64,000 nt of DNA from Listeria seeligeri serovar 1/2b str. SLCC3954 (lineage in GTDB: Bacteria > Bacillota > Bacilli > Lactobacillales > Listeriaceae): NCBI RefSeq assembly GCF_000027145.1, contig NC_013891.1:682001-746000 (forward strand), written 5' to 3'. The translations under genes were made by a program, and so were the position numbers. Position 1 is the first letter of the stretch. Each line of letters starts with the position of its first letter. The notes under the pieces were generated by a model. The model was not told where the DNA came from. It did no database searches and saw only the letters and a list, made by a program, of their open reading frames with translations. Positions 1-64,000 of this stretch are shown piece after piece.

Positions 1-44
1 GTATTATGAAAACACGAAATACAGAAATATCAGGAGGCAATCAA

Positions 45-1886
45 ATGAAAAAAAGCTTTATCTTTCTTCTAATATTAGCTACTTGCTTTAGTTTTCACCT
101 GAATACTAGCATGGCTTTTGATGGAGAAAATACCATATCAACTAATGAAAAAATAGATGTGGTAACAGAGGCTGACTTGGGTGGGCAAGGCTGGCTTATA
201 AATGAAGTAAATCGACAACTTTCACCAAAAAAAGTGGGAACAGACTTAACGTTTGAAGATCTTGCTAAAATAACAAGAATCATTTTGCCGAATAAAAATC
301 TCACTGGAGAGGTTCCACCAGAAATCAAAAATTTAGTCTCACTACAGGACTTGCTTTTATATAGTAATAAATTGACGGGGACTATCCCGGCGGAACTCGG
401 GGAGCTAAAAAAACTTAAAACACTTCGATTAGATTATAATCAACTAACAGGAACCGTTCCAGAAGGGCTTGGGAATATTAGTTTCATTCAACTACAAATG
501 AATAAACTTGTTGGACAATTACCTCTAAGTTTATATGAAAACAGAACAGGATCAAATGAGGTCAATGTTTCTGGAAATCAAGTAACCATTGACGGAACAA
601 CAAATGTACCAAGCGTTTATTCTGCTTATACTTTTGTTTATCCATACCCATACTCTGAATATAGCGGGAAAATAAAAGCCCTTCACCCTTATATTTATAA
701 TTTGGATAATAGCATGAATTTTACTCCATTCTTAAAGGGCAGTGCGACTTTTATTGATTTACAGGCGGCAAATATGTTTGATTCTGCTCTATTTGCTGGA
801 CATCATGTGACAATTACAGATGAGGGGAATTTGAAAGTACTATACGACGGAGAACTTACAGAAGATGTTAGTATTCCGCTTTCTGGTTGGAATTCGGGTT
901 CTCATAGACTTAGCGTTGTACTTGATAAAGCATTTAATAATCCTCAAAATAAAGTGGAAATCTTGTTAAATCTTTTAGCCGTGCAAGGGGAAGATGTCAC
1001 AGTTGAATATGTGAACGAAAATGGAGAATCGATTCATGCTTCCCAATTAATCAGTGGAAACGTTGGGGATGAATATGATGCAACAATAGAAGAATATAAA
1101 TTAGCAATTGATAAATACACACTAGATGAGTCTAAATTACCTGCCAATGCTGTTGGAACTTTTTCTAATGAAGCGAAAACGGTGACCTATGTATATAACA
1201 AAATAGACGGAGCGCCAATAACTGTAAAATATCTTGATGAAAATGGAACGGAGATAGCAGAAGCAGATACATTAACTGGAAAAATAGATGCTCCTTATGA
1301 AACAACACCAAAAGAAATTTCTGGTTGGGTTGTAGATGAAAACAAACTTCCAACGAATAAAACAGGGGATTTTACAGCAGATAGTCAAAATGTCACTTAT
1401 ACGTACAAAACCAATCAAACAAAAATAACCGCACATGATTCTACTATATACGTAGACGATGCTTGGAATGCGAAAGACAATTTCGACACAGCTTATGATA
1501 AATATGGCAATGAAGTACCATTTGACAAGGTTAGCGCAGAAGGAACAGTAAATACCTCCAAACCGGGCGTTTACTCTGTGAAATATATTTATGATGGAGC
1601 AGAAACAGTAATTAAAGTCACTGTGAAAGCGAAAGATGTTCCAGTTGAACCAACAAACCTGATTGACCCAACAAATCCGGTTGAGCCAGCGCATTCTCCA
1701 GCAGTCACTCCAAGTCAATCGTCCAATTCAGCAGTAAAATTAATCTCTGTTCCAAGTGAGCGAGGAGAGTGGAAGCTTCCGACAACAGGCGATGATAGGT
1801 TTGATAGCATTCTCTATATTGGAGCAGGCATAGCGGTCATTTTCGCAGCGATTAGTTTACTGAGAAAAAGAAAAATTCATTTATAA
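45..1886 (+). CDS. Internalin-like LPXTG cell-wall protein with LRR and MucBP domains
   Basis: Predicted sortase A-anchored surface protein. The start is the ATG preceded by AGGAGG; an in-frame ATG at 6 lacks a ribosome site and would precede a clean signal peptide. After the signal peptide come about four leucine-rich repeats of the plant-like LxxNxLTGxIP type (about residues 70-150). These are followed by a beta-rich linker, two MucBP-type repeats (VEYVNENGE and VKYLDENGT starts), and an Ig-like DUF5011-type domain. A Pro/Thr linker then leads to LPTTGDD at residue 578, a hydrophobic helix and a KRKIHL tail. The role is probably adhesion or wall display; the ligand is unknown. Followed by a terminator, so probably monocistronic. 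Confidence 0.88.
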   Translation: MKKSFIFLLILATCFSFHLNTSMAFDGENTISTNEKIDVVTEADLGGQGWLINEVNRQLSPKKVGTDLTFEDLAKITRIILPNKNLTGEVPPEIKNLVSLQDLLLYSNKLTGTIPAELGELKKLKTLRLDYNQLTGTVPEGLGNISFIQLQMNKLVGQLPLSLYENRTGSNEVNVSGNQVTIDGTTNVPSVYSAYTFVYPYPYSEYSGKIKALHPYIYNLDNSMNFTPFLKGSATFIDLQAANMFDSALFAGHHVTITDEGNLKVLYDGELTEDVSIPLSGWNSGSHRLSVVLDKAFNNPQNKVEILLNLLAVQGEDVTVEYVNENGESIHASQLISGNVGDEYDATIEEYKLAIDKYTLDESKLPANAVGTFSNEAKTVTYVYNKIDGAPITVKYLDENGTEIAEADTLTGKIDAPYETTPKEISGWVVDENKLPTNKTGDFTADSQNVTYTYKTNQTKITAHDSTIYVDDAWNAKDNFDTAYDKYGNEVPFDKVSAEGTVNTSKPGVYSVKYIYDGAETVIKVTVKAKDVPVEPTNLIDPTNPVEPAHSPAVTPSQSSNSAVKLISVPSERGEWKLPTTGDDRFDSILYIGAGIAVIFAAISLLRKRKIHL

Positions 1887-1894
1887 TCCAACGA

Positions 1895-1924
1895 GTCCTT
1901 ATCTATTCGATAAGGGCTTTTTTA
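1895..1924 (+). terminator. Rho-independent terminator
   Basis: Stem CCTTATC/GATAAGG with a 5-nt loop, followed by a T-run. It lies directly after the first wall-protein gene. Confidence 0.85.
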
Positions 1925-1946
1925 TGTAACAATTCTAACAAATCAG

Positions 1947-1975
1947 TTTAACGCTAAACGATTAACTGCTATAAT
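1947..1975 (+). promoter_or_regulatory. Sigma-A-type promoter for the 2036 gene
   Basis: TTTAAC and TATAAT are separated by 17 nt, about 60 nt upstream of the next start codon and after the preceding terminator. Confidence 0.55.
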
Positions 1976-2035
1976 GGGTCTAGATTTACTAATTAATGCA
2001 CTGAAGGGAAATCTAAAAGAAAGAGAGAATCTAAT

Positions 2036-2599
2036 ATGAATGAATGGAACAATTTACAAAAAGTTTTAAAAAACAAACAACGTATTCTAGTCATTGGTCC
2101 AAATGGGGCCGGGAAATCTACATTCGCTATAATGCTTGGGGAGTCTTTAGCTATCAATGTTTTTCACTTAGATAAAATATTTTGGAAAAGAAACTGGGAA
2201 CATCTCTCCGAACAAGAATTTGAGCAAGATTTAGATGGAATATTGAATTCGGAAGAGCCATACATTATTGATGGGGATTACTTTTCTAGTTTAAAGAAAA
2301 GAGTTGACCAAGCTGATTTAGTTATTTGGCTAAAAATTCCCGCCTTCATCTGTATAAAAAATATTGTGAAAAGAAGATTTAAATATATGTTCAAAAAGAG
2401 ACCCGATATGGCGGAAGGATGCAACGAAAAATTAAGCCTTTCTTTTTTGAATTATGCCTTAAAGTATAATGAGCGCTCTGGGAAACCGACTGAAATTTTG
2501 CTGAAGGATATCAATGAAAATAATCTTTTTATCATTAATAGCAATAAATCTTTTAAAAAGTACTGTCACTTATTAGCAGAATCGAAATTACTAAAATAA
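2036..2599 (+). CDS. P-loop kinase-like protein (DNA topology modulation / adenylate-kinase-like family)
   Basis: Cytoplasmic P-loop protein of 187 residues with Walker A GPNGAGKST at residues 21-29. A VFHLDKIFW stretch and the lid-like segment KRRFKYMFKKRPDMAEG resemble the FlaR/topology-modulation branch of small nucleoside-kinase-like proteins. The substrate is unknown for most of this family. The ribosome site (AAGAGAG) is weak but placed correctly. It is 21 nt upstream of the metalloprotease-like gene and probably cotranscribed with it. Confidence 0.7.
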   Translation: MNEWNNLQKVLKNKQRILVIGPNGAGKSTFAIMLGESLAINVFHLDKIFWKRNWEHLSEQEFEQDLDGILNSEEPYIIDGDYFSSLKKRVDQADLVIWLKIPAFICIKNIVKRRFKYMFKKRPDMAEGCNEKLSLSFLNYALKYNERSGKPTEILLKDINENNLFIINSNKSFKKYCHLLAESKLLK

Positions 2600-2620
2600 C
2601 CTCAAAAAAGGAGTAATTAC

Positions 2621-3853
2621 ATGAAAAAAAGTAAAAAATGGCTAAAAGTTTTTCTTATCATTTTTGGTGCAATTGTCATCGTCTTTGCTGGCTTAACTAT
2701 TTTAAATAAAACTTTCCATACTAGTTATAAAAATATGGATAAAACAGACCAAGCTTTTTTCAAACAATTAAATACGCTTTATAGTAAAACAAAGAACGAG
2801 CCGCTTTGGCAAGGGGACGATTTGGCGAAAAATCCCGTCGTTTTTGTTCGAAAAGGCGACCATCTTAATTTTAGCGACAATACAGTGAATTTAATTCGGG
2901 GAAATGTTTATGCAGTAGGTGTTAAAGGGCTTGAAGACAAGTGGTATGCTGAAAAAATTAACCTACCTGATTCTTATGACATGCCGGATGTTTATCGCTT
3001 GGCAGTTACGACACCAGGTATCTGGTCAACGTGGATTCCACTGGGCAATTTTTCTAGCTTCAATACGAATGAGAAGACCGGGAAGATGGAGCAGACAGAT
3101 ATGCAAGTTGGTGATAGCTCACACGTTTATTATTTTAAATATGGAAAAAGTAACATTGAAAATCCAGCGAAAGCGTCCCAAGCAGCGATGCCGTTCTTTG
3201 CGCATGAATCATTCCATTATTTTGGACAGAAAGATTGGAACGGCTCTGATGGAAATATTGATGTGGAATCAAAAGACGCAGAATGGTACAGCTTGCTAGG
3301 TTTGCAATATAGTGTGCTAGATACAATCATGGAAAAAGTCGAAGCGAAAGACACTGCTGGAATTTCTAAGGCTTTATCTGACTATGTGATTGTATCGGAT
3401 GCCAGAAGAAAATTAGATTCAAAAGATTATCAAGATGAGAAAAAACATGAAACAATCGAAGGGACAGCAGATTATGTGGGGATAAAAGCTTCAACTATAA
3501 CAGGTGGAAAACTTCAAATCTTAAGTGGCGCACAAGATGAAGATCATCGCAGGTTTTCTATCTTGTTTGAAGTAATTGCGAATGACCCTAATTTTGTTTC
3601 AGAAATCAAATGGAACAGATACGATTCAGGCGCACTACTTTCTGCGGCTTTAGATCAAGTGGACACAGCTAATTGGCAGACGGAATTTAACGAGAAAGCA
3701 AACAACGGCACCTATACATTAGATGATCGAATTCACGAACTGAAATTTTCTGGGAAAGGAAATAGTTTAGACAAAATCAAACAAAACTATGATTTTAATA
3801 ACATCGAAGCATTAAGTGGGAAAATAGTAAATGGTTTGAAAAGCGAGTCTTAA
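2621..3853 (+). CDS. Membrane-anchored putative zinc metalloprotease (HEXXH)
   Basis: An N-terminal Lys-rich stretch and one transmembrane helix (about residues 9-28) place the rest outside the membrane. HESFH at 195-199 fits the HEXXH zinc motif. HETIEGTADY, with a Glu at about 280, fits the third-ligand helix of gluzincin peptidases. I do not recognise the family by name, so protease activity is inferred from these two motifs. Good ribosome site AAAAAAGGAG 9 nt before the ATG. Closely follows the P-loop gene and ends in a terminator. Confidence 0.6.
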   Translation: MKKSKKWLKVFLIIFGAIVIVFAGLTILNKTFHTSYKNMDKTDQAFFKQLNTLYSKTKNEPLWQGDDLAKNPVVFVRKGDHLNFSDNTVNLIRGNVYAVGVKGLEDKWYAEKINLPDSYDMPDVYRLAVTTPGIWSTWIPLGNFSSFNTNEKTGKMEQTDMQVGDSSHVYYFKYGKSNIENPAKASQAAMPFFAHESFHYFGQKDWNGSDGNIDVESKDAEWYSLLGLQYSVLDTIMEKVEAKDTAGISKALSDYVIVSDARRKLDSKDYQDEKKHETIEGTADYVGIKASTITGGKLQILSGAQDEDHRRFSILFEVIANDPNFVSEIKWNRYDSGALLSAALDQVDTANWQTEFNEKANNGTYTLDDRIHELKFSGKGNSLDKIKQNYDFNNIEALSGKIVNGLKSES

Positions 3854-3863
3854 AAGTAAGGAG

Positions 3864-3891
3864 GAGCCATGTTTTTGCGTGGCTCTTTTTT
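3864..3891 (+). terminator. Rho-independent terminator
   Basis: GAGCCA/TGGCTC stem with a 10-nt loop and a TTTTTT tail, 11 nt after the stop codon. Confidence 0.85.
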
Positions 3892-4002
3892 AGTTTGATA
3901 AAATAACGGTGGGTGAGAAGTTTTCGTCACAAGCGTTCTAAAACATGAAATATGTTATACTTATTGCTAAATAAACCTCAAGAAAAGGCAGGTGATTTGT
4001 CA

Positions 4003-4827
4003 GTGAAAAAAAGCAAAGCGGTTCAATTTTTATTATTTTTCTCAGTCCTTGCACTAATACTAAGCATTATTGGAGTTGCTTCGATTTGGTTGGGACAAAA
4101 AAATCATCAAGCGAAGGAAACAAACAAGCAGATGACACAAAGTGAGACAAAAGTCGACAAAAAGCAGGACACTTTTAAAATTACAGCTCTTGGGGATTCA
4201 CTTACATACGGAGTGGGAGATACAGAGGGCGGCGGATATGTTCGCGTGGTAGAGAATTTTTACAAGAAAACGACTAAAAACGTGGAGAATGTAAATCTTG
4301 CTATCAGTGGGGCAAGATCAGATCAACTCTTAAAACAATTAGACCAAAAAGAAGTCCAAAACCAAATTAAGTCAGCGGATGTTATTTTGATGACGATTGG
4401 TGGGAACGATTTGTTTCGTGGCGGAGAAGCACTCGAAGACTTCAAAAGTGATGCGATTACTCAAGCCGAAACTAGCTATAAAAACAATTTGCAACAAATT
4501 TACCAAACGATTCGTAAGCTAAATCCATCTGCGCCAGTTTTTCATATTGGGCTTTATAATCCATTTATGACACTTGAAAATGCAACAGAAATGTCGAATG
4601 TGGTGGCAAAATGGAATATGGAAAGTCAAAATTTAACACAACAAGAAAAGGATATTGTTTACATTCCGACATTTGACTTATTCCAGCAAAATGGCGAGGC
4701 GTATTTAGCAACTGATAAATTCCATCCGAATCATGCTGGATATCAGTTTATCGGCAATCGTGTGACCGAAGTTATTCAGACAGGAGGGGACGGAAGCGAT
4801 GACGGGGCCAGCACTTCAAGTAACTGA
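4003..4827 (+). CDS. SGNH/GDSL-family lipase/esterase, membrane-anchored
   Basis: Hydrolase with an N-terminal transmembrane helix. The four SGNH blocks are visible: GDSLTYG (Ser nucleophile), a Gly in the AISGARSDQ region, GGNDLF (Asn), and DKFHPNHAGY (Asp/His). The likely role is esterase or acyl-hydrolase action on the outer face of the membrane. I chose GTG at 4003 because AAAGGCAGGTG precedes it; an upstream in-frame ATG at 3952 would add residues before the Lys-rich start. Its 3' end overlaps the ABC ATPase gene by 29 nt, so the three genes are probably one operon. Confidence 0.85.
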   Translation: MKKSKAVQFLLFFSVLALILSIIGVASIWLGQKNHQAKETNKQMTQSETKVDKKQDTFKITALGDSLTYGVGDTEGGGYVRVVENFYKKTTKNVENVNLAISGARSDQLLKQLDQKEVQNQIKSADVILMTIGGNDLFRGGEALEDFKSDAITQAETSYKNNLQQIYQTIRKLNPSAPVFHIGLYNPFMTLENATEMSNVVAKWNMESQNLTQQEKDIVYIPTFDLFQQNGEAYLATDKFHPNHAGYQFIGNRVTEVIQTGGDGSDDGASTSSN

Positions 4828-5704
4828 TTTACACAAAAAAATCCGCAAACGAGAAATTATTAAAGGAATTTCCTTTGAAGTGATGCCGGGGGAAGTTTTT
4901 GGATTTCTTGGGCCAAACGGAGCCGGTAAAACAACGACAATCCGGATGATAGTTGGCTTAATTAAACCGACATCGGGAACAATCTTAATTGGCGGGGAAG
5001 ATATTCAAAAGAATTTTACGGAAGCGATGCGCAGTCTTGGCTCCATTGTGGAAAATCCGGAATTCTACGGTTTTTTGACCGGACAAGAAAATCTCGCTTA
5101 TTTTGCTCGAATGGATCCATCAATCAAAAAAGAACGAATCCTAGAAGTTACTGCATTAGTAGGTCTGGAAAAGCGAATTAATGATCGTGTTTCTACTTAT
5201 TCACTTGGGATGCGTCAACGGCTCGGGATTGCCCAAGCGCTACTTTCTAATCCGAAGCTACTAATTTTAGATGAACCGACCAATGGACTTGATCCGTCCG
5301 GTATTCATGAAATGCGCGATTTTATCCGTGCACTAGCTAGAAATGAAGGAATCAGCGTTCTCGTTTCTTCTCATTTACTTAGTGAAATCGAATTGCTTTG
5401 TGATCGAGTGGCGATTATGACAGAAGGAACGATTATTAAAACCGATCAAGTGGCCCATTTACTTAGTTCCCGCGAACAACTTCGCTGGCGTGTAACTCCT
5501 TTTGAACAAGCAAAAACGTTTCTCGAAAGTGTTACCGAAGTGGAAGTCGATGGTGCTTATCTTGTTACATCTATGAACGATAATAGTGCCGAATGGAATG
5601 AACAGCTTGTCGCGCAAGGCATCAAAGTACACGAAATCGATAAGCGTAAACCATCTTTGGAAGACCTATTCCTAGAATTAACAGGGGGTCAGTCGATTGA
5701 TTAA
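4799..5704 (+). CDS. ABC transporter ATP-binding protein
   Basis: Complete single-domain ATPase of 301 residues. Walker A is GPNGAGKTT (about 38-46), the signature is YSLGMRQR (a variant of LSGGQ), Walker B is LLILDEPTNGLDP, and the switch His lies in SSHLLSE. This is the CcmA/NatA-like class that pairs with a separate ABC-2 permease, here the next gene, which overlaps it by 8 nt. The substrate is unknown; export of a lipid, peptide or drug is typical. A strong ribosome site (AGGAGGGG) lies inside the end of the hydrolase gene. Confidence 0.92.
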   Translation: MTGPALQVTDLHKKIRKREIIKGISFEVMPGEVFGFLGPNGAGKTTTIRMIVGLIKPTSGTILIGGEDIQKNFTEAMRSLGSIVENPEFYGFLTGQENLAYFARMDPSIKKERILEVTALVGLEKRINDRVSTYSLGMRQRLGIAQALLSNPKLLILDEPTNGLDPSGIHEMRDFIRALARNEGISVLVSSHLLSEIELLCDRVAIMTEGTIIKTDQVAHLLSSREQLRWRVTPFEQAKTFLESVTEVEVDGAYLVTSMNDNSAEWNEQLVAQGIKVHEIDKRKPSLEDLFLELTGGQSID

Positions 5705-6677
5705 TTTAGTCTATAACGAACAATTAAAATTATGGCGTAAAAAACGATTAATAGTTATTTTAGCGCTAGTTGCCATTATTGTCGCGATTTTTACTTACGC
5801 ACAATTTCGCCAGTATCAAGAAGATGAAAAACAGGCAGGAACAAGCGACTGGCATGTGCAAACACAGCAAGAAATTGTCGACCTTGAAAATCGGCTTGGC
5901 ACAGGACGACTGCCAGAAGAATACCAAAAATATTTCAAAGTACTCGTCGGTCAACTCCAATATTATTTAGACAATGATATTAATCCGAATGCGCCCGGTG
6001 CACCAACCTTTTTAAAAACATTTGTTGAAAATGGTATTAGTTTGCTATTCCCACTCTTTATCATGGTGATAGCTGCTGATTTGATATCCGCTGAAACTAG
6101 CGCTGGAACAATGAAATTTTTACTTACAAGACCTGTGAAAAGGTGGCGAATTTTGACGAGTAAATACATTTCGATGCTCTTGTCGATATCCGCCATTATG
6201 ATTTTATCTGCCGTGATTGCTTACTTAATTTCCGGAATAGTTTTCGGTTATGGTGGTTGGGATGCACCTGTCCTCACTGGATTTGACGTCAAGAACGGTG
6301 CAATTAGCACGACAAATGTTTACCAGCTTCCAGTTTGGCAACTTTTACTAATGGAATTTGGCCTTGCATGGTTTGTCAGTGTAGTTGTTGGCGTGTTAAC
6401 GATGTTTGTATCCGTGCTCGTTCGCTCCACTGCAGCAGTCATGGGGATTATGCTAGCCTCGTTAATTACAGGAACGATTTTAACGAACCTCGTCAGTTCT
6501 TGGCCGAGTGCGAAATACTTATTTATGGTGAACTTACAACTTACTAACTATTTAAATGGCTCTAGTCCACCTGTCGAAGGAATGACTTTGAATTTTTCAA
6601 TGCTGGTTTTAACGGCGTGGATGTTAGTGGCATTTGTATTATCCTATTTCATTTTTACCAAACGAGATGTGTATTAA
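5697..6677 (+). CDS. ABC-2 type transporter permease
   Basis: Integral membrane partner of the ATPase before it, 326 residues with about six transmembrane helices. A first helix (about 17-35) is followed by a large extracellular loop, then helices around LLFPLFIMVIAADLI, ISMLLSISAIMILSAVI, LAWFVSVVVGVLTMF and the C-terminal segment. The SAETSAGTMKFLLTRPVKRW stretch is typical of NosY/DUF2705-like ABC-2 permeases. Ends in a strong terminator. Confidence 0.9.
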   Translation: MINLVYNEQLKLWRKKRLIVILALVAIIVAIFTYAQFRQYQEDEKQAGTSDWHVQTQQEIVDLENRLGTGRLPEEYQKYFKVLVGQLQYYLDNDINPNAPGAPTFLKTFVENGISLLFPLFIMVIAADLISAETSAGTMKFLLTRPVKRWRILTSKYISMLLSISAIMILSAVIAYLISGIVFGYGGWDAPVLTGFDVKNGAISTTNVYQLPVWQLLLMEFGLAWFVSVVVGVLTMFVSVLVRSTAAVMGIMLASLITGTILTNLVSSWPSAKYLFMVNLQLTNYLNGSSPPVEGMTLNFSMLVLTAWMLVAFVLSYFIFTKRDVY

Positions 6678-6702
6678 AGAGCGCTAATTGGCGCTCTTTT
6701 TT
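6678..6702 (+). terminator. Rho-independent terminator
   Basis: AGAGCGC/GCGCTCT stem with a 6-nt loop and T-run immediately after the permease stop codon. Confidence 0.9.
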
Positions 6703-6753
6703 ACGTCTAGTAAAAGTTACTTACTTTTTGTGAGCAAAATACTTTTCTTTTTA

Positions 6754-6773
6754 ATAGTTTAGTTATAAACTAT
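6754..6773. promoter_or_regulatory. Inverted repeat, candidate operator of the quinone-type cassette
   Basis: ATAGTTT-N6-AAACTAT, perfect 7-bp arms, 30 nt upstream of the first cassette start and within the likely promoter region. Related Bacillus cassettes are repressed by MarR-type MhqR/YodB at promoter palindromes. No such regulator gene is adjacent here, so the assignment is inference. Confidence 0.45.
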
Positions 6774-6803
6774 AGTTAGTAATCAAAAAGGAGGTATAAA
6801 CAA

Positions 6804-7691
6804 ATGATCCAAGGAATCCATCACGTTTCCGCATTAACTAAATCATTTAATGAAAATCACCATTTTTATTCTGACATACTAGGGCTGCGGCTCGTGAAAA
6901 ATACAGTCAATCAAGCAAATATTAAAATGCGCCACCTGTTTTACGGGGATTACGCTGGCACACCAGGCACATTGCTTACCTTTTTTGAAATTCCCAAGAT
7001 TGGCACAAGCTACAACGAACGCGCCTATTTCGGAAGCATCACTTTAGGAATTCCCAAAAACACCACCAATTTCTGGGAAAAAAGGCTAAACGATTTTGCG
7101 ATTTCTTTTCAAAAAACCGACAAGACTTTAAGTTTCCATGATCCCGACCGAATGGGTATTATCCTAACGGAAATCAGTGAAACTATTACACATCCTACGA
7201 TCCATACCGAAATACCAGCAGACAAACAAATCGTTCGGATTCTTGGCGCAGATTACCACGTACCAAGCACAGATAAGACAAGCCAGTTTTTTACCGAATA
7301 TTTTGGGTTAGAAAGTCAGAATGGGGTATTAGTAGATAAGAATGGACTGAGCTTTGCGAAAATTTATCCAAGCCGTTCTGACAACAAATCGCGGACAGGG
7401 CGAGGGACAATTGATCACATTGCTTATACCGTAGAGTCTAAAAAAGACGTCGACAAACTTCATGAAATGGCGCTTCAAAACAAGCTTCCGATTGAAGAAT
7501 TCGTTGACCGAGAATATTTCAAAAGTTTATATATTAAAGAACCAAGTGGACTTCGAATTGAATTCGCAAGTAAAGAACCTGGTTTTACAATTGATGAACC
7601 ACTAGAAACTCTTGGTGAAAAATTAGCATTACCAAGCTTTTTAGAAGGAAAAAGAACAGAAATAGAAACTTATTTTGGAGGAGAAAAATAA
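6804..7691 (+). CDS. Ring-cleaving dioxygenase / glyoxalase (VOC) family protein
   Basis: Two tandem VOC domains, starting at IHHVSALT and IVRILGADYHVPSTDKT. The metal-ligand candidates are His in GIHHVS, His in TIDHIAYTV and Glu in LRIEFASKEPG. This is the MhqA/MhqE/MhqO-like extradiol dioxygenase family, which acts on catechol or hydroquinone compounds in the cytosol. First gene of a tight four-gene cluster; ribosome site AAAGGAGGT. The next gene is a diverged paralogue starting at its stop codon (TAATG). Confidence 0.82.
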   Translation: MIQGIHHVSALTKSFNENHHFYSDILGLRLVKNTVNQANIKMRHLFYGDYAGTPGTLLTFFEIPKIGTSYNERAYFGSITLGIPKNTTNFWEKRLNDFAISFQKTDKTLSFHDPDRMGIILTEISETITHPTIHTEIPADKQIVRILGADYHVPSTDKTSQFFTEYFGLESQNGVLVDKNGLSFAKIYPSRSDNKSRTGRGTIDHIAYTVESKKDVDKLHEMALQNKLPIEEFVDREYFKSLYIKEPSGLRIEFASKEPGFTIDEPLETLGEKLALPSFLEGKRTEIETYFGGEK

Positions 7692-8650
7692 TGATTAAAG
7701 ACTTAAAAGGAATTCACCATGTAACAGCAATGACAAGTAGTGCTGAAAAAAATTATGCGTTTTTTACAGAAGTTTTAGGAATGCGTTTAGTGAAAAAAAC
7801 AGTGAACCAAGATGACATCCATACCTACCATTTATTTTTTGCAGATGACAAAGGTTCAGCAGGAACAGATATGACATTCTTTGATTTTCCGAATTTACCA
7901 AAAGGACGTCATGGGACAGATAGTATTTCTCGGGTAGCATTCCGCGTGCCAAGTGATGCGGCGCTTGAATATTGGCTTGATCGGTTCAACCAATTAGAAG
8001 TTCCTCACGGCGAGATTAAAACGTTATTTGGCAAAAAATATCTGACTTTCCAAGATTTTGATGACCAACAATTGCAACTTATTTCGGATGAAAATAATGA
8101 AGGTGTAGCACCCGGAACTCCTTGGAAAAACGGACCTGTCCCAGAAAAATATGCAATTTACGGCTTAGGACCAGTATTTTTAACAGTAGGTTCCTTAAGT
8201 AATATGGAAGCGATTTTGATGTCAATTTTCGGCTTTAAAAAAGTTACGGAAGAAAATGGCTTACATTTATATGAAGTTGGTGAAGGTGGAAACGGCGCAC
8301 AAATCATCGTGGAAGAAAGAACGGATATTCCCGTTGCACTTCAAGGATACGGTGGTGTTCACCATGTTGCATTCCGAGTAGAAGACCACGATGAATTACA
8401 AAAATGGATTGACCGAATGAACACAATTGAAATACCAAACTCAGGTTATGTAAACCGTTTTTATTTTGAATCATTATACGTACCAGTATCAGCAGGAATT
8501 TTATTTGAATTTGCGACTGATGGGCCAGGATTTGCAAGCGATGAACCATATGAAACTCTTGGTGAAAAACTTGCTTTACCACCATTTTTAGAACCAAAAA
8601 GAGCAGAAATTGAAAAAATGGTTCGCCCAATTGATACGAAAAGGAGCTGA
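7691..8650 (+). CDS. Ring-cleaving dioxygenase (MhqO-like, VOC family)
   Basis: Paralogue of the preceding gene, 319 residues. Two VOC domains start at GIHHVTAMTS and YAIYGLGPVFLTVGS. Metal ligands are likely His in GIHHVT, His in GGVHHVAFRV and Glu in ILFEFATDGPGF. Bacillus MhqO-type enzymes open catechol-type rings and protect against quinones. Translationally coupled to the gene before it (overlapping TAATG), with GGAGGAG just upstream, so the two are coexpressed. Confidence 0.85.
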   Translation: MIKDLKGIHHVTAMTSSAEKNYAFFTEVLGMRLVKKTVNQDDIHTYHLFFADDKGSAGTDMTFFDFPNLPKGRHGTDSISRVAFRVPSDAALEYWLDRFNQLEVPHGEIKTLFGKKYLTFQDFDDQQLQLISDENNEGVAPGTPWKNGPVPEKYAIYGLGPVFLTVGSLSNMEAILMSIFGFKKVTEENGLHLYEVGEGGNGAQIIVEERTDIPVALQGYGGVHHVAFRVEDHDELQKWIDRMNTIEIPNSGYVNRFYFESLYVPVSAGILFEFATDGPGFASDEPYETLGEKLALPPFLEPKRAEIEKMVRPIDTKRS

Positions 8651-8656
8651 AGCAAG

Positions 8657-9265
8657 ATGGAACACCTTTTTATTCCAGGGAAAAATAAAGACCTAGCACC
8701 TTTATTACTACTTCACGGGACAGGCGGCGATGAAAAGTCGCTTGTTGAAGTAGCAGAATTCATCAATAGTGATGCGCCAATTCTTTCATTACGAGGCGAA
8801 ATTAAAGAAGGCGGAGCAAATCGTTTTTTCAAAAGATTTCATGATGGCAGCCTGAATTTAGCTGATTTAGAAATTAAGACCAAAGAGTTAATCAATACAA
8901 CCCGTGAACTAGCAGAGAAGTATGAGCTGGATTTCGAAAAAATAATTGCAGTTGGTTACTCGAATGGGGCTAATATTGCTGCAAATGCGTTACTTCAAGC
9001 AGAAGACAGTTTTCATAAGGCGATTTTGTTCCATGCAATGCCAGCGGGAAATGAACAACCAGTCTTTTCGATTGATCACCGAAGTGTCTTTCTTTCGGCC
9101 GGACTAAACGATCCACTTATCACAGCAAAAGCGTCAGAAAAACTGGTAGAAATTTTAGAACATCGTGGTGCAAAAGTGGAGACTGTATGGACTGCGGCAG
9201 GACATTCACTAACAATGGAAGAACTCGAAGCAGCTAAAAAATGGTATCAAAACAATCAGAAGTGA
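8657..9265 (+). CDS. Carboxylesterase/phospholipase-like hydrolase (MhqD-like)
   Basis: Alpha/beta hydrolase of 202 residues. The oxyanion segment is LLLHGTGGDE, the nucleophile elbow is GYSNGAN (Ser), the acid is Asp in AGLNDPLI, and the catalytic His is in AAGHSLT. It matches the YodD/MhqD hydrolase paired with MhqE/MhqO dioxygenases in Bacillus quinone-stress operons. It sits 6 nt after the dioxygenase gene with AAAAGGAG as ribosome site. Confidence 0.85.
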   Translation: MEHLFIPGKNKDLAPLLLLHGTGGDEKSLVEVAEFINSDAPILSLRGEIKEGGANRFFKRFHDGSLNLADLEIKTKELINTTRELAEKYELDFEKIIAVGYSNGANIAANALLQAEDSFHKAILFHAMPAGNEQPVFSIDHRSVFLSAGLNDPLITAKASEKLVEILEHRGAKVETVWTAAGHSLTMEELEAAKKWYQNNQK

Positions 9266-9273
9266 GGAATTAG

Positions 9274-9894
9274 ATGACAATTTTTAGAAGTGCTGAATTA
9301 ACACAAAAAGAAAACTATAAATTTTTAACGGGAAGTATTATCCCGCGACCAATTGCCTTTGTAACAACACTTGCTGAAGACGGGGTGACGGTAAATGCCG
9401 CCCCGTTCAGTTTTTTTAACATTGTATCAAGTGAGCCAGCAATTATTTCGATCGCAGTTCAACGTGTTGGTGGGAAGCAAAAAGACACAGCTAGAAATGC
9501 AGCTTTTACCAAAGAACTAAATATCCACATTGTCAGTGAAGAAATGGTAGAAGAAGTAAATAAAACAGCAGCAAGCCTTGCCCCAGATGAGAGTGAAGTC
9601 GCGCATACGAGTTTACACTTGGAAACTATTCTGGGTATGAAAACGCCTAAAATATCGGAAGCAAACATTGTTTTAACAGCGAAACTAGACCAATTAATTC
9701 CAATTACAAATGATGCAGGAGAAATCGTTGCTGATTTGATTCTAGCACGTATTTTGACATATGAATTGGACGATGCTGTATTCAATAAAGAAAAAGGCTA
9801 TATTTTGCCAGAAGCATTGACTCCAGTGGCTCGTCTGGCTGGAAATGATTACGCAAAACTTGGTGAAATTTTTCAAGTGGTGCGACCAAATTAA
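9274..9894 (+). CDS. Flavin reductase-like FMN-binding protein
   Basis: Member of the flavin-reductase-like (FMN-binding split barrel) family, 206 residues. IPRPIAFVTTL and VNAAPFSFFNIVSSEPAIISI are the typical FMN-phosphate and isoalloxazine-binding blocks. Last gene of the cassette, 8 nt after the esterase. It probably supplies or stores reduced flavin, or reduces quinones; the substrate is not evident from sequence. No clear terminator follows, and the hflXr leader promoter begins right after it. Confidence 0.82.
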   Translation: MTIFRSAELTQKENYKFLTGSIIPRPIAFVTTLAEDGVTVNAAPFSFFNIVSSEPAIISIAVQRVGGKQKDTARNAAFTKELNIHIVSEEMVEEVNKTAASLAPDESEVAHTSLHLETILGMKTPKISEANIVLTAKLDQLIPITNDAGEIVADLILARILTYELDDAVFNKEKGYILPEALTPVARLAGNDYAKLGEIFQVVRPN

Positions 9895-9904
9895 CAGTAA
9901 GTAG

Positions 9905-9933
9905 TTGCGAAACAAAAGACATCATGTTAAACT
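9905..9933 (+). promoter_or_regulatory. Promoter of the hflXr leader
   Basis: TTGCGA-17 nt-TAAACT, with a TGn extended -10 (TGT before TAAACT). Predicted start near 9940, giving a 5' leader of about 280 nt before hflXr. Confidence 0.6.
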
Positions 9934-9968
9934 AGTGGCAACTTAAATTGAACGGAGGGTTGTCCATC

Positions 9969-10013
9969 ATGCGCTATATTAGACTACGTTTCCCCAAAAA
10001 TCTATGCAACTAA
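9969..10013 (+). CDS. hflXr leader peptide (14 codons)
   Basis: Reads MRYIRLRFPKNLCN and stops with TAA. GGAGGG lies 9 nt upstream of the ATG. The RLRFP core matches the +X+ arrest motif of macrolide-sensing leader peptides such as ErmDL (MRLRFP), so a drug-bound ribosome would be expected to stall on the RLR codons. It is too short to be a functional protein on its own. Confidence 0.75.
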   Translation: MRYIRLRFPKNLCN

Positions 10014-10185
10014 TTTAATAGTGCGGGAATACCTATGCTTTTTTAGTATGGGTAACGGGATTGGTCTTGCGTGCATGTATGGCACCCAAAATAAATATGG
10101 GTAGAATCAAGGGGAATTGTTCCTTTGACAGAAGCTTAGTATCCTTTTGATGCTATTTTTGTGTTTCATTCTACTCAAAAACCCT

Positions 10186-10220
10186 GACCGCGCTGAATCT
10201 ATTTCAGGAGGTCCTTTTTT
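10186..10220 (+). terminator. Attenuator terminator that also covers the hflXr ribosome site
   Basis: Imperfect hairpin: outer GACC/GGTC and inner CTGAA/TTCAG with a TCTAT loop, then CTTTTTT running up to the ATG. The 3' arm contains AGGAGG, the hflXr ribosome site, so the fold could block both elongation and initiation. Confidence 0.65.
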
Positions 10221-11477
10221 ATGGAGAAAAAAGTATTAATCGTTGGTATAAGCCAAAAGCAAAAAGATTTTGATTATTCGATGGAAGAGCTAGCTAATTT
10301 AGCAGCTGCAAACAATATGGAAGTCGTGGGTGAATTGCGCCAAAATATTGATAAAGAAAATCGCGCCACGTATGTTGGTAAAGGAAAAGTAGACGAGGTT
10401 AAGGGACTCGCGGAGATGCAGGAAGCTAGCTTGGTTATTTTTAATGATGAACTTTCACCGTCACAAATCAGGAATTTAGAAGAAGCGCTTGAGCTTGACG
10501 TGATGGATCGGACTGGGTTGATTCTGGCTATCTTTGCAAACCGAGCAAAAACAAAAGAAGCCCAGCTCCAAGTGGAAATTGCGAAACTTCAATATGAACT
10601 TCCGCGGATTTTTGGTCAAGGGGAAGACATGGACCAACAAAGCGGAAAAGGTGGTCTTAGTAACCGTGGTTCTGGTGAAAAGAAAATTGAAACTGATCGC
10701 CGAACTATTAAGCACCAAATTCGTCATTTGCAAAAAGAATTAGCGATGTTAGTAGATGACCGGGAAGTACGCCGACGCAAACGGAAGAAAAACGAGATCC
10801 CTGTCGTATCTCTTGTTGGCTACACAAATGCCGGAAAATCAACTACGATGAACGGACTTGTTCGTGCTTATAGTGAAACGGCAGATAAACAAGTATTTGA
10901 GAAAGACATGCTGTTTGCTACACTCGAAACAAGTGTCCGAGAAATCGTTTTGCCAGATAACAAACAATTTTTATTAACAGATACAGTTGGATTTGTAAGT
11001 AAATTGCCACACCAACTAGTCAAAGCATTCCGGTCAACACTTGAAGAAGCTCGTGATGCCGATCTACTCATTCACGTCGTAGATTATTCGGATCCACATT
11101 ATAAAACAATGATGCAAACAACAGAAGAAACATTGAAAGCTGTTGGGGTAGAAGATGTTCCAGTCATTTATGCTTATAATAAAGCAGACCTGTTAGAAGA
11201 CGAAATCTATCCAACGCAAACAGACAACACGATTATTTTTTCGGCACGAGAACAACCAAGCTTAGAGTTCCTAACCGAAGTGATTAAGAAAGAGCTATTT
11301 TCTGGCTACGCGAAAAGCGAATTTTTGATTCCGTTTGAGGATGGTCAAGTGGTAGCTTATCTGAACAATCATGCCAAAGTTCTGGAAACAGAATACTTGG
11401 AAAATGGTACAAAAATCATTGCCGAAGTTAGCCCAGCAGATTTACAAAAATTGAAAAACTATCAAGTAGAAAAGTAG
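10221..11477 (+). CDS. hflXr: HflX-type ribosome-splitting GTPase, antibiotic-resistance paralogue
   Basis: HflX-family GTPase of 418 residues. The N-terminal nucleotide-binding domain (about 1-180) has ATYVGKGKVDE and the glycine-rich GQGEDMDQQSGKGGLSNRGSGE. G1 is GYTNAGKST, G3 is DTVGF and G4 is NKAD, followed by a short C-terminal domain. HflX splits stalled 70S ribosomes. Listeria has a housekeeping HflX and this inducible paralogue, which contributes to lincosamide/macrolide tolerance. The attenuator leader upstream supports the HflXr assignment. Which paralogue it is rests on that context. Confidence 0.85.
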   Translation: MEKKVLIVGISQKQKDFDYSMEELANLAAANNMEVVGELRQNIDKENRATYVGKGKVDEVKGLAEMQEASLVIFNDELSPSQIRNLEEALELDVMDRTGLILAIFANRAKTKEAQLQVEIAKLQYELPRIFGQGEDMDQQSGKGGLSNRGSGEKKIETDRRTIKHQIRHLQKELAMLVDDREVRRRKRKKNEIPVVSLVGYTNAGKSTTMNGLVRAYSETADKQVFEKDMLFATLETSVREIVLPDNKQFLLTDTVGFVSKLPHQLVKAFRSTLEEARDADLLIHVVDYSDPHYKTMMQTTEETLKAVGVEDVPVIYAYNKADLLEDEIYPTQTDNTIIFSAREQPSLEFLTEVIKKELFSGYAKSEFLIPFEDGQVVAYLNNHAKVLETEYLENGTKIIAEVSPADLQKLKNYQVEK

Positions 11478-11553
11478 TGGCTAAACAAAGCGAGTTCTGA
11501 GTAGATTTGCTATAATAAACCATACAGCAAATTTAGTAAGGAGTTTTCTACAC

Positions 11554-12426
11554 ATGAAAAAAACAGGTTTGGGCATACTCGGTGCAGTCGCTGCTTTTAC
11601 AGGATATGCGTACTGGTCGACAAAGCATTTAACAATAACAAATTATGAAATAACCTCAGCAAAAATACCAGAAGAATGGGACGGCGCGAGCTTCATTCAG
11701 CTATCTGACTTGCATAGTGCGAGTTTTGGTTTATATAATAATCCTTTATTAAGCATGGTGAATGAGCTTTCGCCGGATGCCATTTTTTTAACTGGTGACA
11801 TGATAGACGGTGATGAATCTCCGGTAGTTGCAATGGCATTGGTGCGAAAACTAGCAAAAGAATTTCCGACTTTTTACGTGAGCGGAAATCATGAAGGTCG
11901 AAGCGCTTTTTATGAAGACTTTAAAGCAGATATGGAAGCGCATCACGTGACTGTCCTTGAAAATGAACGTTATTTTCTAAAAAAAGACGATGCAGCAATT
12001 ATGGTAGCTGGTATAAAGGATCCCCGTTTTTCAAAAGAGGAATGGTTAGAGGCGGACTTGCCCAAACACGAATGGGAGACAGAAGCATTAAAGGTATCCC
12101 TTGGCGAAGCAACTAATAATTTAGCTGCGGATTATTTTACCATTTTGCTTGCACATCGGCCGGAGTTTTGGCCATTATATCAAGCATATCCGGTAGATTT
12201 AGTGTTATCAGGTCATGCGCACGGCGGACAGTTTAGGTTCCCACTCACAGAAGGGTTATTCGCACCAGGCCAAGGGTTTTTCCCGAAATTGACAGCGGGA
12301 ATTCACCGAGCTGGCGGAAAAGAACTTATTGTCAGTCGAGGTCTAGGAAATGTAACGAAACTACCGCGCCTTTTCAACGATCCAGAAGTTGTTCGGATTA
12401 CGCTTAAATCAAAAGGGGATGCGTAA
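11554..12426 (+). CDS. Membrane-anchored metallophosphoesterase (YkuE/YaeI-like)
   Basis: An N-terminal hydrophobic helix (about 5-20) is followed by a calcineurin-like phosphoesterase domain. The metal motifs are SDLHSASFG, GDMIDG, SGNHEG, and GHAHGGQF near the C-terminus. This branch often acts on the membrane surface, for example YaeI on lipid pyrophosphates; the substrate here is unknown. Followed 4 nt later by lplA2, so probably cotranscribed with it. Confidence 0.85.
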   Translation: MKKTGLGILGAVAAFTGYAYWSTKHLTITNYEITSAKIPEEWDGASFIQLSDLHSASFGLYNNPLLSMVNELSPDAIFLTGDMIDGDESPVVAMALVRKLAKEFPTFYVSGNHEGRSAFYEDFKADMEAHHVTVLENERYFLKKDDAAIMVAGIKDPRFSKEEWLEADLPKHEWETEALKVSLGEATNNLAADYFTILLAHRPEFWPLYQAYPVDLVLSGHAHGGQFRFPLTEGLFAPGQGFFPKLTAGIHRAGGKELIVSRGLGNVTKLPRLFNDPEVVRITLKSKGDA

Positions 12427-12430
12427 GAAC

Positions 12431-13420
12431 GTGATTTATTTAGATAATCAAGATGTACTCGACCAAGCGTATAATTTTGCGATGGAAGAATATGCCTTAC
12501 GTTTTTTGGACGAAAATGAAACGTATTTTATGTTTTACCGGATGAAACCAACGATCATTGTTGGTAAAAATCAAAACACGCTAGAAGAAATTAATCATTC
12601 ATTTGTTGAGCAGCATGATATCGACGTGTTGCGGAGACTTTCGGGCGGTGGCGCAGTTTATAACGATGAAGGTAACATTAGTTTCAGTATGATTACAAAA
12701 GACGACGGAAACAGCTTTCAAAACTTCGCTCGCTTCACTGAACCAGTTATTCGCGCGCTGCAAAAACTAGGTGTAAATGCTAAATTAAGTGGTCGCAACG
12801 ACATTGAAGTAGATGGCAAGAAAATAAGTGGAAATGCCCAGTTCTCAACAAAAGGGCGGCTTTATAGTCACGGCACGCTACTTTTTGATGTTGATTTAGA
12901 AATGCTTGAAGCCGCTCTAAAAGTTGATCCAGAAAAATATTTATCCAAAGGCGTAAAATCTGTGCGAAGTCGAGTTACTACAATTCGGGAACATTTAGCG
13001 CAAGATATGGATATCCAGTCCTTTAAACAAATTTTACTAGAATCAATTTTCGAAACAAGCGATATTCCGCGCTACGAGTTCACTGCAGAAGATAAACTTG
13101 GTATCGAAAAGCTTCGCGTGGAGCGTTACCGGAATTGGGACTGGACTTACGGGAAATCACCAAAGGCAAGTATTAAACACAAAAAAAGATTTCCAGCAGG
13201 CACGATTGAATTTCAACTAGACATAAACAAAAACCAAATAACTGCCGCTATGATATATGGTGACTTTTTCGGTACTGAAGATGTGGCTGAGTTAGCTAAT
13301 AAGATGGTCGGCTGCCGTTTTGATCGCGCATCCATTCGTGAAGTATTTCAAAAGATTGATACGAAAAATTACTTTGGCAATATTGAAACAGAAGCGATTT
13401 TAGAAATGTTGTTTGAGTGA
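12431..13420 (+). CDS. lplA2: Lipoate-protein ligase A
   Basis: Activates lipoate with ATP and transfers it to lipoyl domains of E2/GcvH proteins in the cytosol. The ligase motif RRLSGGGAVYNDEGNISFS and the lipoyl-AMP Lys region GRNDIEVDGKKISGNAQ are intact, as is the C-terminal accessory domain, at normal length (about 330 residues). I chose GTG at 12431, giving a typical MIYLDNQD start about 10 nt after AAAGGGG. An upstream in-frame ATG at 12389 lies inside the previous gene. Listeria uses LplA1 and LplA2 for scavenging; the LplA2 choice rests on position and is likely. Confidence 0.88.
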   Translation: MIYLDNQDVLDQAYNFAMEEYALRFLDENETYFMFYRMKPTIIVGKNQNTLEEINHSFVEQHDIDVLRRLSGGGAVYNDEGNISFSMITKDDGNSFQNFARFTEPVIRALQKLGVNAKLSGRNDIEVDGKKISGNAQFSTKGRLYSHGTLLFDVDLEMLEAALKVDPEKYLSKGVKSVRSRVTTIREHLAQDMDIQSFKQILLESIFETSDIPRYEFTAEDKLGIEKLRVERYRNWDWTYGKSPKASIKHKKRFPAGTIEFQLDINKNQITAAMIYGDFFGTEDVAELANKMVGCRFDRASIREVFQKIDTKNYFGNIETEAILEMLFE

Positions 13421-13459
13421 AATTTGTGAAAAATGGTTAACTATCGAAACACTATGAAG

Positions 13460-13487
13460 AGAAGACGGTTTTCGTCTTCTTTTTTTC
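13460..13487 (+). terminator. Rho-independent terminator
   Basis: AGAAGACG/CGTCTTCT stem with a 5-nt loop followed by seven T. Confidence 0.9.
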
Positions 13488-13571
13488 TATGTTTGGACAC
13501 TGGATAAGATAAATAATGCCTACTAGATAAGTGAGGAATAACAAATGTATGAAATTCACTCTATGTTACTA

Positions 13572-13580
13572 TGTTATAAT
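13572..13580 (+). promoter_or_regulatory. Extended -10 promoter element
   Basis: TGTTATAAT, an extended -10 about 28 nt before the GTG start of the next wall-protein gene. I see no good -35. Confidence 0.5.
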
Positions 13581-13607
13581 TCTGATTCGAAGGGAAGTGA
13601 ATAGAGG

Positions 13608-15473
13608 GTGAAAAAACATTACTCATTAAAATGTTTTTTATTAGTGATATCAACAGTTTTTGTTATTAGTATTTGGATGAGCCATGAAATGATAGTAAAA
13701 GCAGAAAGCATCACCAAGCCAATGCCCATAAATAAAATTTTTCCAGATGAAGAATTTGCAAAAGTAGTTAGAGATGGATTAGGAAAAGCAGCTGTAACAG
13801 ATGTGGTTTCACAAACAGAACTAAACACATTGTCTGAAATAAATATAGTGGCAGTTGAATCTATTGAGGGAATTCAATATTTGAATAACCTAAATACGAT
13901 TGAAGCTTATTTATGCCCGATAAGCGACCTCAATAAATTAACAAATTTAAGCAACCTGAAATATTTGGCGTTGCAAAGCTGTGATCTTAGTGATCTTAGT
14001 TTTGTCTCCGATTTAGTCAACCTAGAAGAGTTGTCAGTTCAAGAGAATAAAATAAGTGATATTAGCCCACTTTCTAGTTTACTTAACCTTACTTCTGTGA
14101 GTTTATATGGGCAGGAAATTACCTCTATTCCTGTCTTCTATCAAGAAAATCTAGTCATTCCTAATACTGTAAAGAATGGCGATGCTACATTAATTCCCCC
14201 TAGTGAAATTAGTAATAGTGGTACCTATCTTAGTCCAAATATTACCTGGGATTTACCTGCTTTCATTGATAGCGTTGACTATTCCTTTGACCAAAAGGTA
14301 ACCTTTGGAAATATAAGAGCTACTTTTTCTGGAACAGTAGAGCAGCCACTTAAACTAGGTTATAAGGCTATCTTTGATGTAGATGGAACACAAACGAATG
14401 AACTAGTAGAGGAAAATGACGTAATCCCTGAGCCGGCAGATCCAATCAAAGAAGGGCATACTTTTATTGGTTGGTATGATGCGGAAACTGGTGGAACCAA
14501 ATGGGATTTTAGTACAGGCAAAATGCCACCAAATGATAAAATTTTATATGCGCAATTTAATATTAATAGCTACACAGCTACATTAGATGTAGATGGCACA
14601 ACTACAAGCCAAACCATCGTTTATCAAGAGAATTTAACAGAACCAATAGCTCCAACTAAGGAAGAGCATACCTTCCTAGGTTGGTATGATGCAAAAACGG
14701 ATGGTGCCAAGTGGGAATTTAATACAGATAGAATGCCAGCAAAAGATATGACTCTATATGCACAATTTAACGTTAATAAGTATCTAGTTACCTTAGATAT
14801 AGATGGAGAAACGACAAATCAATTGATAGGCTATCAAACTCTCTTGCCTGAACCAACCGCCCCGACAAAAGAAGGCTATACTTTTACAGGTTGGTATGAT
14901 GCACAAATAGATGGAATCAAGTGGGATTTCAGTACAGAAACAATGCCCGCAAACGATGTGACTTTGTATGCACAATTTAGTATTAACAATTATGCCGTGA
15001 CATTCGATGTAGATGGGAAAACGACAAATCAGTCCATAGTTTATCAAGGTTATATGGCACAACCAGTTGATCCATCAAAAGAAGGCTATACTTTTACAGG
15101 TTGGTATAATGCGAAAAAAGGCGGAACCAAATGGGATTTCAGTACAGGAACTATGCCACCAAAAGATATGGTCTTATATGCACAGTTTAGTGAGAACAAA
15201 AACACTGCTGGTGGAAATAAAACTCCTGGTCAAGTCACGAATCCAAATAACAAACCAAATAACAAACCAAATAACAAACCAAATAACAAACCAAATAACA
15301 AACCCAATTATAATAAGCCCATTCTGGTTCAGGGACAGGGAGACGCCTCAGCCAAGATTCTCCCAAAAACTGGAGACAAAGCCACCGTGCCTCTTATGTT
15401 CATTGGGATTTTATGTATAGGATTTTCTATACATGCATTTCGTCAAACTTACAATGGGAGTAGTCCGGAATAA
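13608..15473 (+). CDS. Internalin-like LPXTG protein with four Listeria-Bacteroides (InlB-type) repeats
   Basis: Surface protein of 621 residues starting at GTG, with AAGGGA upstream. A signal peptide leads to internalin LRRs (about 85-185, including [15 protein letters not shown]) and an Ig-like adaptor ending SGTVEQPL. Four 70-residue Flg_new/InlB B-type repeats begin at residue 252, each ending in a LYAQF motif. Then come a PNNK tandem tract, LPKTG at 585-589, a hydrophobic helix and a short tail. Adhesion or host contact is plausible by family; no ligand is evident. The charged C-terminal tail is shorter in positive residues than in most LPXTG proteins. Confidence 0.88.
14361..15200 (+). 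repeat. Four 210-bp tandem repeats (InlB B-type units)
   Basis: Units start at 14361, 14571, 14781 and 14991, all exactly 70 codons. Each carries the pattern DVDG...TxxGWYDA...KWDFST...LYAQF. They are diverged from each other, so the array is old rather than freshly expanded. Confidence 0.85.
15243..15302 (+). repeat. Five exact 12-bp tandem repeats (PNNK)
   Basis: CCAAATAACAAA five times in a row without a mismatch, encoding PNNK in the wall-spanning linker. Exact copies imply recent slippage and likely length variation between strains. Confidence 0.95.
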
Positions 15474-15542
15474 TGTGTTTTTCATAATGAATGAAATGAT
15501 ATAAATATTTGGAACGTACTTAAATAAGCTTCGTTACCATTT

Positions 15543-15577
15543 AACTCTGAGCAAAAAATTAGCTCAGAGTTTTTTTT
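15543..15577 (+). terminator. Rho-independent terminator
   Basis: AACTCTGAGC/GCTCAGAGTT perfect 10-bp stem with a T8 tail. Confidence 0.92.
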
Positions 15578-15585
15578 AGTCTAAA

Positions 15586-15600
15586 AAGAAAACGATTTCA
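15586..15600 (+). promoter_or_regulatory. Candidate catabolite-response (cre) site
   Basis: AAGAAAACGATTTCA matches the loose cre consensus WTGNAANCGNWNNCW with one mismatch and lies 8 nt before the -35 of the mannoside operon. CcpA control would fit a sugar operon; binding is inference. Confidence 0.4.
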
Positions 15601-15608
15601 TTTTTGTA

Positions 15609-15638
15609 TTGACAGGAATTAAATATATATAGTATTAT
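15609..15638 (+). promoter_or_regulatory. Promoter of the mannoside operon
   Basis: TTGACA and TATTAT are separated by 18 nt, 45 nt before the GH125 start. Confidence 0.65.
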
Positions 15639-15659
15639 TTAAATATGATAAATAGAAAT

Positions 15660-15673
15660 TAAATATAATTAAT
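15660..15673 (+). promoter_or_regulatory. Candidate operator shared with the GntR/LacI-type regulator gene
   Basis: TAAATATAATTAAT occurs here downstream of the promoter and again, on the minus strand, upstream of the regulator gene (23554-23567). The 10-mer ATTAAATATA also occurs at 15618, 15658 and 23535. The base composition is AT-only, so chance similarity cannot be excluded. Confidence 0.4.
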
Positions 15674-15682
15674 CGAAATGGA

Positions 15683-16990
15683 GTGAAGGATTTGGTTATT
15701 GCAAATCGTGCTTTTATCCAAACAAGTGCGGCAAAAATAAAACAGGAATTAAACAATCCGAAATTAGTGGAAATGTATGAACGGTGTATGGCAAATACGC
15801 TTGATACAACCATTAAAATCCGCGAAAGTGGGCTGACATTTATTTTAACTGGTGATATTCCGGCAATGTGGCTTAGAGATTCGGTTTGTCAGGTTCGTCC
15901 ATTTTTACTTTTTGCAGCAGAAAATGAAGAAATTGAGTCAATGTTAATCGGACTGAGTAAAGAACAAGCTAAGTTAGTCGCGATTGATCCGTATGCTAAT
16001 GCCTTTAATGAAACTGCAAATGGCGCCGGACATCAAGCTGACATAACTGAAATGCACCCGCAAGTTTGGGAACGAAAATACGAAATTGATTCATTATGTT
16101 ATCCAATCCAATTAGCATATTACATTTGGAAAATTACCGGGAGAACAGAACAATTTGATCAAGCTTTCTTACAAATGCTCCAATCGATTTTTTCATTATG
16201 GCAAGTTGAGCAACATCATGAGACCGAATCCAGTTACCGATTTGAGCGAATGGACTGTGTGCCGTCTGATACGTTAAAACGAGATGGACGAGGAACTGAA
16301 ACAACTTATACAGGAATGCTTTGGTCAGGGTTTAGACCAAGTGATGATGCCTGCGAATATGGTTATCTTATCCCATCTAATATGTTCGCTGTAGTAGTAC
16401 TAGCTTATGCAAAAGAAATCATCGAAGCATTTTTTCCAGATGAAAAAGAAACATACGAGCAAGCCGCAACACTACGCTCCGATATTCAAGCAGGACTAGA
16501 AAAATTTGGTACATATAATCATCCTAAATTTGGCGAAATTTACGCTTTTGAAGTAGATGGCTTCGGCAATCAATTATTAATGGACGATGCAAATGTTCCT
16601 AGCCTATTGTCACTCCCAATCATTGGTTACAGTGACAAAGAAGAAAAAATCTATCAAAACACGAGGAATTTTATTTTAAGCAAAGACAATCCATATTATT
16701 TTGAAGGTGAAATGGCAAAAGGGATTGGTAGTCCACATACTCCAAAAGGTTATATTTGGCCGATCGGGCTTGCAATTCAAGGATTAACGACCAACGATCA
16801 AGTAGAAAAAAATACAATTCTTGAAATGTTACTTAGAACAGATGCGGGAACTGGACTAATGCACGAATCTTTCCACCCGGATAATCCAGAAGACTTTACG
16901 CGTGAATGGTTTTCTTGGGCGAACATGATGTTTTGTGAATTAGTACTTGATACAGTAGGGTTCCAAATGGCAAGTGCTTTAACGAAGTAA
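15683..16990 (+). CDS. GH125 family exo-alpha-1,6-mannosidase
   Basis: Glycoside hydrolase of the former DUF1237 family (GH125), 435 residues. It removes alpha-1,6-linked mannose from the non-reducing end, probably in the cytosol since no signal peptide is present. Characteristic segments are TGDIPAMWLRDSVCQVRPF near the N-terminus, the WSGFRPSDDACEYGYLIPSNMFA block and LMHESFHPDNPEDFTREWFSWANMMF. The start could be GTG at 15683 (weak ribosome site) or TTG at 15692 (GGAGTGAAGG 3 nt upstream); the difference is three residues. First gene of an operon with an ABC importer and GH76. Confidence 0.88.
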   Translation: MKDLVIANRAFIQTSAAKIKQELNNPKLVEMYERCMANTLDTTIKIRESGLTFILTGDIPAMWLRDSVCQVRPFLLFAAENEEIESMLIGLSKEQAKLVAIDPYANAFNETANGAGHQADITEMHPQVWERKYEIDSLCYPIQLAYYIWKITGRTEQFDQAFLQMLQSIFSLWQVEQHHETESSYRFERMDCVPSDTLKRDGRGTETTYTGMLWSGFRPSDDACEYGYLIPSNMFAVVVLAYAKEIIEAFFPDEKETYEQAATLRSDIQAGLEKFGTYNHPKFGEIYAFEVDGFGNQLLMDDANVPSLLSLPIIGYSDKEEKIYQNTRNFILSKDNPYYFEGEMAKGIGSPHTPKGYIWPIGLAIQGLTTNDQVEKNTILEMLLRTDAGTGLMHESFHPDNPEDFTREWFSWANMMFCELVLDTVGFQMASALTK

Positions 16991-17006
16991 CGGAAGGAGG
17001 CTAACC

Positions 17007-17897
17007 ATGGCACGAATTAGAAATAAATCTGTCCAAGTACATCAACAAAGAATGGCTTATCTGTTTATTGCCCTTCCTGTTTTATTATTAGCGGTATTTA
17101 TGATTCTTCCAATAGGAATGGCGCTAGTAGTTAGTTTTACAGATTACGATATTATTAATGCACCTAATTGGATTGGTTTTGATAATTACGTCAAAATGTT
17201 CAATGACCCGTATTTCTTTATTTCCTTGAAAAATACAATTCTTTATACGGCACTTTTTGTTCCACTTGGTCTCGTAGCATCACTTGGAGCGGCAGTTTTA
17301 ATTAATATGAATAAAAAAGGAGCAGGACTATTTCGAACCTTCTTTTATGTTCCAGTACTTTGCTCAACAGTTGCAACGGCGACGATTTGGTATTGGCTTT
17401 TAAATCCTCAATATGGTCTAATTAATCAAGTTTTAGGCTGGTTCGGAATTAATGGGCCAGCGTGGCTATATGACTCCAACTGGGCGATGTTTGCGATTGT
17501 GATGATGAGCGTTTGGATGACTTTTGGAACGAATATGATGATTTTTATCGCTGGTCTTCAAGGTATTCCAGCCAATTTATACGAAGCATCAAAAATCGAA
17601 GGAGCATCCAGATGGAAAACATTTCGTTATGTCACTTGGCCATCGCTTTCACGGACTACTTTTCTAGTGACAACGATGTTAATTATTAACGCATTTCAAG
17701 TGTTTGATCAAGCATATGTACTGACGAAAGGCGGACCCGGGAACTCAACGATTACACTTGTTTACTATATTTACAATGAAGGTTTTGGTGGACTGAAAAT
17801 GGGTTATGCCTCCGCTATTTCTTTCGTATTATTTTTAATCATCCTAGTATTTTCGATTATCAATATGCGTGTAAATAAAGAAGATAGAACAGCTTAA
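17007..17897 (+). CDS. Carbohydrate ABC transporter permease (MsmF/UgpA-like)
   Basis: Inner-membrane subunit with six predicted helices. The cytoplasmic loop EASKIEGASRWKTFRYVTWPSLSRTT is the EAA motif that docks the ATPase. An N-terminal helix at about 17-37 marks the MalF/UgpA class. It lies 17 nt after GH125 and 12 nt before the second permease. No ATPase gene is in the cluster, so it must share a general MsmK-type ATPase encoded elsewhere. Confidence 0.9.
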   Translation: MARIRNKSVQVHQQRMAYLFIALPVLLLAVFMILPIGMALVVSFTDYDIINAPNWIGFDNYVKMFNDPYFFISLKNTILYTALFVPLGLVASLGAAVLINMNKKGAGLFRTFFYVPVLCSTVATATIWYWLLNPQYGLINQVLGWFGINGPAWLYDSNWAMFAIVMMSVWMTFGTNMMIFIAGLQGIPANLYEASKIEGASRWKTFRYVTWPSLSRTTFLVTTMLIINAFQVFDQAYVLTKGGPGNSTITLVYYIYNEGFGGLKMGYASAISFVLFLIILVFSIINMRVNKEDRTA

Positions 17898-17908
17898 GGA
17901 GGGTTTGG

Positions 17909-18784
17909 ATGAACACCATAAAATTTAAAAAAATGAGTAAATCAATACTTTGGTATATTGCTGTACTTCTAATTAGCTTAATCACCGTATTTCCGCTTAT
18001 TTGGACTTTATCGACATCATTTAAGCCAGTAAGTGAAATTTTGAGTAATAGTATGAATTTAATTCCAAAAATGTTTACTTGGGATAATTACAAAGATGTC
18101 TTTAGCACGACACCATTCGCTCGCTACTTATTTAACTCACTTATACTTGCGGTTGGCGGTGTGTTAACAAACCTGTTCTTTGGCTCTCTTGCAGGATATG
18201 CGTTTGCTAAATTACCTTTTAAAGGGAAAAAGGGATTGTTCATGACTTTTCTTGGAAGCATGATGATTCCCGCAGTTGTAACAATGATTCCATCTTTTCT
18301 AGTACTAAAGAATTTCCCATTAATGGGGGGGAATGATATTACTGGTCACGGCGGAATGGGTTTTATTAATACTTACTGGGCAATTTTAATCCCTGGAGCA
18401 GCTGGAGCATTTTCGATTTTCTTCATGAAACAATTTTTTGAAACCTTGCCAGATGAACTTTCAGAAGCGGCGAGAATTGATGGTTGTTCAGAGTTTAAGA
18501 TTTTCTGGAAAATATATATGCCACTAGCCAAAACAGCCCTTGCCACACTTGGAATTATGACTTTCCAAGCAGGTTGGAATCAATTCATGTGGCCACTAAT
18601 TGTTCTTAACTCTCAAAAAATGATGACCGTCCAAGTAGGACTCGCCTCCTTCCAATACAACGAGAGCGCGAACTACGGGGCGTTGATGGCTGGAACGATT
18701 ATTTCCACCGTCCCAGTACTATTTGTTTTTATTTTTGCACAGAAATATTTTGTCGAAGGTATTGCCCATAACGGCGGTAAATAA
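17909..18784 (+). CDS. Carbohydrate ABC transporter permease (MsmG/UgpE-like)
   Basis: Second permease, 291 residues with six helices. The EAA loop reads ELSEAARIDGCSEFKIFWKIYMPLAKTAL. Together with the preceding permease it forms the channel of a CUT1-type importer. AAGGAGGGTTTGG precedes the ATG. Confidence 0.9.
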   Translation: MNTIKFKKMSKSILWYIAVLLISLITVFPLIWTLSTSFKPVSEILSNSMNLIPKMFTWDNYKDVFSTTPFARYLFNSLILAVGGVLTNLFFGSLAGYAFAKLPFKGKKGLFMTFLGSMMIPAVVTMIPSFLVLKNFPLMGGNDITGHGGMGFINTYWAILIPGAAGAFSIFFMKQFFETLPDELSEAARIDGCSEFKIFWKIYMPLAKTALATLGIMTFQAGWNQFMWPLIVLNSQKMMTVQVGLASFQYNESANYGALMAGTIISTVPVLFVFIFAQKYFVEGIAHNGGK

Positions 18785-18806
18785 ACGAAAAAAAGGAGTG
18801 TATACA

Positions 18807-20063
18807 ATGAAAAAAGTATTTTTAGCAGTTCTTAGCACGGTGTTATTACTTAGTTTGGCAGCTTGCGGTGGAGGATCAGATACTAGTAGCAAAGAAAAAG
18901 GCGGTAAAGAAGAAATTGTTATGTGGGGTTCGTGGTCAGGTGATCAAATCAAACAACTAGATAAACAAATTGCAACCTACAACGCGTCTCAAGATAAATA
19001 CAAAGTAAAATATGTCATGCAAGAAAATGTAGAAGAAAAACTATTAACCGGAATCGCTGGCGGAGAACTTCCTGACATCATCATGTGGGATCGCTATCAA
19101 ACAGCTCTTTATGCACCAAAAGGCGTTCTTGAACCACTGGATGAATTAGTAAAAAAAGATAATGTTGAACTTGGTGATTTTTACGAGGAATCTGTTAAAG
19201 AAATGACGTATGATGAAAAACTATATGGTTTACCACTATTAAATGATAATCGCGTTTTATTCTACAATAAAAAATTACTTAAAGAAGCTGGCGTAGAGCC
19301 ACCGACTACTTGGGACGAGCTTGCAACTGCTGCTGAGAAAACATCCAAATGGGATGGAAATAAAATGACACAAGCAGGAATGTCGATGCAAGATGTTGGT
19401 TTATTCAACCTTTATTTAATGCAAGCTGGCGGAGAACTTGTGACTGCTGATAACAAAAAAACAGCTTTCAATTCCGAACAAGGCTTAGAAGTACTTAACT
19501 ATTGGGACAAAATGCAAAATGATTTAAAAGTATATCAACGTGGCTTTGATGACGGAACAGATGCCTTCGCAGCAGGAAAAGAAGCGATGACATTTAACGG
19601 TCCATGGGCGCTTGCTGATTACAATAAAGTAGAAGATTTGGATTACGGTGTAGTAGAACCGCCAGCAGGACCAGATGGTGAAAAAGGAGCTATCATGGGT
19701 GGCTTTGGCTTAGTTATGCCTAAACAAGCTGAACACAAAGATGGCGCGTGGGACTTTATGAAATGGTGGACTACTAAACCAGAAAATGGCGTAGAATTCG
19801 CGAAAATTAGTGGTTGGTTACCAGCAAATAAAATCGCTGCAGAAGACCCTTATTTCACGGAAGATCCCAATTACTCTGTTTTTGTAAACACGATGAAATA
19901 TGCCAAGATCCGTCCAACAGTTGCTGGTTACGCTGATGTAGAAGGCTTAGCAATGAAACCGCAATTCGAAAAATTTATGAACGGTAATATTAGTGCTGAA
20001 AAAGCATTATCCCAAGCAGAAAAAGAAGGTAACCAAATTTTAAAAGAAGAGAGAGATAATTAA
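18807..20063 (+). CDS. Sugar-binding lipoprotein of the ABC importer
   Basis: Family 1 extracellular solute-binding protein anchored as a lipoprotein. The signal peptide ends in LSLAACGGGS, with the lipobox Cys as residue 20-21. I chose ATG at 18807 because AAAAAAAGGAG precedes it and the signal peptide starts there; the upstream in-frame ATG at 18723 lies inside the permease gene. It captures oligosaccharides outside the cell, most plausibly alpha-1,6-linked mannosides given the GH125 and GH76 partners. Confidence 0.9.
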   Translation: MKKVFLAVLSTVLLLSLAACGGGSDTSSKEKGGKEEIVMWGSWSGDQIKQLDKQIATYNASQDKYKVKYVMQENVEEKLLTGIAGGELPDIIMWDRYQTALYAPKGVLEPLDELVKKDNVELGDFYEESVKEMTYDEKLYGLPLLNDNRVLFYNKKLLKEAGVEPPTTWDELATAAEKTSKWDGNKMTQAGMSMQDVGLFNLYLMQAGGELVTADNKKTAFNSEQGLEVLNYWDKMQNDLKVYQRGFDDGTDAFAAGKEAMTFNGPWALADYNKVEDLDYGVVEPPAGPDGEKGAIMGGFGLVMPKQAEHKDGAWDFMKWWTTKPENGVEFAKISGWLPANKIAAEDPYFTEDPNYSVFVNTMKYAKIRPTVAGYADVEGLAMKPQFEKFMNGNISAEKALSQAEKEGNQILKEERDN

Positions 20064-20066
20064 TTG

Positions 20067-21095
20067 ATGAAATGGTCTGAATATGCAACTTTAGCGCAAA
20101 AAAGTTTAGAAAAATTTTACCAAGCAGATACCGAAGAACAATTTTTAAATAACTTTTACCCAATTAATAATATCGAGGAAGATAATAAAGTCTTCAATTA
20201 TTGGTGGCTGGCTCATCTGGTCGAAGTAAGACTAGACGCATACTTGCGAACAAAACAACAAGCGGATTTAGATGTAGCGGAATGGACATATGCGCACAAC
20301 AAAAATAGAAATGGCGGAACACTAGTGCATGATTTTTATGATGATATGCTCTGGAATGCTCTTGCAGCTTTTCGTTTATACAAAGTAACTGGAAAAAGTG
20401 TTTATTTGGATGATGCGAAGTTAGTTTGGCAAGATTTAGTAGATACTGGTTGGAATGATACAATGGGGGGCGGTTTTGCGTGGCGCAGACCTCAAATGTA
20501 TTACAAAAACACACCAGTTAATGCGCCATTTATCATTCTTGCTTGTTGGCTTTATAATGAGCTTCAAGAACAAAAATACCTTGATTGGGCGATTAAAACC
20601 TATGAATGGCAAACGAAAATATTAGTGCGTGCGGATGGTTTTGTGGAAGATGGTATTAATCGCTTAGAAGACGGAGCAATTGACCGTGAGTGGAAGTTCA
20701 CCTACAACCAAGGAGTGTACATTGGTGCGAGTCTGGAACTTTACCGGATTACTAAAGACATCAAATACCTTGAAATGGCAAACAAAACAGCCGAAGTTTC
20801 ATTGCAAGAGCTAACCGAAAACGGTATTTTCAAAGAAGAAGGAAGTGGCGGAGACGAAGGGCTTTTCAAAGGAATTTTTTATCGCTACTTCACTGATTTA
20901 ATTGAAGAAACGAACAATCAATCATTCCGAGATTTTGTTACAAGTAGCTGTCAAGTGTTAGTTGATCATGCGATGGTAGACGGATACTTGCTAATGGGAA
21001 TGAACTGGAAAGAAAAACCAAGCAGTCAAATTCCTTATTCTGCTGAGCTAAGTGGGATGATTGCACTTGAAATGGCAGCGAAATTAGAAAAGTAA
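20067..21095 (+). CDS. GH76 family alpha-1,6-mannanase
   Basis: (alpha/alpha)6-barrel glycoside hydrolase of 343 residues. The catalytic paired aspartates of GH76 fit the YDDMLWNALAAFRLYK segment, and NPxx-type aromatic blocks such as WTYNQGV (here FTYNQGVYIGA) are present. It lacks a signal peptide, so it acts on imported oligomers rather than outside the cell. ATG 20067 follows a TTG in the same frame; I took the ATG. Last gene of the operon, followed by a bidirectional terminator. Confidence 0.86.
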   Translation: MKWSEYATLAQKSLEKFYQADTEEQFLNNFYPINNIEEDNKVFNYWWLAHLVEVRLDAYLRTKQQADLDVAEWTYAHNKNRNGGTLVHDFYDDMLWNALAAFRLYKVTGKSVYLDDAKLVWQDLVDTGWNDTMGGGFAWRRPQMYYKNTPVNAPFIILACWLYNELQEQKYLDWAIKTYEWQTKILVRADGFVEDGINRLEDGAIDREWKFTYNQGVYIGASLELYRITKDIKYLEMANKTAEVSLQELTENGIFKEEGSGGDEGLFKGIFYRYFTDLIEETNNQSFRDFVTSSCQVLVDHAMVDGYLLMGMNWKEKPSSQIPYSAELSGMIALEMAAKLEK

Positions 21096-21133
21096 AAGCT
21101 TTTTTCAAAAAAATGTTCTAATCTATAGGAAAA

Positions 21134-21172
21134 AGAAATTCTCTTTAGTTATTCATCGAGAATTTCTTTTTT
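21134..21172. terminator. Bidirectional terminator
   Basis: AGAAATTCTC/GAGAATTTCT stem with T-run on the plus strand and A-run on the other side, between convergent genes. Confidence 0.88.
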
Positions 21173-21208
21173 CTTTTTAAGATGAGTGAATCAGTTTGTG
21201 ATAATGCA

Positions 21209-22057
21209 TTAGTACTTTCTTTTGGTTAGATAAAGAATACTTCCTGCAAACAGTACACCACCAAATATTGGTAATACAGGCATTTCTGAATCCCCAGTAG
21301 TTGGGTGCAAAGACGAGATTTTGTAGTTGTTGTTATTTTTTGTAGCTCCCAATTTTAAATTTATATGTATTGAATTTGGTTTTTCATAAACTTGTTTAGA
21401 TGTTACAAAGCTATCTTTGGCGTTAATATCGGAATTATCAACTTTAGCTGACTTTATAGGTAGTTTGGTAGTGGGTTTAGAACTAGTTTTTGTGTCGGGA
21501 GTATTATTAAGTTTGCTAATAGATTTAGTATCGGAGCTGACATTGGAGTTAGTACTAGATTTAGTATCAGAGCTGACATTGGAGTTAGTGCTAGATTTAG
21601 TATCAGAGCTGACATTGGAATTAGAACTAGGTTTAGTGTCAGGCACGACGTCGGAATTATTATTTGGTTTAAAAACAAGTTTAGCGTTAGTTTCGATATT
21701 TGTGTTGTGGTCAGTAGTTAGATTATTATCATCCAACCAACTATTGTTTGTTGGAGAAGAATCCACGGTATCTTCGTTTTTCTCAGAATGTTCAATTTCT
21801 ACTTCTTCTACTGGCTCCAATTCATTATACTGTCTATTAGTCCAGCTAGAACAGTTAGTATCCCAGTCGGAATTTAACCAATCATCCCAACCAGTACCAG
21901 ATCGGTAATCCCAGCTTAAATCCGGGTCTTCATCTTCATCAGTATAAACAACATTAGATTCCTCAGGGTTCTCCCCAGTAGCCATTGAAGTTAATGGTGA
22001 TAAAACCAAAATGCTGAAAAATATTACCAAAATCATCATATATTTTTTAATTTGCAA
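21209..22057 (-). CDS. Ser/Asn-rich wall-associated protein with an off-consensus sorting motif
   Basis: A signal peptide (ILVIFFSILVLSPLTSMATG) is followed by an acidic tryptophan-containing N-terminal region (DPDLSWDYR, WDDWLNSDWD), then a low-complexity Ser/Asn/Asp/Thr stalk with three 12-residue repeats (SSDTKSSTNSNV). The C-terminus has HPTTGD at about 251, a hydrophobic helix and a KRKY tail: a sortase signal in all respects except His in place of Leu. I chose TTG 22057, 7 nt after GGAGGT. No function recognised; the small N-terminal region is probably the active part. Confidence 0.7.
   Translation of the reverse strand: MQIKKYMMILVIFFSILVLSPLTSMATGENPEESNVVYTDEDEDPDLSWDYRSGTGWDDWLNSDWDTNCSSWTNRQYNELEPVEEVEIEHSEKNEDTVDSSPTNNSWLDDNNLTTDHNTNIETNAKLVFKPNNNSDVVPDTKPSSNSNVSSDTKSSTNSNVSSDTKSSTNSNVSSDTKSISKLNNTPDTKTSSKPTTKLPIKSAKVDNSDINAKDSFVTSKQVYEKPNSIHINLKLGATKNNNNYKISSLHPTTGDSEMPVLPIFGGVLFAGSILYLTKRKY
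21521..21628 (-). repeat. Three 36-bp tandem repeats
   Basis: Units start at 21521, 21557 and 21593 and differ by one to a few bases. They encode the 12-residue stalk repeat. Likely variable in number between strains. Confidence 0.9.
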
Positions 22058-22169
22058 CTTTTCTACCTCCACATTATTTTATTGGTGTTGATTTCTTGTA
22101 TTATTTGAAATCGATTGTATTTCCTTGCCCCTTCTTTTATCAGACTAAAATATCCACAATTGTAGATAT

Positions 22170-22244
22170 ACAATTGTTAATGACAAATAAATGCCAATAG
22201 CAATATTTTAGAATGTATTCCATTTGTTTGTCGTTAACAATTGT
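22170..22244. repeat. Long inverted repeat (about 23-24 bp arms)
   Basis: Arms 22171-22193 and 22221-22243 are complementary at 21 of 23 positions, with a 27-nt loop. It lies about 115 nt upstream of the wall-protein start. No T-run follows on either strand, so it is not a standard terminator. It could be an mRNA leader hairpin, an operator or a small element remnant. Confidence 0.7.
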
Positions 22245-22286
22245 GAATGGAAAGTTTCGGAAACAAAATAAAGCCTATAGTAAAAA

Positions 22287-22326
22287 ATCCGTATCGAAAA
22301 CCCATTGATAGATTTTCGATACGGAT
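22287..22326 (-). terminator. Strong hairpin terminator
   Basis: ATCCGTATCGAAAA pairs perfectly with TTTTCGATACGGAT (14 bp). On the minus strand it is followed by TTTTTTA, so it stops transcription leaving the GntR-type regulator gene. Confidence 0.8.
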
Positions 22327-22385
22327 TTAGGCACGAAGTATATTTTATATAGAACTTACATATGAGAAGCGCTATTTTTCGCCAT

Positions 22386-22411
22386 AAAAAGACTACCCAA
22401 AAGGTATCTTT
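22386..22411 (-). terminator. Terminator at the regulator stop codon
   Basis: AAGATACC/GGTAGTCTT stem with one bulge and TTTTT on the minus strand, immediately after the stop codon. A stronger hairpin follows about 60 nt further on. Confidence 0.6.
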
Positions 22412-23524
22412 TTAATTTTTCTTGCGAGCCTTTACAGAATCGCCTTTAACAAGAAGTGGCGGTAAAGTTTCTTTCTTGATAGCATCAGGCTGATTGATTT
22501 GTTTGAGTAACATGTCAACCGCTTTAACACCGATTTTATATTGTGCTTGTTTGATATGTGTGAACCGAAAAGCAGATGCATCAAAGAAGTTGTCCGGGTG
22601 ATCAAAACAAACGACGGATAAGTCTTCAGGAATGCGCTTTTTAAGTTTTAAACAAGCCTGTTTGATTAGTAATGCAATATTGTATTCTGTTGCCACTAGA
22701 GCAGTGATTTCTGGATGTGTTTGTAAAAATAGTGCGATTTTATCAATATCGGTTTGAATTGAAACAGTAGAATTTGGCATCACCGACTCGATTTCACGGA
22801 ATACGTAATCAGAATGAAATGCAGTATGGAATGACGCGTGTCCACGGATAAAGCCATTCACACGACTATCTAGCGTAGAGACAGGGCTTGTGGAAGTAAT
22901 TATTCCAATATGTTTATGACCCAGCTCGAATAATTTCTCGGTAATGATACGCCCGGCTTCTGTATTATCAGAACTAATCGACGAAATCGGCAATCCTTCA
23001 AGCGTCCGGTCAATTACGACTAAAGGAAACTTTTGGGAAGCGAGCTCTAATAAAGTTGGTGAAATAAATTTGGAACTAGCAGGTAAAATCAGTATTCCCG
23101 CGACATTCATCTCAATAAATTCCTGTAAAATTTCTTCCTCACGTTCTGTATCCCCAAGTGATTTTTTGACGATGATATGCGCCTTAGAATTACTATGTTC
23201 TAACATGCCAGAGAGCAGTATCGTGCCGAAAGTGTCATCAAAATTCGTCATGATACAACCAAATAATGGCTTATCAAACATCCTAGTTTCCACTTGCTCA
23301 CTACTTGGAGATGCGTTAATAACAAAAGTACCAACGCGCGGACGTCTAGAAATATAGCCATCTTTTTTCAAAAGTTCGAGTGCTTTTTTAAGCGTAATGC
23401 TGCTCACATTAAATTGAGCCATTAATTCTTTTTCAGCAGGAAGTTTAGCTCCAACCGGAAGTTCTCCTTCTTGAATAGCTAGTTTCAGTTGATCATAGAC
23501 TTTCTGATATAATAGTTTTTTCAT
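22412..23524 (-). CDS. GntR-HTH / LacI-type sensor transcriptional regulator
   Basis: Regulator of 370 residues. The N-terminal GntR winged helix (1-70) shows KLPAEKELMAQFNVSSITLKKALELLKKDGYISRRPRVGTFV. The rest (about 85-365) is a periplasmic-binding-protein-like LacI/RbsB sensor that would bind a sugar. This AraR-like fusion is typical of sugar-operon repressors. It lies next to the mannoside operon and shares a 14-bp element with its promoter region, so repression of that operon and of itself is likely. Confidence 0.85.
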   Translation of the reverse strand: MKKLLYQKVYDQLKLAIQEGELPVGAKLPAEKELMAQFNVSSITLKKALELLKKDGYISRRPRVGTFVINASPSSEQVETRMFDKPLFGCIMTNFDDTFGTILLSGMLEHSNSKAHIIVKKSLGDTEREEEILQEFIEMNVAGILILPASSKFISPTLLELASQKFPLVVIDRTLEGLPISSISSDNTEAGRIITEKLFELGHKHIGIITSTSPVSTLDSRVNGFIRGHASFHTAFHSDYVFREIESVMPNSTVSIQTDIDKIALFLQTHPEITALVATEYNIALLIKQACLKLKKRIPEDLSVVCFDHPDNFFDASAFRFTHIKQAQYKIGVKAVDMLLKQINQPDAIKKETLPPLLVKGDSVKARKKN

Positions 23525-23553
23525 TTACTCACCCATTAAATATATTTTATAAT

Positions 23554-23567
23554 ATTAATTATATTTA
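23554..23567 (-). promoter_or_regulatory. Candidate operator upstream of the regulator gene
   Basis: The minus strand reads TAAATATAATTAAT, identical to 15660-15673 in front of GH125. It is 30 nt before the regulator start, between two divergent genes. Confidence 0.4.
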
Positions 23568-23684
23568 TTTTCAGTGACAAAGTAAACTAATTACAATAAA
23601 AAAGTGAAAATCCATTTACAAACTTTAATAAATGGGTGACTCATGTTAAACTTAAAACTAGGAAAAAAAGGAAAAGGTGTAGAA

Positions 23685-24437
23685 ATGGCCATCAAAAAAT
23701 TAAATGATTTTTATTTTAAAAAATTAGGCAACTGGAATTTAATACATAGCTTTATGAAAGGGTTTTGGAGAACATTTTTTTTGTTAGTATTACTTTTAAT
23801 CATTGGTGACATTGTGGTTGTTGGGTTGATGGATTCCCAGTATTTTATTCCAGCAATTTTACTAAGTTTATTATGTATCCCGCTCTTTTACTATATTTTG
23901 ATTTATACTCGTGCAAAGAAATTCATTCGCGTTCGCTATCAACTGCGAAATTTTACAGAATTGACAATGATGAGACGTTATCTCTTACTTGCTTATTTAG
24001 AAAAAAGTGGTTTTGGTACAAGGGATGATTTGGAAAAACTACTGCGCTTTATTCATTCAGAAATGGCAGAAGAAAAGCAAAACAATAAACCACTTAGTTC
24101 GTTAGTAGGTGTGTTTTTCGCAGCTTTTCTGGCTATTTTAGGTGGATCATTTCTATTTTTAGTAGATAACGTGGTAGAGCGACTAATTGCTGCAGTTTTA
24201 ATTATTGTACTTGCGATTATTCTGTACGTGATTGGCACTTTTTTCGTGCGAGTGGTTCGTTCTAAATCAGAAATGAATTCAAGAAAAGAGCACCAACTAA
24301 CAAAAGAAATTATCGCCATTCAAACGGCTATGCTTGTCAGTGAAAATACCAGTTATCACCCATTTTTAGCGATGGAAAAGAAAGTGAGTGAAAGTGATTT
24401 TTTGAAAGAGATTATTGCATCAAGATCCTTTTTATAG
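23685..24437 (+). CDS. Conserved hypothetical membrane protein
   Basis: I do not recognise the family. About 250 residues with two pairs of transmembrane helices (about 27-80 and 143-195 from this start), separated by a cytoplasmic, charged segment, with a soluble C-terminal tail. I chose ATG 23685, preceded by AAAGGTG at proper distance; the in-frame ATG at 23643 lacks a ribosome site. Followed 22 nt later by a GntR-type regulator, so the two may be cotranscribed. Confidence 0.7.
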   Translation: MAIKKLNDFYFKKLGNWNLIHSFMKGFWRTFFLLVLLLIIGDIVVVGLMDSQYFIPAILLSLLCIPLFYYILIYTRAKKFIRVRYQLRNFTELTMMRRYLLLAYLEKSGFGTRDDLEKLLRFIHSEMAEEKQNNKPLSSLVGVFFAAFLAILGGSFLFLVDNVVERLIAAVLIIVLAIILYVIGTFFVRVVRSKSEMNSRKEHQLTKEIIAIQTAMLVSENTSYHPFLAMEKKVSESDFLKEIIASRSFL

Positions 24438-24458
24438 ACATATTTAGGAGGCACCATT

Positions 24459-25109
24459 ATGACAACCAAACGCAAAGAGACAAGAGAAAGTGTTTGTTAT
24501 CGGGAAATTAAAAAGAAAATTCGTAACGGGGAACTAAAGCCAGGGGATCGCTTAATTGAGAATACACTATCACAACAATTAGAAATTAGCCGTACACCTA
24601 TTCGTAAAGCAATTGGTATGTTAGCAGCAGATGGTTATATCGAATACAATGATTTTCGGGGAGCCATTGTTAAAGACAGTATTATCAACAAAGAACGTTA
24701 CTTTGAAATGACAGAAATCCTTGGTTTGTTTTTAAAACAAGCTATTCATAAAATTCGTACTAAGAAAATCACCTTTAACAAATTGGAAATGATTAATAAA
24801 CTAGCAGAAATTAAAAATCAAGAAAATCAAGAACACTCATCCGTATATTTTGATTATGAAAAATGGTTTGCACAGAATTTACTTACCTACTTGAGAAATA
24901 AATACTACTTAAAGATAAGCGAAGATTTTTTCAATAATATCAAAGAATTTGGCGATGAGGAAGTTATTAATATCGCTCAAAATGCATCTGTTAAAACAAT
25001 CGATAATATTCAAAACTTTATTGATGCGATGGATGTGCACGATTATGATAAATGCTTAAATCTTATTGATGAATTAATTGACGCGCATGTCTTAGTCGCT
25101 TATAGATAA
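24459..25109 (+). CDS. GntR family transcriptional regulator
   Basis: An N-terminal GntR winged helix (about 10-75: RNGELKPGDRLIENTLSQQLEISRTPIRKAIGMLAADGYIE) is followed by a helical C-terminal domain of about 135 residues resembling FCD-type ligand domains, without obvious His/Asp metal ligands. The effector is unknown. AGGAGG precedes the ATG. Ends in a shared terminator with the convergent oxidoreductase gene. Confidence 0.85.
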   Translation: MTTKRKETRESVCYREIKKKIRNGELKPGDRLIENTLSQQLEISRTPIRKAIGMLAADGYIEYNDFRGAIVKDSIINKERYFEMTEILGLFLKQAIHKIRTKKITFNKLEMINKLAEIKNQENQEHSSVYFDYEKWFAQNLLTYLRNKYYLKISEDFFNNIKEFGDEEVINIAQNASVKTIDNIQNFIDAMDVHDYDKCLNLIDELIDAHVLVAYR

Positions 25110-25153
25110 AAATGAGCATCACTCTCTTAAACAAAGAAAGTGATGCTCATTTT
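25109..25153. terminator. Bidirectional terminator between convergent genes
   Basis: AAAATGAGCATCACT pairs perfectly with AGTGATGCTCATTTT (15 bp), flanked by A and T runs. Confidence 0.92.
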
Positions 25154-26143
25154 TCATTTGATTTTCACTAAGTATCTACCAGTCACGCCGCCATTCATAA
25201 CTTGATGAAGTGCAGTAGGTAATTCAGAAAAAGGAATTTCTGTTGCAAGTTCGTCCAAATTAGCCAGTTTGTAGTCCGTTGCAAGTCGGTTCCAGATTCT
25301 TTCACGTTTAGGCATTGGACAAAGCACCGAATCAATACCAAAAAGTTGAATTCCACGCAGAATAAACGGAAAAACAGTTGTATCTAATTTTCCACCAGCG
25401 GACATACCACAAGTCGTAACCGCTCCGCCATACTGCACTGCTGTTAATAAATAAGCAAGAGGTTTTCCGCCAACACAATCAATCGCTCCAGCAAAAAGTT
25501 GTTTATCGAGTGCGCGGATTTTCTCAGGTTGAAATGCCTCTCTAGAAACGACTTCAGAAACACCAAACTTTTGTAAAAATTCTGCCGCATCTGCTTTATT
25601 TGATGAAGCTACTACTTGATAATTCCTCTTAGAAAGGATAGCGGAACTCAGGCTTCCTACACCACCAGTTGCGCCACTTACAGCGATTTTTCCGTCAGTT
25701 GGTGTTACGCCACTAAATTCAAGTGCATCGACAGAGAGTGCTGCTGTAAAGCCTGCTGTGCCAAGTATCATTGCTTCTTTAAGTGACAAGCCAGCAGATA
25801 ACGGCACAACCCATTCAGCTGGGACACGAATAAACTCGCTATAACCACCAAAATAACTAACACCAAAATCATAACTAGTCACAATAACTTCATCGCCAAC
25901 TTGGAATCGGTCAGATTTTGTTTCAACCACGACACCACTCGCATCAATACCAGGAATGAAAGGATATTCACTTACAATTTTGCCATCTGGAAGCACCGCG
26001 AGTCCATCTTTGTAATTAATACCAGAATAATGAACTTCAATCGTTACATCGTTTTCCGGTAATTCATCTATTGTAGTATCTCTAAAATGTAGTGAAGTAT
26101 CTTGTTCTTCTTTTTCAATAAAAAGGGCTTGAAATGATTTCAT
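25154..26143 (-). CDS. NADPH-dependent quinone oxidoreductase / acryloyl-CoA reductase (YhdH/YhfP family)
   Basis: Zinc-independent medium-chain dehydrogenase of 329 residues. The N-terminal GroES-like domain has HYSGINYKDGLAVLPDGKI and FIPGIDASGVVVE. The Rossmann domain has VSGATGGVGSLSSAILSKRNYQVVASS with the nucleotide-binding GATGGVGS. Zinc-binding cysteines of alcohol dehydrogenases are absent, which favours YhdH/YhfP over an alcohol dehydrogenase. Physiological substrate unknown. Single gene on the minus strand. Confidence 0.87.
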   Translation of the reverse strand: MKSFQALFIEKEEQDTSLHFRDTTIDELPENDVTIEVHYSGINYKDGLAVLPDGKIVSEYPFIPGIDASGVVVETKSDRFQVGDEVIVTSYDFGVSYFGGYSEFIRVPAEWVVPLSAGLSLKEAMILGTAGFTAALSVDALEFSGVTPTDGKIAVSGATGGVGSLSSAILSKRNYQVVASSNKADAAEFLQKFGVSEVVSREAFQPEKIRALDKQLFAGAIDCVGGKPLAYLLTAVQYGGAVTTCGMSAGGKLDTTVFPFILRGIQLFGIDSVLCPMPKRERIWNRLATDYKLANLDELATEIPFSELPTALHQVMNGGVTGRYLVKIK

Positions 26144-26318
26144 CTATAAATTCCTCCACAATTCTATTTTGTGTTCCCCTTCACTTTACGACTTTTTTTA
26201 GTTTTTTTCAAGGCTGTCACTGGTACTAATCGGTGTTTCCATGTAAACTATAATAGAGAAGATGCCTAACTATGTGTAATTTTATAAATAGATTTTTTGG
26301 CAAGAGAGGGTGAGTGCG

Positions 26319-27248
26319 ATGGGGAAGGCATTATTGATTGTGAATCCATCATCAGGTAAAGAAAAAGGAAAAGTATATCAAGGGAAAACGGAAGAAGTAC
26401 TAAAAAAACGGTATGAAGAAGTAGAAGTTCGTTTAACAGAAAAAGCAGGCGATGCAACTGAATTCGCTTCTTGGGCTTCTGAGCAAGGTTTTGAAGCAGT
26501 CATCGCGATGGGGGGCGACGGAACATTAAATGAAACGATTAATGGCCTCGCTATTCATGAAAACCGTCCGGACTTTGGGTTTATTCCACTTGGGACTGTG
26601 AATGATTTAGCACGCTCGGTAGGAATCCCATTAAAACCAGAAAAAGCGATTCAATCCTTAGAGCATGCGGTGGCAGTACCGATGGATATTGGTCGAATTG
26701 GTGATCAATATTTTATGAATGTATTAGCCATTGGAATGATTGCGCAAGCTGTTGACCAAGTTAGTGTCGAACAAAAAACAAAATTTGGTTCTGTAGCATA
26801 CTTTTTAGAAGGTTTAAAGGCTTTTAACCGTAACGAACTACTTAATTTTAAATTAGAATATGACGATGAAGTTTGGGAAGGTGAAGCTGCCCTGGTCGTG
26901 GCTGGCTTAACGAAATCCGTTGGTGGAATCGAATCGTGGGCGCCAGATGCAAAAATCGACGACGGGTACTTGCATATTGTTATTCTGACTAAACTTGGAC
27001 TACTTGATGCAGCAAACATGATTCCACAACTTATTCGTGGTAATCTTAAAAACAGTGGTGGAGTGGTTTATATTAAAACGAAGAAATTAAAAATTGACGC
27101 GAGTGGAGATGAATTAAGCATCAATGTGGACGGCGATCCAGGTCCGGGCGTTCCAGCAGAAATTGAAGTACTAGGAAGCCATTTAAATATTCTTGCCCCC
27201 AAAGAAAGCAGCAAGAAGCGTTTTGGTCCATTTGTATTGAATAGATAG
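26319..27248 (+). CDS. Diacylglycerol/lipid kinase (DagK/YegS-like)
   Basis: Diacylglycerol-kinase catalytic domain protein of about 309 residues. IVNPSSGKEKG starts the N-terminal domain and MGGDGTLNETINGL is the nucleotide-binding GGDGT motif. The C-terminal beta-sandwich ends in NVDGDPGPGVPAEIEVL. It phosphorylates a lipid at the inner membrane face; DgkB is the housekeeping enzyme elsewhere, so the specificity here is open. ATG 26319 fits the ribosome site GAGGGTGAG; GTG 26310 would overlap it. Confidence 0.87.
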   Translation: MGKALLIVNPSSGKEKGKVYQGKTEEVLKKRYEEVEVRLTEKAGDATEFASWASEQGFEAVIAMGGDGTLNETINGLAIHENRPDFGFIPLGTVNDLARSVGIPLKPEKAIQSLEHAVAVPMDIGRIGDQYFMNVLAIGMIAQAVDQVSVEQKTKFGSVAYFLEGLKAFNRNELLNFKLEYDDEVWEGEAALVVAGLTKSVGGIESWAPDAKIDDGYLHIVILTKLGLLDAANMIPQLIRGNLKNSGGVVYIKTKKLKIDASGDELSINVDGDPGPGVPAEIEVLGSHLNILAPKESSKKRFGPFVLNR

Positions 27249-27287
27249 TTTATTAATAAATATAGAGACAAGGAGATGATTCGCTTT

Positions 27288-27620
27288 ATGGAAGAGGAAT
27301 TAGAAGTCATTCATAAAGGTCTTGCCAATGCGAAAAATGGTTTTAAGGCAGTCCCGGGTAAACTATATTTGACAAAAACTTATATCGTACACAAGCCAAA
27401 CGATTATTTTGATGAAGAAATCAATATTCCGTTAGACAGCGTAAGAAAGATTCGCGGTGTTCGCACTAAAATTCTTGGAAAAGCACTGATACCAAATATT
27501 TTAGAAATAGATATGATTTCAGGTGAGAAGTATCAATTTGTCGTTAACAAACAGAAAAAATGGCTTGAAGCTGTCGCGAAAGTGTTAGAAAGTCGCGGTG
27601 AATCACAAAAATTAGCATAG
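27288..27620 (+). CDS. Small GRAM/PH-like hypothetical protein
   Basis: About 110 residues, beta-rich then a C-terminal helix. The pattern FKAVPGKLYLTKTYIVHKP and VRKIRGVRTKILG resembles GRAM/PH-like membrane-binding domains, so lipid contact is a guess. I chose ATG 27288 over 27276 because AAGGAG runs directly into the earlier ATG. It follows the lipid kinase by 39 nt and ends in a terminator, so the two are probably cotranscribed. Confidence 0.7.
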   Translation: MEEELEVIHKGLANAKNGFKAVPGKLYLTKTYIVHKPNDYFDEEINIPLDSVRKIRGVRTKILGKALIPNILEIDMISGEKYQFVVNKQKKWLEAVAKVLESRGESQKLA

Positions 27621-27623
27621 AAA

Positions 27624-27661
27624 GAAGCTGGCGCAAAAAACGTGTCCAGCTTCCTTTTTTT
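27624..27661 (+). terminator. Rho-independent terminator
   Basis: GAAGCTGG/CCAGCTTC stem with a 14-nt loop and T7 tail. The tail reaches the stop codon of the convergent kinase gene. Confidence 0.88.
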
Positions 27662-28523
27662 ATGCTAAATGAAAGGCAGTTGCTCCGATAAGATTAGCAT
27701 CATTACCAAATTCACACCCAACAACAGTCGGACGGATTTTCGCAATCGGCACGCTCGCTTTCACTTCATCTACATAACTATTTAATTCCTCAATAAAACC
27801 AGCGCGCTCACTAACAGCGCCCCCAATAACCACTAATTCAGGGTCAAGCGCATACTGTAAATTAAAAATACTACGCGCTAAATAATAAAACATTGTCTTA
27901 AGTTCTTCCGTAGCAATCAGATTTCCTTCATCTCTAAGTTCAAAAGCCCGAACGCCATCTACTTCTTCCACGGGTACAAGCCGTTCCCCAATACGTTTGC
28001 CAGCATTGACAACAGTTCCAAGATCACTAAGCGTATGTCCTTCTTGATCCATTAACATATAGCCAAACTCACCGCCATGCAAATTTGCTCCGTGATGAAC
28101 TTTACCGTCACGAATGACTGAGCCACCAACACCAGTACCGAGAATCATAAAAATAATATCTTGTTTATCTTTCGCTGCTCCAAGCCAAACTTCTGCGAGT
28201 GCCGCACAATTGGCATCATTTTCCATCGTCACAGGTAACGCTAATTTTTCTTCTAATAGTTGTCTAAAAGGGAAATGATGAATATAAGGAATCGCACTTG
28301 CTCCGCCAATGATGCCGGTTTCATTATTGACAGCACCAGGACAACTAAATGCTACACCTTGGAAGGAATAATCGTAAGTTGTTTTCACTTCGACGAGTAA
28401 GCGAATCAGTTCATCCAAATTATCAGGAGTAGCAAATTTCCCTTTCTCAAGTAACTCACCTTGGTTTGTTAAAACGCCATATTTCACTGCGGTACCACCC
28501 ATATCAAATGCAAGAATAGTCAT
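27660..28523 (-). CDS. ROK family sugar kinase
   Basis: Sugar kinase of 287 residues. The phosphate-1 motif is AFDMGGTAVKYG, the sugar-binding ENDANCAALAE contains the catalytic Asp, and LGTGVGGSVI and GGAVSERAG follow. The HGGEFGYM segment replaces the usual GHGG-CxCGxxGC zinc motif, which is missing. Zinc-free ROK kinases include beta-glucoside kinases, so the sugar is uncertain. GGAGAACAG precedes the ATG. Single gene. Confidence 0.85.
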   Translation of the reverse strand: MTILAFDMGGTAVKYGVLTNQGELLEKGKFATPDNLDELIRLLVEVKTTYDYSFQGVAFSCPGAVNNETGIIGGASAIPYIHHFPFRQLLEEKLALPVTMENDANCAALAEVWLGAAKDKQDIIFMILGTGVGGSVIRDGKVHHGANLHGGEFGYMLMDQEGHTLSDLGTVVNAGKRIGERLVPVEEVDGVRAFELRDEGNLIATEELKTMFYYLARSIFNLQYALDPELVVIGGAVSERAGFIEELNSYVDEVKASVPIAKIRPTVVGCEFGNDANLIGATAFHLA

Positions 28524-28679
28524 AATCTGTTCTCCTTTAATTAAAAGTCTATACTTATAATACTTTTAATTAAGCCAAATAACAAATAAAAAGTGAAATT
28601 ACTTAGCTAAAAATTACCGTCACTTTCTAGTTTTATGCTATAATAAAGCAAGAATTTAAAGCGCAGGAGGAAATGGTTA

Positions 28680-29063
28680 GTGGAGATAAAGGTTCAAGGA
28701 AAATTGACTGACGGCAGAATCGCTTTTAGTAGTGAATACGGTGAATGCGTTGGGATTTGGGCCGATGAAGACCCAGAACCAAGTAGGGTTTACACGGTAG
28801 AAATTACGATACCTGAAATGATTAGTGCAGAACTTTTGCATGAAAGTGAAGAAAAACATTGTGTGTTAGAAATAGATGAAGAAGGCTTAGTACACGTAGT
28901 AGGGAAGTTGGAAGACTACGAGGAAGATGGATTTGCAGTGCTTCGTTTGGAAGAAAGTATTATTTGTTTTGACACCAAGTTCAGCGAAGAAATCGAAATG
29001 CTTCATGGCCGATTTGTTGAATTTGTGGTTTCGGAGATTAAATTGAGTAATGTTGGTATATAA
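28680..29063 (+). CDS. Hypothetical acidic beta-rich protein
   Basis: Unrecognised, 127 residues, strongly acidic (many Glu), alternating hydrophobic strands, no membrane helix or signal peptide. Start GTG 28680 is set by AGGAGG 9 nt upstream; an extended -10 TGCTATAAT lies at 28636-28644. It is the last ordinary gene before the accessory island. Confidence 0.7.
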   Translation: MEIKVQGKLTDGRIAFSSEYGECVGIWADEDPEPSRVYTVEITIPEMISAELLHESEEKHCVLEIDEEGLVHVVGKLEDYEEDGFAVLRLEESIICFDTKFSEEIEMLHGRFVEFVVSEIKLSNVGI

Positions 29064-29075
29064 TTTAATAATAAG

Positions 29076-29129
29076 AAACGAAACTCGTTCTTTAACGCTT
29101 TGTTAGGAAATGAGTTTTGTTTGTTTTTT
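29076..29129 (+). terminator. Rho-independent terminator
   Basis: AAACGAAACTC/GAGTTTTGTTT (11 bp, one G-T) with a TTTTTT tail, just after the gene at 28680. Confidence 0.8.
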
Positions 29130-29207
29130 AAGGATAACTACTTGAGTTGCTACTCACAACTAATAAATATTCATACTTATTTACTCAATGTAATTTTAAA
29201 ATGTTAA

Positions 29208-29416
29208 TTATTTCAATAGGCTATCGCATTCTCCTTGTGTAGTTAATTCATCAAAGATGTATTTTGTGTTTTTTAGCCAATCAATTTTTTCTTTTTCTCA
29301 TCATTTTCAATTTTTCTTTTTGCTTGTATTGGTTGTTCATATTCCCGAATTTCAATGTACGTAGGTGTGTTTTTCAATGATTTTTTTGATTGTATCCATG
29401 TAGCAATCCTAATCAC
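29208..29416 (-). pseudogene. Frameshifted small ORF (remnant)
   Basis: Read from GTG 29416, the frame encodes about 45 Lys/Glu-rich residues (IATWIQSKKSLKNTP then PTYIEIREYEQ) and ends prematurely after KKKKLIG. The next frame continues naturally as DWLKNTKYIFDELTTQGE to a stop at 29208. The break is at an A-run, so a one-base slippage probably inactivated it. I do not recognise the intact protein. Confidence 0.4.
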
Positions 29417-29534
29417 TCCTACCGATAGAAATTGAGTGTTTTTATTTGGTATTTAATTATCAAAGAACGATTTTTATAAAACCTTATTTTTTTCGCCAGA
29501 TAGTGTTCTATAAATTTAAAGTAAATCAACAGAT

Positions 29535-29551
29535 ACTACACTGTATGTAGT
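29535..29551. promoter_or_regulatory. Operator-like palindrome before the broken XRE gene
   Basis: ACTACA-N5-TGTAGT, perfect 6-bp arms, ending at the presumed GTG of the XRE remnant. Typical spacing for an XRE-family operator. Confidence 0.4.
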
Positions 29552-29738
29552 GATAAAATATAAGAATATTCGTTCAATAAGAGAAAATAATGAATTGGCA
29601 GAGCTATTAAACGTTTCTTAAAACACTTATTCTCAGTATGAAGCTGGAAAAATTGAGTGGACGGCTAGTAAGTTGCTTAAGATAGCTGACTACTTTGATG
29701 TTAGTGTGGATTATTTGTTGGATAGGACAAAAAAATAA
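29550..29738 (+). pseudogene. Broken XRE-family HTH regulator
   Basis: Reads KNIRSIRENNE, then LAELLNVS, a TAA stop at 29619-29621, then NTYSQYEAGKIEW and a C-terminal SVDYLLDRTKK end. An intact family member would have Gln at the stop (CAA to TAA) and about six more residues between NNE and LAELL. The gene therefore carries a nonsense mutation and a small in-frame deletion. Phage/ICE-type small repressor in origin. Confidence 0.7.
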
Positions 29739-29859
29739 ATAAAAATAATCAATCATGCTTTGAGTTTGTTTATGCAGATCTGCTAAGAAAATAGAATAGT
29801 CGATTTGGAATAAGTTTTGGTGTGTTGTGAATGGCTATAAGTAGAGTGATTAAGAGTAG

Positions 29860-29888
29860 TTGTTTTTTGAGTCTTTATTGGGTACTAT
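29860..29888 (+). promoter_or_regulatory. Candidate promoter of the antisense antitoxin RNA
   Basis: TTGTTT-17 nt-TACTAT pointing toward the 3' end of the toxin transcript. In Fst/par loci the antitoxin RNA II is transcribed convergently from that side. This is a weak match and inference. Confidence 0.3.
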
Positions 29889-29961
29889 AGCAATGCGAAA
29901 TGATAGTCGCTTTATCAATATTACACAAAAACCATTCTACGGCGAATATGTGGGCTAGAAA

Positions 29962-30099
29962 GGCAACTTGCATTTAGTCATTGTCTTTCTCATCTAACCA
30001 ATGAGAAACTAGTTGGATTACTATACCTACAAATATAGGCGCAATGACTAACGATAGAAGCTCATCCAATATTGCACACCCCCTTGAGGGCAAGTTGCC
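29962..30099. repeat. Complementary 10-bp ends of the toxin RNA
   Basis: GGCAACTTGC at 29962-29971 and GCAAGTTGCC at 30090-30099 are exact reverse complements flanking the toxin ORF. In Fst-type RNA I, 5' and 3' ends pair and carry the contact sites for the antisense RNA. Confidence 0.65.
29974..30069 (-). CDS. Fst-like type I toxin (31-residue membrane peptide)
   Basis: The peptide core SLVIAPIFVGIV followed by LVSHWLDEKDND matches the Fst/pAD1 par toxin family: a short hydrophobic helix, then a charged C-terminal tail ending in LDE-type residues. Such peptides insert into the membrane and are silenced by an antisense RNA. I chose TTG 30069 because AAGGGGGTG lies 7 nt upstream and the resulting 31 residues match family length. 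A longer in-frame ATG at 30156 would add unrelated residues. The ribosome site can fold with CCCTCAAGGGGG just upstream, as expected for translational silencing. Confidence 0.82.
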   Translation of the reverse strand: MDELLSLVIAPIFVGIVIQLVSHWLDEKDND

Positions 30100-30112
30100 A
30101 AAATGAGTGTAG
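30099..30112. repeat. 14-bp element, copy 1 (toxin promoter)
   Basis: CAAAATGAGTGTAG, identical to 31100-31113. It sits at the predicted transcription start of the toxin RNA. Confidence 0.6.
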
Positions 30113-30116
30113 TATA
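30111..30116 (-). promoter_or_regulatory. -10 element of the toxin RNA
   Basis: The minus strand reads TATACT, about 42 nt before the toxin start codon. I do not see a clear -35. Transcription would begin around 30104, within the shared 14-bp element. Confidence 0.45.
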
Positions 30117-30143
30117 AGAGGGTGGTTAAAGGAAAAGGTATTA

Positions 30144-31088
30144 TTACCATCCCCATTGCCTTTTGACATCTTTTTCAAGTTTTTCTTTTGGTATAAATTC
30201 TGAATTTATCTGTTTAATAAATTTTTTTGTATTATGATTGGAATGTAGATTTTTCTCTGAAAACATAGAAATACGTTTCTTTTCTTTTTCAAAAAAAGTT
30301 AGGTGTCTTAATGAATCTAAATAAGTATTTATCCTCTCCTTCTCAAATTTTCTTTTTTGGAGGACATCATTATAGCAGTATTCTATATAACCTAAATGCT
30401 TAATAATTGCCATTTTAATCAACTCATTTTCTCTATTAGAATATTTGTAATTACTAACCAAAAATTTTAAATCTTTTGAATTTACTATTCTAGGCTCTAA
30501 TCGTGTATCCAAATCTTTATCAGTATAAGAGTTAATGTTTATAACAATTTGAGTAAAGCCTAAATTTAATGCATAATTTTCTAATTGAATTATGAAATTT
30601 TCATAAAATTCATAAAAAGTATCAAAAGTAAAATTTTTGCTTATTCTATATAAATCAAAATCTGTTATTTCAAATGTTAGTCCATATAAACTAGTATTTA
30701 TTCTCATATTTCCTGAAAAAGAAAATTTTTTATAGTAACCTTTTGACCAGATATTTAAGCACTGTTCTGATGAATAAGGCTGATATTTACATGAAATACA
30801 TAGATTTTCAGAGAATAAAGATTCTAATAAATCTAAATTTTTATGATTAAATCCCTTATCTGGTAGTAATGTTTGTAAACATTGTTCACGAGTATATATT
30901 GTTCCAAAATCATCAAAAGATATATCGAAATATTCTAACAGCTCAGTTAAAACATTAATTGAAATATCATGAAATGGATTATTTTTAATCTTAGTAATAG
31001 CCTGACGAGATATTGTGGTTTCTCTTGCTAGCATATGATTGCTAATATTTCTTTCTAACATTAATTCCTTGAGTCTATTTTTATACAT
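30144..31088 (-). CDS. XRE-family HTH protein with a large unknown C-terminal domain
   Basis: About 314 residues. Residues 1-65 form a Cro/C1-type helix-turn-helix (LARETTISRQAITKIKNNP). The remaining 250 residues match no domain I know; they include a CISCKY segment with two Cys and are rich in Tyr, Phe and Lys. I chose ATG 31088, preceded by GAGGTGATAAAT; the in-frame ATG at 31154 would add a Phe-rich stretch with no ribosome site. AT-rich like the rest of the island. It ends just before the toxin promoter and may regulate toxin or NTPase expression. Confidence 0.7.
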   Translation of the reverse strand: MYKNRLKELMLERNISNHMLARETTISRQAITKIKNNPFHDISINVLTELLEYFDISFDDFGTIYTREQCLQTLLPDKGFNHKNLDLLESLFSENLCISCKYQPYSSEQCLNIWSKGYYKKFSFSGNMRINTSLYGLTFEITDFDLYRISKNFTFDTFYEFYENFIIQLENYALNLGFTQIVININSYTDKDLDTRLEPRIVNSKDLKFLVSNYKYSNRENELIKMAIIKHLGYIEYCYNDVLQKRKFEKERINTYLDSLRHLTFFEKEKKRISMFSEKNLHSNHNTKKFIKQINSEFIPKEKLEKDVKRQWGW

Positions 31089-31099
31089 ATTTATCACCT

Positions 31100-31113
31100 C
31101 AAAATGAGTGTAG
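31100..31113. repeat. 14-bp element, copy 2 (upstream of the XRE gene)
   Basis: CAAAATGAGTGTAG, identical to 30099-30112, 12 nt before the XRE start codon and same orientation. A candidate autoregulatory operator. Confidence 0.55.
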
Positions 31114-31455
31114 CAGAAAAAGAAAAAAAGTAAAACTGTAACTTGAGTAGTCAAACTATAAAATAAATTGCTTTTTTAGTTGATGCTATGGGATTTTTGT
31201 TCGATGAAAGTGTGATAAACTATATTTATAGGTATCAAAAAATAAATTGATAAATCTGTAAATCTCTATATAGATGGAATGTATATAATAAGAAATATAA
31301 GAATAGCGAAAATTGTCCCAAACGGAGTGTTACTAGCTTTTCTAATGTAAATTTTGATATAGGAATTCTTTTTTTGTGAAAAATATTGTTATTGCGAGAA
31401 TTGTACATTTAAATTATATTTATTAAATGATTTATAGAATATAGGAGGGGGAAGT
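31114..31455. other. AT-rich divergent intergenic region
   Basis: No ORF with a ribosome site and no hairpin with T-run. It must contain the promoters for the minus-strand XRE gene and the plus-strand NTPase. A TTGACT near 31146 on the minus strand is a possible -35; I cannot place the plus-strand promoter with confidence. Confidence 0.5.
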
Positions 31456-34400
31456 ATGTCAAGGCTAAATAGAATTCAAAACGAAATCAAACAACTAGAG
31501 GGAGGAAGATTTCAAAAATTATGTGATATTTATCTTTATCGTAAAAGAAGTTGGGAAAATATTGTATCTCTAGGTTCTATGGAGGGGACAGATAAGACAA
31601 CAAAAGGAATACCTGATACGTACTTCTTTGATAATCAATCTAATAGATATATTTTAGTTATGTATGGTACGAGAGCAGACTCTACAGCTAAGTTAGAAGT
31701 AGATATTAAAGAAGCAATTGAAAAAACTAAAATTGATAAAAAAGATATTCAAGAAATAATCTGTTGTCATACTTCTTCTAATTTAACTGTATCAAAAGAT
31801 AAGGAACTTAGAAGTTTGGCAGGTCCAATAGAGCTAAAGCTTATAGGCATAGATACATTATCTCATGACCTTCTTCAGTTTAAATATCAAAATCTTGTAA
31901 AGGACTTCCTAGGAATAGCAGAATCAACAGAGCAAGTTTGGAATATAGAACAATTTATCTCCATTCATGATAAAAGTAAAACAAATGCACCTCTAAATAC
32001 ATCCTTTATTGATGAAACAGATACAGTTGAAGAATTAACAGAAGACTTAAATGGTCATCAGATTCTTTTGTTATCTGGGATATCCGGAACGGGGAAAACG
32101 AGACTGGCTATTGAAGTATGCAAAAAATTGCCTTCAGATAGTAATGTGATTTGTGTTAAAAGTAACAGCATGCCTGTGTATCAAGATATTAAGGATGCAT
32201 TAGATAACAATAGAGTAAATTACTTATTTTTAGATGATGCCAACATGATCACTAATTTCGATGCCATTGTTAACCTGTTGAGATTAGAAGAGTATGAACA
32301 AAAGTTGAAAATTATTATCACTGTTAGAGACTACGCACTTTCAGGAATCATTAATCAGTTAAAGTCTTTTAAAATAAAAACACAAAAAGTTTCTTTAATG
32401 AGTGATGAACAGATTGAATTACTCATTAATAGTATAAATAAAGTTTCTTCTAGTAATCTTAGAAAAATAATAAAATTATCTCATAATAACCCTAGAATAG
32501 CAGTAGTTGCATCTATTATGGCGAAAGAACAAAATTATGAATTTATCGATAATGGCAAAGGGATATTAGGTAGTTACTATTATCAAATTATCAAGGAAAA
32601 TGCTCTTTCTCAAAGCGAGAAAGTTAGTCTGTTCATTTTGAGCTTTAGGCACAAATTGAATTTGACCGATACGGATACTTTGCAAGAGTTACTAACTTTT
32701 TTTAAACTAGATTTTGATAATTTTTTAGTCTCATTAAATCAACTACACGATAAAGAGTTATGTGACATATTTCAAGATAAAGCGGCTAAGGTCAGTGATC
32801 AAAGTTTGTCTGATTTTGTGATAATAGATTTTATTGCAAATAACAAAGTTTTCAAAGTAAGGGACTTTTTCCTTAGTTTGTTCCCTGAAAATGCAAAAGA
32901 TATTGTTGAGATGCTTGTACTTGTTAATAATTTTAATTCCTCAAATGATTGGGTAGATTACTTAACAGCTGAGATAAAGTATGTTTATAATGAAGTTATT
33001 GCAGATATTGATAAAGAACGTTTTTTAACACAATACGGGGCACTAATACCTATTGAAGCACTTACCTACACTAATGAAAAGATACAATCTACTAGCTGTA
33101 GTGAATATCAAATATCTCAAAAAGAATTTGAAGAGAAAAAAAGAAGTAATCAAATTGAAGATCCGATTATTGAGATTCTTTGTTCATTGTCAAATAGCGA
33201 AAGATTTAATGATGCTGGTATGCTTCTTATGGAATACCTAAAAAAAAGACAGGATAAAGTTTATGAAGTTTTTTCAGCAATCAAATCGAACTTTGATATT
33301 GAAGAGGATGGGAATTCTTATCTAGAAAAAAGATTTTGTGTTTTTGAAATTTTCTCAAAGCAAAAAAATATTAATGAGTTGACAGCTTTATTAATTGTTA
33401 ATGTTGCTGAAAATTTCTTAAAGTTTTCTGGGGAAAAGTTCATTTCTAATGGTCGATCAGTAGTCATTAGTCGCTACACATTAGTTGATGGAGAATACCT
33501 AATTGAACTTCATACAAAAATATTTTATATGCTCTTTGAAGTTTATAACTTAGAATATGTAGAAGTGAATAACCATATAGATAAACTATTATTTAATTAC
33601 CCAGTCTATGAAGTGAAGAATGGTTTTTTAGAAACAGTTAGTTCAGATTTAAAATGTATAGAAAATCTCTTTTTTAAAGATTTAAATAAGCTAGATATTA
33701 GACAAGAAGCGATAGTATTCAAATTGAACTCAGAAAAAAATAAGCTAAATTTGAATTCTCAGCTATTTTTTGAATATAAACCATCAAGTAGGCAAAAAAT
33801 CTATAAAATATTTTCATCTAATATGTTGGATTATAAGGCAGAAGAATTTGACTATGAAAAGGCTCAAAAATTAAGAATAAAGAATCTCAGTGAGAGTTTT
33901 AATGGATATTTTAATAACTTACCATGGATATTCAACATACTGTCAGAATATCAGTCAGATGAATTGTTAAATAAATATGAGCTGGAAGAATCAATACTCC
34001 TCTTGTATTCTCAGTTAGAAATAGCAGATAAAGTACAAATGTTAACTGCTTTATTGAGTAGTGAATTTAGTCTCTCAAATTATCATTTTGACTATTATAT
34101 GGAAAAGTTATCATTTGAAGAAGGCAAAAATATTTTAAATTGTGTTAAAAAGGAAGTTGACGAAAGATGGTATCTTTCAAATCTTTTTACATGTAACAAG
34201 ATTAATAATGATATGATAAAAGAACTTGTTTTGTTTTTAAAGAATCTCAAAAATTATGAAAAAGTCAATTCTTTCAATATTTTGTCTTTTGAAAGCTACA
34301 TCAAACAAGATGCTACTATCTTAGATATTTTAATGAGTAAGTATAGGGGAGGCGAAATCTCAAAAAGATTTTTCATACCTAGCTATGTGCCTGAGGAAAA

Positions 34401-35097
34401 AGCTGACAAAATAGTAGACATAGTAGGTTACAAAGAATTAGAAAGAATATATTTAGATAGTTTTGATGATGAAAACGTTGATGATTCTGGGGCGATTTTT
34501 AAAAGCCTGTTAAAAAAAGGTGATGCTAATTTTATTTACTTATTTCTTACTAAGCTGAATACTGAAAGGCTGAAATTAAATTCTGTGAAACGTGATATTC
34601 AACTAAAGTATATATGGAAATCACAGGTTGCGGAGGAAGGAATTAAAAAATATCTAGACTTCTTAATTCAAGAAAATCGTGTGATTTATGTTGGGGTAGA
34701 TCCATATTTGGAAGAAATATTCAAAGCAAATACCGAACGTACTTCGGAGTTTATAAAGGCAGAGATATTTGATACTGGAGATGAGAATAGATTGGTTAAT
34801 TTGTACAATCTGTCTCTTGAAATATTTGATGATGAGGTATTACTACATTTATTCAAATTACTCAAAGATAAAGACATTAATGCTAATTTTTTGGAGAAAT
34901 TAAATTTAACGATGCGTACTCATAGTTGGTCAGGAAGTTTAGTACCATTGTTAGATAAAGAAATCAGTTTTTTGAATCAGTTACTTGAAATTTTTGAAGG
35001 TATAAAATATATTTCTCATGCTTTAGTTATTTCAACACGGATAGATTCACTTAAAAAGCAAAAAGAAAAGGAATTGTTGTCAGATTACTTGGAATAA
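31456..35097 (+). CDS. STAND-like P-loop NTPase with nuclease-like N-terminus, candidate antiphage protein
   Basis: Single polypeptide of 1213 residues with AGGAGGGGG as ribosome site. Residues 1-170 look like a PD-(D/E)XK-type domain: Glu15 in LEGGRFQKLC, Asp54 in GIPDTYF, then a strand ILVMYGT where the catalytic Lys is not evident. Residues 180-400 are an ATPase with Walker A GISGTGKT (208-215) and Walker B YLFLDDANM (256-264), fitting the STAND (nSTAND3-like) class. Residues 450-1213 are helical without recognisable repeats, the usual place of a sensor. The layout resembles Avs and related immune NTPases. Lower GC than its neighbours suggests transfer. Defence is inferred. Confidence 0.72.
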   Translation: MSRLNRIQNEIKQLEGGRFQKLCDIYLYRKRSWENIVSLGSMEGTDKTTKGIPDTYFFDNQSNRYILVMYGTRADSTAKLEVDIKEAIEKTKIDKKDIQEIICCHTSSNLTVSKDKELRSLAGPIELKLIGIDTLSHDLLQFKYQNLVKDFLGIAESTEQVWNIEQFISIHDKSKTNAPLNTSFIDETDTVEELTEDLNGHQILLLSGISGTGKTRLAIEVCKKLPSDSNVICVKSNSMPVYQDIKDALDNNRVNYLFLDDANMITNFDAIVNLLRLEEYEQKLKIIITVRDYALSGIINQLKSFKIKTQKVSLMSDEQIELLINSINKVSSSNLRKIIKLSHNNPRIAVVASIMAKEQNYEFIDNGKGILGSYYYQIIKENALSQSEKVSLFILSFRHKLNLTDTDTLQELLTFFKLDFDNFLVSLNQLHDKELCDIFQDKAAKVSDQSLSDFVIIDFIANNKVFKVRDFFLSLFPENAKDIVEMLVLVNNFNSSNDWVDYLTAEIKYVYNEVIADIDKERFLTQYGALIPIEALTYTNEKIQSTSCSEYQISQKEFEEKKRSNQIEDPIIEILCSLSNSERFNDAGMLLMEYLKKRQDKVYEVFSAIKSNFDIEEDGNSYLEKRFCVFEIFSKQKNINELTALLIVNVAENFLKFSGEKFISNGRSVVISRYTLVDGEYLIELHTKIFYMLFEVYNLEYVEVNNHIDKLLFNYPVYEVKNGFLETVSSDLKCIENLFFKDLNKLDIRQEAIVFKLNSEKNKLNLNSQLFFEYKPSSRQKIYKIFSSNMLDYKAEEFDYEKAQKLRIKNLSESFNGYFNNLPWIFNILSEYQSDELLNKYELEESILLLYSQLEIADKVQMLTALLSSEFSLSNYHFDYYMEKLSFEEGKNILNCVKKEVDERWYLSNLFTCNKINNDMIKELVLFLKNLKNYEKVNSFNILSFESYIKQDATILDILMSKYRGGEISKRFFIPSYVPEEKADKIVDIVGYKELERIYLDSFDDENVDDSGAIFKSLLKKGDANFIYLFLTKLNTERLKLNSVKRDIQLKYIWKSQVAEEGIKKYLDFLIQENRVIYVGVDPYLEEIFKANTERTSEFIKAEIFDTGDENRLVNLYNLSLEIFDDEVLLHLFKLLKDKDINANFLEKLNLTMRTHSWSGSLVPLLDKEISFLNQLLEIFEGIKYISHALVISTRIDSLKKQKEKELLSDYLE

Positions 35098-35433
35098 AAT
35101 TATGAAATAGATATGTTATTCTTCAAAATTCTGTTTGGAGTGCTAAAAATTAATGATAATGATGAGTATTTATTATTAATGGTAGTCTTGTTCTAATTAA
35201 CGTGTATTTTGGGGTGCGTCTTGAGGTGCGAAGGGATTAAAGTAAGCTGAAATCCATTAAAACCTTATCTAATGGGATGTCCGCTCAGTCCATTGATACT
35301 AAATGATTTTCAAGCTCTTTGAAAATTTTTTGCACACAAACAGGCCTTAAGAAAGGCTATAAATCTTTATATTTCCAATTAATATTCACTTTATACTAAC
35401 ACTAAGCACACTTCTCAACAGTAGACAAAAAAC
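35098..35433. other. Non-coding right flank of the island
   Basis: No ORF with a ribosome site. It contains an inverted repeat CCATTA-N10-TAATGG (35254-35275), a GGTGCG direct repeat near 35215-35235, and a weak AT-rich hairpin with T-run (35306-35331) that may end the NTPase transcript. I see no integrase or clear attachment-site duplication matching the left flank. Confidence 0.5.
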
Positions 35434-35480
35434 GCTATGCCTCCATTCCTAACAAACAGGAAACGAGGCATAGCTTTTTT
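35434..35480. terminator. Bidirectional terminator
   Basis: GCTATGCCTC/GAGGCATAGC perfect 10-bp stem flanked by AAAAAA and TTTTTT. It terminates the minus-strand UPF0266 gene and insulates the island. Confidence 0.9.
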
Positions 35481-35962
35481 CAACTATATGTAGCAAACAC
35501 AGCAAGCATTTTCTCCAAATCTTTCTCAGACTTCGCAAACAACATTAACCGTTGACGATTCGTTTCAATCACAAGTATGCCGTCTTCGGATAAATTCATT
35601 CGTTCAATTTTGTCATAAGGGAAAAATAATAAAGCGTAAAAAATACCAGTTTCTTTAAAGACGGCTCTTGAACTACGGAAGAAGCAAATGTAGATGAAAA
35701 GCACTCCCATGATTGCTAGTAATACCGAAGTGGAGAATGGGCCTTCCCGGAAGAACGCATTAGAAACAAATAACAGCGCGATAATCCCAACAAAAAGATA
35801 GCCGTCCCAACGACCTCGAGAACGCAATTTGACAGTTAAAACAGATTTGCCTTTCCAAAGTGGAATAACTGCATCATTATACAAGATGTATAGTAATGTC
35901 AGTATGTTGGCAACAAACAAAAAGATATTCGTAGCATCCCAAACCATTTTTTTATCACTCAC
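35480..35962 (-). CDS. UPF0266 (YobD-like) membrane protein
   Basis: 160 residues with about three transmembrane helices (about 10-30, 55-70, 80-96) and a cytoplasmic C-terminal domain holding [16 protein letters not shown], the hallmark of UPF0266/DUF986. In E. coli the homologue yobD lies next to manXYZ, and here it again follows a mannose-family PTS. The function is unknown; the conserved neighbourhood suggests a link to mannose PTS activity. Confidence 0.85.
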
Positions 35963-36016
35963 AATCTATCATTGATTTCATTTAAACATATTGTAACATA
36001 ATTACCCAAATAAAAG

Positions 36017-36044
36017 GGAGAACCGGACTTGATTCCGGCTCTCC
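36017..36044 (-). terminator. Terminator of the mpo operon
   Basis: GGAGA-CCGGA/TCCGG-TCTCC stem with one mismatch pair; the minus strand continues CTTTTATTT. Confidence 0.8.
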
Positions 36045-36067
36045 GCATTTTTAATATATGAAATTTC

Positions 36068-36946
36068 TTAACCTAGTGGTGAGTAGCCAGCTGGTGGAAG
36101 GCCTAAGATGCCGGACCAGTAACCAAGAATACCAACTACGAATAGTCCTAGGATTAACCAAAGTGCATTGACTTTTTTCTTCAGAATCCACATACATGCG
36201 AATGTTAGAAGTAGGGCAAGAAGACCTGGCATTAATTGGTCCAAAATACTTTGAACGGTTGTTGGGACTTCTTTACCAGTTTTAGAGTCTGTAGTAGTAT
36301 AGGCTACTAGTGGCACGTAAATCGTAGTCCATTTGTTTACGAGCGCACCCATTACGAATAGCCCGAGAATAGAAGCACCTTCCGTTAGTTTTTGGAGTAA
36401 GCCACCAGACATATCAGATACAACATCAGTACCTTTTGTATATCCATAGAACACGCCCCAATAACGGAAGCCTAAACGAATCGCATTGAATAATACGAAG
36501 AATAAAATTGGTCCAATAATACTACCGTCTGTTGCAAAACCAGCCCCTAATGCAGCTAGTACGGGACGAACAGTTCCCCAGAAGATTGGATCCCCAACGC
36601 CAGCAAGTGGTCCCATTAGACCAACTTTGATACCATTGATAGCACCGTCATCAATATCAGCGCCGTTTGCTTTTTGTTCTTCCATCGCAGTGGTTACACC
36701 TAAGATTGGTGCGGCCATATAAGGATGGGTATTAAAGAATTCTAAGTGACGTTTGATTGCTTGCTCTCTTTCCGGCCCTTTTTCCGGATAAAGGCGTTTA
36801 ATTACTGGAATTACGGAGAAACAGAATCCTAAAGACTGCATCCGCTCAAAGTTCCATGACCCTTGGAAGAGGTTGGAACGAACGAATACGCCCATTAAAT
36901 CACGTTTAGTTATTTTCTTTTCATTAACTATAATTTGTTCACTCAT
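36068..36946 (-). CDS. mpoD: Mannose-family PTS IID component
   Basis: Integral membrane subunit of 292 residues. The N-terminal SNLFQGSWNFERMQSLGFCFSVIPVIKRLYP and GPLAGVGDPIFWGTVRPVLAALGAG blocks define the EIID-Man family. It forms the sugar channel with IIC. Follows mpoC by 18 nt. In Listeria the Mpo permease transports at a low rate and mainly acts as a glucose/mannose sensor for ManR (known for L. monocytogenes). Confidence 0.92.
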   Translation of the reverse strand: MSEQIIVNEKKITKRDLMGVFVRSNLFQGSWNFERMQSLGFCFSVIPVIKRLYPEKGPEREQAIKRHLEFFNTHPYMAAPILGVTTAMEEQKANGADIDDGAINGIKVGLMGPLAGVGDPIFWGTVRPVLAALGAGFATDGSIIGPILFFVLFNAIRLGFRYWGVFYGYTKGTDVVSDMSGGLLQKLTEGASILGLFVMGALVNKWTTIYVPLVAYTTTDSKTGKEVPTTVQSILDQLMPGLLALLLTFACMWILKKKVNALWLILGLFVVGILGYWSGILGLPPAGYSPLG

Positions 36947-36964
36947 ATTTTTTCTCCCCCTTCC

Positions 36965-37777
36965 TTAGTCATCAAGGTCGTCGTCGAGATCGTCTGCTTG
37001 CCGTCCGCCGCCGCCTCCACCGTATTGCTCGATAGCTGCTTTTAATTGATATTTAGGGTTAAGTTGGATATAAATAATTGCTGCAACTAGACCTAGAACA
37101 CCTAGCGCTACTAAGTTGAAAGCTGTAAATGCCGCGACAACAAAACCTAAGAAGAAGAAAGGCATTAAATATTTAGCTGACATCATGTTAATAACCATGG
37201 CATAACCAACGACAACGATAAATCCGCCAGCTACGTTTAGGCCGTTAACGATAACGTCTGGAATAGCATTTAACAGATTTTCTACGGCATCTGTACCAAC
37301 TGTTACGGCAACAATCATAGCTGGAATTGCGATACGCATTGCTTGAAGTAAGAGTGCTGAAACATGTATCCAGTCGAGACTTCTGAGGTTACCTTCCTTA
37401 CCAGCTTTATCAGCCATATGTTGGAAAGCAACTGTAATTGTACGAACAAGGATAGTAAGTACTTGTCCAAGAGCAGCTAAAGGAATCGCTAGTGAAATAC
37501 CTACGCTGATATCTTGTCCACCTGTAATAACTAAGATAGTAGAAATAATTGAAGCAAGTGCCGCATCTGGTGCAACCGCAGCCCCGATATTCATCCATCC
37601 AAGCGCGATCATTTCAAGTGTTCCCCCAATGATAATACCGGTCGTAATATCCCCAAGAACTAGACCAATTAGCGTACAAGCAATTAATGGACGGTGAGTT
37701 TGCCACTCATCCAAAATACTACCCATACCACTAATACAGGAAACGAGGAATACAAGGATTAATTGTATTGCAGTCAT
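36965..37777 (-). CDS. mpoC: Mannose-family PTS IIC component
   Basis: Membrane subunit of about 270 residues with several helices. The start MTAIQLILVFLVSCISGMGSILDEW and the PLIACTLIGLVLGDITTGIIIGGTLEMIALG block are typical of EIIC-Man. I chose ATG 37777 with GGGAGGG as ribosome site; the longer ATG at 37828 lacks one. The tail is unusual: a glycine run GGGGGGR then DDLDDDLDD. Separated from mpoB by a 161-nt gap holding a small ORF. Confidence 0.92.
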   Translation of the reverse strand: MTAIQLILVFLVSCISGMGSILDEWQTHRPLIACTLIGLVLGDITTGIIIGGTLEMIALGWMNIGAAVAPDAALASIISTILVITGGQDISVGISLAIPLAALGQVLTILVRTITVAFQHMADKAGKEGNLRSLDWIHVSALLLQAMRIAIPAMIVAVTVGTDAVENLLNAIPDVIVNGLNVAGGFIVVVGYAMVINMMSAKYLMPFFFLGFVVAAFTAFNLVALGVLGLVAAIIYIQLNPKYQLKAAIEQYGGGGGGRQADDLDDDLDD

Positions 37778-37824
37778 ATTTTTCCCTCCCAATTTTTCTT
37801 TAAAATGATAAAAATAAAATGATT

Positions 37825-37875
37825 TCAATATGCTGACTGACTAACCGAGGTGTATAATGCATGAGCTTTATTCAT
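37825..37875 (-). CDS. Possible 16-residue peptide between mpoB and mpoC
   Basis: MNKAHALYTSVSQSAY, with AAAGGGGTG 4 nt before the ATG. It lies in the only sizeable gap of the PTS operon. It could be a real peptide, a translational coupler or chance; no family recognised. Confidence 0.3.
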   Translation of the reverse strand: MNKAHALYTSVSQSAY

Positions 37876-37938
37876 GAATCACCCCTTTAAGGCATTCCTT
37901 TTAAACGCTTGCATTCCAGTCTATAAAAATTAAGTAGT

Positions 37939-38424
37939 TTATTTGTCTTTATCAAGTAGTGGAATAAGTTTTACTTTACTATCAGAAGCAACTTTGCGGA
38001 TTTCTAGTTCGATTCCTTTTTCATCTAATTTACGGAATGCTGCTTCGTCTGTTTCATCTACCGACACTGCGTTAGTAATCATGTGTTTACCTTCGCGGAA
38101 TGCCATGCCACCGATATTAACCGTTGTGATATTAACGCCAGCTTCGACCAAAGTGAGTACATCTGTTGGGTTAGTAAATAATAACATTACAGGTGTAGTA
38201 GCGTATTTAGGATTGTTATATACGCGAATTCCTTTTTGTACATCAACAACGCTTGCTTTTACTCCAGGAGGGGCTACTTGTGTAAGAAGTGTTTTACGAA
38301 CTTCATCTTTTGCTACATCATCACTAATAACGATGATACGTTCCACCTGTGTTTCTTTTGTCCAAACTGTTGCTACTTGTCCGTGAATTAAACGGTCGTC
38401 AATACGTGCTAAGCGAATTTCCAT
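37939..38424 (-). CDS. mpoB: Mannose-family PTS IIB component
   Basis: Cytoplasmic phosphocarrier of 161 residues. RIDDRLIHGQV holds the phosphorylated His14, followed by the TVWTKE and LFTNPTDVLTLVEAGV segments typical of EIIB-Man. It accepts phosphate from IIA and passes it to the sugar at IIC/IID. Its ATG overlaps the IIA stop (TAATG), so the two are translationally coupled. Confidence 0.93.
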   Translation of the reverse strand: MEIRLARIDDRLIHGQVATVWTKETQVERIIVISDDVAKDEVRKTLLTQVAPPGVKASVVDVQKGIRVYNNPKYATTPVMLLFTNPTDVLTLVEAGVNITTVNIGGMAFREGKHMITNAVSVDETDEAAFRKLDEKGIELEIRKVASDSKVKLIPLLDKDK

Positions 38425-38858
38425 TATAAATCGTCCTCCCCGACTTGTGTTTCCATTTTTGGTAATGAATTTTTTAGAGACCTAACGCCACCAATTCCTG
38501 CTTTTAGAGCAGTTTCTACTAAATCTTTTTGATTACTTGCTGTGCGCATTGATAGCACTTCAAGTAACATCGGAATATTGACACCGGTGACAACATCCAT
38601 ATTTTCTTCAGGTAACGCAATTTGGCTTGATGCATTATAAGGACTACCACCAAATAGGTCTACCATAAAAATAACGCCTTCTGAAGTATCCATTTTCTCT
38701 AGCTTTTCTTTAAATTTGGTAATAAGCGTATCCGTGTTTTCTCCAGGGACAAAAGTAATAAATTCGACATTGTCCTGCTTACCGATAATCATTTCGGCTG
38801 ATTTCAAGAGCTCACGTGCAGATTCACCGTGTGTGCCAATAACAATTCCAACTGGCAT
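38424..38858 (-). CDS. mpoA: Mannose-family PTS IIA component
   Basis: Cytoplasmic protein of 144 residues. GIVIGTHGESARELLKSAEMI contains active-site His10, the residue phosphorylated by HPr, and FMVDLFGGSPYN is the second family block. IIA and IIB are separate here, unlike the fused IIAB of the main Mpt permease. I chose ATG 38858 because AAGGAGGAG precedes it; the upstream ATG at 38918 overlaps the sigma-54 promoter. Confidence 0.93.
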   Translation of the reverse strand: MPVGIVIGTHGESARELLKSAEMIIGKQDNVEFITFVPGENTDTLITKFKEKLEKMDTSEGVIFMVDLFGGSPYNASSQIALPEENMDVVTGVNIPMLLEVLSMRTASNQKDLVETALKAGIGGVRSLKNSLPKMETQVGEDDL

Positions 38859-38907
38859 AAGTATCTCCTCCTTAAAGCGTGGATATGAATCCTCCAATAA
38901 TACTAAC

Positions 38908-38923
38908 GCAATAACCATGCCAA
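38908..38923 (-). promoter_or_regulatory. Sigma-54 (-24/-12) promoter of the mpo operon
   Basis: The minus strand reads TTGGCATGGTTATTGC, with GG and GC separated by exactly 10 nt as RpoN requires. It lies about 50 nt before mpoA, with the cognate activator gene manR upstream. Confidence 0.88.
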
Positions 38924-39005
38924 CTTTTCTGTATTAAACGACCTCCTTTGGTAATAGAAGTGTTTAAAGGCTTTTCTAAGCGCTTTACAGTAGTTGGCTG
39001 AAGCA

Positions 39006-39035
39006 TTAATACGCTATAAAAATACTTTAATACAC
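39006..39035. promoter_or_regulatory. Candidate ManR upstream activating site
   Basis: TTAATACGC at 39006-39014 and TTAATACAC at 39027-39035, 21 bp (two turns) apart, about 85-110 nt upstream of the -24/-12 promoter. The same TTAATACAC occurs in the palindrome before manR. Confidence 0.5.
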
Positions 39036-39130
39036 TAAAAACTAGTTTTCGGACATACATACAACCTTACCCTAAAAAACTGGCTAGAAAACTTAATAAC
39101 AAATGTTTACAGAATTTTTAAGAAAAAAAG

Positions 39131-39174
39131 AGTTAAGACACCTATTGATTGAGAACGCAATAGGTGTCTTAACT
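39131..39174 (-). terminator. manR terminator
   Basis: AGTTAAGACACCTATTG pairs perfectly with CAATAGGTGTCTTAACT (17 bp); the minus strand continues into a T-run. Confidence 0.92.
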
Positions 39175-39186
39175 CAGTTGAATTTG

Positions 39187-42003
39187 TTATATAGTTACTT
39201 CTGGCTGAATTTCATTTAAAATATCATACAAGTAACAAAGTTCATCGTTCGTGAGTTTTAAGTTCATTTTGTAAATCACTTCTTTATTGGTTTCTTCTAA
39301 AGCTTTGAAAACAGAAGTGTCGATCATATTTTTATCATCATGATAAGTTAATCCGTCATTTAAAACCATTCGTTCCAGTGCGCAACCAACGTGAATTAAT
39401 AAGTTGATTTTAAATGTATTATCAAGTTCATAGCCTAATTTTTTCTCAAGTACGTTTGCAAAGGAACTAAGAATTTCAATCGTTTTCTTAGGGTTTAAAT
39501 AAGTTAAAAATTCATTTAAACTTTCTTCAATAATTTCTTTCGCGATTCGACCAGTTTCCCCGGTTTTTACCATGATATTGCGTTGTTTTACAAGACTTAC
39601 TAATTGCTCCTCGCCATCATCGCCGAATAGTCGTTCGAGCGGGATGAAAGGGATTTGAATTTTAGGATCTTGAATACCAACAGCCATTAAAATATCATTT
39701 TCTTCTTGTAATTCTTCTAGTTTGGTATCCATTTCGTGTAAACCAATCGGAATAACTTTAATCGCATCGGTTGTAATCGTGTCGAGAATATTTTCAATAA
39801 ATAATTGTAGTTTTTCGGCAGTACCTTCACCCGTCGCACAAATAGTAACAATGGCGTGTGGCTTTTGAGTAGAATCGAGCGTATCATCCTCCGAGGTATA
39901 GCCGCCGTAACCACGAAAATCTTTTAGTGAATCATAAATACTGTCTAATTCCATATCTAAAATATTAGATTTACGAACGGCTTCAATTACAGTTGCCGTC
40001 GAAACCATGTCAATTGAACGAACGGGAATGCCTGTCCGTTCTGAAATAACTGGAGCAAAACTTGTGAGAGAGCCCATATCAACAAGTAGTAGGAGACCAC
40101 GCCCCATATCCATTTCGCGTGCACGTTCTGTTAATTTATCAAGGACAATTTTGGGACTTTGGTCAAGTGGCATATCAATTCCTTCCACTAAGCCTTCACC
40201 AAGTAATTTCTTGGCAACACTAACCATGCTGCTAGCCGTATTATTTCCATGAGTAGCAACAAGAACCGCAACCCGCGCATTTTCTTGGTCTTTTAAAAGT
40301 GAGCTAATAAGCAAAGTTAAGTACATTACTTCCATATTTGGAACTCGAATATGAAAGCTAGCTTCGATGTCATCTTTAATTTCTCGTGATAGTTCATAGG
40401 CTTCGGGTTGATCATTGACGACATTTTCGATATTCGTATATTTGAGTGGCTTGTTACTTTCAATCCGCTTGATAAAAGAAGTGAGATGCAGACTAAAGGC
40501 AAGTAAGAAGCGCTCATTCAGTTTCTTGCCAAGTTGATGCTCGATTCGTTGCTCCACACCTTCAGCAAAATTGAGAATTTCTTCATTTACAATTTTTAAA
40601 ATATTTTCGCGGTTATGGATTGTGTTTTTGAACTTATTGTAAAAACTATTGAGGTGAATATCAATATCCATTTTGATGAATTTTTTAATATCATCATCCA
40701 GAACCCCTTGATCCATTAAAATCGAGGCTTTATCTTCAATGATTTTATAAAGGTTGAAATTAGGTTCGTATTCATCCGATGTAATTAAAGTATTATTAAG
40801 CTCCGGGAAAATGGTTGTGTAGGGCTCTAAATATTCAGCGATGGCTTGAAGTTCTTTTCGGCGGTTACTGAAATGGAAAAAGCCATCTTTAATGTTAATT
40901 GGTAAAGTTTTAAAATCAATTAAAATTTCATCATCTTTATCAAAACTATTTAAGAAACCTTGCGCGCAAACTAGTTGGATATTAGATTTGAGTTGACCAA
41001 TATTTCCGTAAGTCGTGTTTCCTAGTAAGGCTTTTGCGGCCTCATCTTCAATTCGAATCGGCTTATTCACACGGTGCGCTTCACTAGAAAGTAAATATTT
41101 AAGTAGTTCAACACGTTCAAAAGCAGTTCGTTCTTCTAAGCTCGGAAGCGTAATAATAATCGGAATCCGGCGCATAAATGTTTTCAAAAGGGAAGATTCC
41201 GGGTTTTCTGTTGTCGCACCAATAATGAGGACATTTGATTTTCGGGTCCGGTCAGTTTCGCCCAGTTTGTTGTATGTACCAGAGTCCATCAAATAAAAAA
41301 TCATTTCTTGGCCTTCTGGTGGGAGACGATGAATTTCATCAAGGAACAAAATCCCGCCATCTGCTTTTTCAACAAGTCCGCCTTTATCATTTTCGGCACC
41401 AGTGAAGGCACCTTTGACATGACCGAAAATATGTGACATTAATAATTGCGGGTTATTATAGTAGTCGGCACAATTGAAAATAATAAACGGCGCATCACTT
41501 GGTAGGCGTTTAGCATGTTGTGAAAAACGATACATCAAATTAGCAAAGAGCGTTTTACCTACACCTGTTTGTCCGAGAATCATCGTATGTAGTCCATTAG
41601 GTGGGTAAAGTACAGCGGCCTTCGCTTGTTCGACAGGAGTTTTCAAACTATCATTTGCTCCAATTAAATCATCGAACGGGCTTCTTTCCGCGATTTTTGG
41701 TTTTAGTAGTTTTAAAAGTGCCGCGCAACTTTCAAATTCTAGTTCGTTATCAGCCAGTATGCGACCAATTTCTTCTTCGACAGCTTTCTTAGGAAAATAA
41801 AGCACTGGTCGGCCAACGATCTTGATGATTTTTCCTTGTCGGTGAAGTTCATTTAATTCCATACTGACATTGTTTCTCAAAATTTCTAAAGTCTCGGAAA
41901 TAGTTGTTGCGGTAAAACCTTCATTTTTCTCAAGTTGCTCGCGAATCGTCATGGTGGAGGGGTTTTCTAAAATAAATTCATAAATGCGATCAATACGCTT
42001 CAT
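39187..42003 (-). CDS. manR: LevR/ManR-type sigma-54 activator with PTS regulation domains
   Basis: Activator of 938 residues. An N-terminal winged helix (about 1-80) is followed by an AAA+ domain (about 105-340) with Walker A GQTGVGKT, the sigma-54-contacting loop GAFTGA and Walker B GGILFLDEIH. Then come PRD1 (about 440-550), an EIIA-Man-like domain (AVLVATHGNNTASS), an EIIB-like region and PRD2 (about 830-930). HPr/EI and EIIB-Mpo phosphorylation would set its activity (known for Listeria ManR). It drives the mpo sigma-54 promoter next door and, in L. monocytogenes, the main mpt operon. Confidence 0.93.
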   Translation of the reverse strand: MKRIDRIYEFILENPSTMTIREQLEKNEGFTATTISETLEILRNNVSMELNELHRQGKIIKIVGRPVLYFPKKAVEEEIGRILADNELEFESCAALLKLLKPKIAERSPFDDLIGANDSLKTPVEQAKAAVLYPPNGLHTMILGQTGVGKTLFANLMYRFSQHAKRLPSDAPFIIFNCADYYNNPQLLMSHIFGHVKGAFTGAENDKGGLVEKADGGILFLDEIHRLPPEGQEMIFYLMDSGTYNKLGETDRTRKSNVLIIGATTENPESSLLKTFMRRIPIIITLPSLEERTAFERVELLKYLLSSEAHRVNKPIRIEDEAAKALLGNTTYGNIGQLKSNIQLVCAQGFLNSFDKDDEILIDFKTLPINIKDGFFHFSNRRKELQAIAEYLEPYTTIFPELNNTLITSDEYEPNFNLYKIIEDKASILMDQGVLDDDIKKFIKMDIDIHLNSFYNKFKNTIHNRENILKIVNEEILNFAEGVEQRIEHQLGKKLNERFLLAFSLHLTSFIKRIESNKPLKYTNIENVVNDQPEAYELSREIKDDIEASFHIRVPNMEVMYLTLLISSLLKDQENARVAVLVATHGNNTASSMVSVAKKLLGEGLVEGIDMPLDQSPKIVLDKLTERAREMDMGRGLLLLVDMGSLTSFAPVISERTGIPVRSIDMVSTATVIEAVRKSNILDMELDSIYDSLKDFRGYGGYTSEDDTLDSTQKPHAIVTICATGEGTAEKLQLFIENILDTITTDAIKVIPIGLHEMDTKLEELQEENDILMAVGIQDPKIQIPFIPLERLFGDDGEEQLVSLVKQRNIMVKTGETGRIAKEIIEESLNEFLTYLNPKKTIEILSSFANVLEKKLGYELDNTFKINLLIHVGCALERMVLNDGLTYHDDKNMIDTSVFKALEETNKEVIYKMNLKLTNDELCYLYDILNEIQPEVTI

Positions 42004-42039
42004 TATAATGCCTCCATTCAGTGTATCGGAAAACGTTTA

Positions 42040-42063
42040 GTGTATTAAAATGAATTAATACAC
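42040..42063. promoter_or_regulatory. Perfect palindrome before manR
   Basis: GTGTATTAA-N6-TTAATACAC, 24 bp in all, 40-60 nt upstream of the manR start. It shares its half-site with the repeats upstream of mpoA, consistent with ManR autoregulation. Confidence 0.5.
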
Positions 42064-42197
42064 ACTTAAATTCTGTATTTAGTTTAGCATGCACGCTGAA
42101 AATGTCAATGATTATTGCATGAAAAAACAAATTGACTAGCCTCGCTGTTAGTACTACTATAATAGAAGTAACAAATAAATCGAATGAGGTGTTCATA

Positions 42198-42833
42198 TTG
42201 TCAAAAGTACTTTTTATTAAAGCGTCACCACTTCCAAATGAAGTATCCAGAAGTTCGCAAGTAGCGGAAACATTCATGGAGGAATACAAAGCAAAAAATC
42301 CGTCTGATACAGTAGAAGAATTAGTTTTATATAATACGGAAGTTCCTTTACTTGATTTAGAGTTAATGACTGCTGGTAGAGAACTCCAAGCTGGAAAAGC
42401 ATTTACAGACTTAGCTCCAGAAGTACAACAAAGATTGAATGCTTATAATACGCTAACTGACCAATTCCTAGCAGCTGATAAATACGTTTTTGTTTTCCCA
42501 CTTTGGAACCTTGGAATCCCACCACTTTTAAAAGCATATGTGGATACATTTGTTATTGCTGGTAAATCTTTCCGTTATACAGAGCATGGTCCAGAAGCTT
42601 TGCTAAAAGACAAAAAAGCAATTTTAATTCATGGTAGCGGTGGTATTTATTCTGCTGGACAAACAAGTTCATTTACTCACGGAGAACCATATTTAAGAAC
42701 TATTTTGCAATTTATTGGTATCGAAGTGGTTCCGACAATTTTTGTTGAAGGAATCGATCACAATCCAAGCAAAGAAGCAGAAATCGTTGCGGCTGCTAAA
42801 GCGGTAGCGCGTGAAAGTGCTGCTGGATTCTAA
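42198..42833 (+). CDS. FMN-dependent NADH-azoreductase
   Basis: Flavodoxin-fold oxidoreductase of 212 residues (AzoR/AcpD family). VLFIKASPLPNEVSRSSQ is the FMN-phosphate site, FPLWNLGIPPLLKAYVDTF the next block, and HGSGGIYSAG binds the isoalloxazine. It reduces azo dyes and quinones with NADH. I chose TTG 42198 because GAGGTG precedes it and it gives the conserved start; the upstream ATG at 42132 is in the promoter region. A hairpin follows at 42967. Confidence 0.88.
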   Translation: MSKVLFIKASPLPNEVSRSSQVAETFMEEYKAKNPSDTVEELVLYNTEVPLLDLELMTAGRELQAGKAFTDLAPEVQQRLNAYNTLTDQFLAADKYVFVFPLWNLGIPPLLKAYVDTFVIAGKSFRYTEHGPEALLKDKKAILIHGSGGIYSAGQTSSFTHGEPYLRTILQFIGIEVVPTIFVEGIDHNPSKEAEIVAAAKAVARESAAGF

Positions 42834-42966
42834 AAAGTTTGTGAAAGATTATTAATATGATGAAAATTTAAGATAGTGCTATCAAGTGTCTAGACCAATA
42901 ATCACATAGAAAAAGATTGCTAATCCCTTTATAAATTGGTAAAGTAGAGTAGTAGAATTCATGGAT

Positions 42967-42995
42967 AAAGTGCTGATTTCGTCGGCACTTTATTC
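42967..42995 (+). terminator. Hairpin after azoreductase, possible terminator or attenuator
   Basis: AAAGTGC/GCACTTT stem, extended by a G-T pair, with a short T-rich tail. It lies only about 30 nt before the permease start, so it could instead regulate the permease. Confidence 0.5.
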
Positions 42996-43025
42996 TATTT
43001 AGATACTCGAAAGGGATGAATCAGG

Positions 43026-44402
43026 ATGGAAGAGCAGAAAGAAGAGTTGCAGAGAGGACTGAAAAATAGACATATTCAGTTGATTGCAATAGGTGGAGCA
43101 ATTGGTACGGGGCTATTTCTAGGAGCCGGAAAGTCGATTCACTTAGCTGGCCCATCTATCATGTTAGTTTACTTAATTATTGGGGCTATTTTATTTTTTG
43201 TAATGAGGGCTTTAGGTGAATTGTTAATACATAACCCAACAACAGGATCATTTACAGAATTTGCCGAACAATATATTGGACCGTGGGCAGGCTTTATTAC
43301 AGGCTGGACATATTGGTTCTGCTGGATTGTCACAGGGATTGCTGAAATAACAGCGGTTGGAATGTACGTTAAATTTTGGGTACCAGACTTGCCGCAGTGG
43401 ATACCGGCGCTTGGTTGCGTGTTGATTTTACTTCTATTTAATTTAGCGACTGTAAAAGCATTTGGAGAAATTGAATTCTGGTTTGCGATTATCAAAGTAG
43501 TCGTAATTATTGCACTCATTGTTATTGGTTTTGTACTTGTATTTATTGGCTACAAACATGGAACAAGTACTGCATCATTTTCTAATTTAGTGGACTATGG
43601 CGGCTTTTTTCCAAATGGATTAGCAGGATTTTTACTTGCATTCCAAATGGCGACTTTCTCGTTTGTTGGAATTGAGCTTGTTGGGGTGACAGCGGGCGAG
43701 GCAGATGATCCAGAACGTACTTTGCCAAAAGCCATTAACAATATTCCTATTCGGATTTTGATATTTTATATTGGTGCTTTACTTGTTTTGATGTCCATTT
43801 ATCCATGGAGCAATATTGATCCTAATACAAGCCCATTTGTTAGTGTATTTACGATGATAGGAATTCCAGCAGCAGCCGGGATTATTAACTTTGTTGTACT
43901 CACAGCTGCAATGTCTTCTTGTAATAGCGGAATTTTTAGCACGAGTCGGATGCTTTACACACTTTCAGCAGAAGGAAAAGCACCGAAAAAAATGCATCAT
44001 TTAAGCTCAAACGGTGTACCAGCAACTGCTTTAATCACTTCCACTGCTTGTTTACTTATCGGTGTGTTCTTAAATTATGTTTTACCAGAACAAGTATTTA
44101 TTTTGGTGACAAGTATCGCAACTATTTGCTTTATCTGGGTTTGGGGCGTCATTTTAGTAGCTCATTTACGTTTCCGTAAGAAACATCCAGAAATAGCTGC
44201 CAAAAGTAAATTTAAAATGCCATTATCACCATTGATGAACTGGGTTAGTTTAATTTTCTTTGTGGGATTATTAATTATCCTAGGTTTTGCAGCTGATACA
44301 CGAATTGCGCTTTTTGTAACGCCAGTGTGGTTCCTTATTTTAGCCATTGCATATCAAATTGTAAAAGCTTCCAATAAAAAGTCGGAAATTCGACATATTT
44401 AA
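43026..44402 (+). CDS. APC family amino-acid permease
   Basis: Twelve-helix transporter of 458 residues. The N-terminal IAIGGAIGTGLFLGAGKSI block, helix 3 NPTTGSFTEFAEQYIGPW and ATFSFVGIELVGVTAGEADDPERTLPKAI are typical of the AAT/GabP-type branch (YtnA/AapA-like). Substrate not evident. AAAGGGATGAATCAGG precedes the ATG. Ends in a strong terminator. Confidence 0.88.
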   Translation: MEEQKEELQRGLKNRHIQLIAIGGAIGTGLFLGAGKSIHLAGPSIMLVYLIIGAILFFVMRALGELLIHNPTTGSFTEFAEQYIGPWAGFITGWTYWFCWIVTGIAEITAVGMYVKFWVPDLPQWIPALGCVLILLLFNLATVKAFGEIEFWFAIIKVVVIIALIVIGFVLVFIGYKHGTSTASFSNLVDYGGFFPNGLAGFLLAFQMATFSFVGIELVGVTAGEADDPERTLPKAINNIPIRILIFYIGALLVLMSIYPWSNIDPNTSPFVSVFTMIGIPAAAGIINFVVLTAAMSSCNSGIFSTSRMLYTLSAEGKAPKKMHHLSSNGVPATALITSTACLLIGVFLNYVLPEQVFILVTSIATICFIWVWGVILVAHLRFRKKHPEIAAKSKFKMPLSPLMNWVSLIFFVGLLIILGFAADTRIALFVTPVWFLILAIAYQIVKASNKKSEIRHI

Positions 44403-44408
44403 CAATCA

Positions 44409-44455
44409 AGCCAATATTCGCTAAACTACACAGTTTTAGCGAATATTGGCTTTTT
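44409..44455 (+). terminator. Strong rho-independent terminator
   Basis: AGCCAATATTCGCTAAA pairs perfectly with TTTAGCGAATATTGGCT (17 bp), followed by TTTTT. Confidence 0.93.
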
Positions 44456-44483
44456 AAAATTACAAAAAATTACCACGAAATTC

Positions 44484-44511
44484 TTTACAAATACGGAAAA
44501 TCGTGTAGAAT
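44484..44511 (+). promoter_or_regulatory. Promoter of the giant activase gene
   Basis: TTTACA-16 nt-TAGAAT after the terminator. The predicted start near 44518 gives a leader of about 150 nt. Confidence 0.55.
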
Positions 44512-44549
44512 GATAGGTGTTTAAAGGCTTTGTCCTGCTTATGTATTTC

Positions 44550-44565
44550 GAGTGAGTACTCACTC
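44550..44565. promoter_or_regulatory. 16-bp perfect palindrome, TetR-like operator
   Basis: GAGTGAGTACTCACTC, perfect dyad, about 30 nt downstream of the predicted transcription start and 100 nt before the activase gene. The TGAGT-type half-sites are common for TetR-family repressors. No TetR gene lies nearby. Confidence 0.6.
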
Positions 44566-44666
44566 ATTTTCGGGAATAGGTATTTATGTGAAGCAGTGTA
44601 CAATTGGCCGTTTATATGTGAATTTTCATACATAAAAAGTAAAGCGCAGTGAAAGGGATGAGGTAA

Positions 44667-47600
44667 ATGATTCATGCAGGATTAGATGTTGGATCAACAA
44701 CAGCAAAAGCCGTAGCGTTGAATGACCAAGGGGATATTTTATTTCAAACGTACAGAAGACACTATTCGGACATTAAAAAAGTAACATTAGAAATCATGCA
44801 AGATATGCAAAAAAAATGCGGAATGACAGAAATGACTTTCAAAATCACCGGGTCATCAGGGCTGGCAATTTCTAAATTTTTGAATGTACCATTTGTTCAA
44901 GAAGTTATCGCGTGTACAGAAGCAGTAGAACAAGTAATACCAGAAACCGATGTAGTTATTGAGCTTGGTGGGGAAGATGCAAAAATTATTTATTTTAGTG
45001 GCGGAATTGAGCAACGAATGAATAATGCATGTGCTGGGGGAACTGGTGCATTTATCGACCAAATCGCCACACTGCTTCAAACGGACCCAACTGGTTTAAA
45101 TGAGTTAGCGCAAAATGCTAATACCATTTATCCAATTGCTTCAAGATGCGGGGTTTTCGCCAAAACCGACGTACAACCATTATTAAATGAAGGCGCTAGA
45201 AAAGAAGATATCGCTGCTTCGATTTTCCAAAGTGTTGTAACTCAGACTATTAGTGGACTTGCTTGTGGACGACCAATTCGCGGAAAAGTGGCATTTCTTG
45301 GCGGACCGTTAACTTTCCTTGATCAACTACGCTATCGTTTTACAGAAACCTTGAAAATGAAAGATAGCGATATTATTGCACCACAAAACGCGGAATATTT
45401 TATCGCTCTTGGTACTGCTTTTACAGGGCTGAATGACGTTCCGACAAAAGTAGAAGATATGATTAACCGTCTTTCCAATATGGATATGACTACGATGGCA
45501 ACAGACACAGTTATTTTACCAGCGCTATTCGAAAGTGAAACAGATTTAGCTGATTTTAGAGCGCGTCACAATAAAATGAAAGCAAAACGGGCGAAGTTGG
45601 AAGATTATGAAGGCGATGCTTATTTAGGTATTGATGCTGGTTCAACGACAACAAAGCTCATTTTAATGAGTCAAACAAACGAAATCTTGTACTCGTTTTA
45701 TGCAAGTAATAATGGTAATCCGCTTCAATCAGTTATTGATGCGACGAGTGATCTATATGAAATTTTGCCAGAAAAAGTTCGAGTTGCCCAATCTGGAATT
45801 ACAGGTTACGGCGAATCGCTTATTAAAGCCGCCTTAAAAATAGATGTAGGTGAAATCGAAACAGTAGCTCATTACCGTGCTGCTCGTGAATTTTCACCAG
45901 ATGTTGATTTTATTTTAGACATTGGCGGACAAGATATGAAGTGCATGAAAATCAAAAAAGGAGCACTAGATAGCTTAATGCTCAATGAGGCATGTTCTGC
46001 TGGCTGTGGTTCATTCTTAGAAACATTTGCGCAAACGTTGAACTTATCAATTGAAGAATTTGCTGCTCGTGCACTAGAAGCAAAAGCACCAGTTGATCTT
46101 GGCTCACGTTGTACGGTCTTCATGAACTCGAAAGTAAAACAAGTCCAAAAAGAAGGCGTCAGTATGGAAGATTTATCGGCTGGCCTTGCTTATTCTGTTG
46201 TAAAAAATGCCTTACAAAAAGTAATTAAACTCCGCAGTCCAAAAGACATCGGCGAAAAAGTCATCGTTCAAGGTGGGACTTTTTATAATGAATCAGTGCT
46301 TCGGGCTTTTGAACTTTTAACTGGACGTGAAGTTATTCGGCCAGATATTGCTGGAATGATGGGAGCATTCGGGGCGGCGCTAATTGCTCGTGAGCACTAT
46401 GAAACTGGTGAAGTAACAGAAATGCTCGTACTAGAAAAATTACGTGAGTTTAATGCAGAAACATCACAGTCCCGTTGTAATCTTTGTAGTAACACTTGTC
46501 AATTAACAGTCACTAGATTTGGCGATGACCGGATGTTCGTCAGCGGGAATCGCTGTGAACGCGGCGAACGTGTGGAGAAATCGCGCAACGTTTTACCTAA
46601 TTTATATGCTTATAAGTTACAACGGACATTTGATTATAAATCATTAAAAAAATCTGAAGCTACACGTGGTACGATTGGAATTCCTCGTGCATTAAATGTA
46701 TTTGAAAACTATCCGCTTTGGCATACGATTTTAACGAACTTAGGATTCCGAGTGGTACTTTCTTCTAAATCATCTAAAAATCTATACGATAAAGGGATTG
46801 AAACGATTGCCTCAGAAGCAGTTTGTTTCCCAGCAAAATTAACACACGGACATATTATGGATTTGATTAAGAAAAAAGCTGACCGAATTTTCTATCCATC
46901 TGTCGTATATGAAAAACCAGAATTTGGTGAAGCAACGAACAACTTTAACTGTCCAGTGGTTGCTGGTTATCCAGAAGTTATCCGTGTTAACGTGGATGCA
47001 CTTGAAGAAAAAAACATTCCGATGATTAGCCCATTTTTAACATTAGATAATGAAAAAGCATTAATTACGCAAATGAGTTTAGCCTTCCCAGAAGTACCAG
47101 TAGAAGATATGGAAACAGCGGTGAAAGCTGGACTTGCAGAAGCAGAACTTTGCCGTAAAGATATCCAAGAAGAAGGGGAAGCCGCACTTACTTATATTAA
47201 GAAAAACAAAATCAAAGGTATTGTACTTGCTGGACACCCATACCATATCGATCCAGAAGTTAACCACGGAATTCCGGAGTTGATTACGATGAATGGAATG
47301 GCAGTACTTACCGAGGATTCCATTTCGCATCTTGGTGAAATCGATCATAAACTTCGCGTCGAAAACCAATGGAAATATCATGCAAGACTTTATCGCGCAG
47401 CTAGCTTTACCGCCAAAAGTGAAGACTTAGAGTTCGTACAACTAACATCATTTGGTTGTGGGCTTGATGCAATCACAACTGATATGTGCCAAGAAATAAT
47501 TGAAGGTCACAATAAAGTATACACATTACTTAAAATCGACGAAATTAACAACCTTGGTGCTGCTCGAATTCGCGTACGTTCGCTCAAAGCAGCAATGGAA

Positions 47601-49097
47601 GAACGCGAAAAAAATAATGTTAAACCAACTGTTATGAAGAAACCAAAAGAACGTGTATTGTTTACAAAAGAAATGAAGAAAACTTATACAATTTTAGCGC
47701 CACAACTAGCCCCAACCCATTTTGAAATGTTAGAAGCAGCTTTTAAGGTTGGTGGATATAATTTAGAAATCCTTCCAGCTGTAACGCCTCGCGCTGTCGA
47801 TGAAGGTTTGCGCTATGTTAATAATGATGCGTGTTATCCTGCCATTTTGACGATTGGGCAAATGATGGATGCATTAAAAAATGGTGATTATGATTTGGAT
47901 AATTTAGCTGTATTAATGACGCAAACAGGTGGTGGCTGCCGGGCGACTAACTACATTTCCATGCTGAAAAAAGCATTAGGAGAAGCAGGGATTGACCATA
48001 TTCCAGTTATTTCTCTCAATGCAAATGGCCTAGAAAAGCAACCAGGATTTAAATTAACACCTAAAATACTCGTTCGGCTTTTAGCAGGAATTAGTTTAGG
48101 AGATGCGCTTGACCGGATGGTTTACCGTACTAGACCTTATGAAGTAGAAAAAGGAAGCGCGAATAAATTATTCCGTAAATATTTAGATGCGGGTCGAGAA
48201 TTGATGGAGAATTACTCTATCTCAGCCTACAAAAAGTTCGCAAACGACATGGTGCAGGCTTTTGATAAACTACCAATTACAAATGAAGTAAAACCTCGCG
48301 TAGGTGTAGTTGGAGAGATTCTTGTGAAATTCCATCCAGGTGCTAATAATAATATTGTGGACGTTATTGAAGAAGAAGGCGGAGAAGCAGTTGTACCAGA
48401 CTTGACTGATTTCATCCTGTATTGTTGTTACGATGACCATTTTGCAGCAAATACATTTGGACGCTCAAAAGTAAAATCGTTTGCAAAACAAAGTGTGGCT
48501 ATTCCATTAATTAACCAATTCCGTAAACCAGTCACTGATGCACTCAAGAAAAGTGAACGTTTTGAGGCACCAGCAAGTATTGAATCAATAGCCGAGAAAG
48601 CTAGTCAATTACTTTCACTAGGAAATAAAATGGGTGAGGGATGGTTCTTAACTGGAGAAATGTTTGAACTTCTAGATAGTAATGTGCCAAATATCGCCTG
48701 CTTGCAACCATTTGCTTGTTTGCCAAACCACATTACAGGTCGCGGAATGATTAAAGGCTTGAAGAAAATGTATCCAGAAGCTAATATTATGTCGATTGAT
48801 TACGATGCTGGTTCTAGTTCAGTTAACCAATTAAATCGGATTAAACTTATGCTTTCTATTGCAAGAAAACAATTAGAAACGACCGATGTAGTCACAGAAA
48901 AAGAGAAAAACACAAGATTCAATCCAAGAGAAAAAATCCTTGGTAAGGCGAAACAAGTCAGAGAAAGTGCTCCAGTTGAAATGATTGGCAATAAAGTAAA
49001 ACAAGCAAGAGAAGCTGATCCAGTTGGGGCAATCGCTCAAAAAGTAAAACACGTCGCTTCTTCAAGTAACGAGCACGTTCAAACAGATAACGATTAG
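44667..49097 (+). CDS. Two-copy BadF/BadG/BcrA/BcrD-type activase with dehydratase-like C-terminal region
   Basis: 1476 residues. It has two ASKHA ATPase domains. The first (about 1-265) starts GLDVGSTTAKAVAL, with iron-sulfur cysteines in NACAGGTGAF and SRCGVFAKTD. The second (about 318-580) starts GIDAGSTTTKLILM, with EACSAGCGSF and SRCTVFMNSK. A Cys-rich hinge (RCNLCSNTCQ) and DUF2229-type and HgdB-like regions follow. Family members power 2-hydroxyacyl-CoA dehydratases or benzoyl-CoA reductases by ATP-driven electron transfer, but no separate dehydratase subunit is present here. Its last 60 residues contain two similar READP/RESAP-type helical repeats. Confidence 0.85.
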   Translation: MIHAGLDVGSTTAKAVALNDQGDILFQTYRRHYSDIKKVTLEIMQDMQKKCGMTEMTFKITGSSGLAISKFLNVPFVQEVIACTEAVEQVIPETDVVIELGGEDAKIIYFSGGIEQRMNNACAGGTGAFIDQIATLLQTDPTGLNELAQNANTIYPIASRCGVFAKTDVQPLLNEGARKEDIAASIFQSVVTQTISGLACGRPIRGKVAFLGGPLTFLDQLRYRFTETLKMKDSDIIAPQNAEYFIALGTAFTGLNDVPTKVEDMINRLSNMDMTTMATDTVILPALFESETDLADFRARHNKMKAKRAKLEDYEGDAYLGIDAGSTTTKLILMSQTNEILYSFYASNNGNPLQSVIDATSDLYEILPEKVRVAQSGITGYGESLIKAALKIDVGEIETVAHYRAAREFSPDVDFILDIGGQDMKCMKIKKGALDSLMLNEACSAGCGSFLETFAQTLNLSIEEFAARALEAKAPVDLGSRCTVFMNSKVKQVQKEGVSMEDLSAGLAYSVVKNALQKVIKLRSPKDIGEKVIVQGGTFYNESVLRAFELLTGREVIRPDIAGMMGAFGAALIAREHYETGEVTEMLVLEKLREFNAETSQSRCNLCSNTCQLTVTRFGDDRMFVSGNRCERGERVEKSRNVLPNLYAYKLQRTFDYKSLKKSEATRGTIGIPRALNVFENYPLWHTILTNLGFRVVLSSKSSKNLYDKGIETIASEAVCFPAKLTHGHIMDLIKKKADRIFYPSVVYEKPEFGEATNNFNCPVVAGYPEVIRVNVDALEEKNIPMISPFLTLDNEKALITQMSLAFPEVPVEDMETAVKAGLAEAELCRKDIQEEGEAALTYIKKNKIKGIVLAGHPYHIDPEVNHGIPELITMNGMAVLTEDSISHLGEIDHKLRVENQWKYHARLYRAASFTAKSEDLEFVQLTSFGCGLDAITTDMCQEIIEGHNKVYTLLKIDEINNLGAARIRVRSLKAAMEEREKNNVKPTVMKKPKERVLFTKEMKKTYTILAPQLAPTHFEMLEAAFKVGGYNLEILPAVTPRAVDEGLRYVNNDACYPAILTIGQMMDALKNGDYDLDNLAVLMTQTGGGCRATNYISMLKKALGEAGIDHIPVISLNANGLEKQPGFKLTPKILVRLLAGISLGDALDRMVYRTRPYEVEKGSANKLFRKYLDAGRELMENYSISAYKKFANDMVQAFDKLPITNEVKPRVGVVGEILVKFHPGANNNIVDVIEEEGGEAVVPDLTDFILYCCYDDHFAANTFGRSKVKSFAKQSVAIPLINQFRKPVTDALKKSERFEAPASIESIAEKASQLLSLGNKMGEGWFLTGEMFELLDSNVPNIACLQPFACLPNHITGRGMIKGLKKMYPEANIMSIDYDAGSSSVNQLNRIKLMLSIARKQLETTDVVTEKEKNTRFNPREKILGKAKQVRESAPVEMIGNKVKQAREADPVGAIAQKVKHVASSSNEHVQTDND

Positions 49098-49102
49098 CAA
49101 AA

Positions 49103-49147
49103 AGCCTGTCAACAGATAGAAAACTATTTGTTGACAGGCTTTTTTTA
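49103..49147. terminator. Bidirectional terminator
   Basis: AGCCTGTCAACA/TGTTGACAGGCT stem extended by the inner GATAG/CTATT pairing, T7 tail. It separates convergent genes. Confidence 0.92.
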
Positions 49148-49621
49148 TTTTTCGCTAATTGAAGCAAAAGTACCGCGGATAATTTGTTTTAAATCAGTCG
49201 GTGCAATAACAATCTGTATTCCTCTCTTTCCAGCAGATATTAGTATTGTTTCCAACTCTTCTGCACTACGATCAATAAAAGTAGGAAACAGTTTTTTCAT
49301 TCCAATTGGAGAACAGCCACCACGAACATAGCCAGTTAACTTTTCAAGAGTGTTCACAGGGATTAACTCACATTTCTTATTTCCGCTAATTTTAGCGATT
49401 TCTTTGAGATCAATTGATTTATTTGCTGGAATACAGGCGACAATGTTCCCAGTTTTATCACCTGTTAATACAATCGTTTTAAAAATATGAGCTGGGTCAT
49501 CACCGGTTTCTAAGGCAACATGTCGTGCATCCAGTGAATCCTCACTCCAAGCATATTCACGAAGTTGGTAGGGGATTTTTTGCTGATCAAGCATTCGACA
49601 AGCATTAGTTTTTTTATTCAT
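49145..49621 (-). CDS. YbaK/EbsC family aminoacyl-tRNA deacylase
   Basis: 158 residues, the normal YbaK length. ARMLDQQKIPYQLREY starts the fold, NIVACIPANKSIDLK contains the catalytic Lys, and TGYVRGGCSPIGMKK is the conserved GxxSPxG block. YbaK hydrolyses Cys-tRNA(Pro) made by error. Single gene with GAGGTTAAG before the ATG. Confidence 0.9.
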   Translation of the reverse strand: MNKKTNACRMLDQQKIPYQLREYAWSEDSLDARHVALETGDDPAHIFKTIVLTGDKTGNIVACIPANKSIDLKEIAKISGNKKCELIPVNTLEKLTGYVRGGCSPIGMKKLFPTFIDRSAEELETILISAGKRGIQIVIAPTDLKQIIRGTFASISEK

Positions 49622-49741
49622 AGCTTAACCTCGATTTTAGTTTATTTATGTACAATTTATGACAATTTTACTATTTTAGTTGTTTTTTTCGTACTTGTTT
49701 GGCACAATGTAAATGTATCGAAAAAGGAGAGGGAGATTTTA

Positions 49742-50395
49742 ATGAAAAAAGGATTATTTGGCATGGTAATGTTGCTTTCACTAATGCTAGTATTATCAGC
49801 ATGTGGAACATCTCGAGTAGAACCAAAAGAAGCAGGCGAAATCACAGTAAACTCCATTGTTTACAACAAAGATACAGATAAAATAAAAGATGTTTATGGT
49901 GAAGATGGTTCAGACTTCGAAAAAGAATTTGAAAAAAGCTTTAAAGAAAGCTTCATCACCACATTTACGGCTAGTTTTTCTAGTGATGTCAACATAGACA
50001 AAGAAGTAGATACTTTCTACAATGCACTTCGCAAACAAGTCAACGAAAAAACTTCTTATACTACTAAAGTAACAAATGACGACAAAGAAAGTCCAGAAAT
50101 TCAATTTGCAGTAAAAGGCTTGAACATGAAAGGTGTTCAAACTGAGTTAACTGAAGAACTAACAAAAGCAGTAACAGCTGATCCATCAATCGCTATGGAT
50201 GATGAAAAAATGGCGAAGAAAACAATGGAAATTTATACAAAAGCTGTACAAAATGCAGATGCAGTATCAGAATCAAAAAATATCACACTTAAATTAACCG
50301 TTAATTCAAAAGACGATTCACTTTGGAAAATGGAAAATGATATGGCCTTCATGCAAGAGCTAACTACCGCATTCTTCTTAGGTGGTATGCAATAA
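49742..50395 (+). CDS. DUF5105-type lipoprotein
   Basis: 217 residues. Signal peptide with lipobox LVLSACGTS, Cys at about residue 21. The exported part is charged, alpha/beta, with VYGEDGSDFEKEFEKSFKESF near the start, matching the DUF5105 lipoproteins of Firmicutes. Function unknown. I chose ATG 49742 with AAAAAGGAGAGGGAG upstream; the ORF extending back to 49565 has no ribosome site. Flanked by its own terminator. Confidence 0.8.
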   Translation: MKKGLFGMVMLLSLMLVLSACGTSRVEPKEAGEITVNSIVYNKDTDKIKDVYGEDGSDFEKEFEKSFKESFITTFTASFSSDVNIDKEVDTFYNALRKQVNEKTSYTTKVTNDDKESPEIQFAVKGLNMKGVQTELTEELTKAVTADPSIAMDDEKMAKKTMEIYTKAVQNADAVSESKNITLKLTVNSKDDSLWKMENDMAFMQELTTAFFLGGMQ

Positions 50396-50403
50396 TAATT
50401 TTA

Positions 50404-50434
50404 AACCAACAACTTCAGGTTGTTGGTTTTTTTG
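50404..50434 (+). terminator. Rho-independent terminator
   Basis: AACCAACAAC/GTTGTTGGTT stem, 5-nt loop, T7 tail. Confidence 0.92.
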
Positions 50435-50483
50435 TGGGAAATCGTATGAGAGTAATAATGAGAAAGTTGGCATAATAATTGAT

Positions 50484-50523
50484 AAAGCAGGTAACCCGGA
50501 TGAATGAGTTACCTGCTTTTTCG
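50484..50523. terminator. Bidirectional terminator
   Basis: AAAGCAGGTAAC/GTTACCTGCTTT perfect 12-bp stem, adjacent to the stop codon of the minus-strand DUF554 gene. Confidence 0.85.
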
Positions 50524-50526
50524 ATT

Positions 50527-51228
50527 TTAAAAATAATAAAGTCCAGCGACGATGAGTGCGGCGATAAGAATGCCAGGAACTAAATTTGCAACCCGGATTT
50601 TAGTTAAGCCAAGTAAATTAAGACCGATTGCTAAAATCATAATACCACCAGTTGCAGTTATTTCACCAATGATAAGCGTCATTAAGTCTGCTGGGACAAA
50701 TTTGTCAATTTGGGTGGCGAATAGGGCGATAATTCCTTCGAAAAGAAATACTGGGATAGCCGAGAGCATAACACCCCAACCAAGTGTCGTACTGAGTAGA
50801 AGCGCAATAAAACCATCCATAACGGACTTCGTAAAAAGCACATCATGATTACCGCGAATGCCACTATCAAGAGCACCGATGATTCCCATTGCACCAATAA
50901 CAAAAGTAAGTGTCGATGTAACAAATCCTTTGGCGATATTACTTTTTCCATTAGCGCCAACTTTTCGTTCAATCCAGTGACCAAGCTGATTGAGATGGTA
51001 GTCTATATTAATTAATTCCCCAATAACTGCACCAAAACAAATACTTAAAATAACAATAAGTGAATTGCTCGTTTTAAAAGCCATTTGAATTCCGAGCACA
51101 ATAACGGATAAACCCATGCCTTTCATTACAGTGTCTTTTATGCGTTCAGGGATATTATGTAATTTCATGCCAATTATGGAACCTATCAAAATTCCAAGCC
51201 CATTAACTAGCGAACCAAGTAAAACCAT
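50527..51228 (-). CDS. DUF554 membrane protein (YdfK/YqgA-like)
   Basis: 233 residues with six or seven helices. LGSLVNGLGILIGSIIGMKL at the N-terminus and GFVTSTLTFVIGAMGIIGALDSGIRG are DUF554 hallmarks. A putative transporter of unknown substrate. AAAGGGAGG precedes the ATG. Single gene. Confidence 0.85.
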   Translation of the reverse strand: MVLLGSLVNGLGILIGSIIGMKLHNIPERIKDTVMKGMGLSVIVLGIQMAFKTSNSLIVILSICFGAVIGELINIDYHLNQLGHWIERKVGANGKSNIAKGFVTSTLTFVIGAMGIIGALDSGIRGNHDVLFTKSVMDGFIALLLSTTLGWGVMLSAIPVFLFEGIIALFATQIDKFVPADLMTLIIGEITATGGIMILAIGLNLLGLTKIRVANLVPGILIAALIVAGLYYF

Positions 51229-51291
51229 TTTATTCCTCCCTTTTTATCCATAACTTTATTATACAGTAACTTACTCGGAATTGGCACAAAA

Positions 51292-51322
51292 AAATCGAAG
51301 GACAACTAAGTTCCTTCGATTT
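51292..51322 (-). terminator. Terminator of the NAD(P)-binding oxidoreductase gene
   Basis: AAATCGAAGGA/TCCTTCGATTT stem; the minus strand continues TTTTTTT. The stop codon is followed by a run of TAA triplets. Confidence 0.85.
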
Positions 51323-51335
51323 ATTATTATTATTA

Positions 51336-51977
51336 TTAATTTCCAGCAACAGTAAAACGCTCATTTAAATGGTTTGGTTTCTCGATTTCATCCACGATAG
51401 CAATAGCAAAATCTTCCATGCTGATAAAGCTATTACCTTCACTATTAAATAAGAGATGATTTTTCCCCGACTGATAGCTGCCAGTGCGCTCGCCAGGCTC
51501 AAACATTGCAGGAGGACTAACATAGGTCCAACTAAAATGAGATTCATTTTCTTTTAAATTTGTTAACTGTTTGGCTTGTGCTTCGGCAGTTGGAAAGTAT
51601 GGTGCTTCTTTTAGCCCTTTCGATTCAAGTAGTGTATTTCCGTCGTCATCAATCTGAAGGCTAGCTGCACCTCCTACAACAAGGAGTCGTGGCGAAACAG
51701 TTCCATTTAAAATTCTCATTAGATGATTCAGTGACGTGACATGTTTATCAGCTTCTTCTGGACTAACGCCATAAGCATCAACCACTACATTTAAATCGGA
51801 CACATCGGAAAGTGTTAAATCAAATATATCTTTTTGTAAAATATTGATATCTTTATGTGTTTGCGTGATTTTCCCTGCGTTCCTGACAATTGCTGTTACT
51901 TCATGGCCACGATCTTTAGCTTCTTCTAAAATCTTTGAACCAGCTCGTCCCGTAGCACCAATTATACCAATTTTCAT
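51336..51977 (-). CDS. NAD(P)-binding Rossmann-fold oxidoreductase (atypical SDR/NmrA-like)
   Basis: 213 residues. The N-terminal GIIGATGRAGSKILEEAKDRGHEVTAIVRN is the dinucleotide-binding GxxGxxG motif. VVDAYGV and LLVVGGAASL follow, then the flexible PTAEAQAKQ segment. This is the YwnB/flavin-reductase-like group; reaction unknown. AGGGGGCT precedes the ATG. It is divergent from nothing and probably monocistronic. Confidence 0.85.
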   Translation of the reverse strand: MKIGIIGATGRAGSKILEEAKDRGHEVTAIVRNAGKITQTHKDINILQKDIFDLTLSDVSDLNVVVDAYGVSPEEADKHVTSLNHLMRILNGTVSPRLLVVGGAASLQIDDDGNTLLESKGLKEAPYFPTAEAQAKQLTNLKENESHFSWTYVSPPAMFEPGERTGSYQSGKNHLLFNSEGNSFISMEDFAIAIVDEIEKPNHLNERFTVAGN

Positions 51978-52066
51978 AAAAAAAGCCCCCTATTCATTTT
52001 TGTGGAATAGATTCTTGCTTGTTAGAAGAATTATTCCCGAAAGAGGGGACTCGAAAACATTTATTT

Positions 52067-52993
52067 TTAGGATTGTTGTTTTGCAGCAGCAGCTAATTGT
52101 TTGATTTTTGCTGCGGAATACACATGTGAAATTGTGAAAATAATTAATGCAAGCCAGATGAATGCAAAAGCGAACAACTGGATGTGATCAAAACTTTCTT
52201 TGAAAAGTAATACGCCGATTGCAAGCATCAAGGTAGGTCCTATATATTGCAAGAATCCAACCATTGTATAGCTGATTTTCTTGGCCGCAGTAGCAAAGAG
52301 TAGAAGTGGAATTGCAGTGACAACTCCTGCTCCAACTAAAATAATATTTGTATTGGAAGGATACTGCATTAAACCATTTGTTGCGAAAAATAACACATAA
52401 ATCAAAGCGAATGGCGTAATAATCATGGTTTCAAGCGTTAATCCAGTCCAAACAGAAACAGGAACAAGTTTTTTTATTAACCCGTAAAGTGAAAATGTCA
52501 CAGCCATGCCGATTGCCGCCCAAGGAACGGATCCAAGGTGCCAAGTTAAGATTAGTACACCGATTGTAGCCGAAATAACAGCAATAATTTCGCCACGGCT
52601 TAACCGTTCTTTTAAAATAACAGTCGCAAGCAGTACGTTGACAAGTGGATTTATGTAATAGCCAAGACTTGCTTCGGTTACATGCCCACTATTAACGGTA
52701 TAAATGAATAAAAACCAGTTACCTGTTACTAAAAAAGCGGCAACAATAATCGCGATGAGCGTTTTAGGTTTTAGTAAAATAGCTTTCGTTTCCTCGAATA
52801 CCATTGATGCCTTTCGTAAGCAGACAATCAAAAATAACATAAAAATAAAAGACCATAGTATTCTATAGGCCAAAATCTCCATTGGTGGGACATTTGTTAC
52901 TAACTTCCAGTAAATTGGAAGGACTCCCCAGAACACATAAGCAAGGGCACCAGCCATAATCCCGCCTAATTGTCCATTTTGTTTGTTTTCCAT
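52067..52993 (-). CDS. rarD: RarD/EamA family drug/metabolite transporter
   Basis: 309 residues with ten transmembrane helices in two EamA repeats. The N-terminal IMAGALAYVFWGVLPIYWKL, YRILWSFIFML and ASLGYYINPLVNVLLA blocks define RarD. A putative exporter of unknown substrate. I chose ATG 52993, with AAAAAGGGGGC upstream; ATG 53020 lies within that ribosome site. Confidence 0.88.
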   Translation of the reverse strand: MENKQNGQLGGIMAGALAYVFWGVLPIYWKLVTNVPPMEILAYRILWSFIFMLFLIVCLRKASMVFEETKAILLKPKTLIAIIVAAFLVTGNWFLFIYTVNSGHVTEASLGYYINPLVNVLLATVILKERLSRGEIIAVISATIGVLILTWHLGSVPWAAIGMAVTFSLYGLIKKLVPVSVWTGLTLETMIITPFALIYVLFFATNGLMQYPSNTNIILVGAGVVTAIPLLLFATAAKKISYTMVGFLQYIGPTLMLAIGVLLFKESFDHIQLFAFAFIWLALIIFTISHVYSAAKIKQLAAAAKQQS

Positions 52994-53059
52994 TGTGATG
53001 TTAGCCCCCTTTTTAAGCAATAAAACTATTTTAGCGCAAAAGGAGAGAGAAAGCTATAT

Positions 53060-53093
53060 AAAAATGCGAATAGGCTAGGCTATTCGCATTTTT
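53060..53093. terminator. Bidirectional terminator
   Basis: AAAAATGCGAATAG/CTATTCGCATTTTT, 14-bp perfect stem. Serves the YceI gene on the minus strand. Confidence 0.9.
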
Positions 53094-53099
53094 AGGAAA

Positions 53100-53630
53100 T
53101 TATTTACTTGCTTCGATTTGGATGTTTAATTTAACTTCATCGCCTATTAGTACGCCGCCTGTTTCAAGTGCTGCGTTGTAGTTAAGCCCAAAGTCTTTAC
53201 GGTTGAATTTGCCTTTTGCTTCAAAACCAGCTACCATGTTGCCAGTGTTAGGATCTTTACCAGTTCCTTCATAGCTTACTTGCAGTGTTAGTGGTTTTGT
53301 TACGTCGCGAATAGTTAAATCACCAGTAACAACATATTCATCATCACCATCAGGAGTGATTTTCGTTGCGGTAAAAGTTACATTTGGGTATTTTTCGACA
53401 TTAAAGAAATCTTCACTTTTTAAATGTCCGTCACGTTGAGCTTGACGAGTGTCAACTGATGCTGCTTCAACTGAGAAGCTTAATTTTGCGCTAGTTAAGT
53501 CTTCTGGGTCCATTTCGATGTCAGCTGTGAAATTACTGAAAGCACCTTTTACTTTTGATACCATCATGTGTTTTACTTGAAATTCAATTGAACTATGCGC
53601 TGGGTCTACGTTCCATTTTTCTACTGTCAT
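53100..53630 (-). CDS. YceI family lipid-binding protein
   Basis: 176 residues, a lipocalin-like YceI barrel. WNVDPAHSSIEFQVKHMMVSKVKGAF at the start, the DGHLKSEDFFNVEKYPNVTF block and FNRKDFGLNYN near the C-terminus are family signatures. No signal peptide, so it is cytosolic, unlike E. coli YceI. Binds polyisoprenoid-type lipids in characterised relatives. GGAGGAATG precedes the ATG. Divergent from a MarR-type gene 256 nt away. Confidence 0.9.
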   Translation of the reverse strand: MTVEKWNVDPAHSSIEFQVKHMMVSKVKGAFSNFTADIEMDPEDLTSAKLSFSVEAASVDTRQAQRDGHLKSEDFFNVEKYPNVTFTATKITPDGDDEYVVTGDLTIRDVTKPLTLQVSYEGTGKDPNTGNMVAGFEAKGKFNRKDFGLNYNAALETGGVLIGDEVKLNIQIEASK

Positions 53631-53886
53631 TTTTTCATTCCTCCAAATATGTTTTTTTATAAAAGCATTCTATTATAATCTAACCTATTTGGGTTGAGAT
53701 TAAACCTAGTTAAAAATACTTTTACGAATAAGAAAAGCGAATTGCTTAACTGTTAATAAATAAACTATACCATACTTACTTTTAATAAGCAACTATAAAA
53801 ACGTAATAATGAAAATATGTTTTTTTCGTAAATATGATTGAGTTTTATTCATAAAGTGCGTAGAATAGGTTGTAAGAGGAGGTTGG

Positions 53887-54351
53887 ATGATGACTGGAGT
53901 TAATACAGATACAGAAAATATTAGTGAACTTTTAAAAACATATTGGTCGATACAGCGAATTTCAGCGGGATATGCTGACCAAAATGCCGCTAGTTTAGGA
54001 CTGACAATACAACAATTAGCAATGATTAATGTGATTTACGGGACACCAGGGATTTCGGTTGCGGAATTAACAAAACGATTAATTATCACTGGTAGTTCTG
54101 CTGCAGCGAATATTGATGGGTTAATTAGTTTAGGCTTAGTCGTTAAACTAAATAAAACCATTCCAAACGATAGCATGGATTTAACATTAAAGCTGTCAAA
54201 AAAAGGGGAAGATTTGTCTAAACGCTCTACGGCAAACGCTTTTATGTACAAGGCAATGATGAAAGTTTTCGAAAACCTTAGTGAAGAAGAAGTGGAAGAA
54301 TTGATTCGCTTAAATAAAAAAGTAGAAACTTTGCTAAAAAAATGTAAATAA
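53887..54351 (+). CDS. MarR family transcriptional regulator
   Basis: 154 residues. Winged helix at about 45-105 (GISVAELTKRLIITGSSAAANIDGLISLGLVVKL) with flanking dimerisation helices, including LSEEEVEELIRLNKKVETLLKK. Its divergence from yceI suggests it may control that gene. Two ATG codons in a row follow AGAGGAGG; either may start. Confidence 0.82.
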   Translation: MMTGVNTDTENISELLKTYWSIQRISAGYADQNAASLGLTIQQLAMINVIYGTPGISVAELTKRLIITGSSAAANIDGLISLGLVVKLNKTIPNDSMDLTLKLSKKGEDLSKRSTANAFMYKAMMKVFENLSEEEVEELIRLNKKVETLLKKCK

Positions 54352-54402
54352 AAACATCTCCTGTCATTCGGTTCAACCTGAATGAACAAGAGATGTTTTT
54401 TT
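54351..54402. terminator. Bidirectional terminator
   Basis: Outer AAAACATCTC/GAGATGTTTT stem enclosing an inner CATTCGGTT/AACCTGAATG hairpin, with T-runs on both sides. Lies between convergent genes. Confidence 0.85.
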
Positions 54403-55861
54403 ATTTTTTATCAAATTTACAGTCTTCTAATGGAATGACTTTTGTTTTATTAACGAATTTAAAGGATAACCAGAAAATAAGGAAGATAGGTAAACCGATA
54501 TAAGAGATGCCAATTTTTTGCCACCAAGCAGGATTAGAAAATTCCGGGTTTAAAAAGGCGGCGTAATCTTGACCAATAATAACTAGGATACACAATATAA
54601 GCGCAAGAATCGGGCCGAATGGGAAAAATTTGGCTCTGTATTTTAGTTCGTTTAAATCATGTCCTTGTTTAACGAAGGCTTTTCGGAATCGGTAGTGGCT
54701 GATGGCGATACCAACCCAGGCGATAAATCCGGTTAAACCAGAAGCGGATAACAGCCAAGTATAAATAACTGTACCGTTTTCTGTCAAAGTCGTAATAAAG
54801 GTCATTGCACCTACAATAGTAGTTACGATTAGAGCTGCCATTGGTATACCACGTTTGTTGACATTTCCTAAGAAGCGAGGTGCTTTTTTGTCACGAGCCA
54901 TTGCCCAAAGCATTCTTGTTGAAGCATATAAGCCAGAGTTACCAGCGGATAGTACTGATGTGAGAATAACTGCATTCATTACCGAAGCAGCAAACGCTAG
55001 ACCAGCTTTTTCAAAAACAAGTGTGAAAGGACTAATCGCCACATCTGTTGCATCTGCACTAAGCAAATTCGGGCTAGTATAAGGAATAATCATCCCAATA
55101 ATGAAAATCGCAAAAATATAAAATAATAAAATCCGCCAGAAAACTTGTTTAATCGCTTTTGGAACACTTTTTTCTGGAGTAGCACTTTCACCAGCAGCAA
55201 TTCCGACCATTTCAGTTCCTTGAAACGAAAACCCAGCAATTAAAAAGGTTCCGAGGATAGCAAAGAATCCGCCTTTGAATGGTGCGTCTCCAGCTGTGAA
55301 ATTTGAAAAACCAATTACTTCTCCGCCAAGAATTCCGACAATTGTTAGCACACCAACGATAAGGAAAACGATTACTGTTGCAACTTTGATAATTGAGAAC
55401 CAATATTCTGATTCGCCGTAAGCTTTGACAGATAAAGCATTTAATCCAAAAATAAGAATTAAAAATATGGCGCTCCACAACCAAGCTGGAGTATCAGGAA
55501 GCCAAAATTGAACAATAATTGCAGCAGTAGAAATATCGACGGCAAGCGTAATTGCCCAGTTAAACCAGTAATTCCAACCGAGTGCAAATCCAAATGCGGG
55601 ATCAACAAAGCGGGTAGCATACGTGCTAAATGAACCGGAAACTGGCATATAGGTTGCCATTTCGCCTAAGCTTGTCATTAGAAAGTAAACCATAATTCCG
55701 ATAGCAATATAAGCGACAAGCGCCCCGCCAGGTCCAGCAGTGTGAATCGCGTTTCCACTAGCTAAAAATAATCCAGTTCCAATTGAACCACCAATAGCAA
55801 TCATAGATAGGTGTCTTGTTTTTAGGTCACGACGAATTTCGCCATGTGTTTCTTTTTCCAC
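54401..55861 (-). CDS. lysP: Lysine-specific permease
   Basis: APC-family transporter of 486 residues with twelve helices. IAIGGSIGTGLFLASGNAIH, FSTYATRFVDPAFGFALGWNYW and FQGTEMVGIAAGESATPEKSVPKAI are typical of LysP. Starts at GTG with AAGGAAG upstream. Lysine specificity is supported by the lysine riboswitch in its leader, which would shut it off when lysine is plentiful. Confidence 0.92.
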   Translation of the reverse strand: MEKETHGEIRRDLKTRHLSMIAIGGSIGTGLFLASGNAIHTAGPGGALVAYIAIGIMVYFLMTSLGEMATYMPVSGSFSTYATRFVDPAFGFALGWNYWFNWAITLAVDISTAAIIVQFWLPDTPAWLWSAIFLILIFGLNALSVKAYGESEYWFSIIKVATVIVFLIVGVLTIVGILGGEVIGFSNFTAGDAPFKGGFFAILGTFLIAGFSFQGTEMVGIAAGESATPEKSVPKAIKQVFWRILLFYIFAIFIIGMIIPYTSPNLLSADATDVAISPFTLVFEKAGLAFAASVMNAVILTSVLSAGNSGLYASTRMLWAMARDKKAPRFLGNVNKRGIPMAALIVTTIVGAMTFITTLTENGTVIYTWLLSASGLTGFIAWVGIAISHYRFRKAFVKQGHDLNELKYRAKFFPFGPILALILCILVIIGQDYAAFLNPEFSNPAWWQKIGISYIGLPIFLIFWLSFKFVNKTKVIPLEDCKFDKK

Positions 55862-55896
55862 AGTATATCTTCCTTTCTAATTGTAGAGGAAAGTGC

Positions 55897-55930
55897 GCAA
55901 AAACAGCCAATCTGCGAGAAATTGGCTGTT
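55897..55930 (-). terminator. Riboswitch-controlled terminator of lysP
   Basis: AACAGCCAAT/ATTGGCTGTT stem with TTTTT on the minus strand, between the aptamer and the lysP start. Confidence 0.88.
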
Positions 55931-55957
55931 ACGTATTTTACCAACATCTTGATTGTC

Positions 55958-56147
55958 AGATAGCACATCTATAAGAAATTTCGACAAATTCTTATAGCAG
56001 TCCAGCACCTTTTGGCAACTGTCCCAACAACTATTTTTTAAACAAAGAGAAAATAGTCACTTCGGCAATCATCCTGTTCGTTTTTTGTCATTGGCGTCTT
56101 TGTTTCGCCTCGAAAAAAGTACTAGTGAATCTTGCAACCTCTACCTC
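55958..56147 (-). promoter_or_regulatory. Lysine riboswitch (L box)
   Basis: The minus-strand leader carries the L-box blocks: AGGTAGAGGTTGC at the 5' end, GATTGCCGAAGTGA, GTTGGGACAGTTGCC and a closing CTATCT that pairs with AGGTAG (P1). These blocks are in the order and spacing of lysine aptamers. Lysine binding should favour the downstream terminator and stop lysP transcription. Confidence 0.9.
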
Positions 56148-56226
56148 ACCATTTGGATGAGGGTTTCTATTTAGTTAATTACTTTACCCATAATAACGGA
56201 AATTAGGTAGTTTGGCAATAAGTTTT

Positions 56227-56988
56227 TTAATAATATTGTAGAGCTTCTTTGATGGTGCTGTATGTTGTTAAGGAAGCTAAATTTTCTTCATAGCGAATTA
56301 ACGTCATCGCGAACTTAGGCGAAATACCAGTCACAATTAATTCGACACCAGTTAGTTTCATGAAGCCATTGAATTTCACGAGGTTCATAATGGCATCTTC
56401 ATTAAAATCAGCTAATCCAGAAAGATCCATAATTAAGTACTCTTCTTTGCCATTATCCATATATTCACTTACATATTCGGACATACTCTGGAACCGGTCG
56501 TTTGTTAATGAACCAATTAGTGGCAAAACGCAAATATTATCTTTAATCGGTACAATTGGTGTAGAAAGTTTCTCGATTTCTCTTAATGATTTTTCAAGTT
56601 CGAGCTGATAATTATGTTCCGTAGTGATGTCTTTTTGAATGCCAACAAAATACAAATGATCATTATCATCGTAAATAGGTTCAATCGTCAATTCATTCAT
56701 AAAAGAAGAGCCATCTTTTCGATAATTTTTTAATAAAGCTGTAGTTGTAGTTTTGTTATTAACAGCGTCGCGCACTTTTTTCACTTCTTCTTGATCTGTA
56801 TCTTCTCCTTGCAAAAAGTGGCAATTAGAGCCAAGTGCATCTTCTTTCGGATACCCGGTAATATTTTCGAAGCCAGTGTTCACAAAAATAATTGGATTAT
56901 TCTTTTCTTCAGCATCCGTAATAATTACCCCTACGCTAGATAAATTTAATGCTTCTAAAATAATGTCGAATTTCGGATAAACAGCCAT
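56227..56988 (-). CDS. LOV-STAS blue-light receptor
   Basis: 253 residues from ATG 56988. Residues about 15-120 form a LOV domain with GSNCHFLQG, whose Cys56 should form the flavin adduct. The usual GRNCRFLQG arginines are Ser and His here. A linker leads to a STAS domain (about 150-250: LIMDLSGLADFNEDAIMNLVKF). In Listeria this YtvA-type protein feeds light and salt signals to the sigma-B stressosome. The frame extends to ATG 57027 without a ribosome site. Confidence 0.92.
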   Translation of the reverse strand: MAVYPKFDIILEALNLSSVGVIITDAEEKNNPIIFVNTGFENITGYPKEDALGSNCHFLQGEDTDQEEVKKVRDAVNNKTTTTALLKNYRKDGSSFMNELTIEPIYDDNDHLYFVGIQKDITTEHNYQLELEKSLREIEKLSTPIVPIKDNICVLPLIGSLTNDRFQSMSEYVSEYMDNGKEEYLIMDLSGLADFNEDAIMNLVKFNGFMKLTGVELIVTGISPKFAMTLIRYEENLASLTTYSTIKEALQYY

Positions 56989-57139
56989 CTGCGTGATTTT
57001 CCCCCTTTGTAAATACACATCTATCATAACACGGTAATGCGTGAAAACCCAATGTCTAATTTGTGAATAAAATACAGGTAAAACAGCTAAAGAGATTTTG
57101 GCGAAAATGGGGTGTATAATAGATGTGAGGTGATAAGTT

Positions 57140-57496
57140 ATGTTTATTACATTTACAGATAGTGCAAAAAAACGGCTCGAGGCTCTTCGCTCTGATCTTC
57201 CTGGCCAACTGCATTTGTACTATGATACAGAAGGCTGTTCCTGCGAAAATAGTGGTATTTTTACGTTACGTTTAGTGGAAGAAAAAACTAAAGAAGATAA
57301 CGTAATTGAATCAACTATTGGCCCGATATTAATTAAACAATGGACAGAAATCTTTTTAGAAGATCAGTTAACAATTGATTATGACGATATTGAAAAAACA
57401 ATGATTCTAAAAAGCGATGGCCAATATTATAATCGTAATTTGCTGCTAGTAACGAATGAGGATGAAGTCATTAGCTGTCCGATGAGCTCAATTTAG
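57140..57496 (+). CDS. HesB/IscA-like (YqkB-type) iron-sulfur family protein
   Basis: 118 residues. FTDSAKKRLEALR at the start and a GCSCENSG segment resemble YqkB-type HesB-like proteins, with a last Cys in VISCPMSS. The Cys pattern differs from true A-type carriers, so a role in cluster transfer is uncertain. GAGGTGATAAGTT precedes the ATG. Confidence 0.8.
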   Translation: MFITFTDSAKKRLEALRSDLPGQLHLYYDTEGCSCENSGIFTLRLVEEKTKEDNVIESTIGPILIKQWTEIFLEDQLTIDYDDIEKTMILKSDGQYYNRNLLLVTNEDEVISCPMSSI

Positions 57497-57511
57497 TTCT
57501 ATATACAAAAG

Positions 57512-57540
57512 CCTAGAATAATCATAATTCTAGGTTTTTT
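57512..57540 (+). terminator. Rho-independent terminator
   Basis: CCTAGAAT/ATTCTAGG stem with TTTTTT tail. Confidence 0.9.
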
Positions 57541-57649
57541 GATGAAAATTTCATGAGAATGTGGTAAAACTTTAGACATATAGTGACACTGGCTTCTGAT
57601 TTGTAGTAACATGGAATAGGGAAGTTTTACATATGGAAGGAGTGTCACA

Positions 57650-58288
57650 ATGCAACAACCAACAGTAGGTGAATTGGAAAACTGGCGAAATGTTATGCTT
57701 CTTCACCGATTTGCTTTAGAAGAAGTAAACACGAAACTTAAAATATTAAATGAAGAATTTCAATTTATTCATGACTATAATCCAATGGAACACTTAAAAT
57801 CAAGAGTAAAATCTTTAGAAAGCATTGGCGCAAAACTGGAAAAGAAAAACTTAGATATCACACCTGAAAATGCGCTAAAACATGTCCATGATATCGCTGG
57901 AATCCGTATTACCTGCTCTTTTGTATCAGATATTTTTCGAATTCACGAAATGCTTGCAGGGCAAAATGATATTACGATTTTGCGGGTAAAAGATTATGTG
58001 ACAAATCCGAAGCCAAATGGTTACCGGAGCCTGCATTTACTCTGTGAAGTGCCGATATTCCTGACGAATCGTTCAGAAAAAATGACAGTAGAAATTCAAA
58101 TCCGCACTGTTGCGATGGACTTTTGGGCTAGTTTAGAGCATAAAATTTACTATAAATACCAACAAGAAGCTCCAGAAGAATTAGTCAAAGAGTTACAAGA
58201 TGCGGCAAGGATAATTACTCATTTAGACGAAAAAATGAAAAACTTAAATGATCAAATTGACCAGTATAAAAAAGAAAAAGAAAAATAA
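57650..58288 (+). CDS. relP: Small alarmone synthetase
   Basis: 212 residues, a synthetase-only RelA/SpoT homologue that makes (p)ppGpp in the cytosol. HDIAGIRITCSF, the G-loop YVTNPKPNGYRSLH and VEIQIRTVAMDFWASLEHKI are the synthetase motifs; hydrolase and regulatory domains are absent. The sequence is closer to B. subtilis YwaC (SAS2/RelP) than to YjbM (RelQ). Strong ribosome site GGAAGGAGTG. Confidence 0.9.
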   Translation: MQQPTVGELENWRNVMLLHRFALEEVNTKLKILNEEFQFIHDYNPMEHLKSRVKSLESIGAKLEKKNLDITPENALKHVHDIAGIRITCSFVSDIFRIHEMLAGQNDITILRVKDYVTNPKPNGYRSLHLLCEVPIFLTNRSEKMTVEIQIRTVAMDFWASLEHKIYYKYQQEAPEELVKELQDAARIITHLDEKMKNLNDQIDQYKKEKEK

Positions 58289-58293
58289 TGGAT

Positions 58294-58348
58294 AAAACAG
58301 CTTTATTTCTCTGCATAGGCGAATGATGCAATGAAATAAAGCTGTTTT
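58294..58348 (+). terminator. Long hairpin after relP
   Basis: AAAACAGCTTTATTTC pairs perfectly with GAAATAAAGCTGTTTT (16 bp) across a 23-nt loop, T-rich 3' arm. Confidence 0.8.
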
Positions 58349-58417
58349 ATATTTGCGAGATAATTATTTTTGCTTCATAATAATATAGGAGAAAAATCGA
58401 AAGGGGACTTATACATA

Positions 58418-60475
58418 GTGGAAATATTTTTATATGTTTTAGCATTACTTGTAGCTATTTTTATTTCTAATCTTCTTAATCGATTTGTGCCCTTTGTATC
58501 GGTACCGCTTATTCAAATTGGCCTAGGTGTGATGATTGCACTGATACCTATTACATTCGATTTAAAATTAAATCCGGAACTTTTTTTGGTGATGTTTATT
58601 GCACCGCTACTTTTTAATGATGGTAGAAGGACGGATAAAGCAGCTTTGTGGGGAATGCGGATGCCGATTTTGGTGCTGGCACTTGGACTTGTGTTTGCGA
58701 CAGTGGTTGTTATTGGTTATTTTGTTAACTGGATGATTCCAACGATTCCGCTGGCTGCAGCTTTTGCATTAGCGGCGGCACTTGCGCCAACAGATGCAGT
58801 GGCAGTGAGTTCGCTTTCAGGGCGGATAAATTTACCGAAACGAATTATGAATTTATTAGAAGGAGAAGCACTAATTAATGACGCTTCTGGCTTGGTTGCT
58901 TTCCAATTCGCAATCGCGGCGATGGTAACGGGTGTATTCAGTTTATTAGATGCAAGTATTAGTTTTTTTGTAATTGCTATTGGTGGTGTTTTAGTTGGAC
59001 TAGTACTTAGTTGGCTGAAGTTCAAGTTTTTGAAATGGGTTCGTGGACTTGGAATGGAAGATGTTACTTTCCATATGCTTATACAGATTTTGACGCCGTT
59101 TCTTATTTATTTAGCTGCGGAAGAATTACATGTTTCTGGGATTTTGGCTGTTGTTGCAGCTGGAATTATGCATTCGATGGAACGAAAGAAAATTGATCCG
59201 CAATCAGTCAAACTAAATATTGTATCTCAGAGCACTTGGTCCGTAATTATTTTTGTACTGAATGGATTAGTATTTTTACTCTTGGGAACGCAACTTCCTT
59301 CTATTATAGAAGTGGTTTGGAATGATTCGGGTATTAGTAATCTGCAAGTAATTGCCTATATTTTATCGATTACAGCAGCTTTAATATTACTTCGGTTTGT
59401 TTGGGTTTATCTGTCATGGAATATTGGTGCAAAAAAACGTGAAAAACACAACAAAAAAACCACCCGCCCGAAACTGCGACCGGTTTTGCTTACTTCTTTA
59501 TCCGGGGTTCGCGGAGCAGTGACGCTAGCCAGTGCACTCGCAATTCCGTTTTTCCTTGATGACGGAACACTTTTCCCGCAAAGAGCTTTGATAATTTTCT
59601 TAGCGTCTGGCGTAATCCTTTGTACGCTTATCATTGCCACTTTCATTTTACCACTTTTAGCAAAAAATGAAGAAGTGACAACGGAAGATGAGCGAGCAGA
59701 GAAAGCGACACGGATTCGAATCTTGCGGAATGTTATCAGGGAACTCAAAGAACAGACTTTACCTGAAACGAAAGCAGCAACGGATGAAGTGATTGAAGAC
59801 TATAGAAGACGTATTTATGATTTACAACATGATAATAATACCAATAGAGGGATGGATGAACGAGAGCGCGAAAAACGGTTAGAAATTATTGAATGGCAAC
59901 GTGCTAACACGCAAAAAATGGCAGACAATGGGGAACTTGTAGCAACCGACAGTTACCGGTACCAACATTACTTAAATATGCTAGAGCAAGCAATCAAACA
60001 AAGATTCCGCACAAAAATTAAAACGGCTTGGTTGTTTGTTCAGCGCTTTATTATGCTCATTATCCATCCAAAAAAATGGCGTAAAATTAGACATAAAATG
60101 AAAAAAGGGATTTCTAAAGATAACGTACGTTTCCAAGCAATTCGCAAGTTAAGAGAAGAAAATGAAATACTAGTTATTCAAAAACTAAAAGATCAACTCA
60201 CCGAAGAAAATGCAGATCTCATCGGCCCACTAATTACCGAGCATACCATGTTCTTAGAGCGAGTGAGAAATGATCAAACGTTATCGCGTGGGAAACGAGC
60301 AAAATCTGAACAGAAAAAACGCGAAGTTCAAATAGTTGCCTTCCAAACAGAACGTGATATTATTCAACATCTATTTGAAACAGGTGGAATTTCAAGAGAC
60401 TTGGCTCGGGAACTCCGCCAAAACTTAAATATGATTGAGACTTATTTGTACGATGATTTCTTGGCAACTGATTAA
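58418..60475 (+). CDS. CPA1 family Na+/H+ antiporter
   Basis: 685 residues. About twelve helices in the first 410 residues; the ion site is in APTDAVAVSSLSGR and EGEALINDASGLVAFQ (Asn-Asp motif). A large cytoplasmic C-terminal domain (about 420-685) is coiled-coil rich. NhaP/YjcE/NhaK group of antiporters. I chose GTG 58418, 10 nt after AAAGGGG, rather than ATG 58370, which would prefix charged residues to the first helix. Confidence 0.9.
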   Translation: MEIFLYVLALLVAIFISNLLNRFVPFVSVPLIQIGLGVMIALIPITFDLKLNPELFLVMFIAPLLFNDGRRTDKAALWGMRMPILVLALGLVFATVVVIGYFVNWMIPTIPLAAAFALAAALAPTDAVAVSSLSGRINLPKRIMNLLEGEALINDASGLVAFQFAIAAMVTGVFSLLDASISFFVIAIGGVLVGLVLSWLKFKFLKWVRGLGMEDVTFHMLIQILTPFLIYLAAEELHVSGILAVVAAGIMHSMERKKIDPQSVKLNIVSQSTWSVIIFVLNGLVFLLLGTQLPSIIEVVWNDSGISNLQVIAYILSITAALILLRFVWVYLSWNIGAKKREKHNKKTTRPKLRPVLLTSLSGVRGAVTLASALAIPFFLDDGTLFPQRALIIFLASGVILCTLIIATFILPLLAKNEEVTTEDERAEKATRIRILRNVIRELKEQTLPETKAATDEVIEDYRRRIYDLQHDNNTNRGMDEREREKRLEIIEWQRANTQKMADNGELVATDSYRYQHYLNMLEQAIKQRFRTKIKTAWLFVQRFIMLIIHPKKWRKIRHKMKKGISKDNVRFQAIRKLREENEILVIQKLKDQLTEENADLIGPLITEHTMFLERVRNDQTLSRGKRAKSEQKKREVQIVAFQTERDIIQHLFETGGISRDLARELRQNLNMIETYLYDDFLATD

Positions 60476-60480
60476 ATCGT

Positions 60481-60525
60481 AAATCACAGCCTATACACTT
60501 GAAAAAGTTGTAGGCGGTGATTTTT
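60481..60525 (+). terminator. Rho-independent terminator
   Basis: AAATCAC-GCCTA/TAGGC-GTGATTT stem with TTTTT tail, one internal mismatch. Confidence 0.82.
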
Positions 60526-60743
60526 ATATAGTATTTGGGGATGAATTTAGTACAACAGGGTAAATAGTAAGATAGGATACAATCATAGTAATAGACTTAT
60601 TTTTTAATTTTAGCATTGTTGAAATTGAGTCCTGTTCATTATTTGTACATAATTAATAAATTTTTAGTGTTTTTTGAGACTGTAATAACGTCCTAGTATG
60701 TTATTATTTTGTAAGAAGTTATTTACAGAGATAGGAGGAAAAT

Positions 60744-62612
60744 ATGTTGAAAAGAGTAGCAGTTTTTATATTACTACTAAGTTTAATTGTGGGTGTTTTT
60801 CCAGTAAACACGCCAAGTGCTGAAGAAACTGATGGACAATTACTAGCAGTTTTGCCAACTAATGAAACTTATGAAACTATTTTTCCGGATGACACACTAG
60901 CTAAAACGGTTGCGCTTGCTGCTACTGGAAGTGAAGATACCGGTCAAATTGTGACACAAACAGATTTAAATAAAGTGACATCTTTGAATATCACTGAAAC
61001 AACAGACTTAGTAACTAATTTAGAAGGTGTCCAATATTTAACATCGATGACCAACCTAAAAGCCCCGAACCAAGACATTACAGATTTATCGCCAATCGAG
61101 CAGCTTATTGCACTTACAAATGTAAATTTTAATGGAAATGCTAATTTAGAAGATATAAGTGCTTTGTATCCCTTAGAGCGACTTCGATATATCCTTCTTT
61201 CTGATACAAGTGTAAAAGATTTAAAGCCTTTGTATAATTATTCTAGACGTTCTTTAGTTGAAATTGATTTGGAAAATTTAGATTTATATAATGAGGATAT
61301 TGACACTGTTTTGAATCAAATACACGCTCGTGAAAGTGACGATATGTTACATTTACATTTAAATGGGAATCACATCATTGATTTTTCATCTATCCACCAG
61401 TTTGGCCGCGGTGTGCAGACTGCAACAGGTCAAACGTATTCTTTACCATCCGTTAAAGTTGGTCAAGAGTTGACATTAAATAATCAAATTATCTTTTATG
61501 CAGATTATCTTTATCCACCAAGCGCTATTTCGAATAATGGTGAATATGTGGAACCGACTTATAGCTGGAATGGCTCTGATTTAGCAGATTATCCTGAACA
61601 GGTTAGTTACTCATGGAACGTTGATCAAGGAAACACGCAATTTTCTGGAACAGTAACTCAGCCGCTAACGTATATTAGAATTCAAGCAGATGAAGCAATC
61701 AGTTACCCGAAGAAAACCGTTAAGACAGAAGAAGAATTTTTAAATGAGGTCCATGCGAGTACGACTGATGGTTCTGTCATTACAAGTGATTTCGCGGACG
61801 TAGTTGATTTCGCTACGCCGGGAGTTTATGAAGTAACGTTGAATTCTGAAGATGCAAATGGCTTAGTCGCCTTTCCTGTAAAAGTCCAAGTAACTGTAGA
61901 AGCCAAAATGGGTGTGCCTGTTATCACTGCAGACAATGAAATCAGTTATCCAAAAGACACTGTTAAAACCGAAGCAGATTTTTTACAAGAAGTGCATGCA
62001 AAAGCGAGTGATGGTTCTACTGTCACGAGCAATTTCGATTCAGTAGTGGATTTGAACGTGCCGGGTGATTATCGAGTTGAGTTAAATGCAGCTAATGAAG
62101 ATAACGCCGCGACACCGATTTATGTTATCGTACATGTGTTTAGTGACCAACAAGAAGAAGGCACCGTGACAGCGCATTATCTTGATGAAAATGGTAAATC
62201 ATTAGCAAAAGATGTTCGTTTGGTAGGAGAAGTTGGTTCGGCATATGAAACGAAAGCAGAGAAAATCACTGGTTATACGCTAAAAGAAACGCCAACTAAT
62301 GCAAACGGAGAATTTACGAGTGATGCGCAAACGGTTAATTATATCTATGCGCTGAATAAAAAAGATGATGGCGATAAAACACCAGACAATCCGAGTAATC
62401 CAAACACCCCAAACAATCCAAACAATCCAAGTGCTCCTGATAAGAAAGATATTGCCGTAATTGTGAATGGTGGTAATAATAGTACAAATGAGGTTGCCAA
62501 AGAAAAATCCATCGTGCTACCAAAAACGGGCGATTCAAATCATAGTGCGCCTTTACTGATATTAGGAAGCTTGCTACTTGGAATCGGAATACTAATTAAA
62601 CCGAAAAAATAA
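60744..62612 (+). CDS. Internalin-like LPXTG wall protein with Ig-like and MucBP domains
   Basis: 622 residues with AGGAGG before the ATG. A signal peptide leads to short internalin-type LRRs (about 75-185) and an adaptor ending SGTVTQPL. Two Ig-like LapB-type repeats follow, each starting EISYPKxTVKTEx-F (about 318-470), then one MucBP repeat (AHYLDENGKS). A PNNPNNP-type linker precedes LPKTG at 592-596, a hydrophobic helix and a KPKK tail. Sortase A substrate; ligand unknown. The adaptor and LRR cap resemble those of the 13608 gene, so the two are paralogues by descent. Confidence 0.88.
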   Translation: MLKRVAVFILLLSLIVGVFPVNTPSAEETDGQLLAVLPTNETYETIFPDDTLAKTVALAATGSEDTGQIVTQTDLNKVTSLNITETTDLVTNLEGVQYLTSMTNLKAPNQDITDLSPIEQLIALTNVNFNGNANLEDISALYPLERLRYILLSDTSVKDLKPLYNYSRRSLVEIDLENLDLYNEDIDTVLNQIHARESDDMLHLHLNGNHIIDFSSIHQFGRGVQTATGQTYSLPSVKVGQELTLNNQIIFYADYLYPPSAISNNGEYVEPTYSWNGSDLADYPEQVSYSWNVDQGNTQFSGTVTQPLTYIRIQADEAISYPKKTVKTEEEFLNEVHASTTDGSVITSDFADVVDFATPGVYEVTLNSEDANGLVAFPVKVQVTVEAKMGVPVITADNEISYPKDTVKTEADFLQEVHAKASDGSTVTSNFDSVVDLNVPGDYRVELNAANEDNAATPIYVIVHVFSDQQEEGTVTAHYLDENGKSLAKDVRLVGEVGSAYETKAEKITGYTLKETPTNANGEFTSDAQTVNYIYALNKKDDGDKTPDNPSNPNTPNNPNNPSAPDKKDIAVIVNGGNNSTNEVAKEKSIVLPKTGDSNHSAPLLILGSLLLGIGILIKPKK

Positions 62613-62613
62613 C

Positions 62614-62655
62614 AAAAGCCTCACAGACTTGAAAATAAGTTTGTGGGGCTTTTTA
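62614..62655 (+). terminator. Rho-independent terminator
   Basis: AAAGCCTCACAGACTT pairs with AAGTTTGTGGGGCTTT (G-T pairs allowed), TTTTT tail. Confidence 0.88.
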
Positions 62656-62707
62656 TTGTTCTCGTTACACTAGCGAAGTTCTAGAGCTAAAAAATCCAAA
62701 AAAACTA

Positions 62708-62736
62708 TTGTCCGGACGAATGCTTTGTTGTATAAT
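62708..62736 (+). promoter_or_regulatory. Promoter of the regulator-potA operon
   Basis: TTGTCC-17 nt-TATAAT, about 95 nt before the regulator start. The best sigma-A-type promoter in this part of the window. Confidence 0.72.
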
Positions 62737-62792
62737 GTATCTTGCTGTAAGTAAACTCTATGTTTAATATTAGTAAACTTATCTAACTTGAG

Positions 62793-62809
62793 GTTTACTA
62801 TCACTAAAC
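62793..62809. promoter_or_regulatory. Candidate operator of the XRE-cupin regulator
   Basis: GTTTA-N7-TAAAC inverted repeat, with further AGTAAACT copies at about 62750 and 62771. All lie downstream of the promoter and before the regulator gene. Confidence 0.45.
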
Positions 62810-62829
62810 TTGAAAGAAAGGAAGCAGAC

Positions 62830-63372
62830 ATGGAAATTGGCAAACGCATAAAAAATCTTAGGCTTAGTAAGAATTTAACGCAAGAAGAACTAGGGGAGCG
62901 GACGGATTTGACAAAAGGTTATATTTCGCAATTAGAGCGAGATTTAAGTTCGCCGTCGATTGAAACCTTGTTTGCTATTTTGGAAGTGCTTGGCTCGACT
63001 CCAAAAGACTTTTTTGATGAAGAAGAACATAATCAAAAAGTCATTTACGGCGAGTTAGAGCATACTTTCTTTGAAGATGAAGAGAAAGGTTACAGAATTA
63101 AGTGGCTCGTTCCAGAATCAAATGAAAAAGAAATGGAACCGGTGCTACTTGAAATAGAAGCAAAAAGTTGTTTCAAAAGCTTTGAGCCATCACTTTCTGA
63201 GACTTTTGGCTATTGTTTGAAAGGTGAAGTTACTGTAATGCTTGGCCGTAATGAATATGTGGCAAAAACGGGAGAAGCAATTTATTTCCATGCTGCAGAC
63301 GAACATCAAATAATCAACCAATCAAGCGAAAAAGCAATACTCATCTTAGTTGCAACAGATTCATATTTATAA
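62830..63372 (+). CDS. XRE-cupin transcriptional regulator (PuuR-like)
   Basis: 180 residues. N-terminal XRE helix-turn-helix (about 1-60: LTQEELGERTDLTKGYISQLERDLSSPSIETLF) and a C-terminal cupin (about 105-178, including CLKGEVTVMLGRNEYVAKTGEAIYFHA). Such proteins sense polyamines or related small molecules. It precedes potA by 14 nt, so it probably regulates polyamine uptake. I chose ATG 62830 with GAAAGGAAG upstream; ATG 62788 lies in the candidate operator. Confidence 0.87.
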   Translation: MEIGKRIKNLRLSKNLTQEELGERTDLTKGYISQLERDLSSPSIETLFAILEVLGSTPKDFFDEEEHNQKVIYGELEHTFFEDEEKGYRIKWLVPESNEKEMEPVLLEIEAKSCFKSFEPSLSETFGYCLKGEVTVMLGRNEYVAKTGEAIYFHAADEHQIINQSSEKAILILVATDSYL

Positions 63373-63386
63373 GGGGGTAAATTATT

Positions 63387-64000
63387 TTGGCAGAAACAAT
63401 CATTCGTTTTGAAAACGTTACGAAACAATTTGACAACGATCCACCAGTGCTGGACAATGTCAGTTTTGAAATAGAAAAAGGGAAGTTTTATACATTACTC
63501 GGGCCTTCTGGTTGTGGGAAAACAACTATTTTACGCTTAATTGCTGGATTTTTAGAAGCATCAGAAGGACAAATTTATCTTGGTGAAAAGGTCATTAATC
63601 AAATTCCGGCTAATAAACGTCCAGTTAATACAGTTTTCCAAGATTATGCGTTATTTCCGCATTTAAATGTATACGAAAATGTCGCTTTTGGACTCAGAAT
63701 TAAGAAATTAAAAAAAGAAGCCATCGAGGAAAAAGTGAAAGAAGCGCTTCGTTTTGTCAATTTAAAAGGGTATGAAAAAAGAGAAATTAGCGAAATGTCT
63801 GGTGGGCAAAAGCAACGTGTGGCCATCGCGCGTGCTATTGTTAATGAGCCAGAAGTTATCTTGTTAGATGAGCCACTTTCGGCGCTGGATTTGAAACTTC
63901 GGACGGAAATGCAATATGAGCTTCGTGATTTGCAAAAACGACTGGGAATTACGTTTATTTTTGTTACACATGATCAAGAAGAAGCACTTGCAATGAGTGA
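63387..64000 (+). CDS. potA: Spermidine/putrescine ABC transporter ATPase (partial, runs off the window)
   Basis: Begins at TTG 63387 after AAGGGGGT and is still open at the window end; about 204 residues are visible. Walker [10 protein letters not shown], the Q-loop in FQDYALFPH, signature MSGGQKQR, Walker [13 protein letters not shown] and the switch THDQEEA are all present. The PotA assignment rests on the PotA-type [24 protein letters not shown] block and the upstream PuuR-like regulator; permease and binding-protein genes should follow outside the window. Confidence 0.87.

Follow-up and report, generated by a model that had tools for sequence, protein, structure and literature searches.

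The known systems closest to the locus considered here include the Avs proteins, in which an effector, a STAND module and a repeat region follow one another. According to the passages on them in PMC12931631, Avs1-4 use nuclease effectors and recognise the large terminase, the portal or another phage protein, and Avs5 (AVAST type 5) has Sir2 together with nSTAND3 (PF20720), a domain named there for Avs5. Avs4 (AVAST type 4) is represented by a structure, PDB 8dgf, whose entry title gives it as portal-bound. We have analysed a stretch of 64,000 nucleotides from Listeria seeligeri serovar 1/2b str. SLCC3954 (the window) that contains a gene probably encoding a single-protein, bacterial-NLR-like antiphage sensor of the Avs type. 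The family of this protein is a variant within the Avs/bacterial-NLR kind and not a new kind of system. The features of the region are the following:

29064..35426, no strand: whole insertion relative to uninterrupted sites, from comparison with genomes of the genus
29857..35355, no strand: cassette common to Enterococcus ureilyticus (L001), from DNA alignment
29928..30099, - strand: RefB11 RNA (RF02848, 63.9 bits) overlapping the Fst reading frame
29974..30156, - strand: Fst-family type I toxin reading frame, 60 aa as listed (NF033608, 1.3e-13, residues 32-59)
30144..31154, - strand: divergent Cro/C1-type HTH protein (Pfam), 336 aa as listed, also accompanying the STAND gene in E. ureilyticus
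31456..35097, + strand: STAND immune-sensor gene, reading frame of 1213 aa with ATG start
31456..32010, + strand: N-terminal PD-(D/E)XK-fold domain, residues 1-185 (P53-D54, M69, K79, D83), from predicted structure with the Avs4 N-terminus (8dgf_B) as best match
32014..32379, + strand: match to the nSTAND3 profile over residues 187-308, with Walker A at 208-215, Walker B at 257-263 and TVRD at 289-292
32380..32865, + strand: remainder of the NTPase module (residues 309-470), with NB-ARC matching as far as residue 358 and the outer boundary set by inspection
32866..35094, + strand: C-terminal all-helical region, presumed sensor, residues 471-1213, from the model of residues 431-1213
35341..35355, no strand: possible relic, 15 nt long, of the 3' end of rpsI, on the right edge of the cassette (14/15; E 3.4 taken alone), opposite the L001 repeat

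The preliminary description had read the STAND gene as one frame of 1213 residues, and relatives of equal length agree with it. The window gene shares a coding length of 3639 nt with its three close relatives, from E. ureilyticus (L001), Enterococcus sp. 665A (L002) and Macrococcoides caseolyticum (L003), whose proteins are respectively 87%, 71% and 70% identical to that of the window. The P-loop core was also placed correctly, with GISGTGKT at residues 208-215 and LFLDDAN at 257-263. Two Pfam families and no other scored over cut-off in the window protein, nSTAND3 (30.4 bits, cut-off 27.2) and NB-ARC (27.6 bits, cut-off 23.5), and searches with PADLOC, NCBIfam and PHROGs gave no match at E < 0.001 outside its P-loop/NTPase region. 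We aligned 11 full-length members of the family: the window protein, its three close relatives, a protein from a second genome of the same genus (G015, 26% identity), three copies from Leptospira plasmids, two from Bacilli genomes (G722 and G766) and one from a viral contig (L035). Walker A (GxxGxGKT), Walker B (DD) and TVRD were invariant in all of them. At E<=1 all 11 matched nSTAND3 and 10 matched NB-ARC, and some also scored with other P-loop models; a twelfth member found on a second viral contig (L074), outside this alignment, matches nSTAND3 below cut-off. The nSTAND3 model alone is weak evidence, because it had matches in all 14 well-known genomes used as a control, over cut-off in seven; in the own genome it matched at six places, with only the window gene over cut-off. 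It is the profile matches together with the conserved NTPase residues that bear out the STAND assignment.

The N-terminus had been described as nuclease-like, a view upheld by the predicted topology and the structural matches, but not by sequence profiles, none of which matched the domain. The model (pLDDT 73, pTM 0.70, six sequences), of moderate confidence, has the topology of the PD-(D/E)XK core fold. Its best structural match was Avs4 (8dgf_B), residues 2-189 of which aligned to model residues 3-166 with 14% identity in the aligned part. Next in score came RNA polymerase chains E (RPB5), which are not nucleases, and MspJI, LlaBIII and BspD6I were also matched. All 17 N-terminal sequences have motif II (P53-D54), K79 and D83. 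At position 69 eight of them have Met, five E, three Q and one Thr, and none has Lys at position 71. Asp54 and the missing motif III lysine had thus been recognised correctly in the preliminary description; Glu15, proposed there as catalytic, is D, N or S in the relatives, and the invariant Lys79 had been overlooked. In the predicted topology K79 lies within the helix 77-90 that follows motif III, the place of a migrated lysine. Motif III itself, (D/E/Q)-x-K, reads M69-Y70-G71 in the window protein, and because of this departure from E-x-K catalysis by the domain appears doubtful. In other PD-(D/E)XK families, according to the relevant passages of PMC1913061, the motif III lysine has moved to the helix that follows while Thr stays in motif III; there DUF506, DUF790 and DUF1626 likewise have no motif III lysine, and the helix after it contains a positive residue that is conserved. 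Unlike these, the window clade is also without the motif III acid, having Met instead.

Between the window gene and L001, dN/dS was 0.07 for the N-terminal domain, 0.14 for the NTPase and 0.27 for the C-terminus; the corresponding values were 0.09, 0.10 and 0.22 for L002 and 0.16, 0.19 and 0.24 for L003. They are rough because dS exceeded 1 in two of the L002 values. The N-terminal domain is the most conserved of the protein, and that a domain with an altered motif should be the most constrained argues against decay. Similar N-terminal domains were also seen in separate proteins of 320-337 aa without NTPase (L018 1483-2445 and L021 1420-2433), for which there was no Pfam match up to E=0.01.

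The C-terminal portion, modelled over residues 431-1213, is an all-helical array without strands of at least three residues, although the model is weak (pLDDT 71.6, pTM 0.46). Structure searches with it retrieved generic helical-repeat proteins only and no specific family; of the sensor proposed earlier for this part of the protein, the helical array was found and a family was not.

Compared with Avs4, the window protein has the same order of domains (that given for Avs proteins in PMC12931631, in the part concerned with them), and its N-terminal domain adopts the Avs4 fold in the model; Avs4 is longer, at about 1534 residues versus 1213. Neither the full-length nor the N-terminal profiles gave a PDB sequence match to Avs4. 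No Avs-named PADLOC model appeared among the matches up to E=1 of the window protein and the family members, in a library that we take to hold Avs4 models. With Avs5 the protein shares nSTAND3 and, going by the weak model, probably a helical repeat C-terminus, but Avs5 has a Sir2-like N-terminus in place of the PD-(D/E)XK fold modelled here, and no SIR2 match was found in the window protein by Pfam, PADLOC or the N-terminal profile search. There is a further likeness to bNACHT proteins in that genome G214 encodes a NACHT protein (L079 1-2016) whose N-terminal domain (GTPD...QYTT...K..DI) is related to that of the window protein, which suggests effector swapping between STAND clades. In contrast, NACHT is absent from the Pfam list of the window protein; six of the 11 aligned members matched it weakly at E<=1. 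A PD-(D/E)XK N-terminus combined with nSTAND3 was not described among the open-licence papers listed.

The distribution of the family is patchy. Single-sequence searches found a match in two of 25 genomes of the genus and two of 36 of the family Listeriaceae, in both cases the own genome and G015, and in three of 398 of the phylum, one of these a weak C-terminal match. By profile search 22 of 398 Bacilli genomes matched. Six of them have the family N-terminus or the whole protein (G000, G543, G722, G766, G349, with the relative in two frames, and G479, with a truncated one), two have the N-terminal domain in other proteins (G571 and G667) and 14 match in the NTPase region only. The G349 relative (L071 15240-17642) consists of a 188-aa N-terminal reading frame and the NTPase in a separate frame, at a contig end, and the split may be a natural fission, a frameshift or an assembly error. 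In the plasmid collection 13 records matched, all from Leptospira; on one of these plasmids a hypothetical protein of 1264 aa lies immediately 3' of the STAND gene (L011 9881-13675), without Pfam match over cut-off.

The gene had been said to sit in an AT-rich island between ordinary genes, and indeed the insertion (29064-35426) has 28.2% GC versus 37.3% for the rest of the window. We surveyed the site in the 25 genomes of the genus, the window genome being one. In eight the site is uninterrupted and a 127-aa gene (ending at 29063) abuts position ~35427, before a DUF986 gene that is present in 25/25. Three others (G013, G011 and G015) carry different DNA of about 2.3 to 5 kb at the same site, G017, G018 and G019 carry about 1 kb, and the other 10, more diverged, were left unclassified. 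The left edge is approximate for close kin, because similarity to the window continues to 29131-29216 in G013, G011 and G015. The site between the 127-aa and DUF986 genes (28680-29063 / 35480-35962) is variable, with different cargo in close relatives; the G015 insert codes for an N6 methylase together with a specificity-like protein. What looks by eye like the remains of a small XRE-type repressor gene, interrupted by an in-frame stop, is located at 29556-29737 (+), inside the insertion and outside the part common to E. ureilyticus. Elsewhere in the window there is a lysine riboswitch at 55953-56151 (-; RF00168, 105.3 bits).

The cassette common to E. ureilyticus aligns in a main block (window 29943-35355 to L001 4525-9918, 86.8% DNA identity over 5439 columns) and a second block of 92 nt (29857-29948 to 4402-4493, 77%), and the flanks of the L001 cassette are unrelated to those of the window. 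In L001 the cassette is flanked by two copies of the 3' end of a gene named rpsI by inspection (3951-4001 and 9901-9951, 50/51 identical), between which inspection found no integrase-like reading frame of at least 50 aa. Downstream of the Macrococcoides copy, at 1.7 kb, there is rpsI-3'-like sequence (L003 5453-5475 and 5493-5513); a Schlafen AlbA_2/RecG-C-terminal-like gene (L003 3863-5167) lies between that repeat and the STAND gene. In the own genome the 3' end of rpsI had one match, remote from the window; the window itself possibly keeps at most the 15-nt relic, weak on its own. The L002 and L068 copies share their loci with an integrase gene and a gene taken by inspection to be guaA, but neither locus contained an exact 16-nt repeat of the guaA end. 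Among the papers listed on streptococcal integrative elements, rpsI and guaA appear jointly (PMC4701971, PMC5704250 and PMC7563491). Among the 36 genomes of the family Listeriaceae the HTH protein has one partial relative besides that of the window (G004, 45% over residues 1-161, at a contig end).

Neighbours of the relatives were checked with ten genes chosen by eye against PADLOC and ten proteins against Pfam, and defence neighbours came from four loci. A type I R-M system adjoins the truncated copy (L072), HerA and SIR2 adjoin that of G766 (L070), and AbiLi/AbiLii, Mrr, MrcB_N and DUF2357-PDDEXK_7 genes occur in the 19.5 kb surrounding that of G722 (L069). By inspection there was nothing defence-like beside the L001, L068 and L071 copies, and PADLOC gave nothing defence-specific for three proteins near the window gene. 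The STAND gene of viral contig L035 has a phage regulator (phrog_36) on one side and, on the other, genes for HNH and for the small and large terminase. That of L074 is found between an ORF6N antirepressor and an unmatched reading frame followed by capsid and prohead protease genes, and it may be near a prophage edge because a flavodoxin-like reading frame was seen by inspection at the far end.

An antiphage role fits the domain order, the patchy distribution and the neighbours of some relatives. Read as a nuclease-STAND antiphage gene, as first proposed, it keeps the STAND module and a predicted nuclease fold and loses Glu15 and the nuclease sequence profile. A protein that is still an immune sensor might have, in the window clade, a pseudo-nuclease at its N-terminus that binds nucleic acid or a partner or assembles the oligomer, to which we give somewhat less than an even chance. 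Position 69 agrees with this (Met in 8/17 and Thr in 1/17, next to E 5 and Q 3), as do the matches to RNA polymerase chain E, whose comparable fold has no nuclease function, and the existence in Pfam of 'NACHT-associated inactive Restriction Endonuclease 1' as a family name; however, P53, D54, K79 and D83 are kept in 17/17 sequences within the most conserved domain of the protein, and migration of the lysine to the next helix has been described elsewhere in PD-(D/E)XK families (PMC1913061, in the passages cited above).

A wider departure would make the protein a STAND regulator, for example of transcription or of a stress response, rather than an immune effector. The transcription factor MalT is a STAND protein and a divergent HTH gene adjoins the STAND gene, but Pfam finds no HTH within the STAND protein itself, its N-terminus is modelled with a REase fold, some relatives are on phage contigs and near defence genes, and L002 has no DNA match to the HTH gene (L003 is uninformative, its contig ending 110 nt upstream of the STAND gene), so that we regard this as very improbable. 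It is less far-fetched, though still unlikely, that the cassette acts solely for its own maintenance, with Fst locus and STAND gene keeping out competing mobile elements and not lytic phage. Fst/RefB11 in the window cassette, RefB11 (an Enterococcus sRNA family) together with RefA9 in E. ureilyticus, and copies on Leptospira plasmids, beside integrase genes (L002, L068) and on phage contigs would all suit such a role; yet it is compatible with phage defence, and RefB11 was not found in the L002 and L068 loci, the two searched besides the window and L001.

For the Avs-type sensor that we prefer, the most likely course of events, by analogy, is that a phage component is sensed via the helical region, the NTPase oligomerises and the N-terminal domain is activated. 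Once the helical C-terminal region has bound the phage component in an infected cell, oligomerisation would be driven by nucleotide exchange in the NTPase, and the N-terminal domains, now clustered, would act on nucleic acid and prevent phage production by that cell. The Fst toxin locus and the HTH gene, which travel with the STAND gene on a small mobile cassette, may stabilise the cassette and tune expression. More tentatively, and with the odds rather against it, this could be an Avs-like lineage whose effector is without the canonical nuclease acid, with D54, K79 and D83 under the strongest selection, and either relies on an active site that has been rearranged or protects without cleavage, the minimal cassette (Fst addiction locus, HTH and STAND genes) being rpsI-flanked, integrase-less and moved by recombinases in trans.

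The gene would represent an apparently uncharacterised single-gene STAND family in which an Avs4-like effector fold is joined to the nSTAND3 module reported for Avs5, a pairing that amounts to an exchange of effectors among bacterial immune receptors. The residues E, Q, T and M that occur naturally at the catalytic position offer a ready comparison for the need of nuclease activity, and the repeat-flanked three-gene cassette suggests a route by which an immune receptor may travel between chromosomal sites.
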